Below are positions 1 through 64,000 of a stretch of 64,000 bases of DNA, in pieces. Numbering within the stretch: the first letter of the stretch is position 1; each line of letters opens with the position of its first letter. This DNA comes from Qipengyuania oceanensis. Lineage in GTDB: Bacteria > Pseudomonadota > Alphaproteobacteria > Sphingomonadales > Sphingomonadaceae. The translations under genes and the position numbers were made by a program. The stretch spans positions 744,001 through 808,000 of the forward strand of contig NZ_WTYN01000001.1 of the NCBI RefSeq assembly GCF_009827535.1. Reading direction: 5' to 3'. Below the pieces are notes generated by a model, which was not told the origin of the DNA, searched no databases, and worked only from the letters and a program-made list of their open reading frames with translations.

Positions 1-471
1 ACCGAAACGCTGATCACGCTGACGTCCGACATTGTCGCCGCACATGTCAGCAACAACAGCGTGGGCGTGGACGATGTCCCTGCCCTCATCCGCAACGTGC
101 ACGAAGCGCTTGCCGGGCTTGGCAGCCCCGCGGCTTCCGAAGCGCCGCGGCCCGATCCGGCAGTCTCGGTTCGCAACTCGGTCAAGAAGGATCATCTCGT
201 CTGCCTCGAAGACGGCAAGAAGATGAAGATGCTCAAGCGTCACCTGATGACCGAACACGGCATGACGCCGGCCGAATATCGCCAGCGCTGGGAGCTGCCT
301 TCGGATTATCCGATGGTCGCGCCAGCCTATGCGGAAACCCGCCGGGACCTGGCGAAGAAGATCGGCCTCGGGCGCAAGCCGGGCCAGAAAGTAGCCAAGA
401 AGACGGCGGCTCCCGCGGCGAAGAAAACGGCTGCGACGAAGACTTCCAAGAAAGCACCGGCCAAGAGCTGA
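1..471 (+). CDS. mucR: MucR/Ros-family transcriptional regulator (5' end outside window)
   Basis: The reading frame is open from base 1, so the start lies just upstream; 156 residues are visible. MucR/Ros proteins are small zinc-finger DNA-binding regulators that bind AT-rich sites and act like H-NS. The finger is visible at Cys 202-204 (nt) in the pattern C-x2-D-x9-H-x4-H, with Asp where Ros has its second Cys, as in several MucR homologues. It is followed by the family block MTPAEYRQRW and DYPMVAPAYA. The last 30 or so residues are an unusual tail of repeated Lys-Lys, Ala and Thr, resembling histone H1 tails. The gene ends in a strong terminator and is transcribed apart from fur. Family assignment is secure; the regulon is unknown. 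Confidence 0.93.
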   Translation, partial: TETLITLTSDIVAAHVSNNSVGVDDVPALIRNVHEALAGLGSPAASEAPRPDPAVSVRNSVKKDHLVCLEDGKKMKMLKRHLMTEHGMTPAEYRQRWELPSDYPMVAPAYAETRRDLAKKIGLGRKPGQKVAKKTAAPAAKKTAATKTSKKAPAKS

Positions 472-513
472 GGCTGCGAAGTCTGCGGGTATCGGCCCGA
501 GTTCGCTTGAGAA

Positions 514-549
514 AGACGCCCCGCCACCCTATGTGGTCGGGGCGTTTTT
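514..549 (+). terminator. Rho-independent terminator of mucR
   Basis: A GC-rich stem (ACGCCCCG-CCAC pairing with GTGGTCGGGGCGT, one bulged base, loop CCTAT) is followed directly by five T residues at 545-549. It lies 43 bases after the mucR stop and 17 bases before fur, so it separates the two genes. Confidence 0.9.
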
Positions 550-565
550 GCACTGAGGGACCGGC

Positions 566-988
566 TTGCAGCAGAAAATCGATCTCGAGCAATTGTGTGC
601 GGACAAGGGCCTGCGCATAACGGAACAGCGCCGCGTCATCGCGCAGGTGCTGTCCGATAGCGACGACCATCCCGATGTCGAGCAACTGCATCGCCGGGCG
701 AGCCGGGTCGATCCGAAGATCTCGATCGCTACGGTCTACCGCACGGTGCGCCTGTTCGAAGAGGCCGGGATACTCGACCGACACGATTTCGGAGACGGCC
801 GGGCGCGTTACGAAGCCGCGCCGGAAGCGCATCACGATCACCTGATCGATGTCGAGAGCGGCAAGGTCGTCGAATTCGTCGACCCCGAGCTCGAGGCCCT
901 GCAGCGCCAGATCGCCGAGAAACTCGGCTACCGGCTCGTCGACCATCGTATGGAACTCTACGGTGTCCGGCTCGACCGCGACAACTGA
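566..988 (+). CDS. fur: Ferric uptake regulator, Fur family
   Basis: A 140-residue Fur-family repressor. The N-terminal winged helix covers about residues 1-80 (GLRITEQRRVIAQVL and SIATVYRTVRLFEEAGI). The dimerisation and metal domain begins with HHDHLIDVESGKVVEF, the usual metal-binding His block. The two C-terminal Cys pairs of many Fur proteins are missing, which is common in alphaproteobacteria. The start is TTG with a GAGGGA box upstream. It lies directly after the mucR terminator and its end overlaps the proposed plsC start, suggesting co-transcription with plsC and miaB. It could act as Fur proper or as another metal-responsive member; sequence alone does not settle the metal. Confidence 0.9.
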   Translation: MQQKIDLEQLCADKGLRITEQRRVIAQVLSDSDDHPDVEQLHRRASRVDPKISIATVYRTVRLFEEAGILDRHDFGDGRARYEAAPEAHHDHLIDVESGKVVEFVDPELEALQRQIAEKLGYRLVDHRMELYGVRLDRDN

Positions 989-1871
989 GCGGGCATTGCG
1001 CAAGGCCGAGCTGCGGGCTGCCGCTGCGCGCGGCGAAGGCTATCCGATTTCTCCCATTGGCTGGCTGCGGCTTTCCGTCCGTGCGCTTGGCCTGATCCTG
1101 GCGCTGATGGTCTGTGTCCCGCTGCATTACCTCTACCGCCTGCTCAAATACGGCTCGCCCTTCCCCAAGCTGTTCCTGTGGCTGGCGACCCGGATCGTCG
1201 GCGCGCGCGTTAGACGCCACGGTGTGTACCTGAGGCGCGACGTCTTCTTTGTCGCCAACCACATCTCGTGGGTGGACATCCTCGCGCTGGCGGGTGCCAG
1301 TGGAACGGCCTTCGTCGCCAAGCAGGAACTGTCCGAAGTACCCGTCATCGGCTGGCTGTGCCGCCTCAACCGTACCGTTTTCGTCAAGCGCGAGCACCGG
1401 ATGGGCGTTGCCGAACAGATCAACGACCTGCGCGAGGCACTGGCCGACAACTGGTCGGTCACCGTTTTTCCCGAAGGCACGGTTACCGACGGACAATCGC
1501 TGCTGCCGTTCAAGACTTCCATGCTTTCCGTGCTCGAGCCACCTCCGCCCGGAGTGCTCGTCCAGCCGGTAGTCCTCGATTATCGCGAGAATGCGGAGGA
1601 GATCGGCTGGGTCGGCGACGAAAGCGGGCTGAACAATGCCAAGCGCTTGCTCGCACGGCGCGGCACTTTCCGGCTCGACATCCATTTCCTCGAGCCGTTC
1701 AGTCCCGAGGAGTTTCGTGGCCGCAAGGCGATCGGCAATGAATCGCGTCGGCGGATCGAGGACAAGCTGGTCGAGGTCCTGGGCAAGCCCCTGCGCGAAT
1801 ATCGCTTCCCGTCAGAACCCGTGCGCTACATCCCCAGGCCACAGGCCCAGGCGGACATCCCGATCGAATAG
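963..1871 (+). CDS. plsC: 1-acyl-sn-glycerol-3-phosphate acyltransferase (PlsC)
   Basis: About 302 residues. It transfers an acyl chain to lysophosphatidic acid to make phosphatidic acid at the inner membrane. A hydrophobic segment near the N-terminus ([15 protein letters not shown]) precedes the acyltransferase domain with its NHISWVD (HxxxxD) catalytic motif and the FPEGT substrate motif. I chose GTG at 963 because a GGAA box lies 8 bases upstream and the protein then begins [17 protein letters not shown]; this overlaps fur by 26 bases. TTG at 996 is the alternative. It is followed 44 bases later by miaB, the arrangement usual in sphingomonads. Function is well supported; the exact start is not. 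Confidence 0.9.
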
Positions 1872-1915
1872 CCACCTTGGCTTGGCAGCGCGCCCGCGCT
1901 AATGCGCGCCCTCCG

Positions 1916-3259
1916 ATGAAACCGACCACGCCTCCCAAGACCTACAGGGTCAAGAGCTTCGGCTGCCAGATGAATGTCTATGATGGCGAGCGGATGGCCG
2001 AACTGCTCGCCGCGCAGGGCATCGCGCCTGCGCCCGAGGGCGAGGACGCGGACCTGGTCGTCCTCAACACCTGCCACATTCGCGAGAAGGCGGCGGAGAA
2101 GGTTTATTCCGACATCGGCCGGATTTCCAAGGCTGGCGCGGCATCCGGCAAGCAGCCGCTGATCGCGGTCGCGGGATGCGTCGCGCAGGCCGAAGGCGAG
2201 GAGATCATGGCACGCGCACCGGCGGTATCGATCGTCGTCGGCCCGCAAGCCTATCACCGCCTGCCGGAAATGCTCGACCGGGCGGTGGCCGGCGAGAGTG
2301 CGACCGATACCGACATGCCGCCGATCGCCAAGTTCGACGCGCTTCCTGATCGCCGCAAGATCGGCCCGTCCGCTTTCCTCACGATCCAGGAAGGCTGCGA
2401 CAAGTTCTGCACCTATTGCGTCGTTCCTTATACCCGCGGCGCGGAAATCTCCCGCCCGTTCAGGGACCTGGTGACCGAAGCGCGCAAGCTGGTCGATGCC
2501 GGCGCCCGCGAGATCACGCTGCTCGGCCAGAACGTCAGCGCTTGGAGCGGGGAAAACGAGAAGGGTCACCGGATCGGTCTTGCCGGGCTCGTGCGCACGC
2601 TTGCCGAAACCGACGGGCTGGCGCGCATCCGCTACACCACCAGCCATCCGGCCGACATGGACGAGGACATCATCGCCGCGCATGGCGACACGCCCAAGCT
2701 CATGCCCTATCTCCATCTGCCGGTGCAGAGCGGTTCCGACCGGGTGCTGAAAGCGATGAACCGCAGCCACACTGCCGAAAGCTACCTCGAGCTGCTGGAA
2801 CGTTTCCGCGCCGCGCGGCCCGACCTCGCGCTTTCGGGCGATTTCATTGTCGGCTTCCCCGGCGAAACCGACGCGGAGTTCGAGGAAACGCTGAGGCTGG
2901 TCGACACCGTCGGCTATGCGCAGGCATTCAGCTTCAAATATTCGCCGCGTCCCGGGACTCCGGCTGCGACGATGGACGACCAGATCGCGAAAGAAGTCAT
3001 GGACGAACGCCTCCAGCGCCTGCAGGCCGCGCTCAATCGCGACCAGTTCGCCTTCAACAAGGCAAGCGTCGGCAGGACCTGCCAGGTCCTCGTCGAGCGG
3101 CGCGGAAAGCATCCCGGCCAGTGGCTCGGCAAATCACCGTGGCTGCAATCGGTCTGGTTCGAAGGGGATTACGCGATCGGCGATCTCGTCGACGTCGAAC
3201 TGGTCGAAGCGGGACCAAACTCGCTCGCCGGCCGAATTCTGCAGCGCGTCGCCGCCTAG
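1916..3259 (+). CDS. miaB: tRNA-2-methylthio-N6-dimethylallyladenosine synthase MiaB
   Basis: A 447-residue radical-SAM methylthiotransferase that adds the methylthio group to isopentenyladenosine-37 of tRNAs reading UNN codons. The N-terminal domain holds the three Cys that bind the auxiliary 4Fe-4S cluster (SFGCQMN, LNTCHIR, VAGCVAQ). The radical-SAM motif is [17 protein letters not shown], and a TRAM-type RNA-binding domain forms the C-terminus. ATG 1916 gives the usual family start ([20 protein letters not shown]); an in-frame TTG at 1877 would add 13 atypical residues. It sits in the plsC-miaB-phoH-ybeY-corC order but is separated from phoH by a convergent lipoprotein gene. Confidence 0.95.
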
Positions 3260-3266
3260 TCGGCGC

Positions 3267-3842
3267 TTAATCGCCTGCCTCCGCGACCGGCTCCGCCATG
3301 CGCAGTTCCGGTTCTTCCGCAAGTACCTCGGTTCCCTTCGCATCGGTCATGTCGGCCATCGAGGCATTGCCCGGATAGGCCTTCCCGTCGAACCTGAGCA
3401 CGGCTCTCCCGTTCGCACCGCCGCCGCCGGCTACGGCGACCGTCAGGTCTTTCCAGCCGTTCGAACTGGTGTCCAGGACCTCGATCGGTGTGCGCGAGAC
3501 GCTGATGTCACCGACCTTTTCGTACATCGGACCGGCGGGGGTCAGGACCAGGGTGTTGCAGCCGCCGGATCCGCAAAAGAACGGGCCGATCGGATAGACG
3601 ATCGCCTCGTCCGCCCCGTCGCCGTTCAGGTCTCTCCAGGCGAGCGCGTACTGGATCGCACCTGCATCGGGATATTCCTGCAGCAGATAGCGATTGATAT
3701 CCTCGTCCCGCGTCGGCGCGGCTCCCTGCGTTTCCGCCGAAGAGGGCGTTGCCGTGGCATCCTCGGCAGCGCCGGGCTCGGGCGCGTCCTGGGAGCAGGC
3801 ACAAGCTGCGAGGGCGAATAGCGAAACGGCGAGCAAGCGCAT
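3267..3842 (-). CDS. Predicted lipoprotein with a calcium-binding-like motif, function unknown
   Basis: A 191-residue exported protein I do not recognise by family. The N-terminus is a lipoprotein signal (MRLLAVSLFALAACAC) with Cys 15 as the likely lipidated residue, followed by a low-complexity Ala/Pro/Glu linker. The body contains DLNGDGADEAIVYP, an FG-GAP or dockerin-like Asp-rich turn, a Cys pair in FFCGSGGCN, and a glycine run (VAGGGGANGRA). It is convergent with miaB (7-base gap) and divergent from phoH, so it interrupts a neighbourhood that is normally one operon. It is probably a periplasmic or outer-membrane lipoprotein. No enzymatic motif is visible. Confidence 0.75.
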   Translation of the reverse strand: MRLLAVSLFALAACACSQDAPEPGAAEDATATPSSAETQGAAPTRDEDINRYLLQEYPDAGAIQYALAWRDLNGDGADEAIVYPIGPFFCGSGGCNTLVLTPAGPMYEKVGDISVSRTPIEVLDTSSNGWKDLTVAVAGGGGANGRAVLRFDGKAYPGNASMADMTDAKGTEVLAEEPELRMAEPVAEAGD

Positions 3843-3941
3843 GGGTCATGCCTCCTGACTTGAATGGCGGGTGCCATGCTGCGCTTTCGCGGCGGATCTT
3901 TCAAGCGCATGACTTTCCACCGTCTTGATGCGGCACCCTCC

Positions 3942-3969
3942 TTGCCAGCGTCACAATCGCGCCTAGATT
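3942..3969 (+). promoter_or_regulatory. Candidate promoter of phoH-ybeY-corC
   Basis: TTGCCA (3942-3947), a 16-base spacer and TAGATT (3964-3969) form a good housekeeping-type promoter. The expected start point is about 20 bases before the TTG start of phoH. A separate promoter is needed here because the lipoprotein gene cuts phoH off from miaB. Confidence 0.5.
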
Positions 3970-3995
3970 CCGAATCGCAACATGAAAGGAATGCA

Positions 3996-5042
3996 TTGGG
4001 CAGGAAACCCACCGGCAAGAATACGCAGAGGGCGATGCCTGCCTTCGCGTCCCCGCCCGTCCCGCAGCGTGAAATACGCCGCGCCAAGGCAGAACTGGGT
4101 TTCGATGACCAGTCGCTGCTCGTCCCGCTTTTCGGGCAATTCGATGCCAATCTTGTGCAGGTCGAGAATCGGCTCGGCGTGTTCATCTCCGCTCGCGGCG
4201 ACAAGGTGCAGATCGAAGGCCCCGAAGACAGCGTGGCCCGCGCGCGCGACGTGCTCAAGGCCATGTACGACCGGCTGGCCATGGGCCAGGACCTGGACGC
4301 AGGCGCGATCGAATCGCTGATCGCCATGTCCAACGAGCCCACGCTGGAGGGGATCGTGCGCGGCGATGCCGAACATCCGCCGGTGATGATCCGCACGCGC
4401 CGCAAGACGATCGTGCCGCGCAGCGCGGGTCAGATCCCCTACATGCGCCAGCTGGCGAAGGACGAGATCATCTTCGCGCTCGGCCCTGCGGGGACCGGCA
4501 AGACCTATCTAGCGGTCGCGCAGGCGGTCAGCCAGCTGATCACCGGCAGCGTGCAGCGACTGATCCTGTCGCGCCCGGCGGTGGAAGCGGGCGAGAAGCT
4601 GGGCTTCCTGCCCGGCGACATGAAGGACAAGGTCGACCCCTATCTGCGCCCGCTTTACGATGCGCTGTTCGATTGCATGCCGCCAGAACAGGTCGAACGG
4701 CGCCTGGCGTCGGGCGAAATCGAGATCGCGCCGATCGCCTTCATGCGCGGACGCACGCTGGCCGATGCCTTCGTCATCCTCGACGAGGCGCAGAACACCA
4801 CTCGCGAACAGATGAAGATGTTCCTCACCCGCTTCGGACAGAACAGCCGGATGGTGGTGTGCGGCGATCCCAAGCAGGTCGACATACCCGGCGGCGACCG
4901 GATGAGCGGGCTGGCAGATGCGGTCTCGCGCCTCGAAGGGGTCGAGGGGATCGCGGTCTCGCGGTTCACGTCTGCCGACGTGGTGCGCCACCCGATCGTG
5001 GGGCGCATCGTCGAGGCATACGAGGGCCAGGACGCCGGTTAG
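3996..5042 (+). CDS. phoH: PhoH-like ATPase
   Basis: 348 residues. PhoH-like proteins are cytoplasmic P-loop ATPases related to the helicase fold and linked to RNA metabolism; the exact substrate is not established. A small N-terminal KH-like region (LFGQFDANLVQVENRLG) precedes the PhoH domain with Walker A GPAGTGKTYL, and Walker B VILDEAQNTT. I chose TTG 3996 (LGRKPTGKNTQRA) because AAAGGA lies 5 bases upstream and the length then fits the family; ATG 4035 is possible. The stop is 3 bases before ybeY, so the two are very likely co-translated, as is common for this pair. Confidence 0.93.
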   Translation: MGRKPTGKNTQRAMPAFASPPVPQREIRRAKAELGFDDQSLLVPLFGQFDANLVQVENRLGVFISARGDKVQIEGPEDSVARARDVLKAMYDRLAMGQDLDAGAIESLIAMSNEPTLEGIVRGDAEHPPVMIRTRRKTIVPRSAGQIPYMRQLAKDEIIFALGPAGTGKTYLAVAQAVSQLITGSVQRLILSRPAVEAGEKLGFLPGDMKDKVDPYLRPLYDALFDCMPPEQVERRLASGEIEIAPIAFMRGRTLADAFVILDEAQNTTREQMKMFLTRFGQNSRMVVCGDPKQVDIPGGDRMSGLADAVSRLEGVEGIAVSRFTSADVVRHPIVGRIVEAYEGQDAG

Positions 5043-5045
5043 CTC

Positions 5046-5540
5046 TTGCAGCTCGAGATCGACATCGAGGAATGGCCCGGCGACGGTTGGGAACGGCTCG
5101 CGGAGCGGGTGGCGGGTGCTGCCTGCTCGGTTGCGCCGGAGCTCGCCAGCGATCGCCTGACCGTGTCGATCCTCTTTACCACCGACGCTGAGGTGCACGA
5201 ACTCAACCGGCAATGGCGGGACAAGGACAAGCCGACCAACGTGCTGTCCTTTCCCATGCTCGATCGAACCGAATTGCTGGAGCTTGCGCCGGACGGGCCG
5301 CCCGAAATGCTCGGCGATCTCGCCCTCGCACACGAGACATGCGCACGCGAGGCGGCCGCCAAGGACATCGCCCTTGCCGATCACGCGGCGCATCTGTTGG
5401 TGCACGGATTGCTGCACCTTGCCGGCTACGATCACGAGACGAGCGAGGCGGATGCCGAGAAAATGGAGGCGCTGGAAATAAAGGCGCTTGCGGAACTGGG
5501 TATCGGGGACCCATATGGGGACCGCGACTTAGAGGAGTAG
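5046..5540 (+). CDS. ybeY: Endoribonuclease YbeY, rRNA maturation factor
   Basis: 164 residues, usual length. YbeY is a metal-dependent endoribonuclease needed for 16S rRNA 3' processing and 70S quality control. The zinc-binding signature HGLLHLAGYDH near residues 115-125 is complete, and the preceding NVLSFP strand motif is present. It starts with TTG three bases after the phoH stop and ends 12 bases before corC, so it is part of a tight three-gene transcription unit. Confidence 0.95.
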   Translation: MQLEIDIEEWPGDGWERLAERVAGAACSVAPELASDRLTVSILFTTDAEVHELNRQWRDKDKPTNVLSFPMLDRTELLELAPDGPPEMLGDLALAHETCAREAAAKDIALADHAAHLLVHGLLHLAGYDHETSEADAEKMEALEIKALAELGIGDPYGDRDLEE

Positions 5541-5552
5541 CCACCGAGGGCC

Positions 5553-6479
5553 ATGCCCGATCCTGAAACCGCCGGCGGAGAGGCGGAGAGTAGCAGCGGG
5601 CTGTGGCTCGCCATCCGCAAATTTTTCGATGCCGATGACGGCGATCGTTCGCTTCGCGCGCAGATCGAGGAAGCGATCGACGAGCACGAGGGCGAGAACG
5701 GTTCGCCGTCGGACGCCGCCTCGCCCGACGGCGACCTGTCGCAGGTCGAGCTGCAGATGCTACGCAACCTGCTGCACTTTTCCGAGCACGATGCGGACGA
5801 TGTCGCGATTCCGCGCGGCGAGATCATAGCGGTCTCCGCAGAGGCGAGCTGGGAAGAGCTGGTCAGGGTGTTTTCCGAACACGGGCATTCGCGCATCCCC
5901 GTATATCGCGACACGCTCGACCAGGTGGTCGGCATGATGCACATCAAGGATGTCTTCAGCCATCTGGCGGACGGCACGAAGCCGACTGACTGGACCGCAC
6001 TGATGCGCCAGCCGATCTTCGTTCCGCAGAGCCGCGGCGCGCTCGACGTGCTGGCCGACATGCGCCTGCAACGCATGCACCTGGCTGTGGTGCTCGACGA
6101 GTATTCCGGGACCGACGGGATCATCACGATCGAAGACCTGGTCGAGGAGATCGTCGGCGAGATCGAGGACGAACACGACGACGCGCCCGAAGAATGGATT
6201 GCCCCCATCGGCAATGGCATGTGGGATTGCGACGCGCGCGCCGAACTGGACGACGTGGCCGAGAAGGTCGATCCCGCGCTTGCCGAGGTGGAAGAAGCGG
6301 TCGACACGCTGGGCGGCCTCGCTTTCGTGCTGGCCGAGCAGATCCCCGAAGTCGGAGCGATGCTGCGGCACCCGAGCGGCTGGACCATCGAAGTGACCGA
6401 TGGCGACGCGACCCATGTGACGCGCCTGCGCCTTCATCCGCCGGTCGATCAGACCGAAGAGGCGCTCGCAGACGGCTGA
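5553..6479 (+). CDS. corC: CorC/YbeX-type CBS-domain protein (hemolysin family)
   Basis: 308 residues. Two CBS domains occupy the centre (from VAIPRGEIIAVS through HSRIPVYRDTLDQVVGMMHIKDV and QRMHLAVVLDEYSGTDGIITIEDLVEEIVGEI), and a C-terminal CorC_HlyC domain follows (residues about 215-300). The protein lacks membrane helices, so it is the soluble YbeX/CorC class. These are linked to magnesium/cobalt efflux and, next to ybeY, to ribosome metabolism. It ends the phoH operon. In many relatives the apolipoprotein acyltransferase gene lnt comes next; here a LysR gene does. Confidence 0.9.
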   Translation: MPDPETAGGEAESSSGLWLAIRKFFDADDGDRSLRAQIEEAIDEHEGENGSPSDAASPDGDLSQVELQMLRNLLHFSEHDADDVAIPRGEIIAVSAEASWEELVRVFSEHGHSRIPVYRDTLDQVVGMMHIKDVFSHLADGTKPTDWTALMRQPIFVPQSRGALDVLADMRLQRMHLAVVLDEYSGTDGIITIEDLVEEIVGEIEDEHDDAPEEWIAPIGNGMWDCDARAELDDVAEKVDPALAEVEEAVDTLGGLAFVLAEQIPEVGAMLRHPSGWTIEVTDGDATHVTRLRLHPPVDQTEEALADG

Positions 6480-6481
6480 TA

Positions 6482-6497
6482 TTGTGCAACTGCACAA
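6482..6497. promoter_or_regulatory. Perfect 7-2-7 palindrome, probable LysR operator
   Basis: TTGTGCA, two bases, TGCACAA: a perfect inverted repeat in the short gap between corC and the LysR gene. It also fits the T-N11-A pattern of LysR-type boxes. It begins 3 bases after the corC stop and ends 42 bases before the LysR start, a suitable position for autoregulation. Confidence 0.55.
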
Positions 6498-6539
6498 AAG
6501 TGCCTCGACAAGGGGTGAGCGGGTCGCCATCTATCGGCA

Positions 6540-7424
6540 ATGGCGACGCGTCGACTTCCTCCCCTGCGCGCTCTCGAAGCCTTCATGCGCACCGTCAGGC
6601 TGGGTTCTGCCCGGGCTGCTGCGGAGGAGCTCGGGCTGAGCCCGTCTGCGCTGTCGCGCCGGATCGGCAATCTCGAAGCCTTCGTCGGCAAGAAGCTTTT
6701 CACCCGCGCCCGCCAGTCGATGCAGCTGACCGACGAAGGGCATCATTTCTACGAGGCCGTCGCTCCGCAGTTCGAGGCGCTGGCCCGGGCGGTCGAAGGC
6801 CAGTCGGAAAACCTCTCGCTCCTGCGCCTCCGGCTCGGCGTCCTGCCCCTGTTCGGCAGCCAGCGGCTGTTCCCCAAGCTGGCCGAACTGCGCCAGCGCC
6901 ACCCGCTGCTGCACATCGACATCGATACCGGCCCGCACCTCGAAGGCCGTGTCGGGGACGTGCTCGATGCGGCGATCATCCTGTCGCGCGGGCCCGATAC
7001 GTCGCTTCACGCAGTCCGGCTCGACGAGAACAAGGTCCACGCGATCGCCAACCGGCCGACCGCCGAGATGCTGGGCAAGACGCCCGACATCGACCGGCTG
7101 CGCAAGCAGACCTTCCTCGTCCATAACGAATTGCCGGACAGCTTCGTCGCGTGGAAGCGCGAACTGGGGCTCGACGGCTTGGAGCCTGCCGCCATCGACC
7201 ACTTCGATTCCGGCCAGCTGATGCTGGAAGCTGCGGCCCAGGGTCTCGGCATCGCCATCATGCACGACGATCACATGCGCCGCGCGGACGACGACCGGCT
7301 GACCGACCTCTACGACATCGAGGTCGAGAGCCCGTACAGCTACTGGTTCGTGTGCAAGCCGACGGCGCTGGAAGAGCGGCCGGTGAGGCTGTTTCACGAC
7401 TGGCTGGTCGGCGCAGGCCTCTAG
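6540..7424 (+). CDS. LysR-family transcriptional regulator (GcvA-like)
   Basis: 294 residues. The N-terminal HTH (about residues 6-65: LRALEAFMRTVRLGSARAAAEELGLS and the SALSRRIGNLEAF turn) is typical of LysR regulators, and the remainder is a substrate-binding fold. The opening RRLPPLRALEAF is like the GcvA/AmpR subgroup. The target genes cannot be told: it is not divergent from a metabolic gene, its neighbour on the right being a convergent PilZ gene. A perfect palindrome upstream is a likely self-operator. No strong ribosome-binding site is visible close to ATG 6540. Confidence 0.88.
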   Translation: MATRRLPPLRALEAFMRTVRLGSARAAAEELGLSPSALSRRIGNLEAFVGKKLFTRARQSMQLTDEGHHFYEAVAPQFEALARAVEGQSENLSLLRLRLGVLPLFGSQRLFPKLAELRQRHPLLHIDIDTGPHLEGRVGDVLDAAIILSRGPDTSLHAVRLDENKVHAIANRPTAEMLGKTPDIDRLRKQTFLVHNELPDSFVAWKRELGLDGLEPAAIDHFDSGQLMLEAAAQGLGIAIMHDDHMRRADDDRLTDLYDIEVESPYSYWFVCKPTALEERPVRLFHDWLVGAGL

Positions 7425-7437
7425 CAGCCCGGGGTCG

Positions 7438-7740
7438 TCAGGCAGCTTTCGCCTGTGGCAGTCGCAGCTTGAGATGTTCGTAGATCGTCTCGTGCATGAC
7501 GCGTTCGAACGCGATCCCCGCCCTGTCATCCTCGATCCAGAGGACGTATCCGGGCATGAATTCGAGCCCTTCCATCTTGACCAGGATGCGGTCGTCCACG
7601 CGCAATCCGGTCCCGCGCGCATCGACCATGCAGCCCGCCGCCGACAGGTCTAGCACCTGGACATCCGTCATCCCGCCGCGCGCATTGCGCAGCTTGGCCT
7701 GCAACGCCTTGTCTTCGCGGTAGTCGGGAGGCGGGTTCAT
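7438..7740 (-). CDS. PilZ-domain protein
   Basis: A single-domain protein of 100 residues. PilZ domains bind cyclic di-GMP and act as effectors on motility or polysaccharide synthesis. The second motif is intact (DLSAAG, DxSxxG, residues about 31-36). The first, normally RxxxR, is only approximate here (KLRNAR), so nucleotide binding is uncertain. It is encoded convergently to the LysR gene with a 13-base gap and lies downstream of the cyclophilin gene on the same strand, separated from it by a large hairpin. Confidence 0.85.
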   Translation of the reverse strand: MNPPPDYREDKALQAKLRNARGGMTDVQVLDLSAAGCMVDARGTGLRVDDRILVKMEGLEFMPGYVLWIEDDRAGIAFERVMHETIYEHLKLRLPQAKAA

Positions 7741-7820
7741 CGATCAAGCTCCACGCATCGGACATGCCGGATCGCCGGAAATGGCTTTCCGATCTATGCC
7801 CGTTAGTGCTTTGCGAAATG

Positions 7821-7855
7821 CTGCCGGACATGCTTGTGAGCAGATGTCCGGACAG
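7821..7855. repeat. Long imperfect hairpin between cyclophilin and PilZ genes
   Basis: CTGCCGGACAT (7821-7831) pairs with ATGTCCGGACAG (7844-7855) with one bulged base, and the inner GCT/AGC pair closes a TGTG loop, giving about 14 base pairs. No T-run follows on either strand, so it is not a classical terminator. The core CCGGACAT also appears nearby around 7759-7768. It may be a transcript-end structure for the cyclophilin gene or a protein site. Confidence 0.6.
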
Positions 7856-7900
7856 CCCTAATTTCGCGTGAACCCGCCCCTTCGGGGCCGATACCGCCTT

Positions 7901-8362
7901 TTAGGAAACGGCCGCCTTGACGATCTTACCCGGCTCGCGCGGCGGCTCACCCTTGGGCAGCGCGTCGACGTGTTCCATGCCGCTCTCGACCTGGCCCCAG
8001 ACGGTGTACTGACCGTCGAGGAAATGCGCGTCGTCGAAGCAGATGAAGAACTGCGAATTGGCGCTGTCGGGAACCTGGGTGCGTGCCATCGAGCAGGTGC
8101 CGCGAACATGCGGCTCGCTGTTGAACTCGGCCTTGAGATCCGGCTTGTCGCTGCCGCTCATGCCGGTACCCGTCGGATCGCCGCCCTGCGCCATGAAACC
8201 GGGGATCACGCGGTGGAAGACCACGCCATCGTAGAAGCCCTCGCTTGCTAGCGTGGTGATCCGCTCGACATGGCCCGGTGCAAGGTCCGGCCGCAGCTTG
8301 ATGACCACATCGCCCCCTTCGCCATTGCCGGTGTCGAGGGTGAGCGTAAGTTTGTCGGCCAT
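7901..8362 (-). CDS. ppiB: Cyclophilin-type peptidyl-prolyl cis-trans isomerase
   Basis: 153 residues, cytoplasmic (no signal peptide), so closer to PpiB than PpiA. It catalyses proline isomerisation during folding. Visible cyclophilin blocks are YDGVVFHRVIPGFMAQGGDP, GTCSMAR and NSQFFIC (with the catalytic Arg in HRV), then TVWGQVESGM. ATG 8362 (MADKLTLTLDTGNGEGG) has AGGAG about 9 bases upstream. The gene is divergent from mgtE. Confidence 0.94.
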   Translation of the reverse strand: MADKLTLTLDTGNGEGGDVVIKLRPDLAPGHVERITTLASEGFYDGVVFHRVIPGFMAQGGDPTGTGMSGSDKPDLKAEFNSEPHVRGTCSMARTQVPDSANSQFFICFDDAHFLDGQYTVWGQVESGMEHVDALPKGEPPREPGKIVKAAVS

Positions 8363-8429
8363 GCTGGTATATTCTCCTGAAATTCGTGAGCGCCCTACAT
8401 AGGGGCAGCGCACCATCTCTCAACCCCGC

Positions 8430-8457
8430 TTGCCTTTTCGCAAGCCGCGCCTAGAGC
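8430..8457 (+). promoter_or_regulatory. Candidate promoter of mgtE, possibly giving a leaderless message
   Basis: TTGCCT (8430-8435), 16-base spacer, TAGAGC (8452-8457). The bases around the -10 box (GCGCCTAGA) are identical to those of the phoH promoter candidate at 3942-3969. The ATG of mgtE lies only 7 bases after the -10 box, where transcription would begin. Confidence 0.45.
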
Positions 8458-8464
8458 CGAGCAC

Positions 8465-9928
8465 ATGGCGCAGCGGGGCGAAGACGACCTGATCCTGGAC
8501 GATCCGCCCCTGGCGGAGGATGGCGGCCGTCCCGACGACCGGGTCGATGACGAGCGTCATGACGAGGACAACCGGCTGAAGCCCGAATTCGTGCGGCGCG
8601 TGCGCGAAGCGCTCGAAGACGAAGCCGACGACGAGCTGTACGACCTGGTCGAGCCGCTCCACCCGGCCGACGTCGCCGACCTCGTCGAACTGTTCGACGC
8701 CGACGAACGCTCCGACTTCGCCGCCGCGGTTCCCGATCTCGTCACTTCCGAGGTGGTCGCCGAACTGAACGACCACGTCCGCGAGGACATGATGGAAGCG
8801 CTGCCTGCGGGAGCCGTCGCGGCGATCGTCGAGCAGCTCGAGACCGACGACGCGGTCCAGCTCATCGAGGATCTCGATGCCGACGACCAGCGCGCGATCC
8901 TTGCGGAAGTCGAGCCGGAAGACCGGATCGCGATCGAGAGCGCACTCTCCTATCCCGAGGAGACTGCCGGGCGCCTGATGAACCGCGATTTCGTCGCGGT
9001 ACCCGAACACCTGACGGTCGGCGACCTGATCGACATGCTGCGCGACGACACCGGCCACTGGGGCGACTTGTCGAACGATTTCTGGGAAGTGTTCGTCGTC
9101 GATCACAAGCATCACCCGGTCGGTACCTGCCAGCTTTCCTGGATCCTGAGAACGCCGCGCACGATCGCGCTCTCCGACGTGATGAAGCGCGACCAGACCC
9201 TGATCCCGGTGACGATGGACCAGGAAGAACTGGGCAACATGTTCCAGAAATACGGCCTCATCAGCGCCGCCGTGGTCGACGACAGCGGCCGACTGGTGGG
9301 CCAGATGACGGTCGACGATGTGGTTCACATCATTTCCGAGGAAGCAGGCGAGGACGTCCTGCTCCTTTCGGGTGCGGGCGACGGCGACATCAACGAGCCT
9401 ATCCGCGAAGCCTATTCCAGCCGCGTGCGCTGGCTGATCGCCAATCTCGGCACGGCCGTGGTGGCGAGCGCGATCATCGCGTTCTTCGGCGCGGCGATCG
9501 AACAGCTGGTGGCGCTTGCCGTGCTGATGCCGATCGTCGCCAGCATCGGCGGGAATGCCGGCACCCAGACCATGGCGGTGGCGGTCCGCGCAATCGCGAC
9601 CAACCAGCTGACGCGCGCGAACACGCGCAAGATCCTGTGGCGCGAGATGCGCGTCGCCATGCTCAACGGGGCAACCGTTGCCGTCCTCATCGGGATCGCG
9701 GTCGGCCTGCTGTTCACTCCGATGCTGGGCGCGGTGATCGCGGTCGCGATGGTGGTCAACATCGTCATCGCCGGCCTTGCGGGCGTGCTGGTCCCGGTGA
9801 TCTTCGAGCGGCTCGACCAGGACCCGGCGGTCGCCTCCTCGGTCTTCGTCACCATGATTACAGATTCGATGGGCTTCTTCGCCTTCCTCGGACTTGCCGT
9901 GGCGAGCGGGCTGGTTTCTGCCGGCTGA
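8465..9928 (+). CDS. mgtE: Magnesium transporter MgtE
   Basis: 487 residues. MgtE is a dimeric Mg2+ channel in the inner membrane gated by cytoplasmic magnesium. Domain order: a very acidic N-terminus, MgtE N-domain (about 45-165, DLVEPLHPADVADLVELF), two CBS domains (about 170-300, including SYPEETAGRLM), then five membrane helices from residue about 320, with the pore signature GGNAGTQT. The high Asp/Glu content of the N-domain fits Mg2+ sensing. There is no ribosome-binding site; a promoter ends 7 bases before the ATG, so translation may be leaderless. A DUF1489 gene follows closely. Confidence 0.95.
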   Translation: MAQRGEDDLILDDPPLAEDGGRPDDRVDDERHDEDNRLKPEFVRRVREALEDEADDELYDLVEPLHPADVADLVELFDADERSDFAAAVPDLVTSEVVAELNDHVREDMMEALPAGAVAAIVEQLETDDAVQLIEDLDADDQRAILAEVEPEDRIAIESALSYPEETAGRLMNRDFVAVPEHLTVGDLIDMLRDDTGHWGDLSNDFWEVFVVDHKHHPVGTCQLSWILRTPRTIALSDVMKRDQTLIPVTMDQEELGNMFQKYGLISAAVVDDSGRLVGQMTVDDVVHIISEEAGEDVLLLSGAGDGDINEPIREAYSSRVRWLIANLGTAVVASAIIAFFGAAIEQLVALAVLMPIVASIGGNAGTQTMAVAVRAIATNQLTRANTRKILWREMRVAMLNGATVAVLIGIAVGLLFTPMLGAVIAVAMVVNIVIAGLAGVLVPVIFERLDQDPAVASSVFVTMITDSMGFFAFLGLAVASGLVSAG

Positions 9929-9946
9929 GTGCCTATGTCTGCGGCC

Positions 9947-10336
9947 ATGCCGCTTCACCTGACCAAGATCGCTTTCGGCGCGCAGAGCTTCGGTGACATC
10001 GAGAGCTGGTACGCCCAGCGGCGCAGCCCCAACCTCACCACCCGCTATCGCCCGACCCGCTGGGAGGAATGCATCGGCGGATCGCTGTACTGGATCCACC
10101 AGCACAGCATCGTAGCGCGCAGCGAGATCCTGGGCTTCAGCGAAACGGCGGGCGGTCGCTGGTCGATCGATCTCAAGCCCGAACTGGTCCGCGTCTATCC
10201 CCGACCCAAGCGCGCGCACCAGGGCTGGAGGTATCTCAAGGGCGAACCGCCCCGCGACCTGGCGGAAGGCGAAGACATCGGCGACGTCCTGCCCGGCAAG
10301 CTTGCCGGCAAGCTGGAGCGGCTCGGCTTGATCTGA
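9947..10336 (+). CDS. DUF1489-family protein
   Basis: About 129 residues, matching the DUF1489 family (characteristic opening MPLHLTKIAFGAQS, then TRYRPTRWEECIGGSLYWI and the HQHSIVARSEILGF block). The family is widespread in alphaproteobacteria and its function is not known to me. ATG 9947 fits the family start; ATG 9935 or GTG 9929, which abuts the mgtE stop, are possible. It probably shares the mgtE transcript. Confidence 0.82.
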   Translation: MPLHLTKIAFGAQSFGDIESWYAQRRSPNLTTRYRPTRWEECIGGSLYWIHQHSIVARSEILGFSETAGGRWSIDLKPELVRVYPRPKRAHQGWRYLKGEPPRDLAEGEDIGDVLPGKLAGKLERLGLI

Positions 10337-10388
10337 CGGCTCTCGCGCGCTCTAAGGGGCACAGGTCGCGCCTGCACTGGGGGATGTC

Positions 10389-11837
10389 ATGGCATTGAGC
10401 GACTTTGGCGGCGAGCTGATCGACGCAGGACACTCCGACTACGACAAGGCCCGCTTCGGCTGGAACGGCATGATCGACCGGAAGCCGGCCTTGATCGCGC
10501 GCTGCAAAACTGTCGCGGACGTGCAGGCAGCGGTCCGCCACGCAGGCATGCATGGTCTGACTGCGGTCGCCCGCGGTGGCGGCCATTCGGTTTCCGGAGC
10601 GTCGGTGCCGGCAGACGGCATCATGATCGATCTGTCGCCGATGAACACAGTCGAGGTTGATCCCGATGCGCGGATCGCGCGCGTGGGTGGGGGCGCGTTG
10701 CTGGGCGATCTCGATGCGGCGACACAGGCGCACGGCCTGGCGGTCACCGCCGGGGTCGAGCCGGAAACCGGTGCAGGCGGCCTGACGCTGGGCGGCGGGA
10801 TCGGCTTCCTTGCCCGCAAGCTCGGCCTGACGATCGACAATTTGCTTGGCGCGCAGATGGTGCTGGCCGACGGCAGCGTGGTCGAGACGAACGCGCAGAG
10901 CCATCCCGACCTGTTCTGGGCGATCCGCGGAGGCGGCGGCCAGTTCGGCATCGTCACCCGGTTCGACTATCGCCTGCATGCCATCGGCCCCGACGTCATG
11001 GTCAGCCAGGCGTGGTATCCCGTCGACAAGGCCCACGAGGTGCTGCATTTTCTCGACGAGACCCTGCGCGGCGCGCCGGACGATGTCGCCATGGGCCCGG
11101 CGATCCTGAAGGTCCCCCCGGTCGAGCCCTTCCCCGAGGAATGGCACGGACGCCTGGCGATTGCCGCCGTCGGTTGTCATACCGGGGATCCCGATGCCGC
11201 GCGCCGGCAACTTCAGCCGAGCCTCGAGCTCGGCGGGATGATCTTCGGCTTCGTCGACAGCCAACCCTATGTCGAGTTCCAGAAGACCTTCGGTGGCGCG
11301 AGTCCCAAGGGCGGCCGCTATTACTGGAAATCGATCTTCGTCGAGTCGATGACCGACGAACTGATCGACACGCTGGTAACGGGCGCGAATGCCGTCCCCG
11401 GGGAATACACGCAGATCTTCATGGAAGGGCTCGGCGGCGCGATCGCGCGCGTAGGCGTCACCGAGACTGCATTTTCCAATCGCACTGCGCGCTGGAACCT
11501 CGGCATTTCGGCCGGCTGGACGGATCCCGCGATGGACGAGGAAATCATCGCGAAGACCCGGCACTTCGCAGAACGGCTGGGCCGGTTTTCCGACGGAACC
11601 GTGTACCTGAACTATCTCGACCGGGACGATGGCGCGCGCACGAAGGCAGGCTTCGGTCCCAATTACGAACGGCTGATGCAGGTGAAGGCGCAGTACGATC
11701 CGGACAATGTCTTCGGCGGTCCGCTCGGCGGGGCCGGCCAGGCCGCAGCGCCAGCTAGGCCGCAGCGGCGGCGATGTGAACAAGACTGTCGGCACCCGGG
11801 CCGAACTCATCCGCGCGACCGATCCGGAGGATACTGA
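10389..11837 (+). CDS. FAD-binding oxidoreductase, BBE type (atypical C-terminus)
   Basis: 482 residues as read. The FAD_binding_4 (PCMH) domain spans about residues 35-205, with ARGGGHSVSG and LTLGGGIGFLARKLGLT; the His of GGGHS is where bicovalent flavoproteins attach FAD. The C-terminal berberine-bridge (BBE) motif YLNYLDRDD and NYERLMQVKAQYDPDNVF is present. Relatives usually end soon after that motif; here an Arg/Pro-rich tail of about 45 residues follows with poor codon character, overlapping another small gene. The stop may have been lost or a frameshift may exist near 11715-11760. The substrate is unknown; homologues oxidise sugars or alkaloid-like compounds. Confidence 0.85.
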   Translation: MALSDFGGELIDAGHSDYDKARFGWNGMIDRKPALIARCKTVADVQAAVRHAGMHGLTAVARGGGHSVSGASVPADGIMIDLSPMNTVEVDPDARIARVGGGALLGDLDAATQAHGLAVTAGVEPETGAGGLTLGGGIGFLARKLGLTIDNLLGAQMVLADGSVVETNAQSHPDLFWAIRGGGGQFGIVTRFDYRLHAIGPDVMVSQAWYPVDKAHEVLHFLDETLRGAPDDVAMGPAILKVPPVEPFPEEWHGRLAIAAVGCHTGDPDAARRQLQPSLELGGMIFGFVDSQPYVEFQKTFGGASPKGGRYYWKSIFVESMTDELIDTLVTGANAVPGEYTQIFMEGLGGAIARVGVTETAFSNRTARWNLGISAGWTDPAMDEEIIAKTRHFAERLGRFSDGTVYLNYLDRDDGARTKAGFGPNYERLMQVKAQYDPDNVFGGPLGGAGQAAAPARPQRRRCEQDCRHPGRTHPRDRSGGY

Positions 11838-11922
11838 GCGTGCCCTCGGGTCCGACAATCCGGCGCAGGACGCCGAGAAGGGCCCGAAGACCCAGGCTGC
11901 GATCCAGTCCGATCGCAGTTGA
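11776..11922 (+). CDS. Small acidic protein of unknown function (tentative)
   Basis: A 48-residue frame starting GTG 11776 (VNKTVGTRAELIRATDPEDT) and ending directly before the stop of the minus-strand DsbA-like gene. Its codons are strongly G/C in the third position, like real genes here, while the overlapping flavoprotein frame is not over the same 62 bases. This suggests that this frame is coding and that the flavoprotein tail is the doubtful part. No domain is recognisable; it is hydrophilic and probably soluble. The start codon is uncertain, with no clear ribosome-binding site. Confidence 0.45.
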   Translation: MNKTVGTRAELIRATDPEDTERALGSDNPAQDAEKGPKTQAAIQSDRS

Positions 11923-12627
11923 TCAGGCGGCGGCGGGAAACCTGTCCGCCACGCGGCGCAAGGCATTGGCATAGGTTTCCGGCTCCTGCGCCCCAGGAAT
12001 GAGGAACTTGCCCTCGACCAGCATTGCCGGAACGCCCGTCACGTTCATGTCCCAGGCGGCGCGTTCTTCCGCGCGGACCCGCTCGCCGAGCTGATCGTCG
12101 TCGAGCGCGCGCTCAGCGGCTCCACGCACTAGGCCGTGCTCCTCCGCGATATCGAGCAGCACGCCGCGGTCACCGACATCGCGGCGGCGATTGAAATGCG
12201 CCTCGAACAGCGCGAGCTTCAGCTCGGTCTGCTTTTGGGCACCGTAGCTGTCGAGCGCGTGGGCGAGCAGCTTGTGCGCCAGGAAAGTGTTGCGCATCAT
12301 CGCGGGCGGCGCGGGCTCTTCGCCCCGATACTCCATGCTCACCCCGGCCTTGTCCGCTATCGCCTTCATCTGGCCGCGGATCGCCGCGCCTTCTTCAGCA
12401 CTGCGGCGGTACTTGCGCTGGATATGCGCGGCCTGCTCCTCCCCTTCGGGCGGCATGTCGGGATTGAGCTCGAACGGTCGCCAGCGAATGTCGGCCTCTA
12501 TCTCGCCGTCGAGCAGGGCGAGGCCTTTCTGCAGCTGGCCGTAGCCGATAAGGCACCACGGACACATCACGTCCGACCAGATATCGATCGTCAGCTTGCG
12601 AGGAGCGTCTTGTTTCGTCTCGGTCAT
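11923..12627 (-). CDS. DsbA-family oxidoreductase (FrnE/2-hydroxychromene-isomerase-like)
   Basis: 234 residues with no signal peptide, so cytoplasmic. The thioredoxin-like core holds CPWC at residues 22-25 (DIWSDVMCPWC), an inserted helical domain, and the cis-Pro loop NVTGVPAMLVEG. This is the FrnE-type DsbA group, whose members act in oxidative-stress thiol chemistry or polyketide biosynthesis. Its ATG overlaps the nudC stop by 4 bases, so it is co-translated with nudC. Confidence 0.9.
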   Translation of the reverse strand: MTETKQDAPRKLTIDIWSDVMCPWCLIGYGQLQKGLALLDGEIEADIRWRPFELNPDMPPEGEEQAAHIQRKYRRSAEEGAAIRGQMKAIADKAGVSMEYRGEEPAPPAMMRNTFLAHKLLAHALDSYGAQKQTELKLALFEAHFNRRRDVGDRGVLLDIAEEHGLVRGAAERALDDDQLGERVRAEERAAWDMNVTGVPAMLVEGKFLIPGAQEPETYANALRRVADRFPAAA

Positions 12628-13508
12628 TTATCGAGCCACCATGTAACGAGGTGATGCGCAATCGCGAAACTGCGCGGAAAAATCAGGTCGGGGGTGCCAT
12701 CGTCGCCGGCCGCGCGGGCTTCCTCCAGTTCGGCACGCGTGAACCAGCGCGCGTCCTCCAGCTCGGTTTCATCGAGCGTGATCTCCGGATCGTCGGTGTA
12801 GGAATGGCATCCGATCATGAGCTGGCTGGGGAACGGCCACGGCTGGCTGGCGACGTAGGTGACATCGCGCACGCGCACGCCAGCTTCCTCGTGGATTTCG
12901 CGCGCCACGGCTTCCTCGATGCTTTCCCCCGGCTCGACGAAACCGGCCAGCGCGGAGAACATGCGCGGCGGGAAACGCGGCTGGCGCCCGAGCAGCAGGC
13001 GATCATCGTGTTCGACCAGCATTATCGTCACCGGATCGGTGCGCGGGAAATGGTTCGCGCCGCAGCTTCTGCAATCGCGTTGCCAGCCGCCCTTGGCGAT
13101 CTTCGTGGTCGATCCGCAACGGGCGCAGAAGCGATGTCGGGCGTGCCAATCCACCAGGCTGCGTGCGCCGCCGTACAAGGCGAGCTGGCCCGGCTCTAGC
13201 AGCTGCATCGCGCGCCAGATCGCCGGATTGGCATAGGCCGGCCCGGTGGCACCCTGCGCGGGCACCGCCGCGAAGCAGGCCTTCCCGTCGGGATCCATGC
13301 CCAGGAAGCACAGCTCTGCATCCGGGTCGCAATCCGCGAGCGTGCCCCAGACGAGCGCACCCAGGTCGTCGAACACCGGCTCCAGCCCGTCGAGCGCGAG
13401 CAACCGCGCACGGAAGTTCATCTGTCCGGCAAGCGCATTCTCGTCGACGCGGATGTGATCCGCCCGGTCGATCGGCGAACCGGTGAACGCGACAGGCGGG
13501 CGGCTCAC
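12624..13508 (-). CDS. nudC: NAD+ diphosphatase NudC
   Basis: 294 residues. It hydrolyses NADH to NMNH and AMP and removes NAD caps from RNA. The order is an N-terminal NADH-pyrophosphatase domain, a zinc ribbon with two Cys pairs (FCARCG and RDCRSCG), then the Nudix domain with the complete box (GFVEPGESIEEAVAREIHEE followed by AGV) and the NudC-specific SQPWPFP motif. It overlaps the upstream serine hydrolase stop and the downstream DsbA start by 4 bases each, giving a three-gene minus-strand unit. Confidence 0.95.
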   Translation of the reverse strand: MSRPPVAFTGSPIDRADHIRVDENALAGQMNFRARLLALDGLEPVFDDLGALVWGTLADCDPDAELCFLGMDPDGKACFAAVPAQGATGPAYANPAIWRAMQLLEPGQLALYGGARSLVDWHARHRFCARCGSTTKIAKGGWQRDCRSCGANHFPRTDPVTIMLVEHDDRLLLGRQPRFPPRMFSALAGFVEPGESIEEAVAREIHEEAGVRVRDVTYVASQPWPFPSQLMIGCHSYTDDPEITLDETELEDARWFTRAELEEARAAGDDGTPDLIFPRSFAIAHHLVTWWLDK

Positions 13509-14824
13509 GCCCCGGCCATCGCCATGATGTCCTTTGCCACCGCCTCGGGGAAGGCCGAGTGGATCGGATAGGCGTCCGACGGCATGTATTGCGTGAACAG
13601 CGAAGCGCGCAGGCCACGCCGCATGTCGACCGCGGCCACTGTCCCGGCCGCACCGCCCCAGCCGTACTGGCCCTTCTGGTCGCCCTCGATCCCGACCCTA
13701 CCGCCGGCGCCGAAGCCCTGCCCTTGCGCGAAGGTCCCGGCAGTCTTGACGCCTTCCGGCAAGAGGTTGGATGTGCCGACGCGAACCGCCAGTTCGCCCA
13801 TCACACGCTTGCCGTCGATCACACCGTAGCCGAGCAACATGCGCAGGAAGCGGTCGTAATCGCGCGGACTGGATACGAGGCCCGAACCGCCATAAGGCAT
13901 CGACGGCGTGTCGAGGTAGATCGAGGTGCGCGCCGGATCGATCGGCAGCAAGGCACCGCCCATCGCGCCGTAATTGGTCGTCAGACGGCTGGCCGCATTC
14001 TTCGGCACGGTGAAGAAGGTGCTGGTCATCCCCGCCGGCTTGAAGATGGCGTTGTCGAGGAACGTGTCGAATTTCTGGCCGGCTGCGAGTTCGATCACCC
14101 GGCCGAGAAGGTCGAGCCCGACCGAATAGCTCCAGTGCGTGCCCGGCTGATAGACCAGCGGCAGTTCGGCCAGCCGGTCGGCGAATTCCGCCAGGCCCCT
14201 GGCGTTGGTGGCGGCATTCCCGAAGCCCGGAATCGGAAGTTTGGAAACCTGTCCCGCGCCCAGCCCGGCCTTGGCATAGGCATCGCGGATCGGACCTTTC
14301 TGGATGATCCCGTAGCCGAGCCCGGCGGTATGGGTCATCAGGTGGCGCACGGTGATCTGGCGCTCTGCCGGAACGAGATCGGTCAGCGATCCGTCATAGG
14401 TCTTCTGCACCTTCATGTTGGCGAACTTGGGCAGAAAATCGGCAATCGGCTGGTCGAGACCGAGCTTGCCCTGGTCGATCAGCATCATCGCGGCCATGCC
14501 GGTGATCGGCTTGGTCATCGAGTAGACCCGGTACAGCGAATCGATGTCCGCCATGACCGGTTGACCGATGGTGAGCGGCCCTTCTGCGATGACGGTCGGC
14601 GCACGCTGGCCCATGCCCACGACCGCGACCATGTTGGCCAGCTTGCCGGTATCGACGTAGCTGTCGATCAGCGCCCGCACGTTCTTCCACTGCACTGCGC
14701 TGTCACGCGCAAACGCACCGCCGAACGGCAGGGCCGACATTGCAGCGCCCGCCCCCAGCATCGCGCTTCCGCGCAGCAGGGCACGGCGGGAAAATGCAGT
14801 CTCATCGAAGTCGCGGTAGGCCAT
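13505..14824 (-). CDS. Tat-exported serine hydrolase of the beta-lactamase/esterase fold
   Basis: 439 residues. A twin-arginine signal (SRRALLRGSAMLGAGAA) predicts folded export to the periplasm. The class C beta-lactamase/D-Ala-D-Ala peptidase fold is shown by the SxxK motif in YSMTKPITGMAAM, the YSV motif in HWSYSVGLDLLG and the C-terminal YGWGGAAGT, which stands where class C enzymes have KTG. HTAGLGYG is typical of the EstB/serine-hydrolase subgroup, so it may be an esterase or peptidase rather than an antibiotic-degrading enzyme. ATG 14824 has AACGAGGA upstream. It is the first gene of the nudC unit. Confidence 0.88.
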   Translation of the reverse strand: MAYRDFDETAFSRRALLRGSAMLGAGAAMSALPFGGAFARDSAVQWKNVRALIDSYVDTGKLANMVAVVGMGQRAPTVIAEGPLTIGQPVMADIDSLYRVYSMTKPITGMAAMMLIDQGKLGLDQPIADFLPKFANMKVQKTYDGSLTDLVPAERQITVRHLMTHTAGLGYGIIQKGPIRDAYAKAGLGAGQVSKLPIPGFGNAATNARGLAEFADRLAELPLVYQPGTHWSYSVGLDLLGRVIELAAGQKFDTFLDNAIFKPAGMTSTFFTVPKNAASRLTTNYGAMGGALLPIDPARTSIYLDTPSMPYGGSGLVSSPRDYDRFLRMLLGYGVIDGKRVMGELAVRVGTSNLLPEGVKTAGTFAQGQGFGAGGRVGIEGDQKGQYGWGGAAGTVAAVDMRRGLRASLFTQYMPSDAYPIHSAFPEAVAKDIMAMAGA

Positions 14825-14924
14825 GAAGTATCCTCGTTCCCGTAATTTGCGCGCATCAATGCGACATGCACGATGAACGGTCAATTGCCTTGCAAATCGC
14901 AACTGTCATGCTCATATAACACAC

Positions 14925-15146
14925 ATGCTGAACGTCATTTCGATCATCCTCGGCCTGCTCTCGCTGGTCATCGTCATTCCCGCGACAATTCCGCTCCTCG
15001 GCTGGGCCAACTGGATCGCGCTCCCGATCATCGTGATCGGCGCGGTCATCGGCCAGATGTCGAGCAGCAATTCGGGCAGGAACCTGTGCCTCGTGGTGAT
15101 GGTTATCGCGGCGATCCGCCTCAGCATCGGCGGCGGCGTGATCTAG
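14925..15146 (+). CDS. Small integral membrane protein, unknown function
   Basis: 73 residues, almost wholly hydrophobic, with two or three membrane helices (SIILGLLSLVIVIPATIPLLG; WIALPIIVIGAVIGQM; LVVMVIAAIRLSIGG) and a short polar loop SSSNSGRN. It is divergent from the serine hydrolase and convergent with mutY, overlapping its stop by 4 bases. A TATAAC box ends only 4 bases before the ATG, with TTGCAA 19 bases further up. No family is recognised. Confidence 0.7.
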   Translation: MLNVISIILGLLSLVIVIPATIPLLGWANWIALPIIVIGAVIGQMSSSNSGRNLCLVVMVIAAIRLSIGGGVI

Positions 15147-16180
15147 CGCTCGGCCAGCGCCAGCCGCGCAGCCTTTGCAAACAGCGTCGGCAAACCGGCC
15201 TCGTCCAGATCCTCGAGCGGCCACCACCGGCCCGTGCCGTCGGGCATCGCCTCGCCGTCGATGGCGACCACCGACAGTTCCAGCGCGAAATGCGTGAACG
15301 TGTGCCGCACGATGCCGAGCGGGGTCTGTGCCGCGTCCATCGGGGCGCTGCCCGAACCGTCGCCGCCGGCATGCCAGCCATCATCCGGTAGCGCGCGCAT
15401 CCCGCCGAGCATCCCCGTGCCCTGCCGCGTGACCAGCCACACCCGGCCTTCCCGCTCGATCCACCAGGCGGTGCCGGACCGCACAGGCTTGGCTTTCCGG
15501 GGTGCCTTCACCGGCAGGCTCGCCGGATTCCCGGTCTTGCGGCCTTCGCAAGAATGGGACAGCGGGCACAACAGGCACTTCGGATCGCGGGAGGTGCAGA
15601 CGGACGATCCCAGATCCATCATCGCCTGCGCGAAGTCTCCGGCGCGTTCGTCGGGCGTGATGCGGTCGGCCGCCTCTCGGATCGCCTTGCGCGCCCCGGG
15701 CAGCGGCTCGTCTATCGCGAACAGTCGCGCCACCACCCGCTCGACATTGGCATCGACCACGACTGCGCGCCGTCCGAAGGCGATCGCCGCGATCGCGGCC
15801 GCGGTATAGGCGCCCAAGCCGGGCAGTTTTCGCAACTCGTCCTCGGTGTCCGGAAATGTCCCGCCCCGTTCGGCAACGGCGCGGGCGCAGGCATGAAGGT
15901 TGCGCGCCCGCGAATAGTAGCCGAGGCCGGCCCAGGCAGCCATGACTTCGCTTTCCTCCGCAGCGGCGAGCGCGCCGACGTCGGGCCAGATGTCCAGGAA
16001 CCTGGCGAAATACGGTTTCACTGCTGCGACCGTCGTCTGCTGCAGCATCACCTCGGACAACCACACCCAGTAGGGTGCGGGCGCGGGCATCCCCGGCGGG
16101 CTACGCCAGGGCAAGGTGCGTGCATGGCGGTCGTACCAGCCGAGCAGCGTGGATGCGATCGTCTCGGTGCTGGCGGTCAT
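15143..16180 (-). CDS. mutY: A/G-specific adenine DNA glycosylase MutY
   Basis: 345 residues. It removes adenine mispaired with 8-oxoguanine. The helix-hairpin-helix glycosylase domain shows LSEVMLQQTTVA with the catalytic Glu, LPGLGAYTAAAIAAIAFG and the VVDANV Asp. The 4Fe-4S loop has the pattern C-x6-C-x2-C-x5-C (from CTSRDPKC). The C-terminal Nudix-like domain that reads 8-oxoG follows. ATG 16180 (MTASTETIAS) is preferred over an upstream start. It is divergent from the DUF721 gene with 29 bases between starts. Confidence 0.95.
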   Translation of the reverse strand: MTASTETIASTLLGWYDRHARTLPWRSPPGMPAPAPYWVWLSEVMLQQTTVAAVKPYFARFLDIWPDVGALAAAEESEVMAAWAGLGYYSRARNLHACARAVAERGGTFPDTEDELRKLPGLGAYTAAAIAAIAFGRRAVVVDANVERVVARLFAIDEPLPGARKAIREAADRITPDERAGDFAQAMMDLGSSVCTSRDPKCLLCPLSHSCEGRKTGNPASLPVKAPRKAKPVRSGTAWWIEREGRVWLVTRQGTGMLGGMRALPDDGWHAGGDGSGSAPMDAAQTPLGIVRHTFTHFALELSVVAIDGEAMPDGTGRWWPLEDLDEAGLPTLFAKAARLALAER

Positions 16181-16209
16181 GGCGCGCCTATGGCATGGGC
16201 TGCAGCGCA

Positions 16210-16743
16210 ATGGAACGGGACGATCGGAAGTCGAAGGGCAAGCGGAGCAAGCCCCGCGAATACCACCGCCCGCGTGGCGGTTCGGCCAAGCCGATCGCCG
16301 ACCTGATGCCGCAGATCGGGCGAACGGCTTTCCGCCGGTTCGGCTTCGTCCAGTCCTCGGTCGTCACACGCTGGCCGGAAATCGTCGGTGAAACGCATGC
16401 CAAGGTCTGCGTGCCTGAGGCGATCCGCTTCCCCCCGGGCGAAAAGGCCGACGGGATCCTGCAACTGGTGGTCAAGCCTGCACACGCGCCGCTGATCCAG
16501 CACGTCATCCCCGAGATCATGGAGCGGGTGAACCGGTTCTTCGGCTACAAGGCGGTAGCACGGGTCAAGCTGCGGCAAGGTGAGGTTAAGCCCCTCTATG
16601 CTGAACAGCGCGCGAGTGCGCCGCCCTCGCTCAAGCCGATCCCGATGGAACTGGGTGACAGCTTGCGCGACATCGGCGATCCGGAATTGCGCACCGTGCT
16701 CGAATCGCTGGCACGGAGCCTGGGTGGGAAAAACGAGACATGA
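16210..16743 (+). CDS. DUF721 (DciA-like) protein
   Basis: 177 residues. The N-terminus is very basic (MERDDRKSKGKRSKPREYHR), then the DUF721 domain (FRRFGFVQSSVVTRWPEIVG, ILQLVVKPAHAPLIQHV, RVNRFFGY). DciA proteins of this family load the replicative helicase in bacteria without DnaC, although not all members are shown to do so. The stop overlaps the next ATG by 4 bases, linking it to two DsbA-like genes and smc. The combination is a recurring sphingomonad neighbourhood. Confidence 0.85.
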   Translation: MERDDRKSKGKRSKPREYHRPRGGSAKPIADLMPQIGRTAFRRFGFVQSSVVTRWPEIVGETHAKVCVPEAIRFPPGEKADGILQLVVKPAHAPLIQHVIPEIMERVNRFFGYKAVARVKLRQGEVKPLYAEQRASAPPSLKPIPMELGDSLRDIGDPELRTVLESLARSLGGKNET

Positions 16744-17474
16744 CACGATTTACGGGCAAGGTTCTGGCGGCGGCGACTTCCGCACTGGCGCTGGCCTTCG
16801 CGGTGCCTGCGCAGGCGCAGCTCAGCAACGGCAACACCAGCGGACAGGGCAGCGCCACGGTCGTCGAACTGGGCGGTGCGCATTTCGTGGGCAATCCGGA
16901 AGCCGAGCTGACCCTGACCGAATACGTCAGCTACACCTGTCCGCATTGCGCGCATTTCGCCACCGACGGTGATGCGGCGCTCAAGCTCGCCTACATTCCT
17001 TCGGGCAAGCTAAGGGTCGAATACCAGACTTTCCTGCGCAACCCGGTCGACGTGGCCGCCTCGCTCCTCGCCCGGTGCGGGGATTCCTGGCGTTTCCCGG
17101 CGAACCATCACGCGCTGATGTTCAACCAGCCCGAATGGCTGGGCAAGGCGCAGAAGGCGATGCCTTCTCAGACGCAGCGCTGGGGCACCGGGCCGATGTC
17201 CGACCGCATGCGCGCGATTGCCGGCGACCTCGGATTGTACGCCATCATGGAAGCGCAAGGCTATCAGCGGACCGAGCTCGACCAGTGCCTCGCCGACGAG
17301 GCAGCGATCGGTGTCTTCGTCGCGCAAACACAGGCGGCTATCGAGAACGGCGTCACCGGCACCCCCAGCTTTGCCCTCAATGGCGAGCTGCTGGTGGACG
17401 TCCATGCATGGCAGCCGCTCCAGCCGCTGCTCGACACGGCGCTGGGTGTCGGCACGGTGACCGAGACGCCCTGA
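16740..17474 (+). CDS. Exported DsbA-like thiol:disulfide protein
   Basis: 244 residues. A signal peptide (VLAAATSALALAFAVPAQAQ, cleaved after AQA) directs it to the periplasm. The thioredoxin-4/DsbA domain carries CPHC in YTCPHCAHF and the cis-Pro loop NGVTGTPSFALNG. It probably oxidises or reshuffles disulfides in exported proteins. It is the first of two related genes in tandem; the second is a lipoprotein. The unusual PNQPEW-like helical insert between about residues 110 and 160 differs from the E. coli DsbA layout. Confidence 0.9.
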   Translation: MTRFTGKVLAAATSALALAFAVPAQAQLSNGNTSGQGSATVVELGGAHFVGNPEAELTLTEYVSYTCPHCAHFATDGDAALKLAYIPSGKLRVEYQTFLRNPVDVAASLLARCGDSWRFPANHHALMFNQPEWLGKAQKAMPSQTQRWGTGPMSDRMRAIAGDLGLYAIMEAQGYQRTELDQCLADEAAIGVFVAQTQAAIENGVTGTPSFALNGELLVDVHAWQPLQPLLDTALGVGTVTETP

Positions 17475-17577
17475 TTGCACCGTCCGGGCAATTCTGTTCA
17501 AAAAATTGGCTCTCGCCTTCAGTCGCCCGCTCTGCTGGGCTAGCTTCATCCGTAAATCCAGGAGGAATGTCCCGAGC

Positions 17578-18330
17578 ATGGTCCGTTTCAGCAAATCCGT
17601 AGCCGCAGCTATCACTCTCCCGCTGGCTCTCGGCCTCGCAGCGTGTGGCGATACCGCCGACGACGCCACCGTTGCCGAAAGCGCACCGGTCGAGAACGTC
17701 GCCGCGCCCGCCGGCACCAGCTGGAGCGAAACCGTCGCGACGACGGATCGCGGCGGCTATCTCGTCGGCAACCCCGATGCTCCGATCAAGCTGGTCGAAT
17801 ACGGCTCGCTGACCTGCCCGGGTTGCGCCGGTTTCTCGCAGCAGGCTTCCGAGCCGCTGATGAACGAATACGTCGATTCCGGCCGGGTGAGCTTCGAATT
17901 CCGCAGCTTCCTCATCCACGGCCCGCTCGACCTCGTGCTGACCCGGCTGATCGGATGTGGCCCGAAGGAAAGCGCGGTTCCGCTGGCTGACCAGATCTGG
18001 GCCAACCTGCCCGCTATCCAGCAGCGCGCCTATGCCGACCAGGCAAGCCTCGAACGGGCGCTTCTCCTGCCGGAAGACAAGCGTTTCGTGGCTTTCGCGG
18101 AAGTGGCGGGCGTCTACGATTTCTTCGCGGCGCGCGGCATCAGCCGGGACCAGGCCGCGACCTGCCTCGCCGATTTCGGCGAGATGAAGCGACTGGCCGA
18201 TTTCTCCCAGAGCTACGCCAACGACGACAAGATCGCCGGTACGCCGACTTTTCTGCTCAATGGCACCCAGCTGACCGAAACGTCGTGGGAATCGGTCGAG
18301 GCAGCGTTGCAACGGGCCGGAGCCCGGTAA
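17578..18330 (+). CDS. DsbA-like thiol:disulfide lipoprotein
   Basis: 250 residues. The lipoprotein signal ends LPLALGLAACGD, with the lipobox Cys at about residue 23, so this copy is membrane-anchored in the periplasm while its neighbour is soluble. The active site is CPGC (SLTCPGCAGF) and the cis-Pro loop IAGTPTFLLNG. AGGAGG at 17560-17565 lies 12 bases before ATG 17578, a slightly long spacing. Together with the preceding gene it gives two thiol oxidoreductases with different CxxC dipeptides (PH versus PG) and probably different redox potentials. smc follows after 27 bases. Confidence 0.9.
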   Translation: MVRFSKSVAAAITLPLALGLAACGDTADDATVAESAPVENVAAPAGTSWSETVATTDRGGYLVGNPDAPIKLVEYGSLTCPGCAGFSQQASEPLMNEYVDSGRVSFEFRSFLIHGPLDLVLTRLIGCGPKESAVPLADQIWANLPAIQQRAYADQASLERALLLPEDKRFVAFAEVAGVYDFFAARGISRDQAATCLADFGEMKRLADFSQSYANDDKIAGTPTFLLNGTQLTETSWESVEAALQRAGAR

Positions 18331-18357
18331 TGATGGCGTCGGGGGGCTAGCGCAGCG

Positions 18358-21300
18358 ATGCAGATCAGGCGGCTCAAGCTCAGCGGTTTCAAGAGCTTCG
18401 TCGAGCCTGCCGAACTGCGTATTGAGCCCGGCCTGACCGGAGTCGTCGGCCCCAATGGGTGCGGCAAGTCCAACCTTCTCGAAGCGATCCGCTGGGTCAT
18501 GGGCGAGAATTCGCCCAAGTCCATGCGCTCGGGCGGGATGGAGGACGTGATTTTCGCCGGCACCGCCCAGCGTCCGCCGCGCGACTTTGCCGAAGTCGTA
18601 TTGCACGCGACCGACGACAGCGGCGAGGACATGGAAGTGACCCGCCGGATCGAGCGCGGCGCGGGCAGCGCCTACCGCGTCAACGGCAAGGACGTGCGCG
18701 CCAAGGACGTCGCGCTCGCCTTTGCCGACGCGGCGACCGGGGCGCACTCCCCCGCCCTCGTCAGCCAGGGAAAGATCGCGCAGGTGATCGCGGCCAAGCC
18801 GACGGAACGCCGGCAGATGCTCGAGGAAGCGGCCGGTATCGCCGGCCTCCACGTTCGCAGGCGTGATGCCGAGAGCAAGCTCAGGAGCACCGAGAAGAAT
18901 CTCGAGCGGCTCGAGGACATCATGTCGGGCCTCGACACGCAGATGGCCTCGCTCAAGCGGCAGGCCAGGCAGGCCGAACGCTATAAGACACTGTCCGAAC
19001 AGATCCGCATTGCCGAAGCGCGGCTGCTCTATGCTCGCTGGCGCGACGCTGCCGCAGCGGCGGAAAAAGCGCGCACCGATGCCGAAGCTGCCGACCGCGC
19101 AGTCGCTGACGCCAAGGCGGCAGCCGACGAGGCGCAGAAGGTGCAGCACGGTGCAGCGGCCCGGCTTGCCGAAGCGCGCGACGAATTGGCCGACCGTCGC
19201 GACGATGCAAGCGCGCATGGCCACCGGATGGCTTCGCTCACCAGCCAGCTCGAGGCGGCCGAGCAGCGCGTCGCCGATCTCGACCGGCAGACGCAGCGGC
19301 TGACCGAGGATCGCGGCGAAGCCGACCGGCTGACGCAGGAAGCGGCAAGGCGGCTGGCCGAACTGGAGAAGGCGATCCGGGCGGGCGCCTCTACCCTGGA
19401 AGCCGACGAGGCGCGACGCCCCGAACTCGCCCGTGCCCTCGAAGCGGCCGAGCGCGCCGGCCGGGCAGCGGAGCTCGCGCTCGCCAAGGCCACTGCCGAC
19501 CATGCCGGCGTGGAGGCCGAATGGCGCGTCGCCGAAAGCGAAGTGACGCAGGCGCAGAACCGGCTCGCGCGGCTGGAGGACGACCAGCAGCGTTTTGCGG
19601 CGCAGCGCGAGACTCTGACCGAGGGGGACGACCCGGAAAAGGCAGTCGATACCGCGAAAGAGGCGGCGGACGCTGCAGCCGAGCTGCTGAAGGCGAAGCG
19701 CGGCGAACTCGAAGCGCTGCAGGCTAGGAAGCAGGAGCTGCAGGTCGAACGCGACGAGGCAGGCAGCGCGCTGGCGTCGGCTCGCGCGGAACTGGCCGGT
19801 ATAGAGCGCGAATACCAGGCGCTCGCCCGCGACAAGGCGGCGCGCGAGAAGCAGGCTTCGGGCAAGAGCGGGATGCCGCAAGCGCTCGACCGGCTCGGTG
19901 CGGAACCCGGGTACGAGCGCGCGCTCGCCGCGGTCCTCGGACGCGACGGCAAGGCACTGGTCGGCCAGCCGCAGGGCGGTGCGGACGGACGTTACTGGAC
20001 GGGGCGAGCGGCCCCGGCGAAGGTCGCCGACAGCCTCGCCGATCACGTGAAGACCTGCCCCGACGAGTTGCGTGCACGCCTCAGCCTAGTCCACGTGGCC
20101 GAGGCGGACGATGGCCGCGAGCTGCCGCCCGGAGAATGGCTGGTGACCCGCGACGGCGCGCTGCGCCGCTGGGACGGTTTCGTCGCACGCGGTGAAGGCG
20201 CTGCGGAAGCCGCACGGCTCGAAGCGGAAAACCGCCTCGCCGATCTCGAAGGCAGGCTCCCTGCCCTGCGTGCAGCAAGCGAGGCGGCACAAGCCCGCCA
20301 GTCGCAGGCCCAGGAAGCTCTCGGGCAAGTTCAGCGAGACCTCGTCGCTGCAGACCGGGCACTGGCCGATGCCGCCAACGAGGAACGAGCTGCCCTCCGC
20401 GCGCTCGACCAGGCCGAAGCCGCCCGCGAACGCATCGCCGGCCGGCTGGAGGAACTGGCCCGGAACGAGCGCGAGGTTGCCGAACAGCTCGACAGCGTGC
20501 GTGCCGAACTTTCCTCCGCCGAGAACCGCCGCAAGGAACTACCCGATCCGGCGAGCGGGCGTGCCGCACTCGAAGCCGCTCAGGCCCGGAACGAGGCTTC
20601 GCGCAGCGCCGTCCAGGCCGCTGCCGCGGACCTTGCCGCACACGACCAGGCGCTTGCCGTCTCGCGAGAACGCAGCGCCGCCCAGCGGGCCGAGAAATCG
20701 AGTTGGGAAGCGCGCTCGGGCGAAGCGGCGACCCGGCTCTCGGACATGGCGACCCGCCTGGAGGAGATCGAGCAGGAGCGCGCGATCTTTGCCGCCAAGC
20801 CTGCCGGGCTGATCCGCGAAATCGAGCAGGGCGACGCGACCCGCGCCCGACTCGGCGAGGAGCTGGCCAGGGCAGAAGCCGCGGTTGCCGAAGCGCAGGC
20901 GGCGGCACAGAGCGCAGACACCGCGCTGGCCCAGGCCAACGAAGCGCTCGCGACAGCGCGCGAAGCGCGCGGCAGCCTCTCGGCCCGCGCGGAAAGCGAG
21001 GAGAATCGCCGCAGCGAAATGGCGCGCATCTCGGGCGAACGTTTCCAGTGCCCGCCCCCGATGCTGGCGACCGGTTTCGACTTCGATCCGGATGCGGTGA
21101 AGGCCTCGGCCCAGGAATCCGAGGAAATGGACCGGCTGACGGCCAGTCGAGAACGGCTCGGCCCCGTCAATCTCGTCGCCTCCGACGAGCTCGAGCGGAT
21201 CGAGCAGGAACACGGCGCGAGCGCTGCCGAACAGGCTGAACTGGCCGAGGCGGTCAGCCGCCTGCGCGGATCGATCGGCAATCTGAACCGCGAGGGACGC

Positions 21301-21786
21301 GAGCGCTTGCGCGAGGCTTTCGAGCAGGTCGACCAGCATTTCCAGCGTCTTTTCACCCGCCTGTTCGAGGGCGGGCAGGCGCACCTGGCGTTGATCGATT
21401 CCGACGATCCGCTGGAAGCGGGGCTCGAAATCTACGCGCAGCCGCCGGGCAAACGCCTCCAGTCGCTGACGCTGCTTTCGGGCGGCGAGCAGGCCCTGAC
21501 CGCAATTGCACTTATCTTCGGACTGTTCCTGACCAACCCCGCACCGATCTGCGTGCTCGACGAGGTCGATGCGCCGCTCGACGATGCCAATATCGATCGC
21601 TTCTGCGACCTGCTGGACGCCATGGTGAAGGAAACCGACACCCGCTACCTTATCGTCACACACAATGCTGTGACGATGAGCCGGATGCACCGCCTGTTCG
21701 GTGTCACGATGATCGAAAAGGGCATCAGCCGCTTGGTCAGCGTGGACCTCGGCCAGGCGGAGGAACTGCTCGAAGCGGCGGAGTAG
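18358..21786 (+). CDS. smc: Chromosome segregation protein SMC
   Basis: 1142 residues. The ATPase core of condensin, which organises and resolves the chromosome. N-terminal Walker A at residues 31-39 (GPNGCGKSN), then a long Ala/Glu/Arg-rich coiled coil (about 165-510), a hinge (about 515-620, including PGYERALAAVLGRDGKALVG), the returning coil (about 640-980), then the ABC signature LLSGGEQ near 1040 and Walker B ICVLDEVDAPLDD near 1065. Partners ScpA and ScpB are not in the window. It is the last gene of the DUF721 cluster; the convergent merR gene lies 57 bases away. Confidence 0.96.
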   Translation: MQIRRLKLSGFKSFVEPAELRIEPGLTGVVGPNGCGKSNLLEAIRWVMGENSPKSMRSGGMEDVIFAGTAQRPPRDFAEVVLHATDDSGEDMEVTRRIERGAGSAYRVNGKDVRAKDVALAFADAATGAHSPALVSQGKIAQVIAAKPTERRQMLEEAAGIAGLHVRRRDAESKLRSTEKNLERLEDIMSGLDTQMASLKRQARQAERYKTLSEQIRIAEARLLYARWRDAAAAAEKARTDAEAADRAVADAKAAADEAQKVQHGAAARLAEARDELADRRDDASAHGHRMASLTSQLEAAEQRVADLDRQTQRLTEDRGEADRLTQEAARRLAELEKAIRAGASTLEADEARRPELARALEAAERAGRAAELALAKATADHAGVEAEWRVAESEVTQAQNRLARLEDDQQRFAAQRETLTEGDDPEKAVDTAKEAADAAAELLKAKRGELEALQARKQELQVERDEAGSALASARAELAGIEREYQALARDKAAREKQASGKSGMPQALDRLGAEPGYERALAAVLGRDGKALVGQPQGGADGRYWTGRAAPAKVADSLADHVKTCPDELRARLSLVHVAEADDGRELPPGEWLVTRDGALRRWDGFVARGEGAAEAARLEAENRLADLEGRLPALRAASEAAQARQSQAQEALGQVQRDLVAADRALADAANEERAALRALDQAEAARERIAGRLEELARNEREVAEQLDSVRAELSSAENRRKELPDPASGRAALEAAQARNEASRSAVQAAAADLAAHDQALAVSRERSAAQRAEKSSWEARSGEAATRLSDMATRLEEIEQERAIFAAKPAGLIREIEQGDATRARLGEELARAEAAVAEAQAAAQSADTALAQANEALATAREARGSLSARAESEENRRSEMARISGERFQCPPPMLATGFDFDPDAVKASAQESEEMDRLTASRERLGPVNLVASDELERIEQEHGASAAEQAELAEAVSRLRGSIGNLNREGRERLREAFEQVDQHFQRLFTRLFEGGQAHLALIDSDDPLEAGLEIYAQPPGKRLQSLTLLSGGEQALTAIALIFGLFLTNPAPICVLDEVDAPLDDANIDRFCDLLDAMVKETDTRYLIVTHNAVTMSRMHRLFGVTMIEKGISRLVSVDLGQAEELLEAAE

Positions 21787-21843
21787 GGACGCCTGGCAAG
21801 CGTTCCTGAGCCGTGACGGAATAATGTCGGTCGGAGACCTGTC

Positions 21844-22230
21844 CTAGTTGGTCAGCGCCTCGGCCAGCCTGGCCCGAACAGCTTTCAGACCGGACAGGAT
21901 CGCAGGATCGAGTTCTATCTTCTGGCCGTCGGCGGGACCGGGCTCACCGACGCTGCCGGGACTGGCAGGAGCCGGTGCGGCGGCGAGCGCGGCGCGAGCA
22001 CCCTTGAGCGTATAGCCCTCGCGGTTGACGAGCCGGTCGATCCGCTGGACCAGTGCGACGTCGTCCGGACGGTAGTACCGCCGGCCGCCGCTGCGTTTGA
22101 GCGGTTCGAGCATCGGAAACTGCTGTTCCCAGTAGCGCAGCACATGCGTCTTGATGCCAAGCGCCTCGCTCACTTCCCCGATGGTGCGCAAGGCACCTGC
22201 GTCCTTGCCGTCGTCAAACAGCGTTTCCAT
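21844..22230 (-). CDS. MerR-family transcriptional regulator
   Basis: 128 residues. The MerR winged helix covers about residues 14-82 ([24 protein letters not shown], then [15 protein letters not shown]). There is no obvious Cys-based metal site, and the C-terminal part is short and Pro/Ala-rich, so the inducer is unknown. It follows ihfA by 4 bases at the end of the rpmF-plsX-fabH-ihfA unit, a constant arrangement in alphaproteobacteria. It probably does not behave like the metal-sensing members. Confidence 0.88.
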
Positions 22231-22234
22231 AGCC

Positions 22235-22531
22235 CTAGCCGTTGGCGACCTTATCCTTGAGGAGCTGGCTGGCGCGGAAGGTCATCACCCGCCGCGGGGT
22301 GATCGGAACCTCCACCCCCGTTTTGGGATTGCGGCCGATCCGTTCCTTCTTGTCGCGCAGCACGAAACTGCCGAAACCGGATATCTTGACGTTCTCGCCA
22401 TTTCGCATCGCTTCGCACATATGACGAAGGATGGTCTCGATCGCATCGAGCGACTCTGCCCTTGAAAGGCCCATCTTGCGATTGATCGCTTCTGCGAGAT
22501 CTGCGCGAGTCAGCGTGCCCACCGAACGCAT
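22235..22531 (-). CDS. ihfA: Integration host factor alpha subunit
   Basis: 98 residues, the usual length. IHF is a sequence-specific DNA-bending heterodimer. The HU/IHF fold is clear ([39 protein letters not shown] and the intercalating Pro loop [15 protein letters not shown]). It lies 100 bases after fabH; that gap is AT-rich and has its own promoter candidate, so it may be transcribed both with fabH and alone. Confidence 0.95.
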
Positions 22532-22574
22532 TTCGGCTCTCCCTACCCAATCGCGACCCGTGCGAAGTAATTGA

Positions 22575-22603
22575 GCTGTATGGGAATATTACCGGGAGGG
22601 CAA
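22575..22603 (-). promoter_or_regulatory. Candidate internal promoter of ihfA-merR
   Basis: On the minus strand TTGCCC (22603-22598), a 17-base spacer and TACAGC (22580-22575). The spacer contains an AT palindrome GGTAATATTCCC with a perfect AATATT core, and the surrounding 50 bases are much richer in A/T than the genes. The ihfA ATG is 44 bases downstream of the -10 box. Confidence 0.35.
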
Positions 22604-22631
22604 CATTTGATATAGGTTTTCCGCGGCGAAG

Positions 22632-23597
22632 TTACATGCGAGCGAGGCTGGCACCCCAGGTGAAGCCACCGCCCATGGCCTCGAACATCACCAGATCGCC
22701 CTTCCTGATCCGTCCGTCGGCGACCGCGGTATCGAGCGCGAGCGGGACCGAGGCGGCGGAAGTATTGGCGTGCCGATCGACGGTGACGATAACCTTGTTC
22801 TCTTCGATGCCGAGCTTGCGCGCGGTCGCATCGAGGATCCGCTTGTTCGCCTGGTGGGGCACGACCCAGTCGATCTCGTCGGCCGTGACACCTGCTTCGT
22901 CGAGCACTTCACCGAGCACCTCGGCGAGATTCACGACTGCGTGGCGGAACACCTCGCGTCCCTTCATCCGCAGCTTGCCGACTGTGCCGGTCGTCGATGG
23001 CCCCCCGTCGACATAGAGCAACTCGTTGTGCTGCCCGTCGGCATGGAGGCGGGAAGCGATGATGCCGGGTCCGTTCTCGGCCACGTCCTGCGCTTCCAGC
23101 ACCACGGCCCCGGCCCCGTCGCCGAAGAGGACGCAGGTGCCGCGATCTTCCCAGTCGAGGATCTTGCTGAATGTTTCCGCGCCGATCACCAGGGCCTTTG
23201 TCGCCATCCCGGTGCGCAGCAGCGAATCCGCCGTGGCGAGCGCGTAGAGAAACCCCGAGCACACGGCCGCGACATCGAAGGCGACGCCCCCGTTGCAGCC
23301 CAGTTCGTGCTGCACGATCGTGGCGGTCGCCGGAAAGGTCTGGTCCGGAGTCGCGGTCGCCAGCACGATCAGGCCGATGTCCTTCGCATCCACGCCTGCC
23401 GCTTTGAGCGCCTTGCGTGACGCCTCGACCGCCAGGCTGGAAGTCGTCTCGCCATCGCCCGCGATATAGCGCTGGGTGATTCCGGTCCGCTCTACGATCC
23501 ACTCGTCGCTGGTGTCGACCTTCGCCGCCAGCTCCTCGTTCGACATGCAATGTTTCGGCAGAGCCGAGCCGGTACCGGTTATCACCGAGCGGATCAT
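22632..23597 (-). CDS. fabH: Beta-ketoacyl-ACP synthase III
   Basis: 321 residues. It condenses acetyl-CoA with malonyl-ACP to start fatty acid synthesis. The catalytic triad is intact: Cys 113 ([10 protein letters not shown]), His 248 (PHQANKR) and Asn 278 (HANTSAAS). ATG 23597 overlaps the plsX stop by 4 bases. The pair plsX-fabH links initiation of fatty acid synthesis with phospholipid synthesis and is almost invariant in bacteria. Confidence 0.97.
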
Positions 23598-24640
23598 TTC
23601 CCTGCGCCTTCGCCAACGCGCGTCCGGTCGACCTCGGCAAGATCGGCAGCGATGCGTTCGGTGATGCTGTTCTCGAGCAGGCGCGCCGTCACCGCCACCG
23701 CATTGGCGACGCCCTGCGCGTTGGCGCTGCCGTGACTTTTCACGACAACACCGTTGAGGCCAAGAAAGACCGCGCCGTTGTGGTTGTTCGGATCGAGATG
23801 GTGCTTGAGCAATTCGGTCGCCGGTCGGGACACGAGGAACCCGATCTTGGACCGGACCGAGCTGGTGAAGGCATTGCGCAGCAGGTCGGTGACGAACCGC
23901 GCCGCTCCCTCGATCGCCTTGAGCGCGATATTTCCGGAGAAACCGTCGGTCACGACGACATCGCAATCGCCACGGTTGATCTTGTCGGCCTCGATGAAGC
24001 CGTCGAACTGGAGCGAGAGGCCGGTCGCGCTGCGCAGCGCGGCAGCCGCGTCCTGCAACTGGTCGGTACCCTTGATCTCTTCGGTGCCGATGTTGAGCAG
24101 GCGGACGCGCGGCGCCTCCCGCCCGGTCACGATCCGCGAATAGGCAGCGCCCATGACGGCGAACTGGATCAGGTTGCGCGCATCGCATTCGGTATTCGCG
24201 CCGAGGTCGAGCATGACGACATCGTCGTCGCCGAGCGTCGGGAGTAGTGCGGCGAGCGCGGGCCGGTCGATACCCGGCATCGTGCGCAGGGCCAGCTTGC
24301 TCATGGCCATCAGCGCGCCGGTATTGCCAGCGCTGACCGCGGCTCCGGCATCGCCCGCCTTCACCGCGTTGACGGCGAGGCCCATGGAGGTGGTCTTCGC
24401 ACGGCGAAGGGCCTGGGTCGGCTTCTCGTCGCCCGCAACGACATCTTCGCAGTGCAGGATTTCGGACGCACCGGACATGCCCGGGTGCGTTTCGAGCGCA
24501 CGCTTGATGCGAGGCTCGTCGCCGACGAGAAGAAACTTGAAACGGTCGTGACTGCGCCGCGCGAGCGCAGCCCCTTCGACCATCACCCGCACGCCTTCAT
24601 CGCCGCCCATCGCATCGATAGCGATACGCGGCAAAGTCAT
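23594..24640 (-). CDS. plsX: Phosphate acyltransferase PlsX
   Basis: 348 residues. It makes acyl-phosphate from acyl-ACP for phospholipid synthesis and acts at the inner face of the membrane. Family blocks are present: [12 protein letters not shown] at the N-terminus, [48 protein letters not shown]. It is preceded by rpmF (22 bases) and overlaps fabH. Confidence 0.97.
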
Positions 24641-24662
24641 GGCAATCTCCGGCTAACGGCTA

Positions 24663-24842
24663 TTAAAGGCCGACGGCGACGATCTCGCGACCGTTGTAAT
24701 AACCGCAATGCGGGCACAGATTGTGCGGACGCTTCAGTTCGCCGCAGTTCGAGCACTCGTGATGAGCTTCGACCTTGAGCGAATCGTGCGAACGGCGGTT
24801 GCCGCGGCGGTGGGGCGATACTTTTCTTTTGGGTACAGCCAT
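24663..24842 (-). CDS. rpmF: 50S ribosomal protein L32
   Basis: A 59-residue protein reading [20 protein letters not shown] at the N-terminus and ending GREIVAVGL. The zinc-ribbon Cys pairs CSNC and CPHC are present, so this is the zinc-binding form. It is the first gene of the rpmF-plsX-fabH operon. A leader of about 105 bases lies between the promoter at 24956-24983 and the ATG, with an AGGAACAGG stretch as the likely ribosome-binding region. Confidence 0.97.
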
Positions 24843-24955
24843 TGCGGCACCTGTTCCTGTAAATTCAATCTGTTGATCGGGGCCGCTCTAGGCCAAGCAA
24901 CAGCGGCGCACAAGTGCACGCCCCGATGGCCCGGCTCTTCACGGTGAAGGCGCGC

Positions 24956-24983
24956 CCTATACCTGTTTTTCGCCCGCTTGCAA
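24956..24983 (-). promoter_or_regulatory. Candidate promoter of the rpmF-plsX-fabH operon
   Basis: On the minus strand TTGCAA (24983-24978), a 16-base spacer and TATAGG (24961-24956). The -35 box is palindromic and is also usable by the rightward MAPEG promoter. Confidence 0.5.
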
Positions 24984-25006
24984 GGCTTGTGGCACGAAGG
25001 TAGCAC
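24978..25006 (+). promoter_or_regulatory. Candidate promoter of the MAPEG gene, sharing its -35 with rpmF
   Basis: TTGCAA (24978-24983), 17-base spacer, TAGCAC (25001-25006). The start point would fall about 24 bases before the MAPEG ATG. The -35 hexamer is the same six base pairs used by the rpmF promoter on the other strand. Confidence 0.35.
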
Positions 25007-25036
25007 CGTAACGGGTCGATGCGAGAGGGGACACGC

Positions 25037-25432
25037 ATGCTCACGATACCTGTAACGCTGATTTCGGTCGCGGTTGCCGCGCTCATCAACCTGTGGCTGG
25101 CGATCCGGGTCGGCCAGATGCGCGGCACGACCAAGACCATCCACGGCGACGATGCTGGCGGTCCGCTCACCCGGCGCATGCGGGCGCAGCTCAATTTCGT
25201 CGAGAACACGCCATTCGTGCTATTCCTGATCCTGGCACTGGAACTGGAAGGGCGCACGGGCCTGTGGCTGGCGATCGTCGCAGCGGTCTATTTCGTCGGC
25301 CGGATCCTGCACGGGATCGGAATGGACGGTGACGGTCCGACCAAGCCGCGCATGATCGGAACCGTCGTTACCATGCTGACGCTGCTCGGTCTGTCGGTCT
25401 ACGCGATCCTGGTATGGCTGGCGCTGATCTGA
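25037..25432 (+). CDS. MAPEG-family membrane protein
   Basis: 131 residues with four membrane helices, the usual MAPEG design. The family contains glutathione transferases and peroxidases in membranes; bacterial members are mostly uncharacterised. Typical blocks are NLWLAIRVGQMRG, then RRMRAQLNFVENTPFVLFLILALEL and RILHGIGM. ATG 25037 has GAGAGGGG 7 bases upstream. It stands alone between rpmF and a convergent metallo-hydrolase. Confidence 0.88.
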   Translation: MLTIPVTLISVAVAALINLWLAIRVGQMRGTTKTIHGDDAGGPLTRRMRAQLNFVENTPFVLFLILALELEGRTGLWLAIVAAVYFVGRILHGIGMDGDGPTKPRMIGTVVTMLTLLGLSVYAILVWLALI

Positions 25433-25478
25433 CCCGAAAAAGTCGATCGGCGCTTCGTAACCGGCCGATCGCTACGGC

Positions 25479-26150
25479 CTATGACAAGGCGTAGTCGCTG
25501 ACGAACGCGTTGGTCTGCCGCTCGCGGCCGAATGTGCTGACCGGTCCGTGCCCGGGAATGAAGGTGACATCGTTGCCCAGCGGCCAGAGCTTTTGCGTGA
25601 TCGCGTCGATCAGGTCCTGGTGATTGCCCTTGGGAAAATCGGTCCGCCCGATGCTCCCCTGGAACAGGACGTCGCCGACGATCGCGAACTTGCTCGGCTC
25701 GTGGTAGAACACGACGTGCCCGGGCGTGTGACCGGGACAGTGGATAACGTCCAGCGTCAGCTCGCCCACGGTGACCGTGTCGCCGTCTTCCAGCCAGCGG
25801 GTCGGCTCGAAACTGTGCGCTTCCATGCCGTAGCGGGCACCGTCGCCGTCCAGTTTCTCGATCCAGAAGATGTCGTCCTTGTGCGGCCCTTCGATCGGCA
25901 GGCCGAGCTCCTCGGCCAGCATGCCGGTCTGGCCGCAATGGTCGAGATGGCCATGCGTCACGAGCAGTTTCTCGAGCGTGACCCCGGCCTGTGCTACGCC
26001 AGCCTTCAACTTGTCGAGATCGCCCCCGGGATCGACCAGTGCGCCCTTCATCGTCTTCGTGCACCAGATCAGCGAGCAGTTCTGCTGCAGGGGAGTGACA
26101 GGCATGATCGCTGCCTTCATGGGCGGGATCGGCTTGGATGCTTCGGTCAT
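25479..26150 (-). CDS. Metallo-beta-lactamase-fold hydrolase (glyoxalase II-like)
   Basis: 223 residues, cytoplasmic. The metal ligands are visible in THGHLDHCG (HxHxDH), CPGHTPGHV, the bridging Asp in IVGDVLFQGSIGRTD, and the final IPGHGP. The compact form without the C-terminal glyoxalase II helical domain resembles YcbL/GloC-type enzymes that hydrolyse S-lactoylglutathione-like thioesters. The substrate is inferred only. It is divergent from the J-domain gene. Confidence 0.88.
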   Translation of the reverse strand: MTEASKPIPPMKAAIMPVTPLQQNCSLIWCTKTMKGALVDPGGDLDKLKAGVAQAGVTLEKLLVTHGHLDHCGQTGMLAEELGLPIEGPHKDDIFWIEKLDGDGARYGMEAHSFEPTRWLEDGDTVTVGELTLDVIHCPGHTPGHVVFYHEPSKFAIVGDVLFQGSIGRTDFPKGNHQDLIDAITQKLWPLGNDVTFIPGHGPVSTFGRERQTNAFVSDYALS

Positions 26151-26336
26151 GGTTTTGAAATGGCTTGGTGCGAGAGTGATTGCAAGCAGGGCGTGGGCGC
26201 GATCGCGTTTCGCTCTTGAAACCAGTAGGGCCTTTGTCGAAAGAGACAGGTAACGCGCACGGCGTAAGAAGGCGCGATGGGTGCTGCAAGGTTAGGAACG
26301 GGACGCGCCTGGTCGGCGCGTGAACAGGGGCCCGAA

Positions 26337-26945
26337 ATGGAAAGCAGCCAGGATTTCATCGATTATTACGACGTGTTGCAGGTCGATCCGAACTGCGACG
26401 CGCGAATTCTCGAGATCGCCTATCATTACTTCGCCAAGATGTATCACCCGGACCACGCCGAAACGGCCAACCCGGACAAGTTCAACTCGGTCGTCGAAGC
26501 CTATCGCGTCCTACGGAATCCGGAGAAGCGGGAAGAATACAACCGCGTCTACGCGCTCAATCGTGAACAACCGCCGCGGACGGTCCATATCGAGCGCGAA
26601 CTCGAGATCGACGAAAGCACCGCGATCGACGACGAGGCGATTCGCGAGAAGATTCTGCTCCACCTCTACAAGCGACGGCGGGAAAACCCGTCCGATCCGG
26701 GCGTGATCGGCTGGCTGTTGCAGGAAGCGCTCGAGTGCAGCGACGAACAGTTCGATTTCCACATGTGGTATCTCAAGGCCAAGGGGCTGATCGCGATCAC
26801 GGAGGACAGCGGGCTGGCGATCACGATCGAGGGTGTCGACCACATCATCGCGACCGCCCGCGCCAAGCCCGAACCGCAATTGCTGATCGACAAGGTCGTC
26901 GACGAGGTGATCTTCGCCGAAGGCGCCGCTGCCGAAGAGGAATAG
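26337..26945 (+). CDS. J-domain protein with an unassigned C-terminal domain
   Basis: 202 residues. The J domain is N-terminal (about residues 8-72: FIDYYDVLQVDPNCDARILE, the HPD motif in YHPDHAE, and NSVVEAYRVLRNPEKREEYN), so it should stimulate an Hsp70. There is no Gly/Phe region or zinc domain. The second half (about 95-180) is acidic and helical with FDFHMWYLKAKGLIAITEDS, which looks like a small winged-helix fold with a wing-like end. ATG 26337 has AGGGG 6 bases upstream. It precedes the potassium transport genes but is not clearly linked to them. Confidence 0.85.
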   Translation: MESSQDFIDYYDVLQVDPNCDARILEIAYHYFAKMYHPDHAETANPDKFNSVVEAYRVLRNPEKREEYNRVYALNREQPPRTVHIERELEIDESTAIDDEAIREKILLHLYKRRRENPSDPGVIGWLLQEALECSDEQFDFHMWYLKAKGLIAITEDSGLAITIEGVDHIIATARAKPEPQLLIDKVVDEVIFAEGAAAEEE

Positions 26946-27009
26946 GCGACTTCACGCAGCGCGCGTTTCGCGCTTTACAGAGGCGCGAACGAAGCCCAGC
27001 GGCAAGCTG

Positions 27010-28338
27010 ATGGCCGCGCTGCGCGATCCGATTCGACTGATTCCCTTGCTGTTTGCAGGCCTGATCGTGCTCGGCACACTGGTCCTTTCGCTTCCGGTCT
27101 CGACCAGCGACGCGAACGGTGCACCCTTCATGACCGCATTCTTCACCGCGACCTCGGCCGTCGCCGTGACGGGGCTGATCGTCGCTGACACGCCGGTCTA
27201 CTGGTCGACCTTCGGCCAGGTGGTGATCCTCGCACTGTTCCAGATCGGCGGCTTCGGAATCATGACGGCAGCGACGCTGTTCGGCCTGATGGTCGGTCGC
27301 GGATTCGGCCTGCGCGACCGGATGGCGACTCAGGTCGAGCGCAATCGGCTGGAGACCGGAGACGCGGCCTCCGCGCTGCGACTGATCTTCGCGATCACGC
27401 TCACGGTCGAGGGTGTTGTGGCCGTGGCCCTCGCGATGCGCTTTGCCACCAGCTACGATATCTCTGCGCTGTCAGCCCTGTGGCACGGCATCTTCCATTC
27501 GGTCAGCGCCTTCAACAACGCCGGCTTTTCGAGCTTCTCGGACAGCGTGATGGGTTTTCAGGACGATCCGCTGGTACTGGGGCCGATCATGTTCGCAGTC
27601 GTCCTCACAGCGCTGGGCTTTCCGGTCATGCAGGACGTGCGGCTGCGCGGTCTGCGCTGGCGGCTCTACTCGCTCCATTCGAAGATCACCGTGGTCGGCA
27701 CGGCCGCCTTGCTGGCACTGGGTTTCTTCGCGATCCTGGCGATGGAATGGAGCAACCCCGATACGCTCGGGCCGATGGCAGCAGGCTCCAAGATGCTCAA
27801 CGCCGCCTTTCATTCGGTCATGCCGCGCACTGCCGGGTTCAACAGCCTCGACGTCGGAGCATTCCACGACGAGACGATCATGATGAATTTCTTTTTGATG
27901 TTCGTCGGCGGCGGCAGCGCGGGAACGGCAGGCGGCATCAAGGTCACGACATTCGTCGTCCTGTTCGTGCTAGTCGCATCGGAGGTTTCCGGTAGCCGCG
28001 ATGCCAATCTGTTCAATCGCCGCTTCGGCGGATCGATCGCGCGTCAGGCCCTGACGGTCACTGTCCTGGCCGCCTCGATCATCTTTCTCGCGACGACCTA
28101 TATCGCGTCGATCAGCCCCCTGCCACTCGACCACATCCTGTTCGAATGCATCTCCGCCTTTTCGACCGTCGGCATGTCGACCGGCATCACCGCAGACCTG
28201 CCCGCATCCGCGCTTATCGTCCTGTGCGTGCTGATGTTCGTCGGCAGGGTGGGAACCATCACGGTAGCTACCGCGCTGGCTCTGGGCGAGCGCAAGCGCC
28301 TTTACCGCTATCCCGAGGAGGATCCGATTGTCGGCTGA
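27010..28338 (+). CDS. trkH: TrkH/KtrB-family potassium uptake protein
   Basis: 442 residues. The membrane pore subunit of a K+ uptake system, with four repeats of helix-pore-helix. Selectivity-filter-like segments are AVTGLIVADTPVYW, SAFNNAGFSSFSD, PRTAGFNSLDV and STVGMSTGITADLP. The missing extra N-terminal helices and length of about 440 favour the KtrB type. It overlaps the regulatory subunit gene by 11 bases, so both are made together. Confidence 0.92.
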   Translation: MAALRDPIRLIPLLFAGLIVLGTLVLSLPVSTSDANGAPFMTAFFTATSAVAVTGLIVADTPVYWSTFGQVVILALFQIGGFGIMTAATLFGLMVGRGFGLRDRMATQVERNRLETGDAASALRLIFAITLTVEGVVAVALAMRFATSYDISALSALWHGIFHSVSAFNNAGFSSFSDSVMGFQDDPLVLGPIMFAVVLTALGFPVMQDVRLRGLRWRLYSLHSKITVVGTAALLALGFFAILAMEWSNPDTLGPMAAGSKMLNAAFHSVMPRTAGFNSLDVGAFHDETIMMNFFLMFVGGGSAGTAGGIKVTTFVVLFVLVASEVSGSRDANLFNRRFGGSIARQALTVTVLAASIIFLATTYIASISPLPLDHILFECISAFSTVGMSTGITADLPASALIVLCVLMFVGRVGTITVATALALGERKRLYRYPEEDPIVG

Positions 28339-28987
28339 GAAACGCAAACCCGTTCTGGTAATCGGCCTGGGCCGCTTCGGTGGCGCCGTCGCCCTGACGC
28401 TGGAGCGGATGGGGCACGAGGTGCTGGCAGCCGATCTCGACCCGCGGCTGGTGGAGGAATTCGCCGGCGAAGTCACCAAGGCGGTGGAGGCCGATTGCAC
28501 CGATGTCGCCGTCCTGCGCCAGCTGGGCGTCGCCGATTTTGAGGCGGCGGTCGTCGCCATCGGCACGGATATCGAGGCGAGCGTGCTGGCCGTCCTCGCA
28601 CTGGCGGACGTGGGACTGACGAACATCTGGGCGAAAGCGGTCAACGAGAACCACGCGCGCATCCTCGAGCGGATCGGGGCCGCCCACGTCGTATTCCCCG
28701 AACAGCGCATGGGCGAACGGGTCGCTCGCTTGCTCAACGAGCGACTTCTCGATTTCATCGCGTTCGGCGACGAATTCGCGATCGCGCGGCTGCGCGCTCC
28801 CGAGCCGATCGTGGGTCTGCCCCTGATGACCAGCGAATGTCGCAGGAAATACAAGGTCACGGTGGTCGGCGTAAAACGCAAGGGCGAGGATTTCATCCAC
28901 GCCGTGCCGGATACGCTGGTCTTCCCAGACGACGAACTGGTGGTCAGCGGACGCATCCCGGACATCGAGGAATTCTCGGCGATTTGA
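28328..28987 (+). CDS. trkA: TrkA/KtrA-family potassium channel regulatory protein
   Basis: 219 residues. The cytoplasmic gating ring of the K+ uptake system: an N-terminal RCK domain with the nucleotide-binding GLGRFGG motif (residues about 14-20) and a C-terminal TrkA_C domain (RLRAPEPIVGLPL to the end). One RCK domain only, as in KtrA. The TTG start at 28328 lies inside trkH; GAGGAGG 6 bases upstream supports it. It is convergent with the S24 repressor gene (13-base gap). Confidence 0.93.
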   Translation: MSAEKRKPVLVIGLGRFGGAVALTLERMGHEVLAADLDPRLVEEFAGEVTKAVEADCTDVAVLRQLGVADFEAAVVAIGTDIEASVLAVLALADVGLTNIWAKAVNENHARILERIGAAHVVFPEQRMGERVARLLNERLLDFIAFGDEFAIARLRAPEPIVGLPLMTSECRRKYKVTVVGVKRKGEDFIHAVPDTLVFPDDELVVSGRIPDIEEFSAI

Positions 28988-29000
28988 TCGCCGCGGCGCG

Positions 29001-29660
29001 CTAGACCCGCCCGCCCTTCCACACGACCCTGCCGATGATCGCGATCTCGTCGAACGCGACCTCGACCGGAGGGTACGCCAGGTTCTGGCTCAGCAAAGTA
29101 AGCCTGCCCGGCCCCGACGATGCAAGCCGCTTGACCATCAGCGTGTCGCCCATGCGAACGACGTGTACCCCGTCGCGAAACGGGCGCGGCGTGCGATCCA
29201 CCAGGATTTCGTCCCCGTCGCGCAGCAGCGGTTCCATCGAATCGCCCTCCACCGTGATCGCCGACAACTGCGCGCCCTCCAGCCCCTGTTCGCGCAGCCA
29301 GCGGCGCGAGAAGCGGAACGCGTCGAACGCCTCCTCGCGCTCGGCAAGCGCACCCGGGCCTGCCGACGCGCCGAGCGGCAGGCGCCCCACGTCGACCCAT
29401 TCGGGCGCTGCATCTGCCGGAACATAGGAATTTCCCTCAGGCGCACCCAGTTCACGCTCGTCCACGCCGAAGAACTGCGCCAGCATCCGCCGGTCGCGTT
29501 CCTCCAGCCTGCGCGGCGAGCCCTTGCGAATGAATTGCTGGAGATAGGCCGCATTGCGCCCGAGCATGGCAGATAGCGAGGCCAGGCTCGCGCCATTTTC
29601 CTGCGACAATTCAAGCAATCGCTGTCGTTCGGGCTCGTTCTGCCAAACCTGTGCCGTCAT
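29001..29660 (-). CDS. S24-family self-cleaving repressor (CI/LexA-like)
   Basis: 219 residues. An N-terminal helix-turn-helix (about 12-66, SLASLSAMLGRNAAYLQQFI) is joined to a LexA/CI-type serine peptidase domain. The catalytic pair is Ser 141 (EGDSMEP) and Lys 177 (LMVKRL). An Ala-Gly bond at residues 100-101 (GASAGPG) lies 40 residues before the Ser, close to the spacing in CI and LexA, so autocleavage on RecA activation is plausible. Two matched inverted repeats overlie its promoter, implying autorepression. No phage genes surround it. It is probably not the cell's LexA, given the divergent small HTH partner. Confidence 0.9.
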   Translation of the reverse strand: MTAQVWQNEPERQRLLELSQENGASLASLSAMLGRNAAYLQQFIRKGSPRRLEERDRRMLAQFFGVDERELGAPEGNSYVPADAAPEWVDVGRLPLGASAGPGALAEREEAFDAFRFSRRWLREQGLEGAQLSAITVEGDSMEPLLRDGDEILVDRTPRPFRDGVHVVRMGDTLMVKRLASSGPGRLTLLSQNLAYPPVEVAFDEIAIIGRVVWKGGRV

Positions 29661-29740
29661 GCGCCTTCTCCTTCGCCCGGCATGGCCGACGGCGAGTTTA
29701 TCTCAACCCTCCGGATAAATACCGGGTTTCCCGAGAATAT

Positions 29741-29755
29741 TCCTATACCATAGGA
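29741..29755. promoter_or_regulatory. Operator-like inverted repeat O1
   Basis: TCCTA, five bases, TAGGA: a perfect repeat with arms identical to O2. On the minus strand it covers the TATAGG -10 box of the repressor promoter. Confidence 0.65.
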
Positions 29756-29769
29756 TTTTTCCTAGACAA
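29742..29769 (-). promoter_or_regulatory. Candidate promoter of the S24 repressor
   Basis: On the minus strand TTGTCT (29769-29764), 16-base spacer, TATAGG (29747-29742). The -10 box is the same as that proposed for rpmF. The ATG is 81 bases downstream. Both boxes sit inside the inverted repeats O1 and O2, so bound repressor would exclude RNA polymerase. Confidence 0.55.
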
Positions 29770-29775
29770 GTAGGA
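29760..29775. promoter_or_regulatory. Operator-like inverted repeat O2
   Basis: TCCTA, six bases, TAGGA, with centre about 19.5 base pairs from that of O1, close to two helical turns. It covers the TTGTCT -35 box of the repressor promoter. The flanking T-tracts are also shared with O1. Confidence 0.65.
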
Positions 29776-29844
29776 TTTGGACTGGAACGAATCAGGAACA
29801 CAACGTCGCACAGACATTCGATTCGTCCAACTGGGGAGCGCCAA

Positions 29845-30054
29845 ATGCTGATCCGATCCGTCGAGAAATTCCTTCGTACCTATGACATGCCCGCGACCAA
29901 ATTCGGGCGTCTGGCCGCGCACGATCCGCGGTTCGTCCTCGATCTAAGGATGGGGCGCATTCCGCGCCAGCAGACCGAGGCCCGGATCGTCGCTTTCATG
30001 GCCGGCTTCGAAGCCGCCGGTCAGCACAAGCGGGTGAGCGCAAATGTCGGTTGA
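29845..30054 (+). CDS. Small HTH-like protein divergent from the S24 repressor
   Basis: 69 residues. The core MPATKFGRLAAHDPRFVLDL followed by RMGRIPRQQTEARI looks like a shortened lambda-repressor-type helix-turn-helix, so it may be a Cro-like DNA-binding protein; this is my reading of the pattern and not a family match. ATG 29845 has GGGGAG about 7 bases upstream. It overlaps the next gene by 11 bases. Position and size suit an antagonist of the S24 repressor. Confidence 0.7.
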   Translation: MLIRSVEKFLRTYDMPATKFGRLAAHDPRFVLDLRMGRIPRQQTEARIVAFMAGFEAAGQHKRVSANVG

Positions 30055-30397
30055 GGCACACATCGGGCGCGCACCGCGCATTCGCAGAACCGCTGCCGAC
30101 CGGCTGCGCGAAGCAGTGCTGGCGCTTGCCCAGCATCGGGGACAGTTGATCGAACACCACGAAAAGCCGTGGGCCAGCATCACCTTTGCTGGTGCGCGGC
30201 ATACGCTCTCGCTGCTGTTCATGGGCGACGACGCAGTGGCAGCGGGCGAGGAACTGCTCGCCGCCCTGCCCGATCACGAGTTCGCGATCCCGGGCCAGCT
30301 GGTCGCGGATGCGAACGTCATCTCTGTCGAGCACCGGCTGCTGCCGACCCCGCGCATGGCGATTACCTGCGAGCTGTTGCTGTTAGAGGATGCCTAG
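30044..30397 (+). CDS. Hypothetical protein coupled to the small HTH gene
   Basis: 117 residues, no signal peptide or membrane helix. It starts at ATG 30044 inside the preceding gene, so translation is coupled. Visible stretches include WASITFAGARHTLSLLFMGD and LPDHEFAIPGQLVADANVIS, with an alternating strand pattern in the second half that suggests an alpha/beta fold. I recognise no family. Being coupled to the regulator, it is probably part of whatever response the S24 switch controls. Confidence 0.75.
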   Translation: MSVEAHIGRAPRIRRTAADRLREAVLALAQHRGQLIEHHEKPWASITFAGARHTLSLLFMGDDAVAAGEELLAALPDHEFAIPGQLVADANVISVEHRLLPTPRMAITCELLLLEDA

Positions 30398-30400
30398 CCG

Positions 30401-31351
30401 TCAGTAGCCGAGCGCAAGGTCCATCTGCGGGCTGAGCGGTTCGCCGGTGCGATACCGCTCGAGGTTTTCGAGGAAACGGTCGGCGCTGCGCTGGAACATC
30501 TTGGTCTGCGCCCGTCCCGACAGATGCATGGTGACCTGCGCGTTGTGCAGGTCCCACAGCGGGTGATCTGCGGGCAAGGGTTCCGGGTCGGTAACGTCGA
30601 GCAGCGCCGCTTCGATCCGGTCTTCCTTCAGCGCATCGACGAGAGCGCCCTGGTCGATCACGTCGCCGCGCGCGATGTTCACGATCACGGCATTGGGCCG
30701 CATGGCGGCGAGTTCAGCCGCGCCGATCATCCCGACCGTTTCCGGCGTCGAGGGGACTGCGAGCACGATCCAGTCGAAATCGCCGAGGCGACCACGCCAT
30801 TCGGTCGGCTTCAGCGAATCGCCTTCGCCCGAGCGGCGCACCGGCATCACGCTCATGTCGAAGGCTTCGAGCCGGGTTTTGACGAGCGAACCGATCGCTC
30901 CGAGGCCGAGCAACAGCACCCGCTCGCCCGCCAGTTCGCGCTTGCCCGGGCTATCGGTCAACCATTCCTTGCGGTCCATCGCGCGCACGACCTCGCGATA
31001 GCCCTTGGCATGGGCAAGCATCAGCATGACGGTATATTCGGCGATGGTGAGCGCGTTGATGCCGACCCCGTTGGTCACCGTGACGCCGCGTTCGGCGAGC
31101 AGGTCGAGCGGCATGAAATCGAGTCCTGCGTAGATGGAGTTCATCCACTTGAGGTTCGTCGCGGCCTTCGCCGTGTCGATCATCGCCTGCTTGTCGTTCA
31201 TGTCGAACCAGCCGATCTCGGCTTCCGACGCGACTTGCTGCGCTTCCTCGGCCGTCATGAACCAGCGCGGTTCCACCCATTCGGGCAGGCGCGGCTCTAT
31301 CAGCGGCCGGATCATGCCCGACAGCGCCGCAACCGTTTTCGTATCGCTCAT
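30401..31351 (-). CDS. D-2-hydroxyacid dehydrogenase family protein
   Basis: 316 residues. NAD(P)-dependent reduction of 2-keto acids to D-2-hydroxy acids; the exact substrate is unknown. The Rossmann motif is LLGLGAIGSLVKTRL (GxGxxG), and the catalytic residues are Arg in NIARGDV, Glu in DVTDPEPLP and His in TMHLSGRAQ. It starts at ATG 31351, overlapping the cysS stop by 4 bases, and is the last gene of the minus-strand run that begins near 36843. Confidence 0.9.
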   Translation of the reverse strand: MSDTKTVAALSGMIRPLIEPRLPEWVEPRWFMTAEEAQQVASEAEIGWFDMNDKQAMIDTAKAATNLKWMNSIYAGLDFMPLDLLAERGVTVTNGVGINALTIAEYTVMLMLAHAKGYREVVRAMDRKEWLTDSPGKRELAGERVLLLGLGAIGSLVKTRLEAFDMSVMPVRRSGEGDSLKPTEWRGRLGDFDWIVLAVPSTPETVGMIGAAELAAMRPNAVIVNIARGDVIDQGALVDALKEDRIEAALLDVTDPEPLPADHPLWDLHNAQVTMHLSGRAQTKMFQRSADRFLENLERYRTGEPLSPQMDLALGY

Positions 31352-32862
31352 AATTTCCACTCCCAGCCCAGCGGATCGCCGTCCATGACTTCAACGCCCT
31401 TTGCACCGAGTTCGGCGCGGATGGCATCGGATGTCGCGAAGTCCTTCGCCATGCGCGCCTCCTTGCGGCGGATCAGCGCGGCCTCGATCTCCGCCTCGGT
31501 GATTTCCACGCCCGCGGGGCGAATACGCAATTCCTCACGCGGAACGATCGCAATGCCGAGCGGCCACAACATGGCGAGCGCAAGGTCTGCCTTCTGATCG
31601 ATCGGCACTTTCTTTGTGGCGATGACTTCTTCGAGCGCGGTCAGGGCGACCGAGGTGTTGAGATCGTCGCACAGCGCGGCTTCGAATTTTTCGAGCAGCG
31701 GCACCAGTTTCGCATCGTCGATCGTGCCTCGCAGCGCATCTATCCGCGTCGGCGGAGGAGGAACGACCGGATTGCCATGGGCTGCGAAGTGCGCGTCCTG
31801 GACCTGGCGCAGCCCCATCACCATCCGTTTGAGGCGGGTCAGCGCGGCAGTCAGGCCTTCCCAGGTAAACTCCAGTTCGCTGCGGTAATGCGCCTGCAGG
31901 CACATCAGCCGGTAGGCGAGCGGGTGGTAGCCGCGATCGACCAGCGTCTGCAGCGTGAGGAACTCGCCGGTCGATTTCGACATCTTCCCGAGGCTGCCCG
32001 ATTCCCTGCGATCGACGAGGAAATTGTTGTGCATCCAGATCCGCGCGCCGGTGTCGGGCGAGCAGCCGTGCGCCTGGTTCTGGGCGATCTCGTTCGGGTG
32101 GTGAATTTCCCGGTGGTCGATCCCGCCGGTGTGAATGTCGAACGGGTGGCCGAGCAGTTCGGCGCTCATCACCGAACATTCGATATGCCAGCCGGGTGCA
32201 CCCCTGCCCCACGGCGAATCCCATTCCATCTGCCGGTTCTCGCCCGCAGGCGTCGTGCGCCAGATCGCGAAGTCGGCGGCATTGCGCTTGCCATCCACCG
32301 TATCGATCCGGCCCTCGCCCCCGTCTTCCATGGCATCGGTGACCGCGCGCGCCAGCCGCCCGTATTCGGGCACGGTGGTGACATCGAAGTAGAGCCCAGT
32401 GTCGAGGCGGTAGCAGTGCTTCTCCTCGATCTCCTTGCCCCATGCGATCATCGCCTCGACGTAATCGGTCGCCTTCGGATGTTGCGGCTTGCGGATGTTG
32501 AGCCGCGCGAGATCGGCCTCGAACACGTCCTGGTAATGACGCGCGATGTCCCACGCGCTCTTGCCCTGGCTCGCGGCGGCCTTTTCCATCTTGTCGTCGC
32601 CCGCATCGGCATCGCTCGTCAGATGGCCGACATCGGTGATGTTGATGACGTGGGTGAGGTCGTAGCCTTTCCAGCTCAGCGTCCGGCCGAGCGTGTCGGC
32701 AAAGACATAGGCGCGCATATTGCCGATGTGCTGGTAGTTGTAGACCGTCGGCCCGCAGGTATAGACGCGCGCCTCGCCCGGATGGAGCGGCTCGAAAGTC
32801 TCGAGCGCGCGGGTCAGCGAATTGAACAGCTTCAAGTCGGTACTGGGCGGGGCATCAGTCAT
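31348..32862 (-). CDS. cysS: Cysteinyl-tRNA synthetase
   Basis: 504 residues. Class I synthetase that charges tRNA-Cys. Visible: VYTCGPTVYNYQHIGN (zinc Cys and the HIGH-type motif, here HIGN), FDIHTGGIDHREIHHPNEIAQ, and KMSKSTGEF. The length is slightly above the usual 460 because of an insertion around residues 85-100 and a loop at 225-245. Overlaps the next gene by 4 bases. Confidence 0.96.
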   Translation of the reverse strand: MTDAPPSTDLKLFNSLTRALETFEPLHPGEARVYTCGPTVYNYQHIGNMRAYVFADTLGRTLSWKGYDLTHVINITDVGHLTSDADAGDDKMEKAAASQGKSAWDIARHYQDVFEADLARLNIRKPQHPKATDYVEAMIAWGKEIEEKHCYRLDTGLYFDVTTVPEYGRLARAVTDAMEDGGEGRIDTVDGKRNAADFAIWRTTPAGENRQMEWDSPWGRGAPGWHIECSVMSAELLGHPFDIHTGGIDHREIHHPNEIAQNQAHGCSPDTGARIWMHNNFLVDRRESGSLGKMSKSTGEFLTLQTLVDRGYHPLAYRLMCLQAHYRSELEFTWEGLTAALTRLKRMVMGLRQVQDAHFAAHGNPVVPPPPTRIDALRGTIDDAKLVPLLEKFEAALCDDLNTSVALTALEEVIATKKVPIDQKADLALAMLWPLGIAIVPREELRIRPAGVEITEAEIEAALIRRKEARMAKDFATSDAIRAELGAKGVEVMDGDPLGWEWKL

Positions 32863-32893
32863 CGGGCGGCTTTGCGAGCCACGCGGCAGAGCG

Positions 32894-33556
32894 TCAATCC
32901 CAACCGAGAAACTTTACCTGCTCGTCCAGCGGGACGCGCTCGCGTTCGAAATTGTTGATCGGTGCGTCCGGGTCCCGGTAGCCGATCGCCATGCCGCAGA
33001 AGACCATGTAGCGATCGTGGTCGAGGCCGAGGAAATCGCGGATCGTCTTGGGATAGAGGCCCATGAATTCCTGGAAGCAGCTGTCCAGCCCTTCCTCGCG
33101 CAGCAGCAACGCCACGGTCTGGAGCCACATGCCCGTGTCGGACCATTGCGCCTCTTTCATCAGGCGGGGGAAATAGCACAGCAGCAGGACCGGCGCTCCG
33201 AAGCTGGTAGTGTTGCGCGCCATCGCCTTCATGCGCGCTTCGGTGTCGCCCCGCTCGATCCCGAGCGCGCCGAACATTCCGGCGGAAACCCGGTTCAACC
33301 TTTGCTTGTAGGCATCTTCCTGGCCCGGAGCGGTCCAGTCGTATTCGGCTGCCTGGGGGCCGTCGGCAGCCATCCTGGCCTGCAAATCGGCCAGCGGCTG
33401 GCCGGTCAGGATGCTCGCTTCCCAGGGCTGGTAATTGCACCCGGAGGCCGCCCAGCGCGCGGTGTCCATCACCCTGCGGATGGTTTCGAGATCGACCGCC
33501 CGATCCGAGAAGTCCCGGACGGATCGGCGACTCTTGACTGCTTCGGTGACGTTCAA
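32894..33556 (-). CDS. Nitroreductase-family flavoprotein
   Basis: 220 residues, FMN-dependent NAD(P)H oxidoreductase fold. The opening [17 protein letters not shown] and [14 protein letters not shown] are the typical FMN-binding blocks, and [17 protein letters not shown] near the end is typical too. The TTG start at 33556 overlaps the cobT stop (TTGA) and has GGGGAGAAAG just upstream, so it is translated together with cobT. Substrate unknown. Confidence 0.9.
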
Positions 33557-35388
33557 CGCTTTCTCCCCTTGTCGATGTCGAACAGGTCGGCGAGCTGTTC
33601 GATAATCGTTCCGCCGAGTTGTTCGACGTCCATGATCGTGACCGATCGCTTGTAATAGCGGGTGACATCGTGGCCGATACCGATGGCCGCGAGCTGGACC
33701 GGAGACTGCCGCTCGATCCAGTCGATCACCTTGCGCAGATGGCTCTCCAGATAGCCCGCGGAATTCACGCTGAGGGTCGAATCGTCGACCGGCGCGCCAT
33801 CCGAAATCACCATCAGGATCCGGCGCTCTTCGGTCCGGCGGACCAGCCGGTCGTGCGCCCAGAGCAGCGCCTCGCCGTCGATGTTTTCCTTGAGGATGCC
33901 TTCGCGCATCATCAGGCCAAGGTTGCGGCGCGCGCGGCGCCACGGTTCGTCGGCCTGCTTGTAGATTATGTGCCGCAGGTCGTTGAGCCGGCCGGGCTGC
34001 GGCAGCTTGCCATCGGCGAGCCATTTCTCGCGGCTCTGGCCGCCCTTCCACGCGCGGGTGGTGAAGCCGAGGATCTCGACCTTCACGCCGCAGCGTTCGA
34101 GCGTGCGGGCGAGGATGTCGGCACTGATCGCGGCGATCGAGATCGGCCGCCCGCGCATCGAGCCCGAATTGTCGATCAGCAGCGTGACGACGGTATCCTT
34201 GAACTCCTGCTCGCGCACGACCTTGTAATTGAGCGCGTGGGCCGGGCTGACGACCACCCGCGCCAGCCGCGAGGTGTCGAGGACGCCTTCTTCCTGGTCG
34301 AAATCCCAGCTGCGGTTCTGCTGCGCCATCAGCCGCCGTTGCAGCCGATTGGCGAGCCGAGTGACCACGCCCTGCAGGCCGGTCAGCTGGCTGTCGAGAT
34401 AGGTGCGCAGCCGGTTCAGTTCCTCGGTGTCGCACAGGTCCTGCGCCTCGACCACCTCGTCGAACTGCGTGGTGTAGGTCTTGTAGTCGAAGCCTTCGGG
34501 CAGTTCGGTCCACGGGCGGTTCGGGCGAACCGGCATCATGCCTTCCTCGCCCTCGTCGGAGGCTTCGCCCTCCTCCATCTCGCCGTCGGCTTCTACCTCG
34601 CTGTCGGTTTCGCCCTCGCCTTCGCCTTCGGCCAGCTCGCCGGCCATTTCGGCAGACTGCGGATCGCCTTCCGCGCCTTCATCCTCGCCGTCGGTGTCGT
34701 CCTCGTCCTGGCCGTCCTCGTCCTCGCCCTCGTCGTTCTCGGTAGAATCCTGCTGGTCCTGCGGCTGGGTCAGGTCGAGATGCCGCAGCATGTCGAGCGC
34801 AAGGTTCTGGAACGCGCGCTGGTCGTCGAGCGAGAGTGCGAGCGAAGCCATGTCGCCGCCGGCCTTTTCCTCGATCCACTCGCGGACCATGTCGACGCCG
34901 CGCCGTGCCGCCTGCGGTATCTCCTGCCCGGTCAGCTGTTCGCGCAGCATCAGAGACAGCGCGGTGGCGACCGGCACGTCCTCGGCCGTCTGCGCCCGTG
35001 CGATCGGGTCGGAGGCTGCGCGCATGTTGGCCGAATGGCCCAAGTTCGTGCGCATCCCAGGAAAATTGTTCGCGCCCAGGGCCTCGTAGCGCACCTGCTC
35101 GATCGCGTCGTAGCAGGCGCGAGCCAGCGGCTCGGCAGGCATCCCCGCCGCGTGGGTCGCCTCGTCGTGATGGCGCAGGCGGAGCGAGAAGCTGTCGGCG
35201 AAGCCGCGCGCTTCCTGCGCCTGTTCGCGCGGCACGTCGCGGCCGGGCAGCGGCACGCGGAAGTTCTTGCCGGCGGAACTGGGCGAATCGGCGCTCCAGG
35301 CGACTTCGACCTCGGGCTCGCGCGCGATCGCGCGGGCAGCGCCGGTCAGCGCCTGCTTGAAACGATCGAGGGGTGTCTCTTCTGCCAA
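33553..35388 (-). CDS. cobT: Cobaltochelatase CobT-type subunit
   Basis: 611 residues. CobT is part of the CobNST complex that inserts cobalt into the corrin ring in the aerobic B12 pathway. The N-terminal CobT domain is followed by a very acidic linker (about 215-290, rich in Glu, Asp and Gly) and a C-terminal von Willebrand A domain with the metal-ion site [13 protein letters not shown]. No cobS, cobN or other cobalamin gene is in the window, so the gene may serve elsewhere-encoded partners or another AAA+ chaperone-like role. It lies 16 bases downstream of the transaldolase gene. Confidence 0.9.
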
Positions 35389-35404
35389 GTCGCGGGTCGT
35401 CCGT

Positions 35405-36061
35405 TCAGCGCAGGATCGACTGGCCGGTCGCTTCCCAGTCCTTGAGGAAGCCTTCGATACCCTTGTCGGTCAGCACGTGGTTGAACAGCGACTTGATGAC
35501 CTTGGGCGGCGCGGTCATCACGTCGGCCCCGATCTTCGCGCTTTCCAGCACATGGGTCACGTGCCGCACGCTCGCGACGAGGATCTGGGTCTCGTAATCG
35601 TAATTGTCGTAGATCAGGCGGATGTCCTCGATCAGTTCCATGCCGTCGAAGCCGTTGTCGTCGTGCCGGCCGACGAAGGGCGAGACGAAGGTCGCCCCGG
35701 CCTTGGCCGCGAGCAGCGCCTGGTTGGCGGAAAAGCACAGCGTCACGTTGACCATCGTGCCGTCGTCGGTCAGCGCCTTGCAGGTCTTTAGCCCGTCGAT
35801 CGTCAGGGGAACCTTGATGCAGACATTATCCGCCAGCCGCCTGAGGACATCAGCTTCCTTCATCATCGTCTCGTGATCGAGCGCGACCACTTCGGCGCTC
35901 ACCGGCCCATCGACGATGGCGCAGATCTCCTTGGTCACTTCCATGAAATCGCGACCGGACTTGGCAATCAGCGAAGGATTGGTCGTCACCCCGTCGAGCA
36001 GGCCGGTTTCGGCCAGCTCCCTGATGTCGGCGATTTCGGCGGTGTCGGCAAAGAATTTCAT
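35405..36061 (-). CDS. fsa: Transaldolase (small, FSA/TalC type)
   Basis: 218 residues, the short transaldolase/fructose-6-phosphate aldolase form. The start [20 protein letters not shown], then [13 protein letters not shown] and the catalytic Lys strand [13 protein letters not shown] are family-typical. It works in the non-oxidative pentose phosphate route or as an aldolase; sequence does not separate these. It is 16 bases upstream of cobT and 83 bases downstream of the DUF4197 gene. Confidence 0.93.
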
Positions 36062-36144
36062 GGTCGGCTCAGGCTCCGGGGGTGCTGGCAATGCGATTCC
36101 CCCAGAGCCTTAGCCAACCAATTGCCGGTCGGCTAGAGCGCGGC

Positions 36145-36843
36145 CTAGAGCGCCGCGTCCGCCCCGAAGACGCCGATGATCAGAGGGTCGTTGGTAGCGC
36201 GCGGATTGCGCCTGATCTCGGACTCCTCGAAGCCGATCTCGCGCCAGATCGTGTTGTCGATATTGCCCGCAACGCGCGTGGCGATCGTGCCGACTTCGGT
36301 GCCGGTCACCGCGCCGAGCAATTGCCCGACCAGCGGATCGCTTGCCACCCGCATCGCGGTGCCGAGTTCGGGGACCATCGCCTCGACCAGGCTCATGCCC
36401 ATTTCCTGGCGCAGGAAACTTGTCGCAGCGGTCGGCCCGCCACGCACCAGGTCGATCGCGTTCTGCACGCCGATCACTCGCACGGTGTCGCGAACCAGCG
36501 GCGCGGCCCGTTCCGCACCGCGGTAGGCGACTTCGCCAAACGCGTCCTGCAATCGGTCCTTGAACAACGCGGACGTCAGGATTCGCGACAGGATGTCTCC
36601 CCGCGTGCCGAGAAAGTTGCCGAGGCCCAGCGAGGCGACCTGGTCGTCCCAGAAGCCCCCACCGCTCAACATCCGGGCAAAGGCCCGGTCGCTCGACAGG
36701 AACAGCAGCCGCTGGATCGCATCCGTCAGGCCGTAGCCACCCAACCCGCCGGCACAGCCGCCCAGCGACAGCACCACGCCGCCCGCGCCGATCCCGGCCA
36801 GAAAGCTGCGGCGCGTCGGGACACTTTTCATCAAATCGGACAT
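36145..36843 (-). CDS. DUF4197 protein with a lipoprotein/Tat-like signal
   Basis: 232 residues. The N-terminus TRRSFLAGIGAGGVVLSLGGC has both a twin-arginine pattern and a lipobox Cys, so it is exported and probably lipidated. The rest is helical and matches DUF4197 (LTDAIQRLLFLSSDRAFARM, then IDLVRGGPTAATSFLRQEMG). Function unknown. ATG 36843 (MSDLMKSVPTRRS) has GAGGAG upstream; ATG 36831 is possible. It is divergent from priA with 57 bases between starts. Confidence 0.85.
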   Translation of the reverse strand: MSDLMKSVPTRRSFLAGIGAGGVVLSLGGCAGGLGGYGLTDAIQRLLFLSSDRAFARMLSGGGFWDDQVASLGLGNFLGTRGDILSRILTSALFKDRLQDAFGEVAYRGAERAAPLVRDTVRVIGVQNAIDLVRGGPTAATSFLRQEMGMSLVEAMVPELGTAMRVASDPLVGQLLGAVTGTEVGTIATRVAGNIDNTIWREIGFEESEIRRNPRATNDPLIIGVFGADAAL

Positions 36844-36900
36844 TTCTCGTCTCCTCGCCTTGCCGCGCCCACACCGCGAGGCCCATATGAGGCGCACGCC

Positions 36901-39078
36901 ATGAACCGCGTTCGCCTCCTCGTCTTGAATGCCGCACTCGGCCCGCTCGACTATCGGGTTCCCGAAGGAACCCGGGTCATGCCCGGGCAGGTCGTCATCG
37001 CTCCGCTCGGGCCGCGCCAGGTCACCGGCATCGCCTGGGAGGAAGAACACCTCCCGAGCGAGCGGGTTCCGGATGCGAAACTGCGCCCGATTCTGGAGAT
37101 TCTGCCTGTCCCGCCGCTGAATGCCGCGTTGCGGCGGCTGATCGAATGGACGGCGGACTATTATTGTGCGCCGCTTGCCTCGGTCGCGCGGATGGCGTTG
37201 TCGAGCGGTGGCGCGCTCAAGGGCCCGGCGACGACCACCGAATATCGCCTGTCGGGCGGCTTGCCCGAACGCATGACCGCCCAGCGCGAGGCGGCGATGG
37301 AAGCGCTGGAAGGCGAGCAGGCGACGATCCGCGAACTGTCCGGCATCGCGGGCGTTTCCGAAGGCGTGCTGCGCGGCCTCGTAAACCAGGGCGTGCTGGA
37401 ACCGGTGGAGGTGGACATCGACCGTCCCTATCCCGCCGCCGATCCCGCCTTTGCAGAGCCGGACCTGTCGCCGGACCAGCAGGCAGTCGCCGACCGGCTG
37501 GTCAAGGCAGTCGAGGCGAGGGAATTCGCGCCGTTCCTGCTCGACGGAGTGACCGGATCGGGCAAGACCGAAACCTATTTCGAGCCGGTGGCCGCTGCGC
37601 TCCAGGCCGGGCGGCAGGTGCTCGTGCTGCTGCCCGAGATTGCGCTGACCGAAGCCTTCCTCAAGCGGTTCGAGGATCGTTTCGGTGTGCCGCCGGTGCT
37701 GTGGCATTCCTCGCTCAAGTCGACCGAGCGGCGGCGAGCCTGGCGCGCGATCGCCAACGGCCCCGCGCGCGGCGGCGCACAGGTCGTGGTCGGCGCGCGT
37801 TCTGCCCTGTTCCTGCCCTACGCCAACCTCGGGCTGATCGTGGTCGACGAGGCGCACGAGGTCAGCTTCAAGCAGGACGACGGGGTACGCTACAACGCCC
37901 GTGACGTGGCCGTGATGCGCGCCCATTTCGAGCGGATCCCGGTGGTTCTCGCCAGCGCGACCCCAGCGATCGAGAGCCTGCAAATGGCGCAGTCCGGCAC
38001 GTACGAGCGGCTGGAACTGGCGAGCCGCTACGGCGGGGCGGAACTGCCCGAGATCAGGACCGTCGACCTGACCGAGTACAAGCCGGGCCATGGCGCGTGG
38101 CTAGCCGAACCGCTGGTCGAGGCGATGGAAGAACGCCTGGAACGCGGCGAACAGGTGCTGCTGTTCCTCAACCGGCGCGGCTACGCCCCGCTGACTCTGT
38201 GTCGCAATTGCGGATACCGTTTCCAGTGCCCCAATTGCAGCGCATGGCTGGTGGAGCACCGGTTTTCCGCGCGGCTCGCCTGCCATCACTGCGGCCACGA
38301 AGTACCTTCGCCCGACACCTGCCCCGAATGCGGCGAGCCCGATTGTCTCGTCGCGTGCGGACCGGGCGTGGAGCGGATCGCGGACGAGGTCGCCGAACGC
38401 TTCCCCGAGGCGCGCACGGTGGTCGCCACCTCGGACACGCTGTCGAGCCCCGGACGCGCGGCCGAATTCGTCGCGCTGGTCGAGAGCGGGCTGGTCGATG
38501 TCATCGTCGGCACGCAACTGGTAACCAAGGGGTTCCATTTCCCCGAGCTGACGCTGGTCGGCGTGATCGATGCCGACCTCGGCCTGGAAGGCGGAGACCT
38601 GCGCGCAGCGGAGCGGACCTTCCAGCAGATCGCACAGGTCGCGGGCCGTGCCGGACGCGGTTCAAAGCCTGGCAAAGTGCTGCTCCAGACGCGTCATCCC
38701 AAAGCCCCCGTCATCGCGGCGCTGGCGAGCGGCGAGCGCGACGCGTTCTACGAAACCGAGACCGAGATGCGGCGCGACGCGGGCGCTCCGCCCTTCGGTC
38801 GCTGGGCGGCGATCATCATCTCATCCGAAGACGAGGCCGAAGCACGCGAAGCGGCCCGCAAGCTGGGCGATACCCGGCCCAACCTGCCAGACATGTCGAT
38901 CTTCGGTCCGGCGCCCGCCCCGCTCGCCCTGCTGCGGGGTCGCTACCGCTATCGCCTGCTGGTTAGCGCAAAGCGCAGTGTCGACCTGCAGGGGGCGATC
39001 CGTCGCTGGCTGGGCGGGATCAATCACCCGAACGGCGTTCGCGTCGGTATCGATATCGATCCCTACAGCTTCGTGTAG
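36901..39078 (+). CDS. priA: Primosomal protein N' (PriA helicase)
   Basis: 725 residues. PriA reloads the replisome at stalled forks. Visible: N-terminal DNA-binding domain (RVRLLVLNAALGPLDYRVPE), Walker A GVTGSGKTET near residue 220, VVDEAHEVSFKQDD Walker B, and the zinc-binding Cys cluster in CRNCGYRFQCPNC and CHHCG with TCPECGEP, followed by the helicase C-terminal QIAQVAGRAGRG. The long frame open upstream of ATG 36901 is not coding. Confidence 0.95.
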   Translation: MNRVRLLVLNAALGPLDYRVPEGTRVMPGQVVIAPLGPRQVTGIAWEEEHLPSERVPDAKLRPILEILPVPPLNAALRRLIEWTADYYCAPLASVARMALSSGGALKGPATTTEYRLSGGLPERMTAQREAAMEALEGEQATIRELSGIAGVSEGVLRGLVNQGVLEPVEVDIDRPYPAADPAFAEPDLSPDQQAVADRLVKAVEAREFAPFLLDGVTGSGKTETYFEPVAAALQAGRQVLVLLPEIALTEAFLKRFEDRFGVPPVLWHSSLKSTERRRAWRAIANGPARGGAQVVVGARSALFLPYANLGLIVVDEAHEVSFKQDDGVRYNARDVAVMRAHFERIPVVLASATPAIESLQMAQSGTYERLELASRYGGAELPEIRTVDLTEYKPGHGAWLAEPLVEAMEERLERGEQVLLFLNRRGYAPLTLCRNCGYRFQCPNCSAWLVEHRFSARLACHHCGHEVPSPDTCPECGEPDCLVACGPGVERIADEVAERFPEARTVVATSDTLSSPGRAAEFVALVESGLVDVIVGTQLVTKGFHFPELTLVGVIDADLGLEGGDLRAAERTFQQIAQVAGRAGRGSKPGKVLLQTRHPKAPVIAALASGERDAFYETETEMRRDAGAPPFGRWAAIIISSEDEAEAREAARKLGDTRPNLPDMSIFGPAPAPLALLRGRYRYRLLVSAKRSVDLQGAIRRWLGGINHPNGVRVGIDIDPYSFV

Positions 39079-39120
39079 GGTGACCGCCAAGGCAGACCGA
39101 ATCAGGGAGAAAATTACGCC

Positions 39121-39759
39121 ATGCTGACCGTCCACCACCTGCGCCTGTCGCAATCCGAACGCATCGTCTGGCTGTGCGAGGAACTGGGGCTCGACTACGA
39201 TCTCAAGCTCTACACGCGGCGATCGGACAACAACCTCGCGCCGGACGAATACAAGGCGCTGCACCCGATGGGCATCGCGCCTGTCATCACAGACGGCGAT
39301 TTCGTGTTGGGTGAAAGCGGAGCGATCATGGAATGGATCGTCGCGAAACACGCGCCTGACACCGAACTCGTCCCCGGGCCTGACCACCCCGATTTCGCCG
39401 ATCACCTGTTCTATTTCCACTGGGCCAACGCGACCTTCATGACCAATGGCATGATGGCGCTGGTTGCCGGCCGGATGGTGGAAGGCGGCGAGATGCCGCC
39501 CTTCGTCGCGGACCGCAACGCCAAGGGCTGGGCGATCGTGGAGAAGCGGCTCGGGGAAGCCGACTATTTCGGCGGATCGCAGCTGACCACGGCCGACATC
39601 ATGATGGGTTTCCAGCTGACCACCAGCCGGGCGATGAGCGGCATGGTGATCGAGGGAATGCCCAATCTGCAGGCTTATCTCAAGCGTATCGGCGAGCGCC
39701 CGGCATACCAGGCAGCCATGGCGAAAGCCGAGCCGGGAATGCCACCCAAGCTCGACTAG
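39121..39759 (+). CDS. Glutathione S-transferase family protein
   Basis: 212 residues. N-terminal thioredoxin-like GST domain (MLTVHHLRLSQSERIVWLCE, cis-Pro in GIAPVIT, the ESGAIMEWI glutathione-binding block) and an all-helical C-terminal domain. A Ser in the LSQSER position is a plausible catalytic residue. The substrate is not predictable. It stands 42 bases after priA. Confidence 0.9.
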   Translation: MLTVHHLRLSQSERIVWLCEELGLDYDLKLYTRRSDNNLAPDEYKALHPMGIAPVITDGDFVLGESGAIMEWIVAKHAPDTELVPGPDHPDFADHLFYFHWANATFMTNGMMALVAGRMVEGGEMPPFVADRNAKGWAIVEKRLGEADYFGGSQLTTADIMMGFQLTTSRAMSGMVIEGMPNLQAYLKRIGERPAYQAAMAKAEPGMPPKLD

Positions 39760-39856
39760 TTTCGCTTGATACCGGGCTAGCAAAGGTAGGCGGCGCGCCC
39801 CTCGCGCCCGCCTCCCGGCGCTCCATATGGGTGGCACACCAACAGGAGTTCCCCCA

Positions 39857-40453
39857 ATGCAGATCCTTCGCATCGACAGCGCCACCACCGGCGAACAGAG
39901 CGTTACCCGCAAGCTCACGCAGAAGCTGGTCGACCACTTCCGGCAGCAGAACCCGGACGCCACCGTGATCGAGCGCGACCTCGTTGCCGATCCGCTATCG
40001 CATATCGACGGCATCACCACTGCGGCCATCCGTACTCCGCCCGAAACGCACGAGGAAGCCGTAGCCGAAGCCTATCCGGAACAGCGCGCGGTGCTCGACG
40101 AATTCCTCGCCAGCGATGTCGTGATCGTCGGCGCGCCGATGTACAATTTTTCGATTCCCTCGCAGCTGAAGGCCTGGCTCGACCGGCTGGGCGTACCGGG
40201 CGTGACGTTCAAATATTCCGAGGCCGGACCCGAAGGGCTCGCCGGAGGCCGCAAGGTCGTGGTCGCTTCGGCGCGCGGCGGCACCTACGACAACGACCAG
40301 ATCGCCGAGAACCAGGAAAGCCTGCTCCAGACCTTCTTCGGTTTCATCGGGGTGGACGACCTGCACTTCGTCCGCGTGGAGAAGACGGGCTTCGGTCCCG
40401 ACGCAATCGCGGCAGGCCTGAAGGCCGCCGAGGAGAAAATCGCGGGGCTCTAG
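39857..40453 (+). CDS. azoR: FMN-dependent NADH:quinone oxidoreductase/azoreductase
   Basis: 198 residues, flavodoxin-like fold. The N-terminal strand MQILRIDSATTGEQSVTRKL, the FMN-binding block VIVGAPMYNFSIPSQLKAWLD and ASARGGTYDNDQ are typical of AzoR. It reduces quinones and azo dyes with NADH. AGGAG lies 8 bases upstream of ATG 39857. Confidence 0.93.
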   Translation: MQILRIDSATTGEQSVTRKLTQKLVDHFRQQNPDATVIERDLVADPLSHIDGITTAAIRTPPETHEEAVAEAYPEQRAVLDEFLASDVVIVGAPMYNFSIPSQLKAWLDRLGVPGVTFKYSEAGPEGLAGGRKVVVASARGGTYDNDQIAENQESLLQTFFGFIGVDDLHFVRVEKTGFGPDAIAAGLKAAEEKIAGL

Positions 40454-40487
40454 GGCACCTCGGGCGCGTCCGGGCATTGTTCGATCG

Positions 40488-42062
40488 ATGTCCGCCGCGC
40501 CCGAACACCCGATTCTGGTCCCCATACTCGGCGACCAGTTGACCCGCGACCTCGCTTCCATCCGGGGCCGCACGAAGGACGATACCGTCATCCTGATGAT
40601 GGAGGTCTGGGACGAGGCCACCTACGTCAAGCACCACAAGCAGAAGATCGCGCTGATCTTTTCCGCCATGCGCCACTTCGCAGCCGAATTGCGGGATGCG
40701 GGCTGGACGGTCGATTATGTCAAACTGACCGACGAGGACAATGCGGGCAGCTTCACCGGCGAAGTCGCCCGCGCGGTGGAACGGCACGATCCGCGCGCCA
40801 TCCACGTTGTCGAGGCGGGCGAGTGGCGGGTGCAGCAGGCGATCGAGGAATGGCCCGACAAGTTCGACTGCGAGGTCGAAATCCTGCCCGACGACCGCTT
40901 CATCGCCAGCATCGCTGAATTTCGCGACTGGGCCGAGGATCGCGATCACCTGACGATGGAGCATTTCTATCGCGAGATGCGCCGCAAGACTGGCCTCTTG
41001 ATGCGCGACGACGGCAAGCCGGAAGGCGGCGACTGGAACTACGACAGCGAGAACCGCAAGCCGCCCGGGGAAAAGATGGACGCCCCGCCCCGGCCCCTGT
41101 TCGAGCCCGACGGGATCACGCAGGAATGCATCGATCTGGTCGGGGAGCAATTCGGCGACCATTTCGGCAGTCTCGACAACTTCGGCTGGCCGGTGACGCG
41201 CGACGAGGCGGAAAAGGCCGCCGATGCCTTCTTCGCCGAACGGATCGAGAAATTCGGCCCCTACCAGGATGCGATGGTCTGCGGCGAGGACGACCTGTAC
41301 CATTCCATGCTGTCGACCAGCATCAACCTCGGCCTGCTCGACCCGCTCGAACTGTGCCGGCGTGCGGAACAGGCGTATCGGGATGGCAAGGCGCCGATCA
41401 ATTCGGTCGAGGGCTTTATCCGGCAGATCATCGGCTGGCGTGAATATGTCCGCGGGTTCTACTGGCACCAGATGCCGCATCTCCAGATTGCGAACGCGCT
41501 CAACGCGCAGCGCGGCCTGCCCGAGTTCTACTGGACCGCCGAGACCGAGATGGCCTGCCTTGCCGACTGCATCCGTTCGACCCGCGACAATGCCCATGCA
41601 CATCACATCCAGCGGTTGATGGTGCTCGGCAATTTCGCGCTGCTGGCGGGCATCAATCCGAGGGAAGTGCAGGACTGGTATCTTGTGGTCTACGCCGATG
41701 CCTACGAGTGGGTCGAATTGCCCAACGTAGCCGCGATGATCCTCTATGCCGATGGCGGAAAGCTGGCGACGAAGCCCTATGCGGCGAGCGGCAATTACAT
41801 CAACAAGATGAGCGATTACTGCAAGGGCTGCACCTATTCGCCGAGCAAGAAGACCGGCGAAGGGGCCTGCCCCTTCAACCCGCTCTACTGGCATTTCATG
41901 GACCGGCACCGCGAGCGGCTGGAGAAGAACCACCGCGTCGGGCGGGTCTATTCGACCTGGGACCGGATGGACGACGATCGCAAGCAGGAATATCTCGACA
42001 GTGCCGAGGCGTTCCTCGAGACGCTCAGCCCCGCAGACAGCAGCTGGGCACGCAGCGCCTGA
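40488..42062 (+). CDS. Iron-sulfur bacterial photolyase/cryptochrome, probable (6-4) photolyase
   Basis: 524 residues. It belongs to the FeS-BCP (CryPro/PhrB) branch. The four cluster Cys have the exact spacing of Agrobacterium PhrB: Cys 357, then 445, 448 and 461 (88, 3 and 13 residues apart; the last three within YCKGCTYSPSKKTGEGACPF). The N-terminal alpha/beta antenna domain (ILVPILGDQLTRDL) and the FAD-binding helical domain (NSVEGFIRQIIGWREYVRGF) are clear. These enzymes repair UV-induced (6-4) photoproducts using blue light. It lies near ada, another repair gene, but on the opposite strand. Confidence 0.93.
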   Translation: MSAAPEHPILVPILGDQLTRDLASIRGRTKDDTVILMMEVWDEATYVKHHKQKIALIFSAMRHFAAELRDAGWTVDYVKLTDEDNAGSFTGEVARAVERHDPRAIHVVEAGEWRVQQAIEEWPDKFDCEVEILPDDRFIASIAEFRDWAEDRDHLTMEHFYREMRRKTGLLMRDDGKPEGGDWNYDSENRKPPGEKMDAPPRPLFEPDGITQECIDLVGEQFGDHFGSLDNFGWPVTRDEAEKAADAFFAERIEKFGPYQDAMVCGEDDLYHSMLSTSINLGLLDPLELCRRAEQAYRDGKAPINSVEGFIRQIIGWREYVRGFYWHQMPHLQIANALNAQRGLPEFYWTAETEMACLADCIRSTRDNAHAHHIQRLMVLGNFALLAGINPREVQDWYLVVYADAYEWVELPNVAAMILYADGGKLATKPYAASGNYINKMSDYCKGCTYSPSKKTGEGACPFNPLYWHFMDRHRERLEKNHRVGRVYSTWDRMDDDRKQEYLDSAEAFLETLSPADSSWARSA

Positions 42063-42068
42063 CCGCCA

Positions 42069-42971
42069 TCAATAGGCGGTGATCGGTTCGCCCTTGCGGC
42101 TCCACATCGGGCGCACGATCTTTCCAGCCTTGCTCGCTTTCACCAGCATCCAGATGCCCGCGCTCGTCGCGACGACTAGTGCGAAGATCGTCGCCTCCAG
42201 CCCGAAACCTCCGCCGGCCAGCAGCGCCGGGCCTTCCAGTGTCGCCGCGATCGGGCCACTCGTCGGATTGCCGGACACCGGCACATCCCACAGCGCCTGG
42301 ACGACGTTCCACCCGGCATGCAGCCCGATGGCGAGCCAGAGCGAGCGCGTCAGGATATAGGCCGCGCCGAGCAGGATGCCCGCCTCGATCGCGATCGCCA
42401 TCGAACTGACCACGGTCGCGTTGTCGTTCCACGCATGGCCGAAGCCGAACAGCAGGGAGCTGACCGCGAGCGCGATCCACGTGCCGGTCATCTCTTCGAA
42501 CCAGCGAAAGACGATGCCGCGCATCAGCAGTTCTTCGAAGAACCCGGCATAGAGCCCGAATACGAAGATGATCTGCGCCCAGTCGGCGAAATTGTCCCCG
42601 CCCTGGATACGATAGACGCCGAACAGCGCGGCGAGCGCGACGCAGACCGAGATCAGCGCGGCCCCGCCAGCGAACCCCAGCCCCGATTCCCGCGCCAATC
42701 CGGCCAGCGGCAAGTCGTCGTGCTTCTTTCCTCCCAGATGCCGGATCACCAGCTTGTAGGCCGCGGTGAGCAGCGCCACGAGCAGGACCGTGCTCACGAT
42801 CATGCCGACGCTGGGCTCCAGGTTGGGGACCAGTAGCTGCATCTGCACGACGCCGACGAGGCCCGCGCACAGAATGACCACGAGGATCGCGAACAGCATC
42901 GCCGTCAGCGGAAATTCCCAGATCCTGAGCCAGATCGAGCGTTTGGGCTCCGTGGCTGCGTTCTCGGTCAT
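42069..42971 (-). CDS. CPBP-family intramembrane metalloprotease
   Basis: 300 residues with about seven or eight membrane helices. The CPBP/Abi (Rce1-like) motifs are EELLMRG (EExxxR), FGFGHAW (FxxxH) and GLHAGWN (HxxxN). Substrates of bacterial members are mostly unknown. ATG 42971 (MTENAATEPKRS) has GGAGAG upstream. It is downstream of ada on the same strand, 49 bases away. Confidence 0.9.
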   Translation of the reverse strand: MTENAATEPKRSIWLRIWEFPLTAMLFAILVVILCAGLVGVVQMQLLVPNLEPSVGMIVSTVLLVALLTAAYKLVIRHLGGKKHDDLPLAGLARESGLGFAGGAALISVCVALAALFGVYRIQGGDNFADWAQIIFVFGLYAGFFEELLMRGIVFRWFEEMTGTWIALAVSSLLFGFGHAWNDNATVVSSMAIAIEAGILLGAAYILTRSLWLAIGLHAGWNVVQALWDVPVSGNPTSGPIAATLEGPALLAGGGFGLEATIFALVVATSAGIWMLVKASKAGKIVRPMWSRKGEPITAY

Positions 42972-43020
42972 CGGCGTGCTCTCCTTCAACGGGCGAGAGC
43001 ACCCGATACGGCTCGCCAAG

Positions 43021-44064
43021 TCAATCGCCGCCCGCGCGTTCCCTGCGGAGAAGTTCGGTCTTGATCTCGGGGCCATAGGCATAGCCCCCCAGGCCGCCGT
43101 CGGCTGCGATCACCCGGTGACAGGGAATGAGCACGGCGATGTTGTTCGCGCCGTTCGCCCCGCCCACCGCGCGGCTGGCTTTTGCATTGCCGAGTGCGGC
43201 TGCAAGCTCGCCGTAGCTGCGCGTTTCGCCTGCCGGGATTTCGCGCAGCGCCTGCCACACCCGCTGCTGGAACGCCGTCCCCTTCACGTCGAGCGGGATG
43301 GTGTCGCCGGAACCGGGCCGTTCGACCGCCCGGGCGACCTCCTCGAACAGTCCGCGGAAATCCTCGCCTCCCTCGACGAGTTCCGCCTTGGGGAAGCGCG
43401 CGCTCAACTCCGCCTCGCCCTCCGCGAAGGAAAGGCAGCAAACGCCCTTCTGGGTGGCTGCGACGAGCATGGGTCCGAGCGACGTGTCGACCTGTGCCCA
43501 GTGAATGGTGCGGCCTGCCCCGCCGTTCTTCCAGTCGCTTGCCGTCATCCCGAGTTTTCCCTTCGTGTCGTCGTAAAAGCGCGACGCGCTGCCATAACCT
43601 GCATCGTATATCGCATCGGTCACGCTCCCGGCTCCGCCGAGCGAGCGGCGCGCGCGGGTTTCGCGCAGGGCCCTGGCGTAGACCGCAGGCGACAGGCCGG
43701 TCGCCCGGGTGAAGATCCGCTGGAAATGGCTCGGCGAATAGCCGGTAGTCTCCGCGAGATCGGCCAGCGGAACGGTAGTCTCTGCCCGCTTGATCATTGC
43801 GATCGCGTCGAGGACCGCCTGCTCGTCCCGCGCCACGTCGTCGGGCATGCACCTCTTGCACGCGCGCAGGCCCGCCAGTCTCGCCGCAGGCCCGTCAGGA
43901 AAGAAGCGCACGTTTGCGCGCGCCGGGTGCCGCGCCGCGCAACTGGGCCGACAGTAAATGCCGGTCGAAAGCACGCCGGTCACGAAGCGTCCGTCCCACG
44001 CGCGATCGCGCCGCAACACTGCCGCCCAGGCCTCTTCGGGATCGATATGTGCCGCGGCGCTCAT
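43021..44064 (-). CDS. ada: Bifunctional Ada: methyl-DNA repair and transcription activator
   Basis: 347 residues. The N-terminal zinc domain has Cys at 38, 42, 69 and 72, the same numbers as in E. coli Ada, where Cys 38 accepts methyl from phosphotriesters. An AraC-type HTH follows (about 85-175: TTGYSPSHFQRIFTRATGLS). The C-terminal O6-methylguanine methyltransferase has the active Cys 315 in IPCHRVIA and RAVGGANGANN. It should activate repair genes when methylated. ATG 44064 gives this numbering. It is divergent from a trypsin-like protease gene. Confidence 0.96.
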   Translation of the reverse strand: MSAAAHIDPEEAWAAVLRRDRAWDGRFVTGVLSTGIYCRPSCAARHPARANVRFFPDGPAARLAGLRACKRCMPDDVARDEQAVLDAIAMIKRAETTVPLADLAETTGYSPSHFQRIFTRATGLSPAVYARALRETRARRSLGGAGSVTDAIYDAGYGSASRFYDDTKGKLGMTASDWKNGGAGRTIHWAQVDTSLGPMLVAATQKGVCCLSFAEGEAELSARFPKAELVEGGEDFRGLFEEVARAVERPGSGDTIPLDVKGTAFQQRVWQALREIPAGETRSYGELAAALGNAKASRAVGGANGANNIAVLIPCHRVIAADGGLGGYAYGPEIKTELLRRERAGGD

Positions 44065-44108
44065 GCCCGTCCGTCTAGCCGCATCAACACCTTCGCGCAT
44101 CCCGATGC

Positions 44109-44138
44109 TTGCGGTCAAAAGCCCTTCCCGCGTAAATC
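44109..44138 (+). promoter_or_regulatory. Candidate promoter of the trypsin-like protease gene
   Basis: TTGCGG (44109-44114), 18-base spacer, TAAATC (44133-44138). The -10 box ends 8 bases before ATG 44147, so the message would be leaderless or nearly so, like mgtE. Confidence 0.3.
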
Positions 44139-44146
44139 GACGACCA

Positions 44147-45721
44147 ATGTCGAGACTATTCGCTCTTGTGGTCGCACTGCTTACCCTGTGCCTGCCCGCT
44201 TTCGCCAGTGCCGATCAGGCCGATGTCGACGCGGCCGCACGCGGGGTGGTGCGCGTCGTCATCATCGGGACCGACGGCCGCGAGGTCTACCCCGTTAGCC
44301 ACGGCAGCGGCTTTGCCGTGACGTCCGACACCATCATTACCAACGCGCATGTCGTGCGCGAGGCGCTGCTCGACGACACGCTGACGATCGCGGTGGTCCC
44401 TTCGGAAGGCGACGAGGCCGAGTACGCCAAGGCCATCAGCGTCGATCCGCGCACCGATCTCGCGCTCATCAGGATCAACGGACCGCTGCGCCTGCCCCGG
44501 CTGACGATCGCCGGGCGCACCGATCCCGACAGCGGCGAAGTCTCGTCGGTCGGCTATCCGATGAATGTTGACCGGGCGCAGGGGCTGGAGATCGGCGACA
44601 TCTTCAAGTCGCAGCCCCCGGTAAAGAGCCGCGGCTTCATCTCCGGCGCCCGCCCTGCCCGGCAATTCGACTCGATCCTCCACACCGCGCCGATCGCGCG
44701 CGGCAATTCGGGCGGCCCGCTGCTCGACGGCTGCGGCAGGGTCATCGGCGTCAACAGCTTCGGCGCGGATTCCGAAGGCGGCGATGCGGAGTTCTACTTC
44801 GCGGTCTCGACCCGCGAGTTGCTCCCGTTCCTGCGCAAGAACGGCATCGAGCCGAGCGTCAATTCGCTGCCCTGCCGCAGCATGGCCGAACTCGATGCGG
44901 CCGAGCGCGACCGGATGGAACGCGAGCAGGCCGAGGCCCGCCGCGCCCTGATGGAGCGCACCAATACGCTCAGCCGCCAGCGCGAGCGCGCGCAGCTCGA
45001 AGCGGAAATCGCAGTGATGACCGAACGCGAGAACGCCATGGCGATCGCCGCCCTGCTGCTGATCCTGTCGCTGGCATCGGGCTTCGTTGCGTGGCAATCG
45101 CGTGCCGAGGGGAACGAGCGCCGGATAATGATCGCGGGCACGCTGTCCGGCCTGGCAATGCTCGGCGCGCTCGGCTTCTGGTTCACGCGACCGGGCCTTG
45201 CAGACATCGATGGACGCGTCGCCGCGACGATGCAGGGTAGCGAAGACGACGATCCGGCCGATCCGGCGCTGGCAGACGGGGGCACGATGATCTGCAGCCT
45301 CGTGGAAAGCCGCAGCCGGGTGACCTCGGCCATGACCGACGATGTCGAATTCGGCTGGGCCGAGGGCGGCTGCGTGAACGAGCGCACCCAATACGGCCTA
45401 TCTGCCGGTGACTGGACCCGGGTGCTGGTACCCGACGACGAGGACGCGGTCTCGGTAAACCGCTACGACCCCGCGACCAGGACATTCCGTACCGATCGCT
45501 ACCTGCTGTCGCGCAGCGCGATGGCGAACGCGCGCGCCGAGCGGTCGAAGTATTCGCCCCCAAAATGCGGCGAGGAAAACGCGGCGGCCCGGCTCGGCGA
45601 CATGCAGGCCGCGGTCATCGGGCTCCTGCCGAACGCACCCAACGAACGGCTGGTCTACAGCTGCAACGTCCGCAAGCCCGATCCGACAGTGAAAGTGCTA
45701 CAGGCACCGACCGACGAATAG
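44147..45721 (+). CDS. Membrane-attached trypsin-like (S1C) serine protease
   Basis: 524 residues. Signal peptide (LFALVVALLTLCLPAFASA), then a chymotrypsin-fold protease with His 68 (TNAHVV), Asp 104 (RTDLALI) and Ser 188 (ARGNSGGP). No PDZ domain follows. Instead there is a Glu/Arg-rich coiled coil (about 250-295), two adjacent membrane helices (AMAIAALLLILSLASGFVAW, about 300-320, and about 329-348), and a 170-residue C-terminal domain with Cys residues in MICSLVES, GGCVNERT and the end YSCNVRK. This places protease and tail on the same, presumably periplasmic, side. The order is not that of DegP/DegS. Confidence 0.88.
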   Translation: MSRLFALVVALLTLCLPAFASADQADVDAAARGVVRVVIIGTDGREVYPVSHGSGFAVTSDTIITNAHVVREALLDDTLTIAVVPSEGDEAEYAKAISVDPRTDLALIRINGPLRLPRLTIAGRTDPDSGEVSSVGYPMNVDRAQGLEIGDIFKSQPPVKSRGFISGARPARQFDSILHTAPIARGNSGGPLLDGCGRVIGVNSFGADSEGGDAEFYFAVSTRELLPFLRKNGIEPSVNSLPCRSMAELDAAERDRMEREQAEARRALMERTNTLSRQRERAQLEAEIAVMTERENAMAIAALLLILSLASGFVAWQSRAEGNERRIMIAGTLSGLAMLGALGFWFTRPGLADIDGRVAATMQGSEDDDPADPALADGGTMICSLVESRSRVTSAMTDDVEFGWAEGGCVNERTQYGLSAGDWTRVLVPDDEDAVSVNRYDPATRTFRTDRYLLSRSAMANARAERSKYSPPKCGEENAAARLGDMQAAVIGLLPNAPNERLVYSCNVRKPDPTVKVLQAPTDE

Positions 45722-45731
45722 CTCGCTGCTA

Positions 45732-45786
45732 AAGCAGCGGAGCGGTAGCGCGGCGAACGCGCGCTCAAGCAGCGAAGCGGTAGCGC
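45732..45786. repeat. Two copies of a 20-base direct repeat, 35 bases apart
   Basis: AAGCAGCGGAGCGGTAGCGC (45732-45751) recurs at 45767-45786 with a single G-to-A difference. The first copy also pairs with the preceding GCTCGCTGCT to form a hairpin starting at 45721, directly after the protease stop. The region lies between two convergent genes and may help end both transcripts. Confidence 0.8.
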
Positions 45787-45792
45787 AATAAG

Positions 45793-46620
45793 TTACGCCG
45801 CCAGTGCCTCGCCCGTCAGCGTGATGCGGTGCATCTCGCGCGCGTAACCCGGGTAGTCGTTGAGCGCATTGTGCCAGGTCGTCCGGTTGTCCCAGATCGC
45901 GACCGTGCCCGGCTGCCATGCGACGCGGCACTGGATCTCCGGCGACATGGCAACGGCATAGAGTTCCTGCAGCAACGGCAGGCTCTCAGCGCGGGTCATG
46001 CCGGTCAGATTGATCGTGAAGCTCGGATTCACATAGAGAAGTTTCTGGCCCGTATGCGGATGGCGGATGACCACCGGATGGGTCGCACCGGTCTGCAGGT
46101 CCTGCCCGCGCAGATCGGCGCCCTGGTCGGTCTGAGCGTAGGCACCGTCCGGCGAATAGACGTGGTCGGCGCTATGATAGGCGCTCAGCCCCGCCACCTT
46201 TTCCTTCAGTTCGTTGGACATCAGTTCGTAAGCCGCGCCCATGTGCGCCCACATCGTGTCGCCGCCGCTCGGCGGAAGCAGCCGAGCGACGAGGATCGAG
46301 CCCATCGCCGGCACCTGGTCGTAGGAATGGTCGGTATGCCACGCCCCGCCGATGTTGGTTTCCTGGTCGGCGCGCTTGCGCACGACCGCGATTTCCGGGT
46401 GCTCGTCGGTCAGCGGGAAGTAGTTGTTGATGTCGATCCCGCCCCAGCGCCTCGCGAAGGCGATGTGCTCCTCGGGCGAAAAATCCTGTTCGCGGAAGAC
46501 GGCGACACCGTGGCGGTAGATCGCATGCTTGATCGCATCCATGGTCTCGCCTCGGGCTTCGGCGAGCTGCACGCCCGTGATTTCCACCCCGCACTTCGGG
46601 GCCAGCGGCTTCGTGTCCAT
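45793..46620 (-). CDS. TauD/TfdA-family alpha-ketoglutarate dioxygenase
   Basis: 275 residues. Fe(II)/2-oxoglutarate dioxygenase with the ligands His 95 and Asp 97 ([11 protein letters not shown]) and His 264 (EMHRITL); the Arg two positions after His 264 region is the likely ketoglutarate binder. The substrate could be taurine, another sulfonate, or a small acid. No sulfonate transporter is nearby. It is divergent from the ATP synthase operon with about 208 bases between, where I find no convincing promoter for either. Confidence 0.9.
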
Positions 46621-46828
46621 ATGTCCTCTCCCGGCGTCGTCCGCGCCTGCTATCGAACTTTGTAATGGGGAGCGCGGACGAGTCCAACAGATTCACCGCC
46701 ATGCTGGTTGCATCGCAGCATGGCCGATGCTAGGCGCGCGCCAGCCTTGCCGGGAGTGCTCTGACGCATCCCGATCGATCAGGGCGATGCATCGTTATTT
46801 TCCGGACCTTTCGAAGGACCTATCACGC

Positions 46829-47383
46829 GTGGAAATCTCCGCCGGTATCAAGTCAAGCCTGGCAGGCCGCTATGCCTCGGCCCTGTTCGATCTCGCGGTC
46901 GAGGTGGGGACCGTGTCTGCCGTCGAATCGGATCTCGATACGCTCGAGCGTGCGCTCGCCGAATCGAACGATCTGAAGGCCCTGATTCGCAACCCCGAAG
47001 TAGGCAGCAAGGCCAAGGGCGCTGCGATCGAAGGGGTCGCCGGGGTTCTCGGCCTGTCGCAGCTGACGCAGAAGTTTCTCGCCGTCCTCGCGACCAATCG
47101 CCGCCTCGGCTCGCTGCCGGATATGATCCGTGCCTTCCGCGCGATCGCGGCCGCCCAGCGCGGCGAGGTCAATGCCGAAGTCACCAGCGCCCACGCGCTG
47201 ACGGACGACCAGCTGACCGCGCTGCGTCAAAAACTGACCCAGCGTGAAGGCCGCACGGTCAAACTCACCTCGAAGGTCGACCCCGATCTTCTCGGCGGTC
47301 TCGTCGTGACCGTCGGTTCCCGCCGGATCGATGGCTCGATCCGCACCCGTCTCAATTCGCTCTCCCAGGCCATGAAGGCTTAA
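46829..47383 (+). CDS. atpH: F1-ATPase delta subunit
   Basis: 184 residues, the usual length with GTG 46829 ([20 protein letters not shown]); AAGGA lies 10 bases upstream. ATG 46787 would add 14 residues that relatives lack. The delta subunit joins F1 to the peripheral stalk. The C-terminal signature [20 protein letters not shown] is intact. First gene of the F1 operon, 12 bases before atpA. Confidence 0.94.
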
Positions 47384-48925
<1,542 letters not shown>

Positions 48926-48954
48926 GCCCTTCGAAGACTAGCTAGGGAGCCGTC

Positions 48955-49824
48955 ATGGCCTCGCTGAAAGAACTCAAGGGCCGGATCAACTCGGTCAAGT
49001 CGACCCAGAAGATCACCAAGGCCAAGCAGATGGTCGCGGCAGCCAAGCTGCGCCGTGCGCAGGCGGCGGCGGAAGCCGCTCGCCCCTATGCGGAGCGGCT
49101 GACCTCGGTCATGGCATCGCTCGCCGGCAAGGTTTCGGGCGATAGCGCCCCGCGGCTGCTGGCCGGCAATGGCAAGGACCAGCGTCACCTGCTGGTCGTC
49201 GTCAACACCGACAAGGGCCTGTGCGGCGGTCTCAACTCGAACATCGTCAAGGAAGCCAAGACCCAGGCGCGCAAGCTGATCGCCGAAGGCAAGAACGTGC
49301 AGTTCTACCTCGTCGGCAAGAAGGGCCGTGCGCCGATCAAGCGCGACTATGCCGAGAAGATCGACACCTGGTTCGATACCTCCAACGTCCGCCAGCCGGG
49401 CTTCGAGGAAGCGGACGAAATCGCCAGCGAACTGATCGCGAAGTTCGAGAACGACGAGTTCGACGTCGCGCATCTCATCTTCCCGGTCTTCAAGTCGGCG
49501 CTGGCGCAGGACCCGACCACGGTCCAGCTGATCCCGGTCCCGGCATCGGACAGCACCGAAACGTCGGAAGCCGCGGTCGAATACGAGCCGGACGAGGAAG
49601 AAATCCTTGCCGAGCTGCTGCCGCGCTTCATCAAGACGCAGCTGTTCGGCGCGCTGCTCGAGCGCGAGGCTTCCGAACAGGGCGCGTCGATGACCGCCAT
49701 GGACAATGCCACGCGTAACGCCGGCGACCTGATCAACAAGCTGACGATCCAGTACAACCGCAGCCGCCAGGCCGCGATCACGACCGAACTGATCGAAATC
49801 ATCGCGGGCGCCGAAGCGCTGTAG
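48955..49824 (+). CDS. atpG: F1-ATPase gamma subunit
   Basis: 289 residues. The rotating central shaft. N-terminal helix [20 protein letters not shown] and C-terminal helix [20 protein letters not shown] are typical. A strong terminator hairpin lies 30 bases after its stop, so the atpHAG message may end here instead of continuing to atpD. Confidence 0.97.
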
Positions 49825-49833
49825 GCGCGCCGC

Positions 49834-50694
49834 ATGGCCGGCAACCGCATACGAAAAGGGCGCTCCGCCGGTTGGTGGGGCGCCCTTTTGCTTTGCGGCA
49901 TGATGCTTGCTCTGATCGCGGGCGAGGTCGCCGCGCGGCTGGCAGGTGTCGGCGATTTTCCGCTCTACCTCGCCGACGAAGAGGTCGGCTACATACCTGC
50001 GCCGAGCCAGCAGGGCGCATTCCTCGGGCGCAATAGCTGGGCATTCAACGAACACTCGATGGGCGTGAGCGAAAGCTATGCGCCGCAGCCCGAAGACATC
50101 ATGCTGGTAGGCGATTCGCTGGTGCTCGGCGGGAACATCATCGACCAGCCGGACAAGCTCGGGCCAAGGCTCGAAGCGGCAACGAATTGCGACGTCTGGC
50201 CGCTGTCCGCCGGAAGCTGGGGCCTGCGAAACGAACTGGCCGCGCTGCGCCGCGACCCCTCGCTGTCCATCCCGCAGACGCTGGTGCTGGTTCTGAACAG
50301 CGCAGATTTTGCCGCGCCATCGCGGTGGAGGAGCGAGCTCACCCATCCGCGCAGCAAGCCCGTGTCCGTGCTGGCCTATGCGATCCGCAAGCGCTTCTTT
50401 TCGCCGGGAGAACCAGCACCACCGCAGCAAGACCCTCGCTGGCGCGCGGAACTGGACGGATTCCTGCAAGCATATCCCGGCCGCGTCATCGCGGTCGCCT
50501 ATCCCGCGCTGGACGAACTGGACCGCAGCAGCAGCCCCATCCCCGCTCTGCCCGCACGCATTGCGGTGATAGACCCGCGCACATCGCCCGGATGGGACCC
50601 GGCAGACTATGCCGATTCGATCCATCCAACGGCTTCCGCGAACGCGGAACTGGCCGCCATGATCGCGTCGGCGACCGGGCAATGCGCGGCTTGA
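49834..50694 (+). CDS. Membrane-anchored SGNH/GDSL-like hydrolase inside the atp operon
   Basis: 286 residues. An N-terminal anchor (WWGALLLCGMMLALIAGEVAA) and a periplasmic SGNH-type domain: the nucleophile block is VGDSLVLGG (Ser 95) and the C-terminal catalytic pair is DSIHP (DxxH). The Gly and Asn blocks are less clear (WGLRNELAAL, LNSADF). Such proteins are esterases or O-acyl/O-acetyl modifying enzymes of cell-surface sugars. It sits 10 bases after atpG and 191 bases before atpD, an unusual place. The transcript through its first codons forms a terminator hairpin. Its codon use is like the neighbours', with no clear sign of recent transfer. Confidence 0.85.
   Translation: MAGNRIRKGRSAGWWGALLLCGMMLALIAGEVAARLAGVGDFPLYLADEEVGYIPAPSQQGAFLGRNSWAFNEHSMGVSESYAPQPEDIMLVGDSLVLGGNIIDQPDKLGPRLEAATNCDVWPLSAGSWGLRNELAALRRDPSLSIPQTLVLVLNSADFAAPSRWRSELTHPRSKPVSVLAYAIRKRFFSPGEPAPPQQDPRWRAELDGFLQAYPGRVIAVAYPALDELDRSSSPIPALPARIAVIDPRTSPGWDPADYADSIHPTASANAELAAMIASATGQCAA
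49854..49889 (+). terminator. Strong hairpin terminator within the start of the SGNH gene
   Basis: AAAAGGGCGC (49854-49863) and GCGCCCTTTT (49880-49889) are perfect complements, extended inward by three more pairs including one G-U, and followed by GCTTT. It resembles a classical (also bidirectional) terminator 30 bases after atpG, yet it lies in codons 7-19 of the SGNH gene. It would end most atpHAG transcripts unless overcome by translation or by another promoter. Confidence 0.7.
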
Positions 50695-50876
50695 CCGCAG
50701 TGCAGCAAATATCGGCCAGATTTCGGCGTGTAGGCAGTGGACTTTGCACCCCGTTCTGCCTAAGGCGCGCGCATCCACGATTCACTCCGCGGCAATCGGA
50801 CTTTTTCGGCCCCGCACGGGCCAGGGAAAGATCGGCAGCCTCGGCCCACACCGATCCGAACGTTTCGATCGAATAG

Positions 50877-52343
<1,467 letters not shown>

Positions 52344-52348
52344 GCCAG

Positions 52349-52606
52349 ATGGCCCTTCACTTCGAACTCGTCACGCCTGAAAAGCTGGTCCGCTCGGACG
52401 ACGTCTACATGGTCGTCGTCCCGGGTTCGGAAGGCGATTTCGGCGTGCTCGAAGGTCACGCGCCGGTCATGAGCACGATCCGCGACGGCGCGCTCAAGGT
52501 CTATGCCAAGGACGGTGCCGAGCCCGAGGAGATCGAGGTTCGCGGCGGCTTCGCGGAAGTCGGCGAAAACGGCCTGACCGTGCTGGCGGAACGCGTCGAA
52601 GGCTGA
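52349..52606 (+). CDS. atpC: F1-ATPase epsilon subunit, short form
   Basis: 85 residues, against about 130-140 in most bacteria. Only the N-terminal beta-sandwich is present ([51 protein letters not shown]); the C-terminal helical hairpin that inhibits ATP hydrolysis is missing. It follows atpD by 5 bases and ends in a strong terminator. The truncated form seems to be natural in related organisms and not damaged, because the frame ends cleanly. Confidence 0.95.
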
Positions 52607-52634
52607 ACCTCGCTCCCATCGCAAAGATAACACC

Positions 52635-52662
52635 AAAGGGCGGCCTCGCGGGGCCGCCCTTT
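52635..52662 (+). terminator. Terminator of the atpDC transcript
   Basis: AAAGGGCGGCC (52635-52645) pairs perfectly with GGCCGCCCTTT (52652-52662) around a six-base loop, 28 bases after the atpC stop. The A/T ends make it effective in both directions. Confidence 0.88.
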
Positions 52663-52772
52663 CTCGTCGTGCCGAGGTTTCGACGAACGGGTCACGCAAA
52701 CCGCTCGAGTTGCTTGAAGTTTCGTCCGCATCCGCCAAGTAGGAGGCGCAGATCAACACGGGACGCCCATCG

Positions 52773-54932
52773 ATGAAAACCCTTCTCGCGCAGTCGAGCG
52801 CGCTGACGCTGGCCATTGCCGCCCTCGCCCCCCTTCCGCTCATGGCCCAGACCGCCAGCACAGACACCACCGGAGAGAACATGTTCGAAGCCGAAAACGA
52901 CCCCTACATCTGGCTGGAAGAAGCGCGCGACGAAAAGGCGCTTGCCTGGGTCGAGGACGAGAACAACCGGACGCTCGCCGCGCTGGCTACCGATCCGCGG
53001 TTCGATGAATTGCAGGCCGAAGCGCTGGCGATCCTCGATGCGCAGGACCGGGTCCCCTACGGCTCCTTCTATCCCGACGGGATCTACAATTTCTGGCAGG
53101 ACGAGACCAATCCCAAGGGTCTCATCCGCCGCACCACCATGGACAGCTATCGCACCGACAATCCGGTATGGGAGACGGTCCTCGACATCGATGCCCTCGC
53201 CAAGGCGGAAGGCCGCGAATGGGCCTATTCGGGCCGCACCTGCCTCGAGCCGGAACGCACGCTGTGCCTCTTGTCGCTATCGGACGGCGGCAAGGACGCG
53301 ACCGTGATGCGCGAATTCGACGGCAAGACCGGCAAGTTCGTCGAGGACGGATTCGATCTTCCCGAAAGCATCGGCAGCGCCAGCTGGGTCGATCGCGACA
53401 CGCTGCTGGTGACCCGCGATTTCGGCGAAGGCACCATGAGCGAAAGCGGCTATCCGCTGACCACCCGGCTACTGAAGCGCGGTCAGTCGCTGTCCGATGC
53501 ACCCGAAGTCTTCCGCGGCGAGCCGACCGATCTCGGAGCCGGATCCTACGTGCTGCGCGACAGCGACGGCGTCGAACACGCACGCATCGCCTATCGCTCG
53601 ATCGATTTCTGGAACAGCGCCAATTTCGTCGAGCATGACGGCAAATGGGTGCAGCTCGACATTCCCAGCAAGGCAGGTCTTGCAGGGATCGTTGGCGACC
53701 GGCTGCTGTTCTCGACCGATGTCGACTGGACCGTCGGCGGCATCACTTTCCCCGCCGATTCCATCGTCTCGGTCGACCTCGAAGACTGGAAGCGCGACCC
53801 CAACGGCGTCGATTACGAGCTGGTCTGGGCACCGGGCGACCGCCAGACGGCGCAGGGTGTGGCGGTCACGTCCGACGCGCTCTACGTCAGCGTGCTCGAC
53901 AACGTCCGCGGCCGGGTAATCCGCTACGAACGCGACGGCGGGAAGTGGCGCACCAAGCCGCTCGCACTGCCCGACAACTCGACCATCGGTGTCATTTCCA
54001 CCGCCGATACCAGCGACGAGCTGATGATCAACGTGACCGGCTTCCTCGAGCCGAGCCAGCTGTTCTACTATGACGGGTCGAGCGACACGCTCGAAGTGCT
54101 CAAGACCTCTCCCGCCCGCTTCGATGCGGCCGGAGCGAGCGTCGTCCAGCAAGAAGCGACGAGCAGGGACGGTACGAAGATCCCCTATTTCGTCGTTCTC
54201 CCCAAGGGTGGACTCGACAAGGGTCCGTTGCCGGTTCGCATGACCGGATATGGCGGCTTCCAGAACGCCAATACGCCCGGTTATCTCGGTCTCACCGGCA
54301 AGCTGTGGCTGGAGCGTGGCGGCGCCTACGTGCTGACCAACCTTCGCGGCGGCGGCGAGTTCGGTCCCTCCTGGCACCAGAACGCGATCCGCGAGAACAA
54401 GCAACGCACGTGGGACGATTTCATCGCGGTCGCCGAGGACCTGCAGGCACGCGGGATCACCACGCCCGGCCAACTCGGGATCACCGGCGGTAGCCAGGGC
54501 GGCCTGCTCGTCGGCACCGCGATCACCCAGCGGCCCGAACTGTTCAACGCGGCCGTCGTCTGGGTCCCGCTCTTCGACATGCTGCGTTACCCCTACATCG
54601 GTCGCGGAGCATCGTGGATCGGCGAATACGGCGATCCGCGCATTGCCGAACAGCGCGCCTGGATCGAGCCCTATTCGCCGTACCAGGCCCTGCTCAACGG
54701 CAAGGACTTCCCTTCGCCGTTGTTCATCACCTCGACCGCCGACGACCGCACGCATCCAAGCCATGGGCGCAAGGCCGCCGCGCGGCTCGCGGAGATCGGC
54801 CAGCCGTACTACTATTTCGAGGATACGGTCGGCGGCCACTCTGGCGGGGTGGACAACGCCCAGCGCGCCAAGCTCCAGGCGATCGAGTTCACCTACATGA
54901 TGCAGCGCCTGATGGACAAAGCCGAAAACTGA
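52773..54932 (+). CDS. Prolyl oligopeptidase-family serine peptidase (S9), exported
   Basis: 719 residues. A signal peptide (SALTLAIAALAPLPLMAQ) sends it to the periplasm. The N-terminal beta-propeller (about 40-430) covers the active site of the C-terminal alpha/beta hydrolase. Catalytic residues: Ser 574 (TGGSQGGLL), Asp in STADDRTHPSHG and His in TVGGHSGGVD. The family cleaves short proline-containing peptides. The DPYIWLEEARDEKALAWV opening is typical. It is monocistronic: preceded by the atpC terminator and followed by a hairpin. Confidence 0.94.
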   Translation: MKTLLAQSSALTLAIAALAPLPLMAQTASTDTTGENMFEAENDPYIWLEEARDEKALAWVEDENNRTLAALATDPRFDELQAEALAILDAQDRVPYGSFYPDGIYNFWQDETNPKGLIRRTTMDSYRTDNPVWETVLDIDALAKAEGREWAYSGRTCLEPERTLCLLSLSDGGKDATVMREFDGKTGKFVEDGFDLPESIGSASWVDRDTLLVTRDFGEGTMSESGYPLTTRLLKRGQSLSDAPEVFRGEPTDLGAGSYVLRDSDGVEHARIAYRSIDFWNSANFVEHDGKWVQLDIPSKAGLAGIVGDRLLFSTDVDWTVGGITFPADSIVSVDLEDWKRDPNGVDYELVWAPGDRQTAQGVAVTSDALYVSVLDNVRGRVIRYERDGGKWRTKPLALPDNSTIGVISTADTSDELMINVTGFLEPSQLFYYDGSSDTLEVLKTSPARFDAAGASVVQQEATSRDGTKIPYFVVLPKGGLDKGPLPVRMTGYGGFQNANTPGYLGLTGKLWLERGGAYVLTNLRGGGEFGPSWHQNAIRENKQRTWDDFIAVAEDLQARGITTPGQLGITGGSQGGLLVGTAITQRPELFNAAVVWVPLFDMLRYPYIGRGASWIGEYGDPRIAEQRAWIEPYSPYQALLNGKDFPSPLFITSTADDRTHPSHGRKAAARLAEIGQPYYYFEDTVGGHSGGVDNAQRAKLQAIEFTYMMQRLMDKAEN

Positions 54933-54947
54933 GCCCTCGGCACCGGT

Positions 54948-54978
54948 CACGGCGGGCAGCGATCCTTGTCCCGCCGTG
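54948..54978 (+). terminator. Hairpin after the prolyl oligopeptidase gene
   Basis: CACGGCGGG (54948-54956) and CCCGCCGTG (54970-54978) are perfect complements with a 13-base loop, 16 bases after the stop. There is no T-run, so it is a stabilising or Rho-assisted end structure at best. Confidence 0.45.
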
Positions 54979-55060
54979 GAACATGTGCCAGCAACCCCTG
55001 TGCCGGGCTTCACCTGTCATGCGATAGGAGGTGTCCGACCACAGGGGGCCATCTGCCGGG

Positions 55061-56095
55061 ATGCAACGCACTGCTGCCATTGCCGTTCTGCAGCGCGAGC
55101 TGCCAATCTACGCGGTCGCGCTCGCATGCATCTTCGCGTTTGCCATCAGCCTCTCGCTGGCTGGGGTCGCGTTCCATCCGTGGAGCTCGGTTCTCTATAA
55201 CTTCTTCCTCTTTGCCGCGAGCTGGCTGCTGGTAATCGCCGTGCTGTTCGCGGCCCGCCTGTTTCGCGAACGTCCCGAATCGCTCTTTGCCTTCGGGGCG
55301 GAGGTCTTCGGACAGAAAGCCTTCTGGCTGCGGCAACTGCGTGCCGTGCCGCTTCTGGCGCTCCTGTCGGTCTTCATGATCTATTTCGGCGGAATGAAGA
55401 GCGCGATACCGCTGTTCAACCCTTTCTCCTGGGACCAGACCTTCATCCGCTGGGATGCCGCGCTCGGCTTCGGTTACGACCCGTGGCGTATACTGCATCC
55501 CCTCATCGGGTATCCCGTCGTCACCTCCGCGCTTGCGGCCCTCTATCACCTGTGGATCCTGCTGATCTATGCCGGCTCGATCTACCTTGGCGCATACCAG
55601 ACCGACGAACTCCTGAGGACGCGGTACTTCGTAAGCTATTTCCTGTGCTGGAGCCTCGTCGGCGTAGCCCTCGCGGTCCTGTTCTCGTCGGTCGGCCCGG
55701 CGTTCATGCAGCCACTTTTCGGCGACCCACGCTTCGTGCCGCTGATGGATTACCTGCAGCAAGCAGACAAGCAATTCCCGGTCATGGTGCTGACAGTGCA
55801 GCAGCAACTGCTGGACTGGCAGGCGGGCGGTGAACTCGGCCTCGGTCGTGGGATATCGGCCATGCCTTCGATGCACATTTCGCTGGCGACGCTTTTCTGG
55901 CTCGCCATGCGGAAGATCTCGGCGCGAGCCGGCTGGTTCTTCGGCGTCTTTGCGCTCCTGATCTTCGTCGGGTCGATCCATACCGGCTACCATTACGCGC
56001 TCGATGGCATAGTCGCCGCTACGGCGACCCTGGCGATCTGGTGGATCGTCGGCCGGGTCCTGCCTTCAGGACAAAACGGCGAAGTCGCCAGCTGA
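55061..56095 (+). CDS. PAP2-superfamily membrane phosphatase/phosphotransferase
   Basis: 344 residues, six or more membrane helices. The PAP2 motifs 2 and 3 are AMPSMHISLATLF and HTGYHYALDGIVA, with catalytic His residues; motif 1 (KxxxxxxRP) is not obvious, as in the Aur1/inositol-phosphotransferase-like group (PAP2_3). Sphingomonads carry sphingolipids, so a lipid head-group transferase role is an appealing guess only. I prefer ATG 55061 to GTG 55031: AGGAGG overlaps that GTG. The ribosome-binding site of 55061 is weak (AGGGGG, 13 bases). Confidence 0.85.
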   Translation: MQRTAAIAVLQRELPIYAVALACIFAFAISLSLAGVAFHPWSSVLYNFFLFAASWLLVIAVLFAARLFRERPESLFAFGAEVFGQKAFWLRQLRAVPLLALLSVFMIYFGGMKSAIPLFNPFSWDQTFIRWDAALGFGYDPWRILHPLIGYPVVTSALAALYHLWILLIYAGSIYLGAYQTDELLRTRYFVSYFLCWSLVGVALAVLFSSVGPAFMQPLFGDPRFVPLMDYLQQADKQFPVMVLTVQQQLLDWQAGGELGLGRGISAMPSMHISLATLFWLAMRKISARAGWFFGVFALLIFVGSIHTGYHYALDGIVAATATLAIWWIVGRVLPSGQNGEVAS

Positions 56096-56118
56096 CGAAG
56101 CCAGCCGAGCCTCGGCTC

Positions 56119-56751
56119 TTACCCTACCGGGATCATCACCTCGTTGCGGCGCAGCGGCGGCGGCACCATCGGTGCATCGTAGAACGCGAATTCAGCCGGG
56201 CCGGTGGCGGTCAGGCCACGTTCGGCCAGCCATTCGCGCAGAGCATTCTCCTGCTCTGCCAGGTCCTTGTTGCTGCCGTTCCCGGAGAACCTGATCGCAG
56301 CGACGCGGCGTGACGGAACCTGGGTCAACGAGATGTCGGCAGGCGGTGTCGGAAGCGTTTCCAAAGTGTACTGGGCCGGCATGACGAAGCGCGTGCGCCA
56401 GGTGCCGGTCCCCTTGCCGCCATCCTGGATGACCGGCGCGGTCATTGCGATTTCGACGCTCTGGTCCTGCATGACCGGGCTGGTCATGGCGATTTTCTCT
56501 CCTGGCCGGTCCTGGGCAAAGATGTAGGCCGCGAGGCGACGAAACCCTGCGTTGAGCGCCGGTTCGCGGTCGCCCGTATGCGTGACCTCGGCAACGATCA
56601 TCGGCGCGTATTGGCGCAGTTCGATATCGCCGCTTTTCTCGACCAGCCGATAGGGCGGCTCGTCGACGGCTTGCCGGTAGTAGGCGAAAGCTGCGGTCGC
56701 CCCCGCGGCGAGCACGCCGATACCGATCGCTGCGCCTTTCCAGAATTTCAT
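56119..56751 (-). CDS. SOUL-family heme-binding protein
   Basis: 210 residues. An N-terminal anchor (AAIGIGVLAAGATAAFAYY) is followed by the SOUL domain: PPYRLVEKSGDIELRQYAPM, FRRLAAYIFAQDRPGEKIAM and TSPVMQD, ending with FAFYDAPMVPPPLRRNEVMI. Bacterial members are thought to bind heme or tetrapyrroles; no ligand residue can be pointed to with certainty. It is convergent with the PAP2 gene and lies downstream of the HNH gene. Confidence 0.9.
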   Translation of the reverse strand: MKFWKGAAIGIGVLAAGATAAFAYYRQAVDEPPYRLVEKSGDIELRQYAPMIVAEVTHTGDREPALNAGFRRLAAYIFAQDRPGEKIAMTSPVMQDQSVEIAMTAPVIQDGGKGTGTWRTRFVMPAQYTLETLPTPPADISLTQVPSRRVAAIRFSGNGSNKDLAEQENALREWLAERGLTATGPAEFAFYDAPMVPPPLRRNEVMIPVG

Positions 56752-56808
56752 GCAAACACGCTCCTTGGTCCAGCACCATCAACGCGCCGCTGCACAAGGT
56801 GTTTCCGA

Positions 56809-57087
56809 TTATCGCGGTCGCCGCGTCGGTGCGTGGAAATCGGGCGGCTTGTCCGAGACCCAGCGCACGAAGCTCGCCAGTGCCTCGTTTGCGAACAGGC
56901 CTTCGCGCTCGTTCCCGATGCGGGAGAGCTTGGCATTGGTGAAGTTTGCGTGGATCGCGCGGTGGCAAATGGGGTGGACCGGCACGGTCTCCCGCCCCTT
57001 TTTCGCCTTGGGAACCGTGTGGTGCTGCTGCACCTTGCGGCCCAGCGGGCGAAGGCACAGCCAGCAGGAAGGCGGCTGCTCGCTCAA
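56809..57087 (-). CDS. Small HNH-like zinc protein coupled to glmU
   Basis: 92 residues. The core reads CWLC, then HHTVPKAKKG, then HPICHRAIHA: a His-His active-site pair, Cys pairs for zinc and the trailing His of an HNH (His-Me finger) nuclease. No DNA-binding or targeting domain is present. The TTG start at 57087 overlaps the glmU stop as TTGA and is only usable because ribosomes leave glmU, so the gene is translationally coupled to a cell-wall precursor enzyme. A nuclease role is a family-based inference; it may only be a structural zinc protein. Confidence 0.75.
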   Translation of the reverse strand: MSEQPPSCWLCLRPLGRKVQQHHTVPKAKKGRETVPVHPICHRAIHANFTNAKLSRIGNEREGLFANEALASFVRWVSDKPPDFHAPTRRPR

Positions 57088-58454
57088 CTCTTCTTCGCGG
57101 CCGCTTTCTTCTTCTTCATCGCGTCGTGGAAGCGGTCTGCCCAGCCCGGTTTCACGATCTGCTCGCCCCGGACCATCCGCAAGTCGCCGTCGTCGACATC
57201 GCGGCTTACCGCGCTGCCTGCCGCCACGATGGCATCGCGGCCGATCGTCACCGGCGCGATCAGCGCGCTGTTCGAACCGATGAAGGCATTTTCGCCGATG
57301 ACCGTCTTGTACTTGAAATAGCCGTCGTAATTGCAGGTGATCGTGCCCGCGCCGATGTTGGCGCCCGCGCCGACCTCCGCATCGCCCAGATAGGTCAGGT
57401 GGCTCGCCTTCGCGCCTTCGCCGAGCGTCGCCTTCTTCATCTCGACGAAATTGCCGACGAAGCTGTTCTTGCCCATGACCGCTCCGGGCCGCAGGCGCGC
57501 ATAGGGGCCGACCTGCGCGCCTTCGCCCACGCTCGCACCCTCGAGATGGCTGAATGCCTTGATGTGCGCACCCCTGGCGACGGTCACGCCCGGGCCGAAG
57601 ACGACGTTCGGCTCGATCGTCACGTCGGCGCTGAGCTCGGTATCCCAGCTGAAGAACACCGTTTCCGGCGCGCGCAGGGTCACGCCTTCGGCCATCCAGT
57701 AATCGCGCTGCTCGGCCTGCCACAGTGCCTCGGCGGCGGCGAGTTCGGCGCGCGAATTGATCCCGCGAACCTCGTCCGGCGTGTCGGAGGGGACTGCGGC
57801 GCAGGTCTCCCCGTCGGAGATCGCGATGTTGACGATGTCGGGCAGGTAGTATTCGCCCTGCGCGTTGTCGTTGCCGACACGGCGCAGCAGATCGAACATG
57901 TCGGCAGCGCTGGCCGCCATCAGGCCCGAATTGCACAGGGTGCAGGCACGCTCCGCCTCGTTCGCGTCCTTGAACTCGACCATTTTCGAGATTCTGCCAC
58001 CGGCGTCGGCGATCACCCGGCCGTAGGCTCCGGCATCGTCCGGCTCGAAACCGAGCACCACGACCTTGGGCCGGTCCTCGGCATGCAGCCGGTCGAGCAT
58101 GGCCTGCATGGTTTCGCCCTTCACGAAGGGAACGTCTCCATAGAGGACGAGCACATCGCCCGAAAAGCCTGCCAGCTCGCGCTCGGCCTGCTGCACGGCA
58201 TGGCCGGTGCCCATCTGCGGCTCCTGCAGGCAGGTCGTCGCGCGGTCGCCCAGCGCCATCTCGAGCTGCTCGCGTCCGGCACCGACGACCACGACGGTCT
58301 TCGCGGGCCGAAGCGCCGCAGCGCTCGCGAGGAGATGGTCGATCATCGGACGGCCCGCGATCGGGTGGAGCACCTTGTGCAGGTCGCTCTTCATGCGGGT
58401 TCCTTTGCCCGCGGCAAGAACGACGATGGCGAGTTCGCGCGTGGAAGCAGTCAT
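57084..58454 (-). CDS. glmU: Bifunctional GlmU (UDP-GlcNAc pyrophosphorylase/acetyltransferase)
   Basis: 456 residues. It makes UDP-N-acetylglucosamine for peptidoglycan and lipid A. The N-terminal uridyltransferase has the LAAGKGTRMKSDLHKVLH loop and VLYGDVPF; the C-terminal left-handed beta-helix acetyltransferase spans about 250-440 (FGPGVTVARGAHIKAFSHLE, GPYARLRPGA, NYDGYFKYKT). The C-terminus ends in a Lys-rich tail (MKKKKAAAKKS). It is divergent from gph with a 61-base gap. Confidence 0.97.
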   Translation of the reverse strand: MTASTRELAIVVLAAGKGTRMKSDLHKVLHPIAGRPMIDHLLASAAALRPAKTVVVVGAGREQLEMALGDRATTCLQEPQMGTGHAVQQAERELAGFSGDVLVLYGDVPFVKGETMQAMLDRLHAEDRPKVVVLGFEPDDAGAYGRVIADAGGRISKMVEFKDANEAERACTLCNSGLMAASAADMFDLLRRVGNDNAQGEYYLPDIVNIAISDGETCAAVPSDTPDEVRGINSRAELAAAEALWQAEQRDYWMAEGVTLRAPETVFFSWDTELSADVTIEPNVVFGPGVTVARGAHIKAFSHLEGASVGEGAQVGPYARLRPGAVMGKNSFVGNFVEMKKATLGEGAKASHLTYLGDAEVGAGANIGAGTITCNYDGYFKYKTVIGENAFIGSNSALIAPVTIGRDAIVAAGSAVSRDVDDGDLRMVRGEQIVKPGWADRFHDAMKKKKAAAKKS

Positions 58455-58515
58455 GTCGGCGGCCTTGCCACCAAACGCTTGCCGTTTGAAGCGTCATGCG
58501 CCACTTCGCACCGCC

Positions 58516-59199
58516 ATGAGCGATTTTCCCTTTGCCGCCATCGGCTTCGACCTCGACGGAACGCTGCTGGACACCTTTCGCGACCTCGGCGCGGCGGTGA
58601 ACCATGCATTGGAACTGGGCGGCTTCGACCCCGTGCCGGTCGACAGCAGCAAGGACCTGATCGGCGGCGGGGCGAAGATCATGCTCGCCCGGGCGGTGGA
58701 TCAGCAGGGCGGCATGCCCGAAGACGAGTTCCGCGCGCTCTATAAGCAAATGCTCGCCTATTACGCGGAGCACAACGCCGACCACACCCGACCCTACCCC
58801 GGCGTCGAGCCGATGCTGGACGAGCTCGCGGAGATGGGCGTGACAATGGCGGTGGTGACCAACAAGTTCGAGGAATTTGCGACCCAGGTCCTGACCAAGC
58901 TCGGGCTGGCCGACCGCTTCGTCGCGATCATCGGCGGCAACAGCCTCGGGAAAGGCGACGACGGCCGCTACCTCGCCAAGCCCGCGCCCGAACCCGTTCT
59001 GCACGCGCAGGAAGTGTGCGGCAGCACGCGCTTCGCCTTCGTCGGCGATTCGAGCTATGACGTGAAGGCGGCTCGCGGCGCAGGCGTGCCGATCGTGGTC
59101 GCGGGATACGGCTATTGCGACGGCGATCCCGCAGGGCTCGGCGGTGATGTCGTGATCGATTCGGTTGCGGGGCTCATTCCGGCTTTGCGCGCTCTCTGA
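58516..59199 (+). CDS. gph: Phosphoglycolate phosphatase-like HAD hydrolase
   Basis: 227 residues. HAD superfamily with the four motifs: FDLDGTLLDT, VVTNK, the Lys of KPAPEPVLHA, and VGDSSYDVKAARGAG. This is the Gph subgroup, which removes phosphate from 2-phosphoglycolate produced in DNA repair and oxygenation reactions. ATG 58516 is MSDFPFAAIGFDLDG. Confidence 0.92.
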   Translation: MSDFPFAAIGFDLDGTLLDTFRDLGAAVNHALELGGFDPVPVDSSKDLIGGGAKIMLARAVDQQGGMPEDEFRALYKQMLAYYAEHNADHTRPYPGVEPMLDELAEMGVTMAVVTNKFEEFATQVLTKLGLADRFVAIIGGNSLGKGDDGRYLAKPAPEPVLHAQEVCGSTRFAFVGDSSYDVKAARGAGVPIVVAGYGYCDGDPAGLGGDVVIDSVAGLIPALRAL

Positions 59200-59283
59200 C
59201 CCCCGCGCCCTGACGTTACGGAACGGCCACTGGCCGAAGTGGCGGTTGCAAGCGATCGAGGACTCTGCCAACCCGCACGCAAA

Positions 59284-59299
59284 TTGACCCTTACGTAAA
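59284..59299. promoter_or_regulatory. Possible LiuR/MerR-like operator before the SDR gene
   Basis: TTGACCCTTACGTAAA contains the perfect palindrome TTACGTAA and resembles, from memory, the consensus TTGACGTTAACGTAAA of LiuR-type regulators of fatty acid and branched-chain amino acid degradation (13 of 16 positions). It lies 18 bases before the ATG. Confidence 0.3.
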
Positions 59300-59317
59300 C
59301 CCATTCGGAGAGACATC

Positions 59318-60247
59318 ATGAGCATCGACTTCAAGGACAAGGTAGCCATCGTGACCGGCGCGGGCGGCGGTCTGGGCCGCGAATACGCGCTCGAACTCGC
59401 ACGGCGCGGCGCAAAGGTCGTCGTCAACGACCTCGGCGGATCGCGCGACGGTACCGGTCATTCCGACATGGCGCTGAAGGTCGTCGAGGAAATCGAGGCG
59501 ATGGGCGGCGAAGCCATGTCGAACGGCGGCTCGGTCACCGAAGTCGAACAGATGGAAAAGATGGTCGCCGACGCCAAGCAGAAGTGGGGCGGCGTGCACA
59601 TCGTCATCAACAATGCGGGCGTCCTGCGCGACAAGACCTTCGCCAAGATGACGATGGACGACTTCCGTTTCGTCGTCGACGTGCACCTCAACGGCTCGGC
59701 CAACGTCTCCAAGGCCGTCTGGGAAACCATGCGCGAGCAGGCCTACGGCCGCATCCTGATGACCGCCTCCTCGACCGGGCTGTTCGGCAATTTCGGCCAG
59801 GCCAATTACGGCGCGGCCAAGCTCGGCCTCGCCGGGCTCACCAAGACGCTCCAGCTCGAAGGCGCTAAGTACAACATCAAGGTCAATACGCTCTCGCCGG
59901 TCGCCGGCACGCGCATGACCGAAGACCTGTTCCCCGAAGAAGCGTTCAAGCTGTTCGACCCGGTCAATGTCGTTCCGGCCGCACTCTTCCTCGTCAGCGA
60001 GGACGCTCCGACCAATGCCATCGTCGGCGCCGGCGCGGGCGGTTTCCACTCGGCCTGGACGGTGATGAACGATGCCGTTTGGTTGAAGGACGAAGACCGC
60101 ACGGTCGAAGGTTTCGCCGCCAACTGGGACAAGATCTCCGAGTTCTCGAACCTATCCGCCCCGCAGTCGGGCAGCGAGCAGTCGGCGAATATCCTCAAGG
60201 CGATGCAGAAGGTGACCGGCACCGGACCGAGCTCCGCCCGCGGCTGA
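59318..60247 (+). CDS. Short-chain dehydrogenase (MFE-2/hydroxyacyl-CoA dehydrogenase-like)
   Basis: 309 residues. NAD-binding Rossmann motif TGAGGGLGREYAL, NNAG at INNAGVLRDKTF, the catalytic Ser-Tyr-Lys in TASSTGLFGNFGQANYGAAK. The extended N-terminal loop KVVVNDLGGSRDGTG and the tail beyond residue 240 match the (3R)-hydroxyacyl-CoA dehydrogenase domain of peroxisomal multifunctional enzyme 2, which acts in fatty acid oxidation. GGAGAG lies 5 bases upstream. Monocistronic. Confidence 0.92.
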   Translation: MSIDFKDKVAIVTGAGGGLGREYALELARRGAKVVVNDLGGSRDGTGHSDMALKVVEEIEAMGGEAMSNGGSVTEVEQMEKMVADAKQKWGGVHIVINNAGVLRDKTFAKMTMDDFRFVVDVHLNGSANVSKAVWETMREQAYGRILMTASSTGLFGNFGQANYGAAKLGLAGLTKTLQLEGAKYNIKVNTLSPVAGTRMTEDLFPEEAFKLFDPVNVVPAALFLVSEDAPTNAIVGAGAGGFHSAWTVMNDAVWLKDEDRTVEGFAANWDKISEFSNLSAPQSGSEQSANILKAMQKVTGTGPSSARG

Positions 60248-60272
60248 CGCGTCCCCTTATTGGGGCGCTGTA

Positions 60273-60302
60273 TTGACACACTAACACAGCATGGCGTAGC
60301 TT
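60273..60302 (+). promoter_or_regulatory. Candidate promoter of the multi-pass membrane protein gene
   Basis: A consensus TTGACA (60273-60278), 18-base spacer and TAGCTT (60297-60302), about 40 bases before ATG 60343. Confidence 0.5.
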
Positions 60303-60342
60303 CTTCCCATTCCGGGGCAATCCCGTGGGGGAGAGTTACGCC

Positions 60343-61407
60343 ATGTACTCAGAAGAAGACATCAATTCGGCCGTCGCGGCCGGTGCCCTGAGCGCCGATG
60401 CCGCCGCAGCCTTTCGCGCGCACATGACGCAGGTCCGCGACATGCCGCGGGGCGACGAGGAGAACTTCCGCCTCGTCACCAGCTTCAACGACATCTTCGT
60501 TACCATCGGCGTGGTCATCATGCTGATGGCCGCCGGTGCCATTGGCGAGGCGATCCTGCATTCGAACAACGGCCCCTCCCCGCTCGCCGGGGCGCTGGTC
60601 GCGGCGACCGCCTGGGGCCTGGCGGAGTTCTTCACCCTGCGCCGCCGGATGGCGCTTCCCAGCATCATCCTGCTGCTCGCGTGGGTGGGCGGCATCTTTG
60701 CCACCCTGCTCGGCATCGTCATCGGGCTTGCCGACAACGGCAACGACACGCTGGCGGCAATTCTTGTCTCGGCGAGCGCGCTGGTCGCGGCGGGCGCGGC
60801 CTGGGTCCACTGGCGACGCTTCATGGTCCCGATCACCGTTGCCGCCGGCGCGGTCGCGGTGGGCGGATCGCTGATCGCGCTGATCGGCGGTACGATCGCT
60901 TCGGGCACCGACATCAAGCCCGAGACGGTCTTCATTCCGCTGGTCTTTGCCGTCGGGATCGCGATCTTCGCGTTTGCCATGCGCTGGGACGCGAGCGATC
61001 GGGCGCGCACGACGCGCCGCAGCGACGTCGCCTTCTGGCTTCACCTGGCTGCCGCGCCGATGATCGCCCATCCGCTGTTCCACTGGCTCGGCGTGACGGA
61101 CGGTGGCGAGATCGGCGTCGCCGCGGCGGCCGGAGTGCTGACGGTCTATGTCGCGCTCGGCCTCGTCGCGCTGGCGATCGACCGTCGCGCGTTGCTCGTC
61201 TCCGCGCTCGCCTACGTGCTCATCGCGCTGACCTGGCTGTTCGACCGTTTTGGCGCCGTCGAACTGAATTTCGCGCTGACCGCACTGGTGATCGGCTCCG
61301 CCCTGCTCACCCTTTCGGCCTTCTGGACACCGATCCGAAAGCTGGTGGTCGAGCAGCTGCCGAACGGCCTTCAGGCGCGCCTGCCGGAGGCCATTCTCGT
61401 CGGTTGA
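60343..61407 (+). CDS. Multi-pass membrane protein, unknown function (DUF2157-like layout)
   Basis: 354 residues. A short soluble N-terminus (YSEEDINSAVAAGALSADAAAAF), which resembles the start of DUF2157 proteins, then about ten membrane helices of mostly Ala, Val, Ile and Leu with a few charged loops (HWRRFMVP, RWDASDRARTTRRSD). No transporter signature or catalytic motif is visible. ATG 60343 has GGGGGAG upstream and a good promoter. It is transcribed alone; the next gene is convergent. Confidence 0.7.
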   Translation: MYSEEDINSAVAAGALSADAAAAFRAHMTQVRDMPRGDEENFRLVTSFNDIFVTIGVVIMLMAAGAIGEAILHSNNGPSPLAGALVAATAWGLAEFFTLRRRMALPSIILLLAWVGGIFATLLGIVIGLADNGNDTLAAILVSASALVAAGAAWVHWRRFMVPITVAAGAVAVGGSLIALIGGTIASGTDIKPETVFIPLVFAVGIAIFAFAMRWDASDRARTTRRSDVAFWLHLAAAPMIAHPLFHWLGVTDGGEIGVAAAAGVLTVYVALGLVALAIDRRALLVSALAYVLIALTWLFDRFGAVELNFALTALVIGSALLTLSAFWTPIRKLVVEQLPNGLQARLPEAILVG

Positions 61408-61434
61408 TGACGTCCAAGCGGTGGCGGGCCGAGA

Positions 61435-61800
61435 TCAGTCCGTCACCGCCTTGACCAGCCTCCGCTCGATCGGCGCGAGGACGCCGGCCAGTTCATGGCC
61501 GCGCTTGAGAATCTGACCGTGTTCACCGAAGAGCGTCCACATGCCCTGCCGACCGCGAAGGGACGGGCGCTTTTCCACCCGCGCCTGCGGGCGCTCCGCA
61601 GTACGGCGAAAGGCGGCAAAGGTCGCCGTGTCCTTGTCGAAGTCCATCGCGTAGTCACGCCATTCGCCGGCCGCGACCATCCTGCCGTAGAGGTCGAGGA
61701 TGCGTTGCAGTTCTTCCCGCTCGAAGCCGACCTGGTTGGGCTTGCGACCCGGAAACGCGACGATCGAACCGGACATACCCGTGCCTGGCGATGAAACCAT
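61435..61800 (-). CDS. DUF2794-family protein
   Basis: 121 residues. It matches DUF2794 (FEREELQRILDLYGRMVAAG, EWRDYAMDFDKDTATFAAFR, then RPSLRGRQGMWTLFGEHGQI), an alphaproteobacterial family of unknown role. Its ATG 61800 uses the last base of the cysE stop (TGATG), so it is translated by re-initiation after cysE; ATG 61776 (MSGSIVAFPGRKP) is a possible alternative. Confidence 0.85.
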   Translation of the reverse strand: MVSSPGTGMSGSIVAFPGRKPNQVGFEREELQRILDLYGRMVAAGEWRDYAMDFDKDTATFAAFRRTAERPQARVEKRPSLRGRQGMWTLFGEHGQILKRGHELAGVLAPIERRLVKAVTD

Positions 61801-62492
61801 CAGCTATCGGTCCCGCTGCGCTGGGCAGGCCCGTCGAGCCGGTCCCGCAAATCGCGGATTTCCGCGCGCAGGTTCGCCATTTCGGATTCCATTTTGGCAA
61901 AGCAATCGACCTTGTTGCCATCCGCGTCCTCGCACGGGGTGCCGTAGGGGATGAATTCCTTGATCCATTCCTCGGCCGGAACGAGCGTGGACCGCGCCTT
62001 GATCCCGATCATCGTGGCACCGTCGGGCACGTCGTCGGTGACCACGGCGTTGGCGCCGACGCGCGCACGCTCTCCGACGGTGATTGGCCCGATGATCTGC
62101 GCGCCCGAACCGATGATGACGTTGTCCTTCAAGGTCGGGTGCCGTTTGCCGCGCACGCCATTGGTCGGGTTGGTGCCGCCGAGCGTGACGCATTGGTAGA
62201 GCGTGACGTTGTCGCCGATCTCTGCCGTCTCGCCGATCACCGTGAAGCCGTGATCGATGAAGAAATTCTTCCCGATCGTGGCACCCGGATGGATATCGAT
62301 CGCGGTCACCATGCGCGAGAAATGGTTCACCAGCCGGGCAAGGAAGAACAGCTTGGCCTCGAACAGCCAGTGCGCGATGCGATGATAGAACACCGCCCAG
62401 ACGCCCGGATAAAGCAGCACTTCCCAGCGACTGCGCGGCGCGGGATCGCGCGCCTTGATCGAGTCCAGATAGGCCGTCACATTATCGAACAT
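61800..62492 (-). CDS. cysE: Serine O-acetyltransferase
   Basis: 230 residues. First step of cysteine synthesis from serine. Left-handed beta-helix hexapeptide repeats dominate (AIDIHPGATIGKNFFIDHGF, CVTLGGTNPTNGVRGKRHPT, DNVIIGSGAQIIGPITVGER), with the active-site His in IDHGFTVIGE. The short N-terminal helical part makes it an EpsC-like version. A Cys-containing acidic loop (PCEDADGNKVDCFAK) and a helical tail follow. Confidence 0.95.
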   Translation of the reverse strand: MFDNVTAYLDSIKARDPAPRSRWEVLLYPGVWAVFYHRIAHWLFEAKLFFLARLVNHFSRMVTAIDIHPGATIGKNFFIDHGFTVIGETAEIGDNVTLYQCVTLGGTNPTNGVRGKRHPTLKDNVIIGSGAQIIGPITVGERARVGANAVVTDDVPDGATMIGIKARSTLVPAEEWIKEFIPYGTPCEDADGNKVDCFAKMESEMANLRAEIRDLRDRLDGPAQRSGTDS

Positions 62493-62519
62493 CGACGGGA
62501 TTCTCCCACTTTTACGGCC

Positions 62520-63131
62520 CTAAAGCAAGCTGGCCTGCTCCGGCCCTTCCACTGCATCCAGCGCCGCCCGCCAGATCGCCAGCGTCGCCGGAACCTTGCG
62601 CTCGAGCGTCAGCCGATCGATCTCCTCGACCAGCTTCTCGATCGCCGCGAAGCTGCGGGTCGCCCGCGGTACCAGATAGGTAAGTGCGCCCTCGCCCAGC
62701 GCAAGCCCGCGCTGCTGCGCGTGGGCTTCGATCAGCGAGGCGAGCATGTCGTCGTCGGGCGTCCCGATCTCGAGATGCAGCGCCGCTCCCAATCGCGAGC
62801 GCAGGTCCGGCAGCGCGATGGTCCAGCCGCTAGCCGGACCGGCGAGAAGCAGCGTCTCGCCCTCTTCTTGCGCGCGGTTCCAGCGGTGGAACAGTTCGGT
62901 TTCGTCGAGCCTATCGGCATCGTCCACGAAGGCCCCGCCTCCGGTCTGCTCGAACCATCTGCCGAGCAGGCTGCGGCCCGAGCGCGGCGGTCCTGCCAGG
63001 ATTGCGGTGCGAAACGGCCAGCCGGCCGGTTCGGCCAGGGCATCCACGGCCGCGCGATTGGCGTTGCCGGTCACGATGCGCAGCGAGTCGGCGCTCCGGC
63101 CCAGCGTCAGCGGAAGGACGATCTGCGACAC
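62520..63131 (-). CDS. HdaA-like DnaA-related protein with altered P-loop
   Basis: 203 residues with GTG 63131 (VSQIVLPLTLGRSADSLRIV). The order and size match HdaA, the alphaproteobacterial DnaA-inactivating protein that couples DnaA-ATP hydrolysis to the sliding clamp; the N-terminal QIVLPLTL resembles the clamp-binding motif. The P-loop is GPPRSGRS, with Arg instead of the usual Lys; Walker B is FVDDADRL. Lid and sensor regions resemble the DnaA fold (VPRATRSFAAIEKLVEEIDR). It may bind nucleotide poorly. It starts 16 bases after the preceding gene. Confidence 0.8.
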   Translation of the reverse strand: MSQIVLPLTLGRSADSLRIVTGNANRAAVDALAEPAGWPFRTAILAGPPRSGRSLLGRWFEQTGGGAFVDDADRLDETELFHRWNRAQEEGETLLLAGPASGWTIALPDLRSRLGAALHLEIGTPDDDMLASLIEAHAQQRGLALGEGALTYLVPRATRSFAAIEKLVEEIDRLTLERKVPATLAIWRAALDAVEGPEQASLL

Positions 63132-63147
63132 GGAAAACCCGCGCTTC

Positions 63148-64000
63148 CTAGCGGCTGATGGCGAGCGCGGTGCTGCCCTGATTGACGGTGAAGCCGGCTC
63201 CGCGCAGCGCCGCGGCGAGCTGGTCGAGCGAGCCCGCATAGGTCACCTGCATGACCGACGTGCCGCCGATCGCGGTGCTGCTGATCGAGGCCGATCGCAC
63301 CCCGCCGATGCCGCGCACCTGGCCGAGCGTCGCATCGAAAGCGGCTGCATTCGGCGTGGCGAACTGGACGGTGTGGCGGTTGAGTACCTGCGGCGCATCG
63401 GGCGTCGCGGTCGGGGCGGCGACAGGAGCGGGTGCGATCTCGTCGGCACGTTCGAGCAAGGCGTTCTCGCGGGCTCGCATCGCGCGACCGATCTCGATCA
63501 GGCGGGCGACCGCAGGATCGATTTCGCCCGAGCCCAGATTGAGCGTCGGATCGGGGGTGAGCTTGCCGTCGGCAAGTGCCTTGCGGAAGATCGCGTCGAA
63601 GCGCGTCACGGCGGTGTTCAGCATCGCCGGCAGGGCATCGGGCGACGCGGCTTCCAGCTCGAAACTGCCGAGCACGCGGCTGTCCGGGCCGTAGCGGGCG
63701 GTGAAGCGGCCCGCGACCGGACCGCCGGGATAGCGATAGTCGAGCTGTGCGACCGGCACGAGCACGTCGGCTGCGCCGAACTGGTCGAGGATGTTGCGCC
63801 ACCAGGTCCGGCTGCGACGCTGGATCTGGCCCGAGGTCAGCAGCAGCGAATCGCCGCCAGATCCGGTCGGGCGCACGTAATTGATCGGGCTGCGCCCCGG
63901 CTGGTACTCGGCCCAAGCGCGCTGCCACGGATTGCGCATCTCGTACACCGTCGCCGTACCGCCGGTGTAGGTCACGGGAAGCAGCAGCATCGGCGCCGAA
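63148..64000 (-). CDS. Conserved hypothetical protein, 5' end outside window
   Basis: The frame is open to base 64000, so 280 or more residues are visible of a longer protein. The first visible part (APMLLLPVTYTGG, then RSRTWWRNILDQFGAADVLV) looks like the end of an exported domain. The last 65 residues (VQFATPNAAAFDATLGQVRG, VMQVTYAGSLDQLAAALRG) have a beta-alpha-beta-beta-alpha-beta pattern like a ferredoxin-like or heavy-metal-associated domain without the CxxC metal motif. It is upstream of the HdaA-like gene, as in many sphingomonads. Function unknown. Confidence 0.7.
   Translation of the reverse strand, partial: SAPMLLLPVTYTGGTATVYEMRNPWQRAWAEYQPGRSPINYVRPTGSGGDSLLLTSGQIQRRSRTWWRNILDQFGAADVLVPVAQLDYRYPGGPVAGRFTARYGPDSRVLGSFELEAASPDALPAMLNTAVTRFDAIFRKALADGKLTPDPTLNLGSGEIDPAVARLIEIGRAMRARENALLERADEIAPAPVAAPTATPDAPQVLNRHTVQFATPNAAAFDATLGQVRGIGGVRSASISSTAIGGTSVMQVTYAGSLDQLAAALRGAGFTVNQGSTALAISR

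Follow-up and report, generated by a model that had tools for sequence, protein, structure and literature searches.

The repressors of lambda CI/Cro and DMS3-type phages stand divergent from a small HTH gene, with dyad operators between the two. In the RogA/GafYZ system, RogA is described as lacking the catalytic residues and GafY as resembling domain IV of DnaA in the available part of the source (PMC9632790), and homologues of gafA, annotated as DUF6456, occur in 196 of 208 genomes bearing a gene transfer agent (GTA) according to an excerpt of PMC9765227. The sequences GTTCN7GTTC and GAACN7GAAC are given as alphaproteobacterial LexA sites in the accessible portion of PMC3091678. The target choice of transposable phages can be mostly random, as stated in the section available of PMC5977238, and defences acting on tail assembly include Tab (PMC10884400) and Tai (PMC11364771), both as portrayed in extracts of these papers.

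Three-gene module and its conservation

The DNA analyzed here, referred to as the window, is a stretch of 64,000 nucleotides from Qipengyuania oceanensis. It contains a repressor gene (rep), a divergent gene for a 69-residue HTH-like protein (hth) and an overlapping gene for a 117-residue protein (p117), together called the module. The literature search found no paper on the module or on the insertion hotspot described below, and no match for the operator strings. The features of the module are the following:

29001-29660, minus strand: rep, S24 (CI/LexA-type) repressor of 219 residues, with A100-G101, S141 and K177
29741-29755, no strand assigned: second dyad in the intergenic region, upstream operator candidate, TCCTATACCATAGGA
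29759-29775, no strand assigned: predicted main operator, dyad CCTA-N6-TAGG, conserved motif, TTCCTAGACAAGTAGGA
29785-29799, plus strand: LexA-type box (alphaproteobacterial, GAAC-N7-GAAC), site predicted from the motif, GAACGAATCAGGAAC
29845-30054, plus strand: hth, predicted Cro/XRE-fold DNA-binding protein of 69 residues, from an AlphaFold model and its structural neighbours
30044-30397, plus strand: p117, predicted tail-terminator-fold protein of 117 residues, overlapping hth by 11 bases

The coordinates and reading frames of all three genes agree with those of the preliminary description, which had been made from the sequence alone. The rep product matches Pfam Peptidase_S24 (PF00717; E 1.1e-19, residues 98-213) and the PHROG repressor family phrog_4 (E 3.1e-35, residues 13-216). 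Its sole A-G bond, A100-G101, is the candidate cleavage site, and the catalytic Ser141 and Lys177 lie within GDSMEP and VKR, respectively; the peptidase domain, the A-G bond and the Ser/Lys pair are those of the self-cleaving S24 repressors (LexA/CI). These residues, already pointed out in the preliminary description, are kept across the family alignment (n = 143, window sequence included), with A100 in 140, G101 in 141, the A-G pair in 140, and S141 and K177 in 142 sequences each. The bond is lost in three loci (L010, L029 and L072), and L029 is also missing Ser and Lys. Relatives of rep with solved structures are UmuD, LexA and lambda CI, and the c repressors of Pseudomonas phages, such as the Mu-like DMS3, match it at 36%. 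The conserved autocleavage residues make a RecA-responsive switch plausible at the sequence level. The same genome encodes a second S24 repressor (G000:C2:227754-228356, L002), 35% identical to rep.

Of the 59 genomes searched from the order, 33 have hth at E <= 0.01, namely this genome, 31 of 34 other members of the family and 1 of 24 outside it. Searched together across Sphingomonadales, as the preliminary description had proposed, the three proteins are conserved as a unit: rep, hth and p117 occur in the same arrangement in 22 of 30 loci when the window proteins serve as queries. These loci (L003-L032) were found with hth and taken one per genome, this genome included; in L032 the contig end cuts off the repressor, and wider queries recover p117 in L019 and L021 too. 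Duplicate window loci, L001 and L002 were excluded from the counts, and wrong-strand ORFs from greedy picking were disregarded. Part of the named loci also have one of the downstream neighbours, hadh or cysS, close to the module, as vertical inheritance would predict. Two genomes (G317 and G348) retain hth-p117 with no repressor within the adjoining 1.5 kb. In loci L437 and L438, hth-p117 is present with no repressor within that distance, and in L438 the place of the repressor is taken by a gene resembling, by eye, a metallo-beta-lactamase-fold RNase.

The intergenic region between rep and hth has 184 bases and contains two dyads. Allowing up to 3 mismatches, the operator motif has 1 match in the window versus 0.01 expected. 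The exact pattern TTCCTANNNNNNTAGGA occurs once in the genome; with one mismatch it gives five further rows (one being the same site) versus 48 for the reversed control pattern. The single exact occurrence makes rep look like a local regulator, apparently with one strong target. In the 30 loci, which were not selected by operator, the 16-mer operator is exact in 16 and present with at most 2 mismatches in 21. The 21-base form TTTCCTAGACAAGTAGGAWWT is present in at least 120 named loci (those listed being L055-L174); module genes adjoin all of those listed, and 103 carry all three genes with window queries. Close upstream of the main operator, among the 119 listed named loci with enough upstream sequence, 45 have TAGGA and 55 have a TCCTA half-site, the latter 15-25 bases upstream.

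Taken by itself, the GAAC-N7-GAAC motif is about as frequent in the window as chance would give (3 against 1.99 expected). At 20-36 bases past the operator start, a LexA-type box is found in 43 of the 120 listed named loci versus 0.0 expected from shuffling. The other 77 have no box at the usual position despite the exact operator beside it, which suggests that SOS input was gained or lost along lineages. The window has the promoter box of a LexA regulon member at the sequence level, and the box together with the conserved S24 residues makes DNA-damage control plausible by two routes.

Predicted folds of hth and p117 and the proposed switch

No match of hth was found in Pfam, NCBIfam or PHROG. 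Its AlphaFold model, made with 49 sequences, is a four-helix HTH (pLDDT 92), which with the divergent layout bears out the HTH-like protein and overlapping 117-residue gene of the preliminary description. Its structural neighbours include, at Z 6.4, a designed DNA-binding protein and C.Kpn2I, at Z 6.0, P22 c2 and HigA, and at Z 5.6, the 434 repressor; all of them are below Z 8, the tool's own "safe" level. A divergent small HTH protein of the CI/Cro kind is thus indicated by the layout, the model and HTH neighbours at Z 5-6.

For p117, there was no family match below E 0.1 in Pfam, NCBIfam or PHROG. Its AlphaFold model (79 sequences, pLDDT 94) has the order alpha-beta-beta-alpha-beta-beta, and its top solved match in both Foldseek and VIA-align is 6tba_4A, a chain from a gene transfer agent virion (18% identity, Z 11.4, 2.5 A over 100 residues). 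It is followed by Listeria antigen B (Z 10.7), monocin (10.5) and the phage NF5 neck (10.3), and further matches include PilO (9.7), the T5 tail terminator (9.5), the SaPI1 neck (9.5) and lambda gpU (8.2); the scores of Listeria antigen B and of PilO, a non-phage protein, count against the switch reading favoured below. Among viral models (BFVD, E <= 0.001), 11 matches were found, six of them named tail completion or DUF3168 proteins. In profile searches, PF11367 (Tail_completion_gp17) is reached by 1 of 79 p117 family members (E 0.0013) and not by p117 of the window, hhalign of the p117 profile with sphingomonad PF11367 tail proteins was not significant (Prob 0.39, E 0.15), and among solved structures the p117 profile matched ribosomal L20 alone (E about 1). 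Against 1661 local ORFs, the top match outside p117 itself was a protein of a GTA-like cluster (E 0.1), which in turn matches PF11367. We conclude from the predicted model that p117 shares a common fold with phage tail terminators, any homology being putative.

The preliminary description had seen the layout of a lysogeny switch with no phage gene present; the layout stands, and the second part goes too far, given the tail-terminator fold predicted for p117. Its reading as a RecA-responsive switch gained from the CI/Cro layout, the S24 residues, the operator and the LexA-type box, which the window shares with about a third of the operator loci. The control of host functions that it had added finds no support, with a single exact operator in the genome and a phage tail fold for p117.

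A phage-like repressor and a tail-fold protein could also be what is left of a decayed prophage without function, and the neighbours scanned for families in the window (trkH, trkA and hadh) include no phage gene. The highly conserved operator and the reading frames kept across many genera speak against such a remnant, which is very improbable.

Another alternative, initially favoured from the layout of a repressor with two small genes, is that the module is the sphingomonad counterpart of RogA/GafYZ and switches a gene transfer agent. In 30 of 41 genomes searched there is a protein that resembles GTA gp15 (as named by eye), and all three hth-less genomes among G000-G034 (G011, G012 and G031) are without it. 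However, seven hth-bearing genomes of the same set have no gp15 either, and in the window's own genome, with its intact module, neither Phage_portal (PF04860) nor a gp15-like match was found; the absence of GTA_TIM (PF13547) there is uninformative, its cut-off having been reached in 0 of the 41 genomes. Rep keeps its catalytic residues, hth and p117 have no Pfam match, and gafA homologues are already described in most GTA-bearing genomes. The non-catalytic repressor, DnaA-domain-IV-like GafY and GTA cluster of RogA/GafYZ were not found with the module here, so this counterpart is now considered improbable.

The reading that we modestly favour is that of a chromosomally fixed, phage-derived switch of the CI/Cro type. 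In such a switch, rep would bind the conserved operator of the intergenic region and silence the hth-p117 operon, probably along with its own gene. DNA damage would lead to RecA-stimulated self-cleavage of rep at A100-G101 and lift the repression; in the box-bearing lineages, including this one, loss of LexA would relieve it as well. The hth protein would then serve as a partner, either Cro-like or activating. The output would be p117, whose targets are most likely phage particles or structures resembling them, and not metabolism. The loci that lack the box, the A-G bond or a nearby repressor, and the non-significant profile comparison of p117, count against this reading.

The hth-p117 part as a preferred insertion site of some Mu-like phages

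The 17-base operator was also found in 16 viral contigs. In 13 of these, module genes adjoin the operator and the junction with the phage end is readable in the contig or its whole record; the other three (L042, L046 and L054), which are AT-rich, carry no module gene and were taken as chance. The contigs had been considered as phage-owned copies of the switch, an explanation discarded because at the junctions the module is chromosomal, with a prophage inserted next to it or into it.

A Mu-type transposase domain is present in 15 of 18 records of the inserted elements. The annotated element, G062, encodes terminases, a portal and a MuB-like protein, and next to its transposase it has an S24 repressor of its own. 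The element ends begin TGTAGC and TGTG. Of the 10 module insertions for which both flanks are available, 8 show a 5-base duplication, the exceptions being G703 and G069. The transposase with a MuB-like protein, the TG/CA ends and the 5-bp duplication are those of Mu-like elements. The gene order of G062:C1 (40487 bp) looks unusual for a Mu-like phage, with transposase and repressor mid-element and tail and packaging genes toward opposite ends. Some of the Mu-like phages encode an hth-family protein themselves (G636 region, 23148-23318 of the joined stretch; G066, near 29155; G703 region, 29638-29841).

After merging records with the same junction, 18 distinct insertions in the module were obtained. 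Pairs counted once each were G298/G060, G163/G074, G636/G071, G063/G068, G061/G059 and 37834_13/37834_14, their sameness being inferred from identical junctions or sequence. The hth matches in other viral contigs (including L256, L257, L263, L265, L266, L269-L271, L275-L277 and L280-L291) were left out. Seven insertions lie between 10 bases upstream of hth and about its tenth codon (G026, G163, G298, G062, G067, IMG/VR 37834_13/14 and G072). In the other 11, the site is the end of hth or the early part of p117 (G636, G680, G703, G064, G068, G070, G066, G059, G069, G076 and L348). In G062, the insertion is within the fourth codon of hth with the duplication AGCAA, so that the operator and repressor flank one end of the element, and p117 with most of hth flanks the other. 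None of the 18 lies in the repressor, within these searches, which are not an exhaustive list, and the operator is spared as well. Both phage orientations were seen. The distances from the operator (n = 15) are 74, 86, 88, 109, 111, 118, 292, 310, 311, 313, 313, 315, 317, 317 and 366 bases, forming clusters of seven at 310-317 and six at 74-118; G072, G076 and L348 are not included, and G163 and G298 were measured through their twin records G074 and G060.

The frequency of these insertions was estimated from the transposase, which was found in 6 of 397 family genomes, in one further genome of an order sample of 396 (two others being repeats) and in one further genome each of genus samples of 80 and 94, giving nine genomes in total. 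In six of the nine (G026, G163, G298, G636, G680 and G703), the phage lies between the repressor and p117; in the family sample alone, this is 3 of 6. If the target is taken as about 600 bases of a 3.5 Mb genome, chance would give at least 6 of 9 with a probability of about 2e-21, and at least 3 of 6 (family sample) with one of about 1e-10. In the remaining three genomes, the phage is elsewhere: in G140 between genes read by eye as thyA and a glycosyltransferase, and in G317 and G348 at or within a DUF2793-like gene of a GTA-like cluster (this gene and the GTA gp13/gp15 around it being named by eye), with a single phage end on the contig of G348. The sites near 1469340 of G317:C1 and on G348:C142, from two species of one genus, form a second possible hotspot at the DUF2793-like gene. 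The transposase query came from G062, a phage sitting in the module, and alignment A5, used for the order and genus samples, was made from ten phages, mostly in the module, so the rate is valid for their relatives and not for transposable phages at large; the genus samples focused on genera in which module insertions had been seen before. Another 80 portal-bearing viral loci, most without a module part, count neither way (IMG/VR trims host flanks and many of the hosts are unknown). The window's own genome has no match to the G062-derived transposase at E <= 1e-60.

One explanation for the hotspot is directed transposition, in which a DNA feature or a bound protein, e.g., the module's repressor or hth, guides the phage machinery to the locus, which would be a landing site whatever the operon does. 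The concentration of six of the nine phages in a target of about 600 bases, the bunching at two distances from the operator and the occurrence of both orientations fit it, and there is a precedent in P. aeruginosa phage Ab30, with hotspots 54-59 bases from a motif among the rows listed in the part of PMC5977238 available. On the other side, three of the nine phages are elsewhere, G140 with an intact module, the rate is limited to relatives of a query phage itself in the module, and no motif common to all sites was demonstrated. An operator shared by phage and host repressors was also considered and set aside: in five phage records, CCTA-N4-7-TAGG is absent apart from the module's own, which leaves tethering by a phage repressor unsupported. 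Directed transposition is a serious possibility, if still short of probable, both in its guidance and in its independence from what the operon does.

Selection offers a different explanation, that hth-p117 harms a resident phage, e.g., as an SOS-released poison of tail assembly, and that surviving lysogens are enriched for disabling insertions. In each of the 18, the phage breaks hth or p117 or separates them from the side of the operator. Of the three phages outside the module, two hit another phage-like gene, that of the GTA-like cluster (by eye). Both findings agree with selection. The predicted tail-terminator fold of p117 would agree with it, and tail assembly is a known defence target, as the extracts on Tab and Tai cited above describe. 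Loss of function should, however, scatter insertions over some 540 bases of hth and p117, and two short stretches are seen instead; G140 carries the phage with an intact module, and insertions upstream of hth need not end expression. The insertions are bunched more closely than mere loss of function would call for, which leans toward a target preference, yet only slightly; selection is less likely than not, and nearly as likely as directed transposition.

The two explanations can be combined, tentatively and as an unlikely whole: the Mu-like group would home by directed transposition to two short stretches of the operon of one host switch, sparing repressor and operator, and the prophage would take over or disable an SOS-controlled operon of phage origin whose p117 would otherwise interfere with tails. 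If this were true, one host switch would be both a defence output and a landing platform, and the arms race would be legible in the insertion sites. A suspected orphan lysogeny switch has become a testable family-wide CI-type circuit with a defined operator, occurring once in this genome, together with a natural record of phages inserting in exactly this circuit. It provides a way to ask why some transposable phages favour one locus and whether a chromosomal tail-fold protein is an anti-phage effector.

Comparison with known systems

Tab and Tai block phage tail assembly, and their likeness to p117 is by analogy only, set side by side by description; Tab is prophage-encoded, unlike p117, for which an anti-tail activity is putative. 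The Ab30/2P1 hotspots of Pseudomonas aeruginosa likewise belong to transposable phages and lie near a conserved sequence. Those hotspots adjoin repeated BIME elements (42 sites, 5% of events, in the part of the source available); here, by contrast, one regulatory locus accounts for 6 of the 9 genomic prophages in the group.

RogA/GafYZ, the GTA control of Caulobacter, resembles the module in having a repressor of S24 architecture over a two-gene operon. RogA is, however, non-catalytic and GafY is DnaA-like, and the module is present in a genome with no detected GTA portal or gp15.

The closest kind to the module is the CI/Cro switch of temperate phages. With lambda CI/Cro and the DMS3-type c repressors it shares an S24 repressor with A-G, Ser and Lys, a divergent HTH gene and dyad operators. 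Unlike those phage switches, the module is chromosomal and present in most genomes of a bacterial family, with a single operator locus in the window's genome, a downstream gene with a predicted tail-terminator fold and a LexA-type box in about a third of the listed operator loci.
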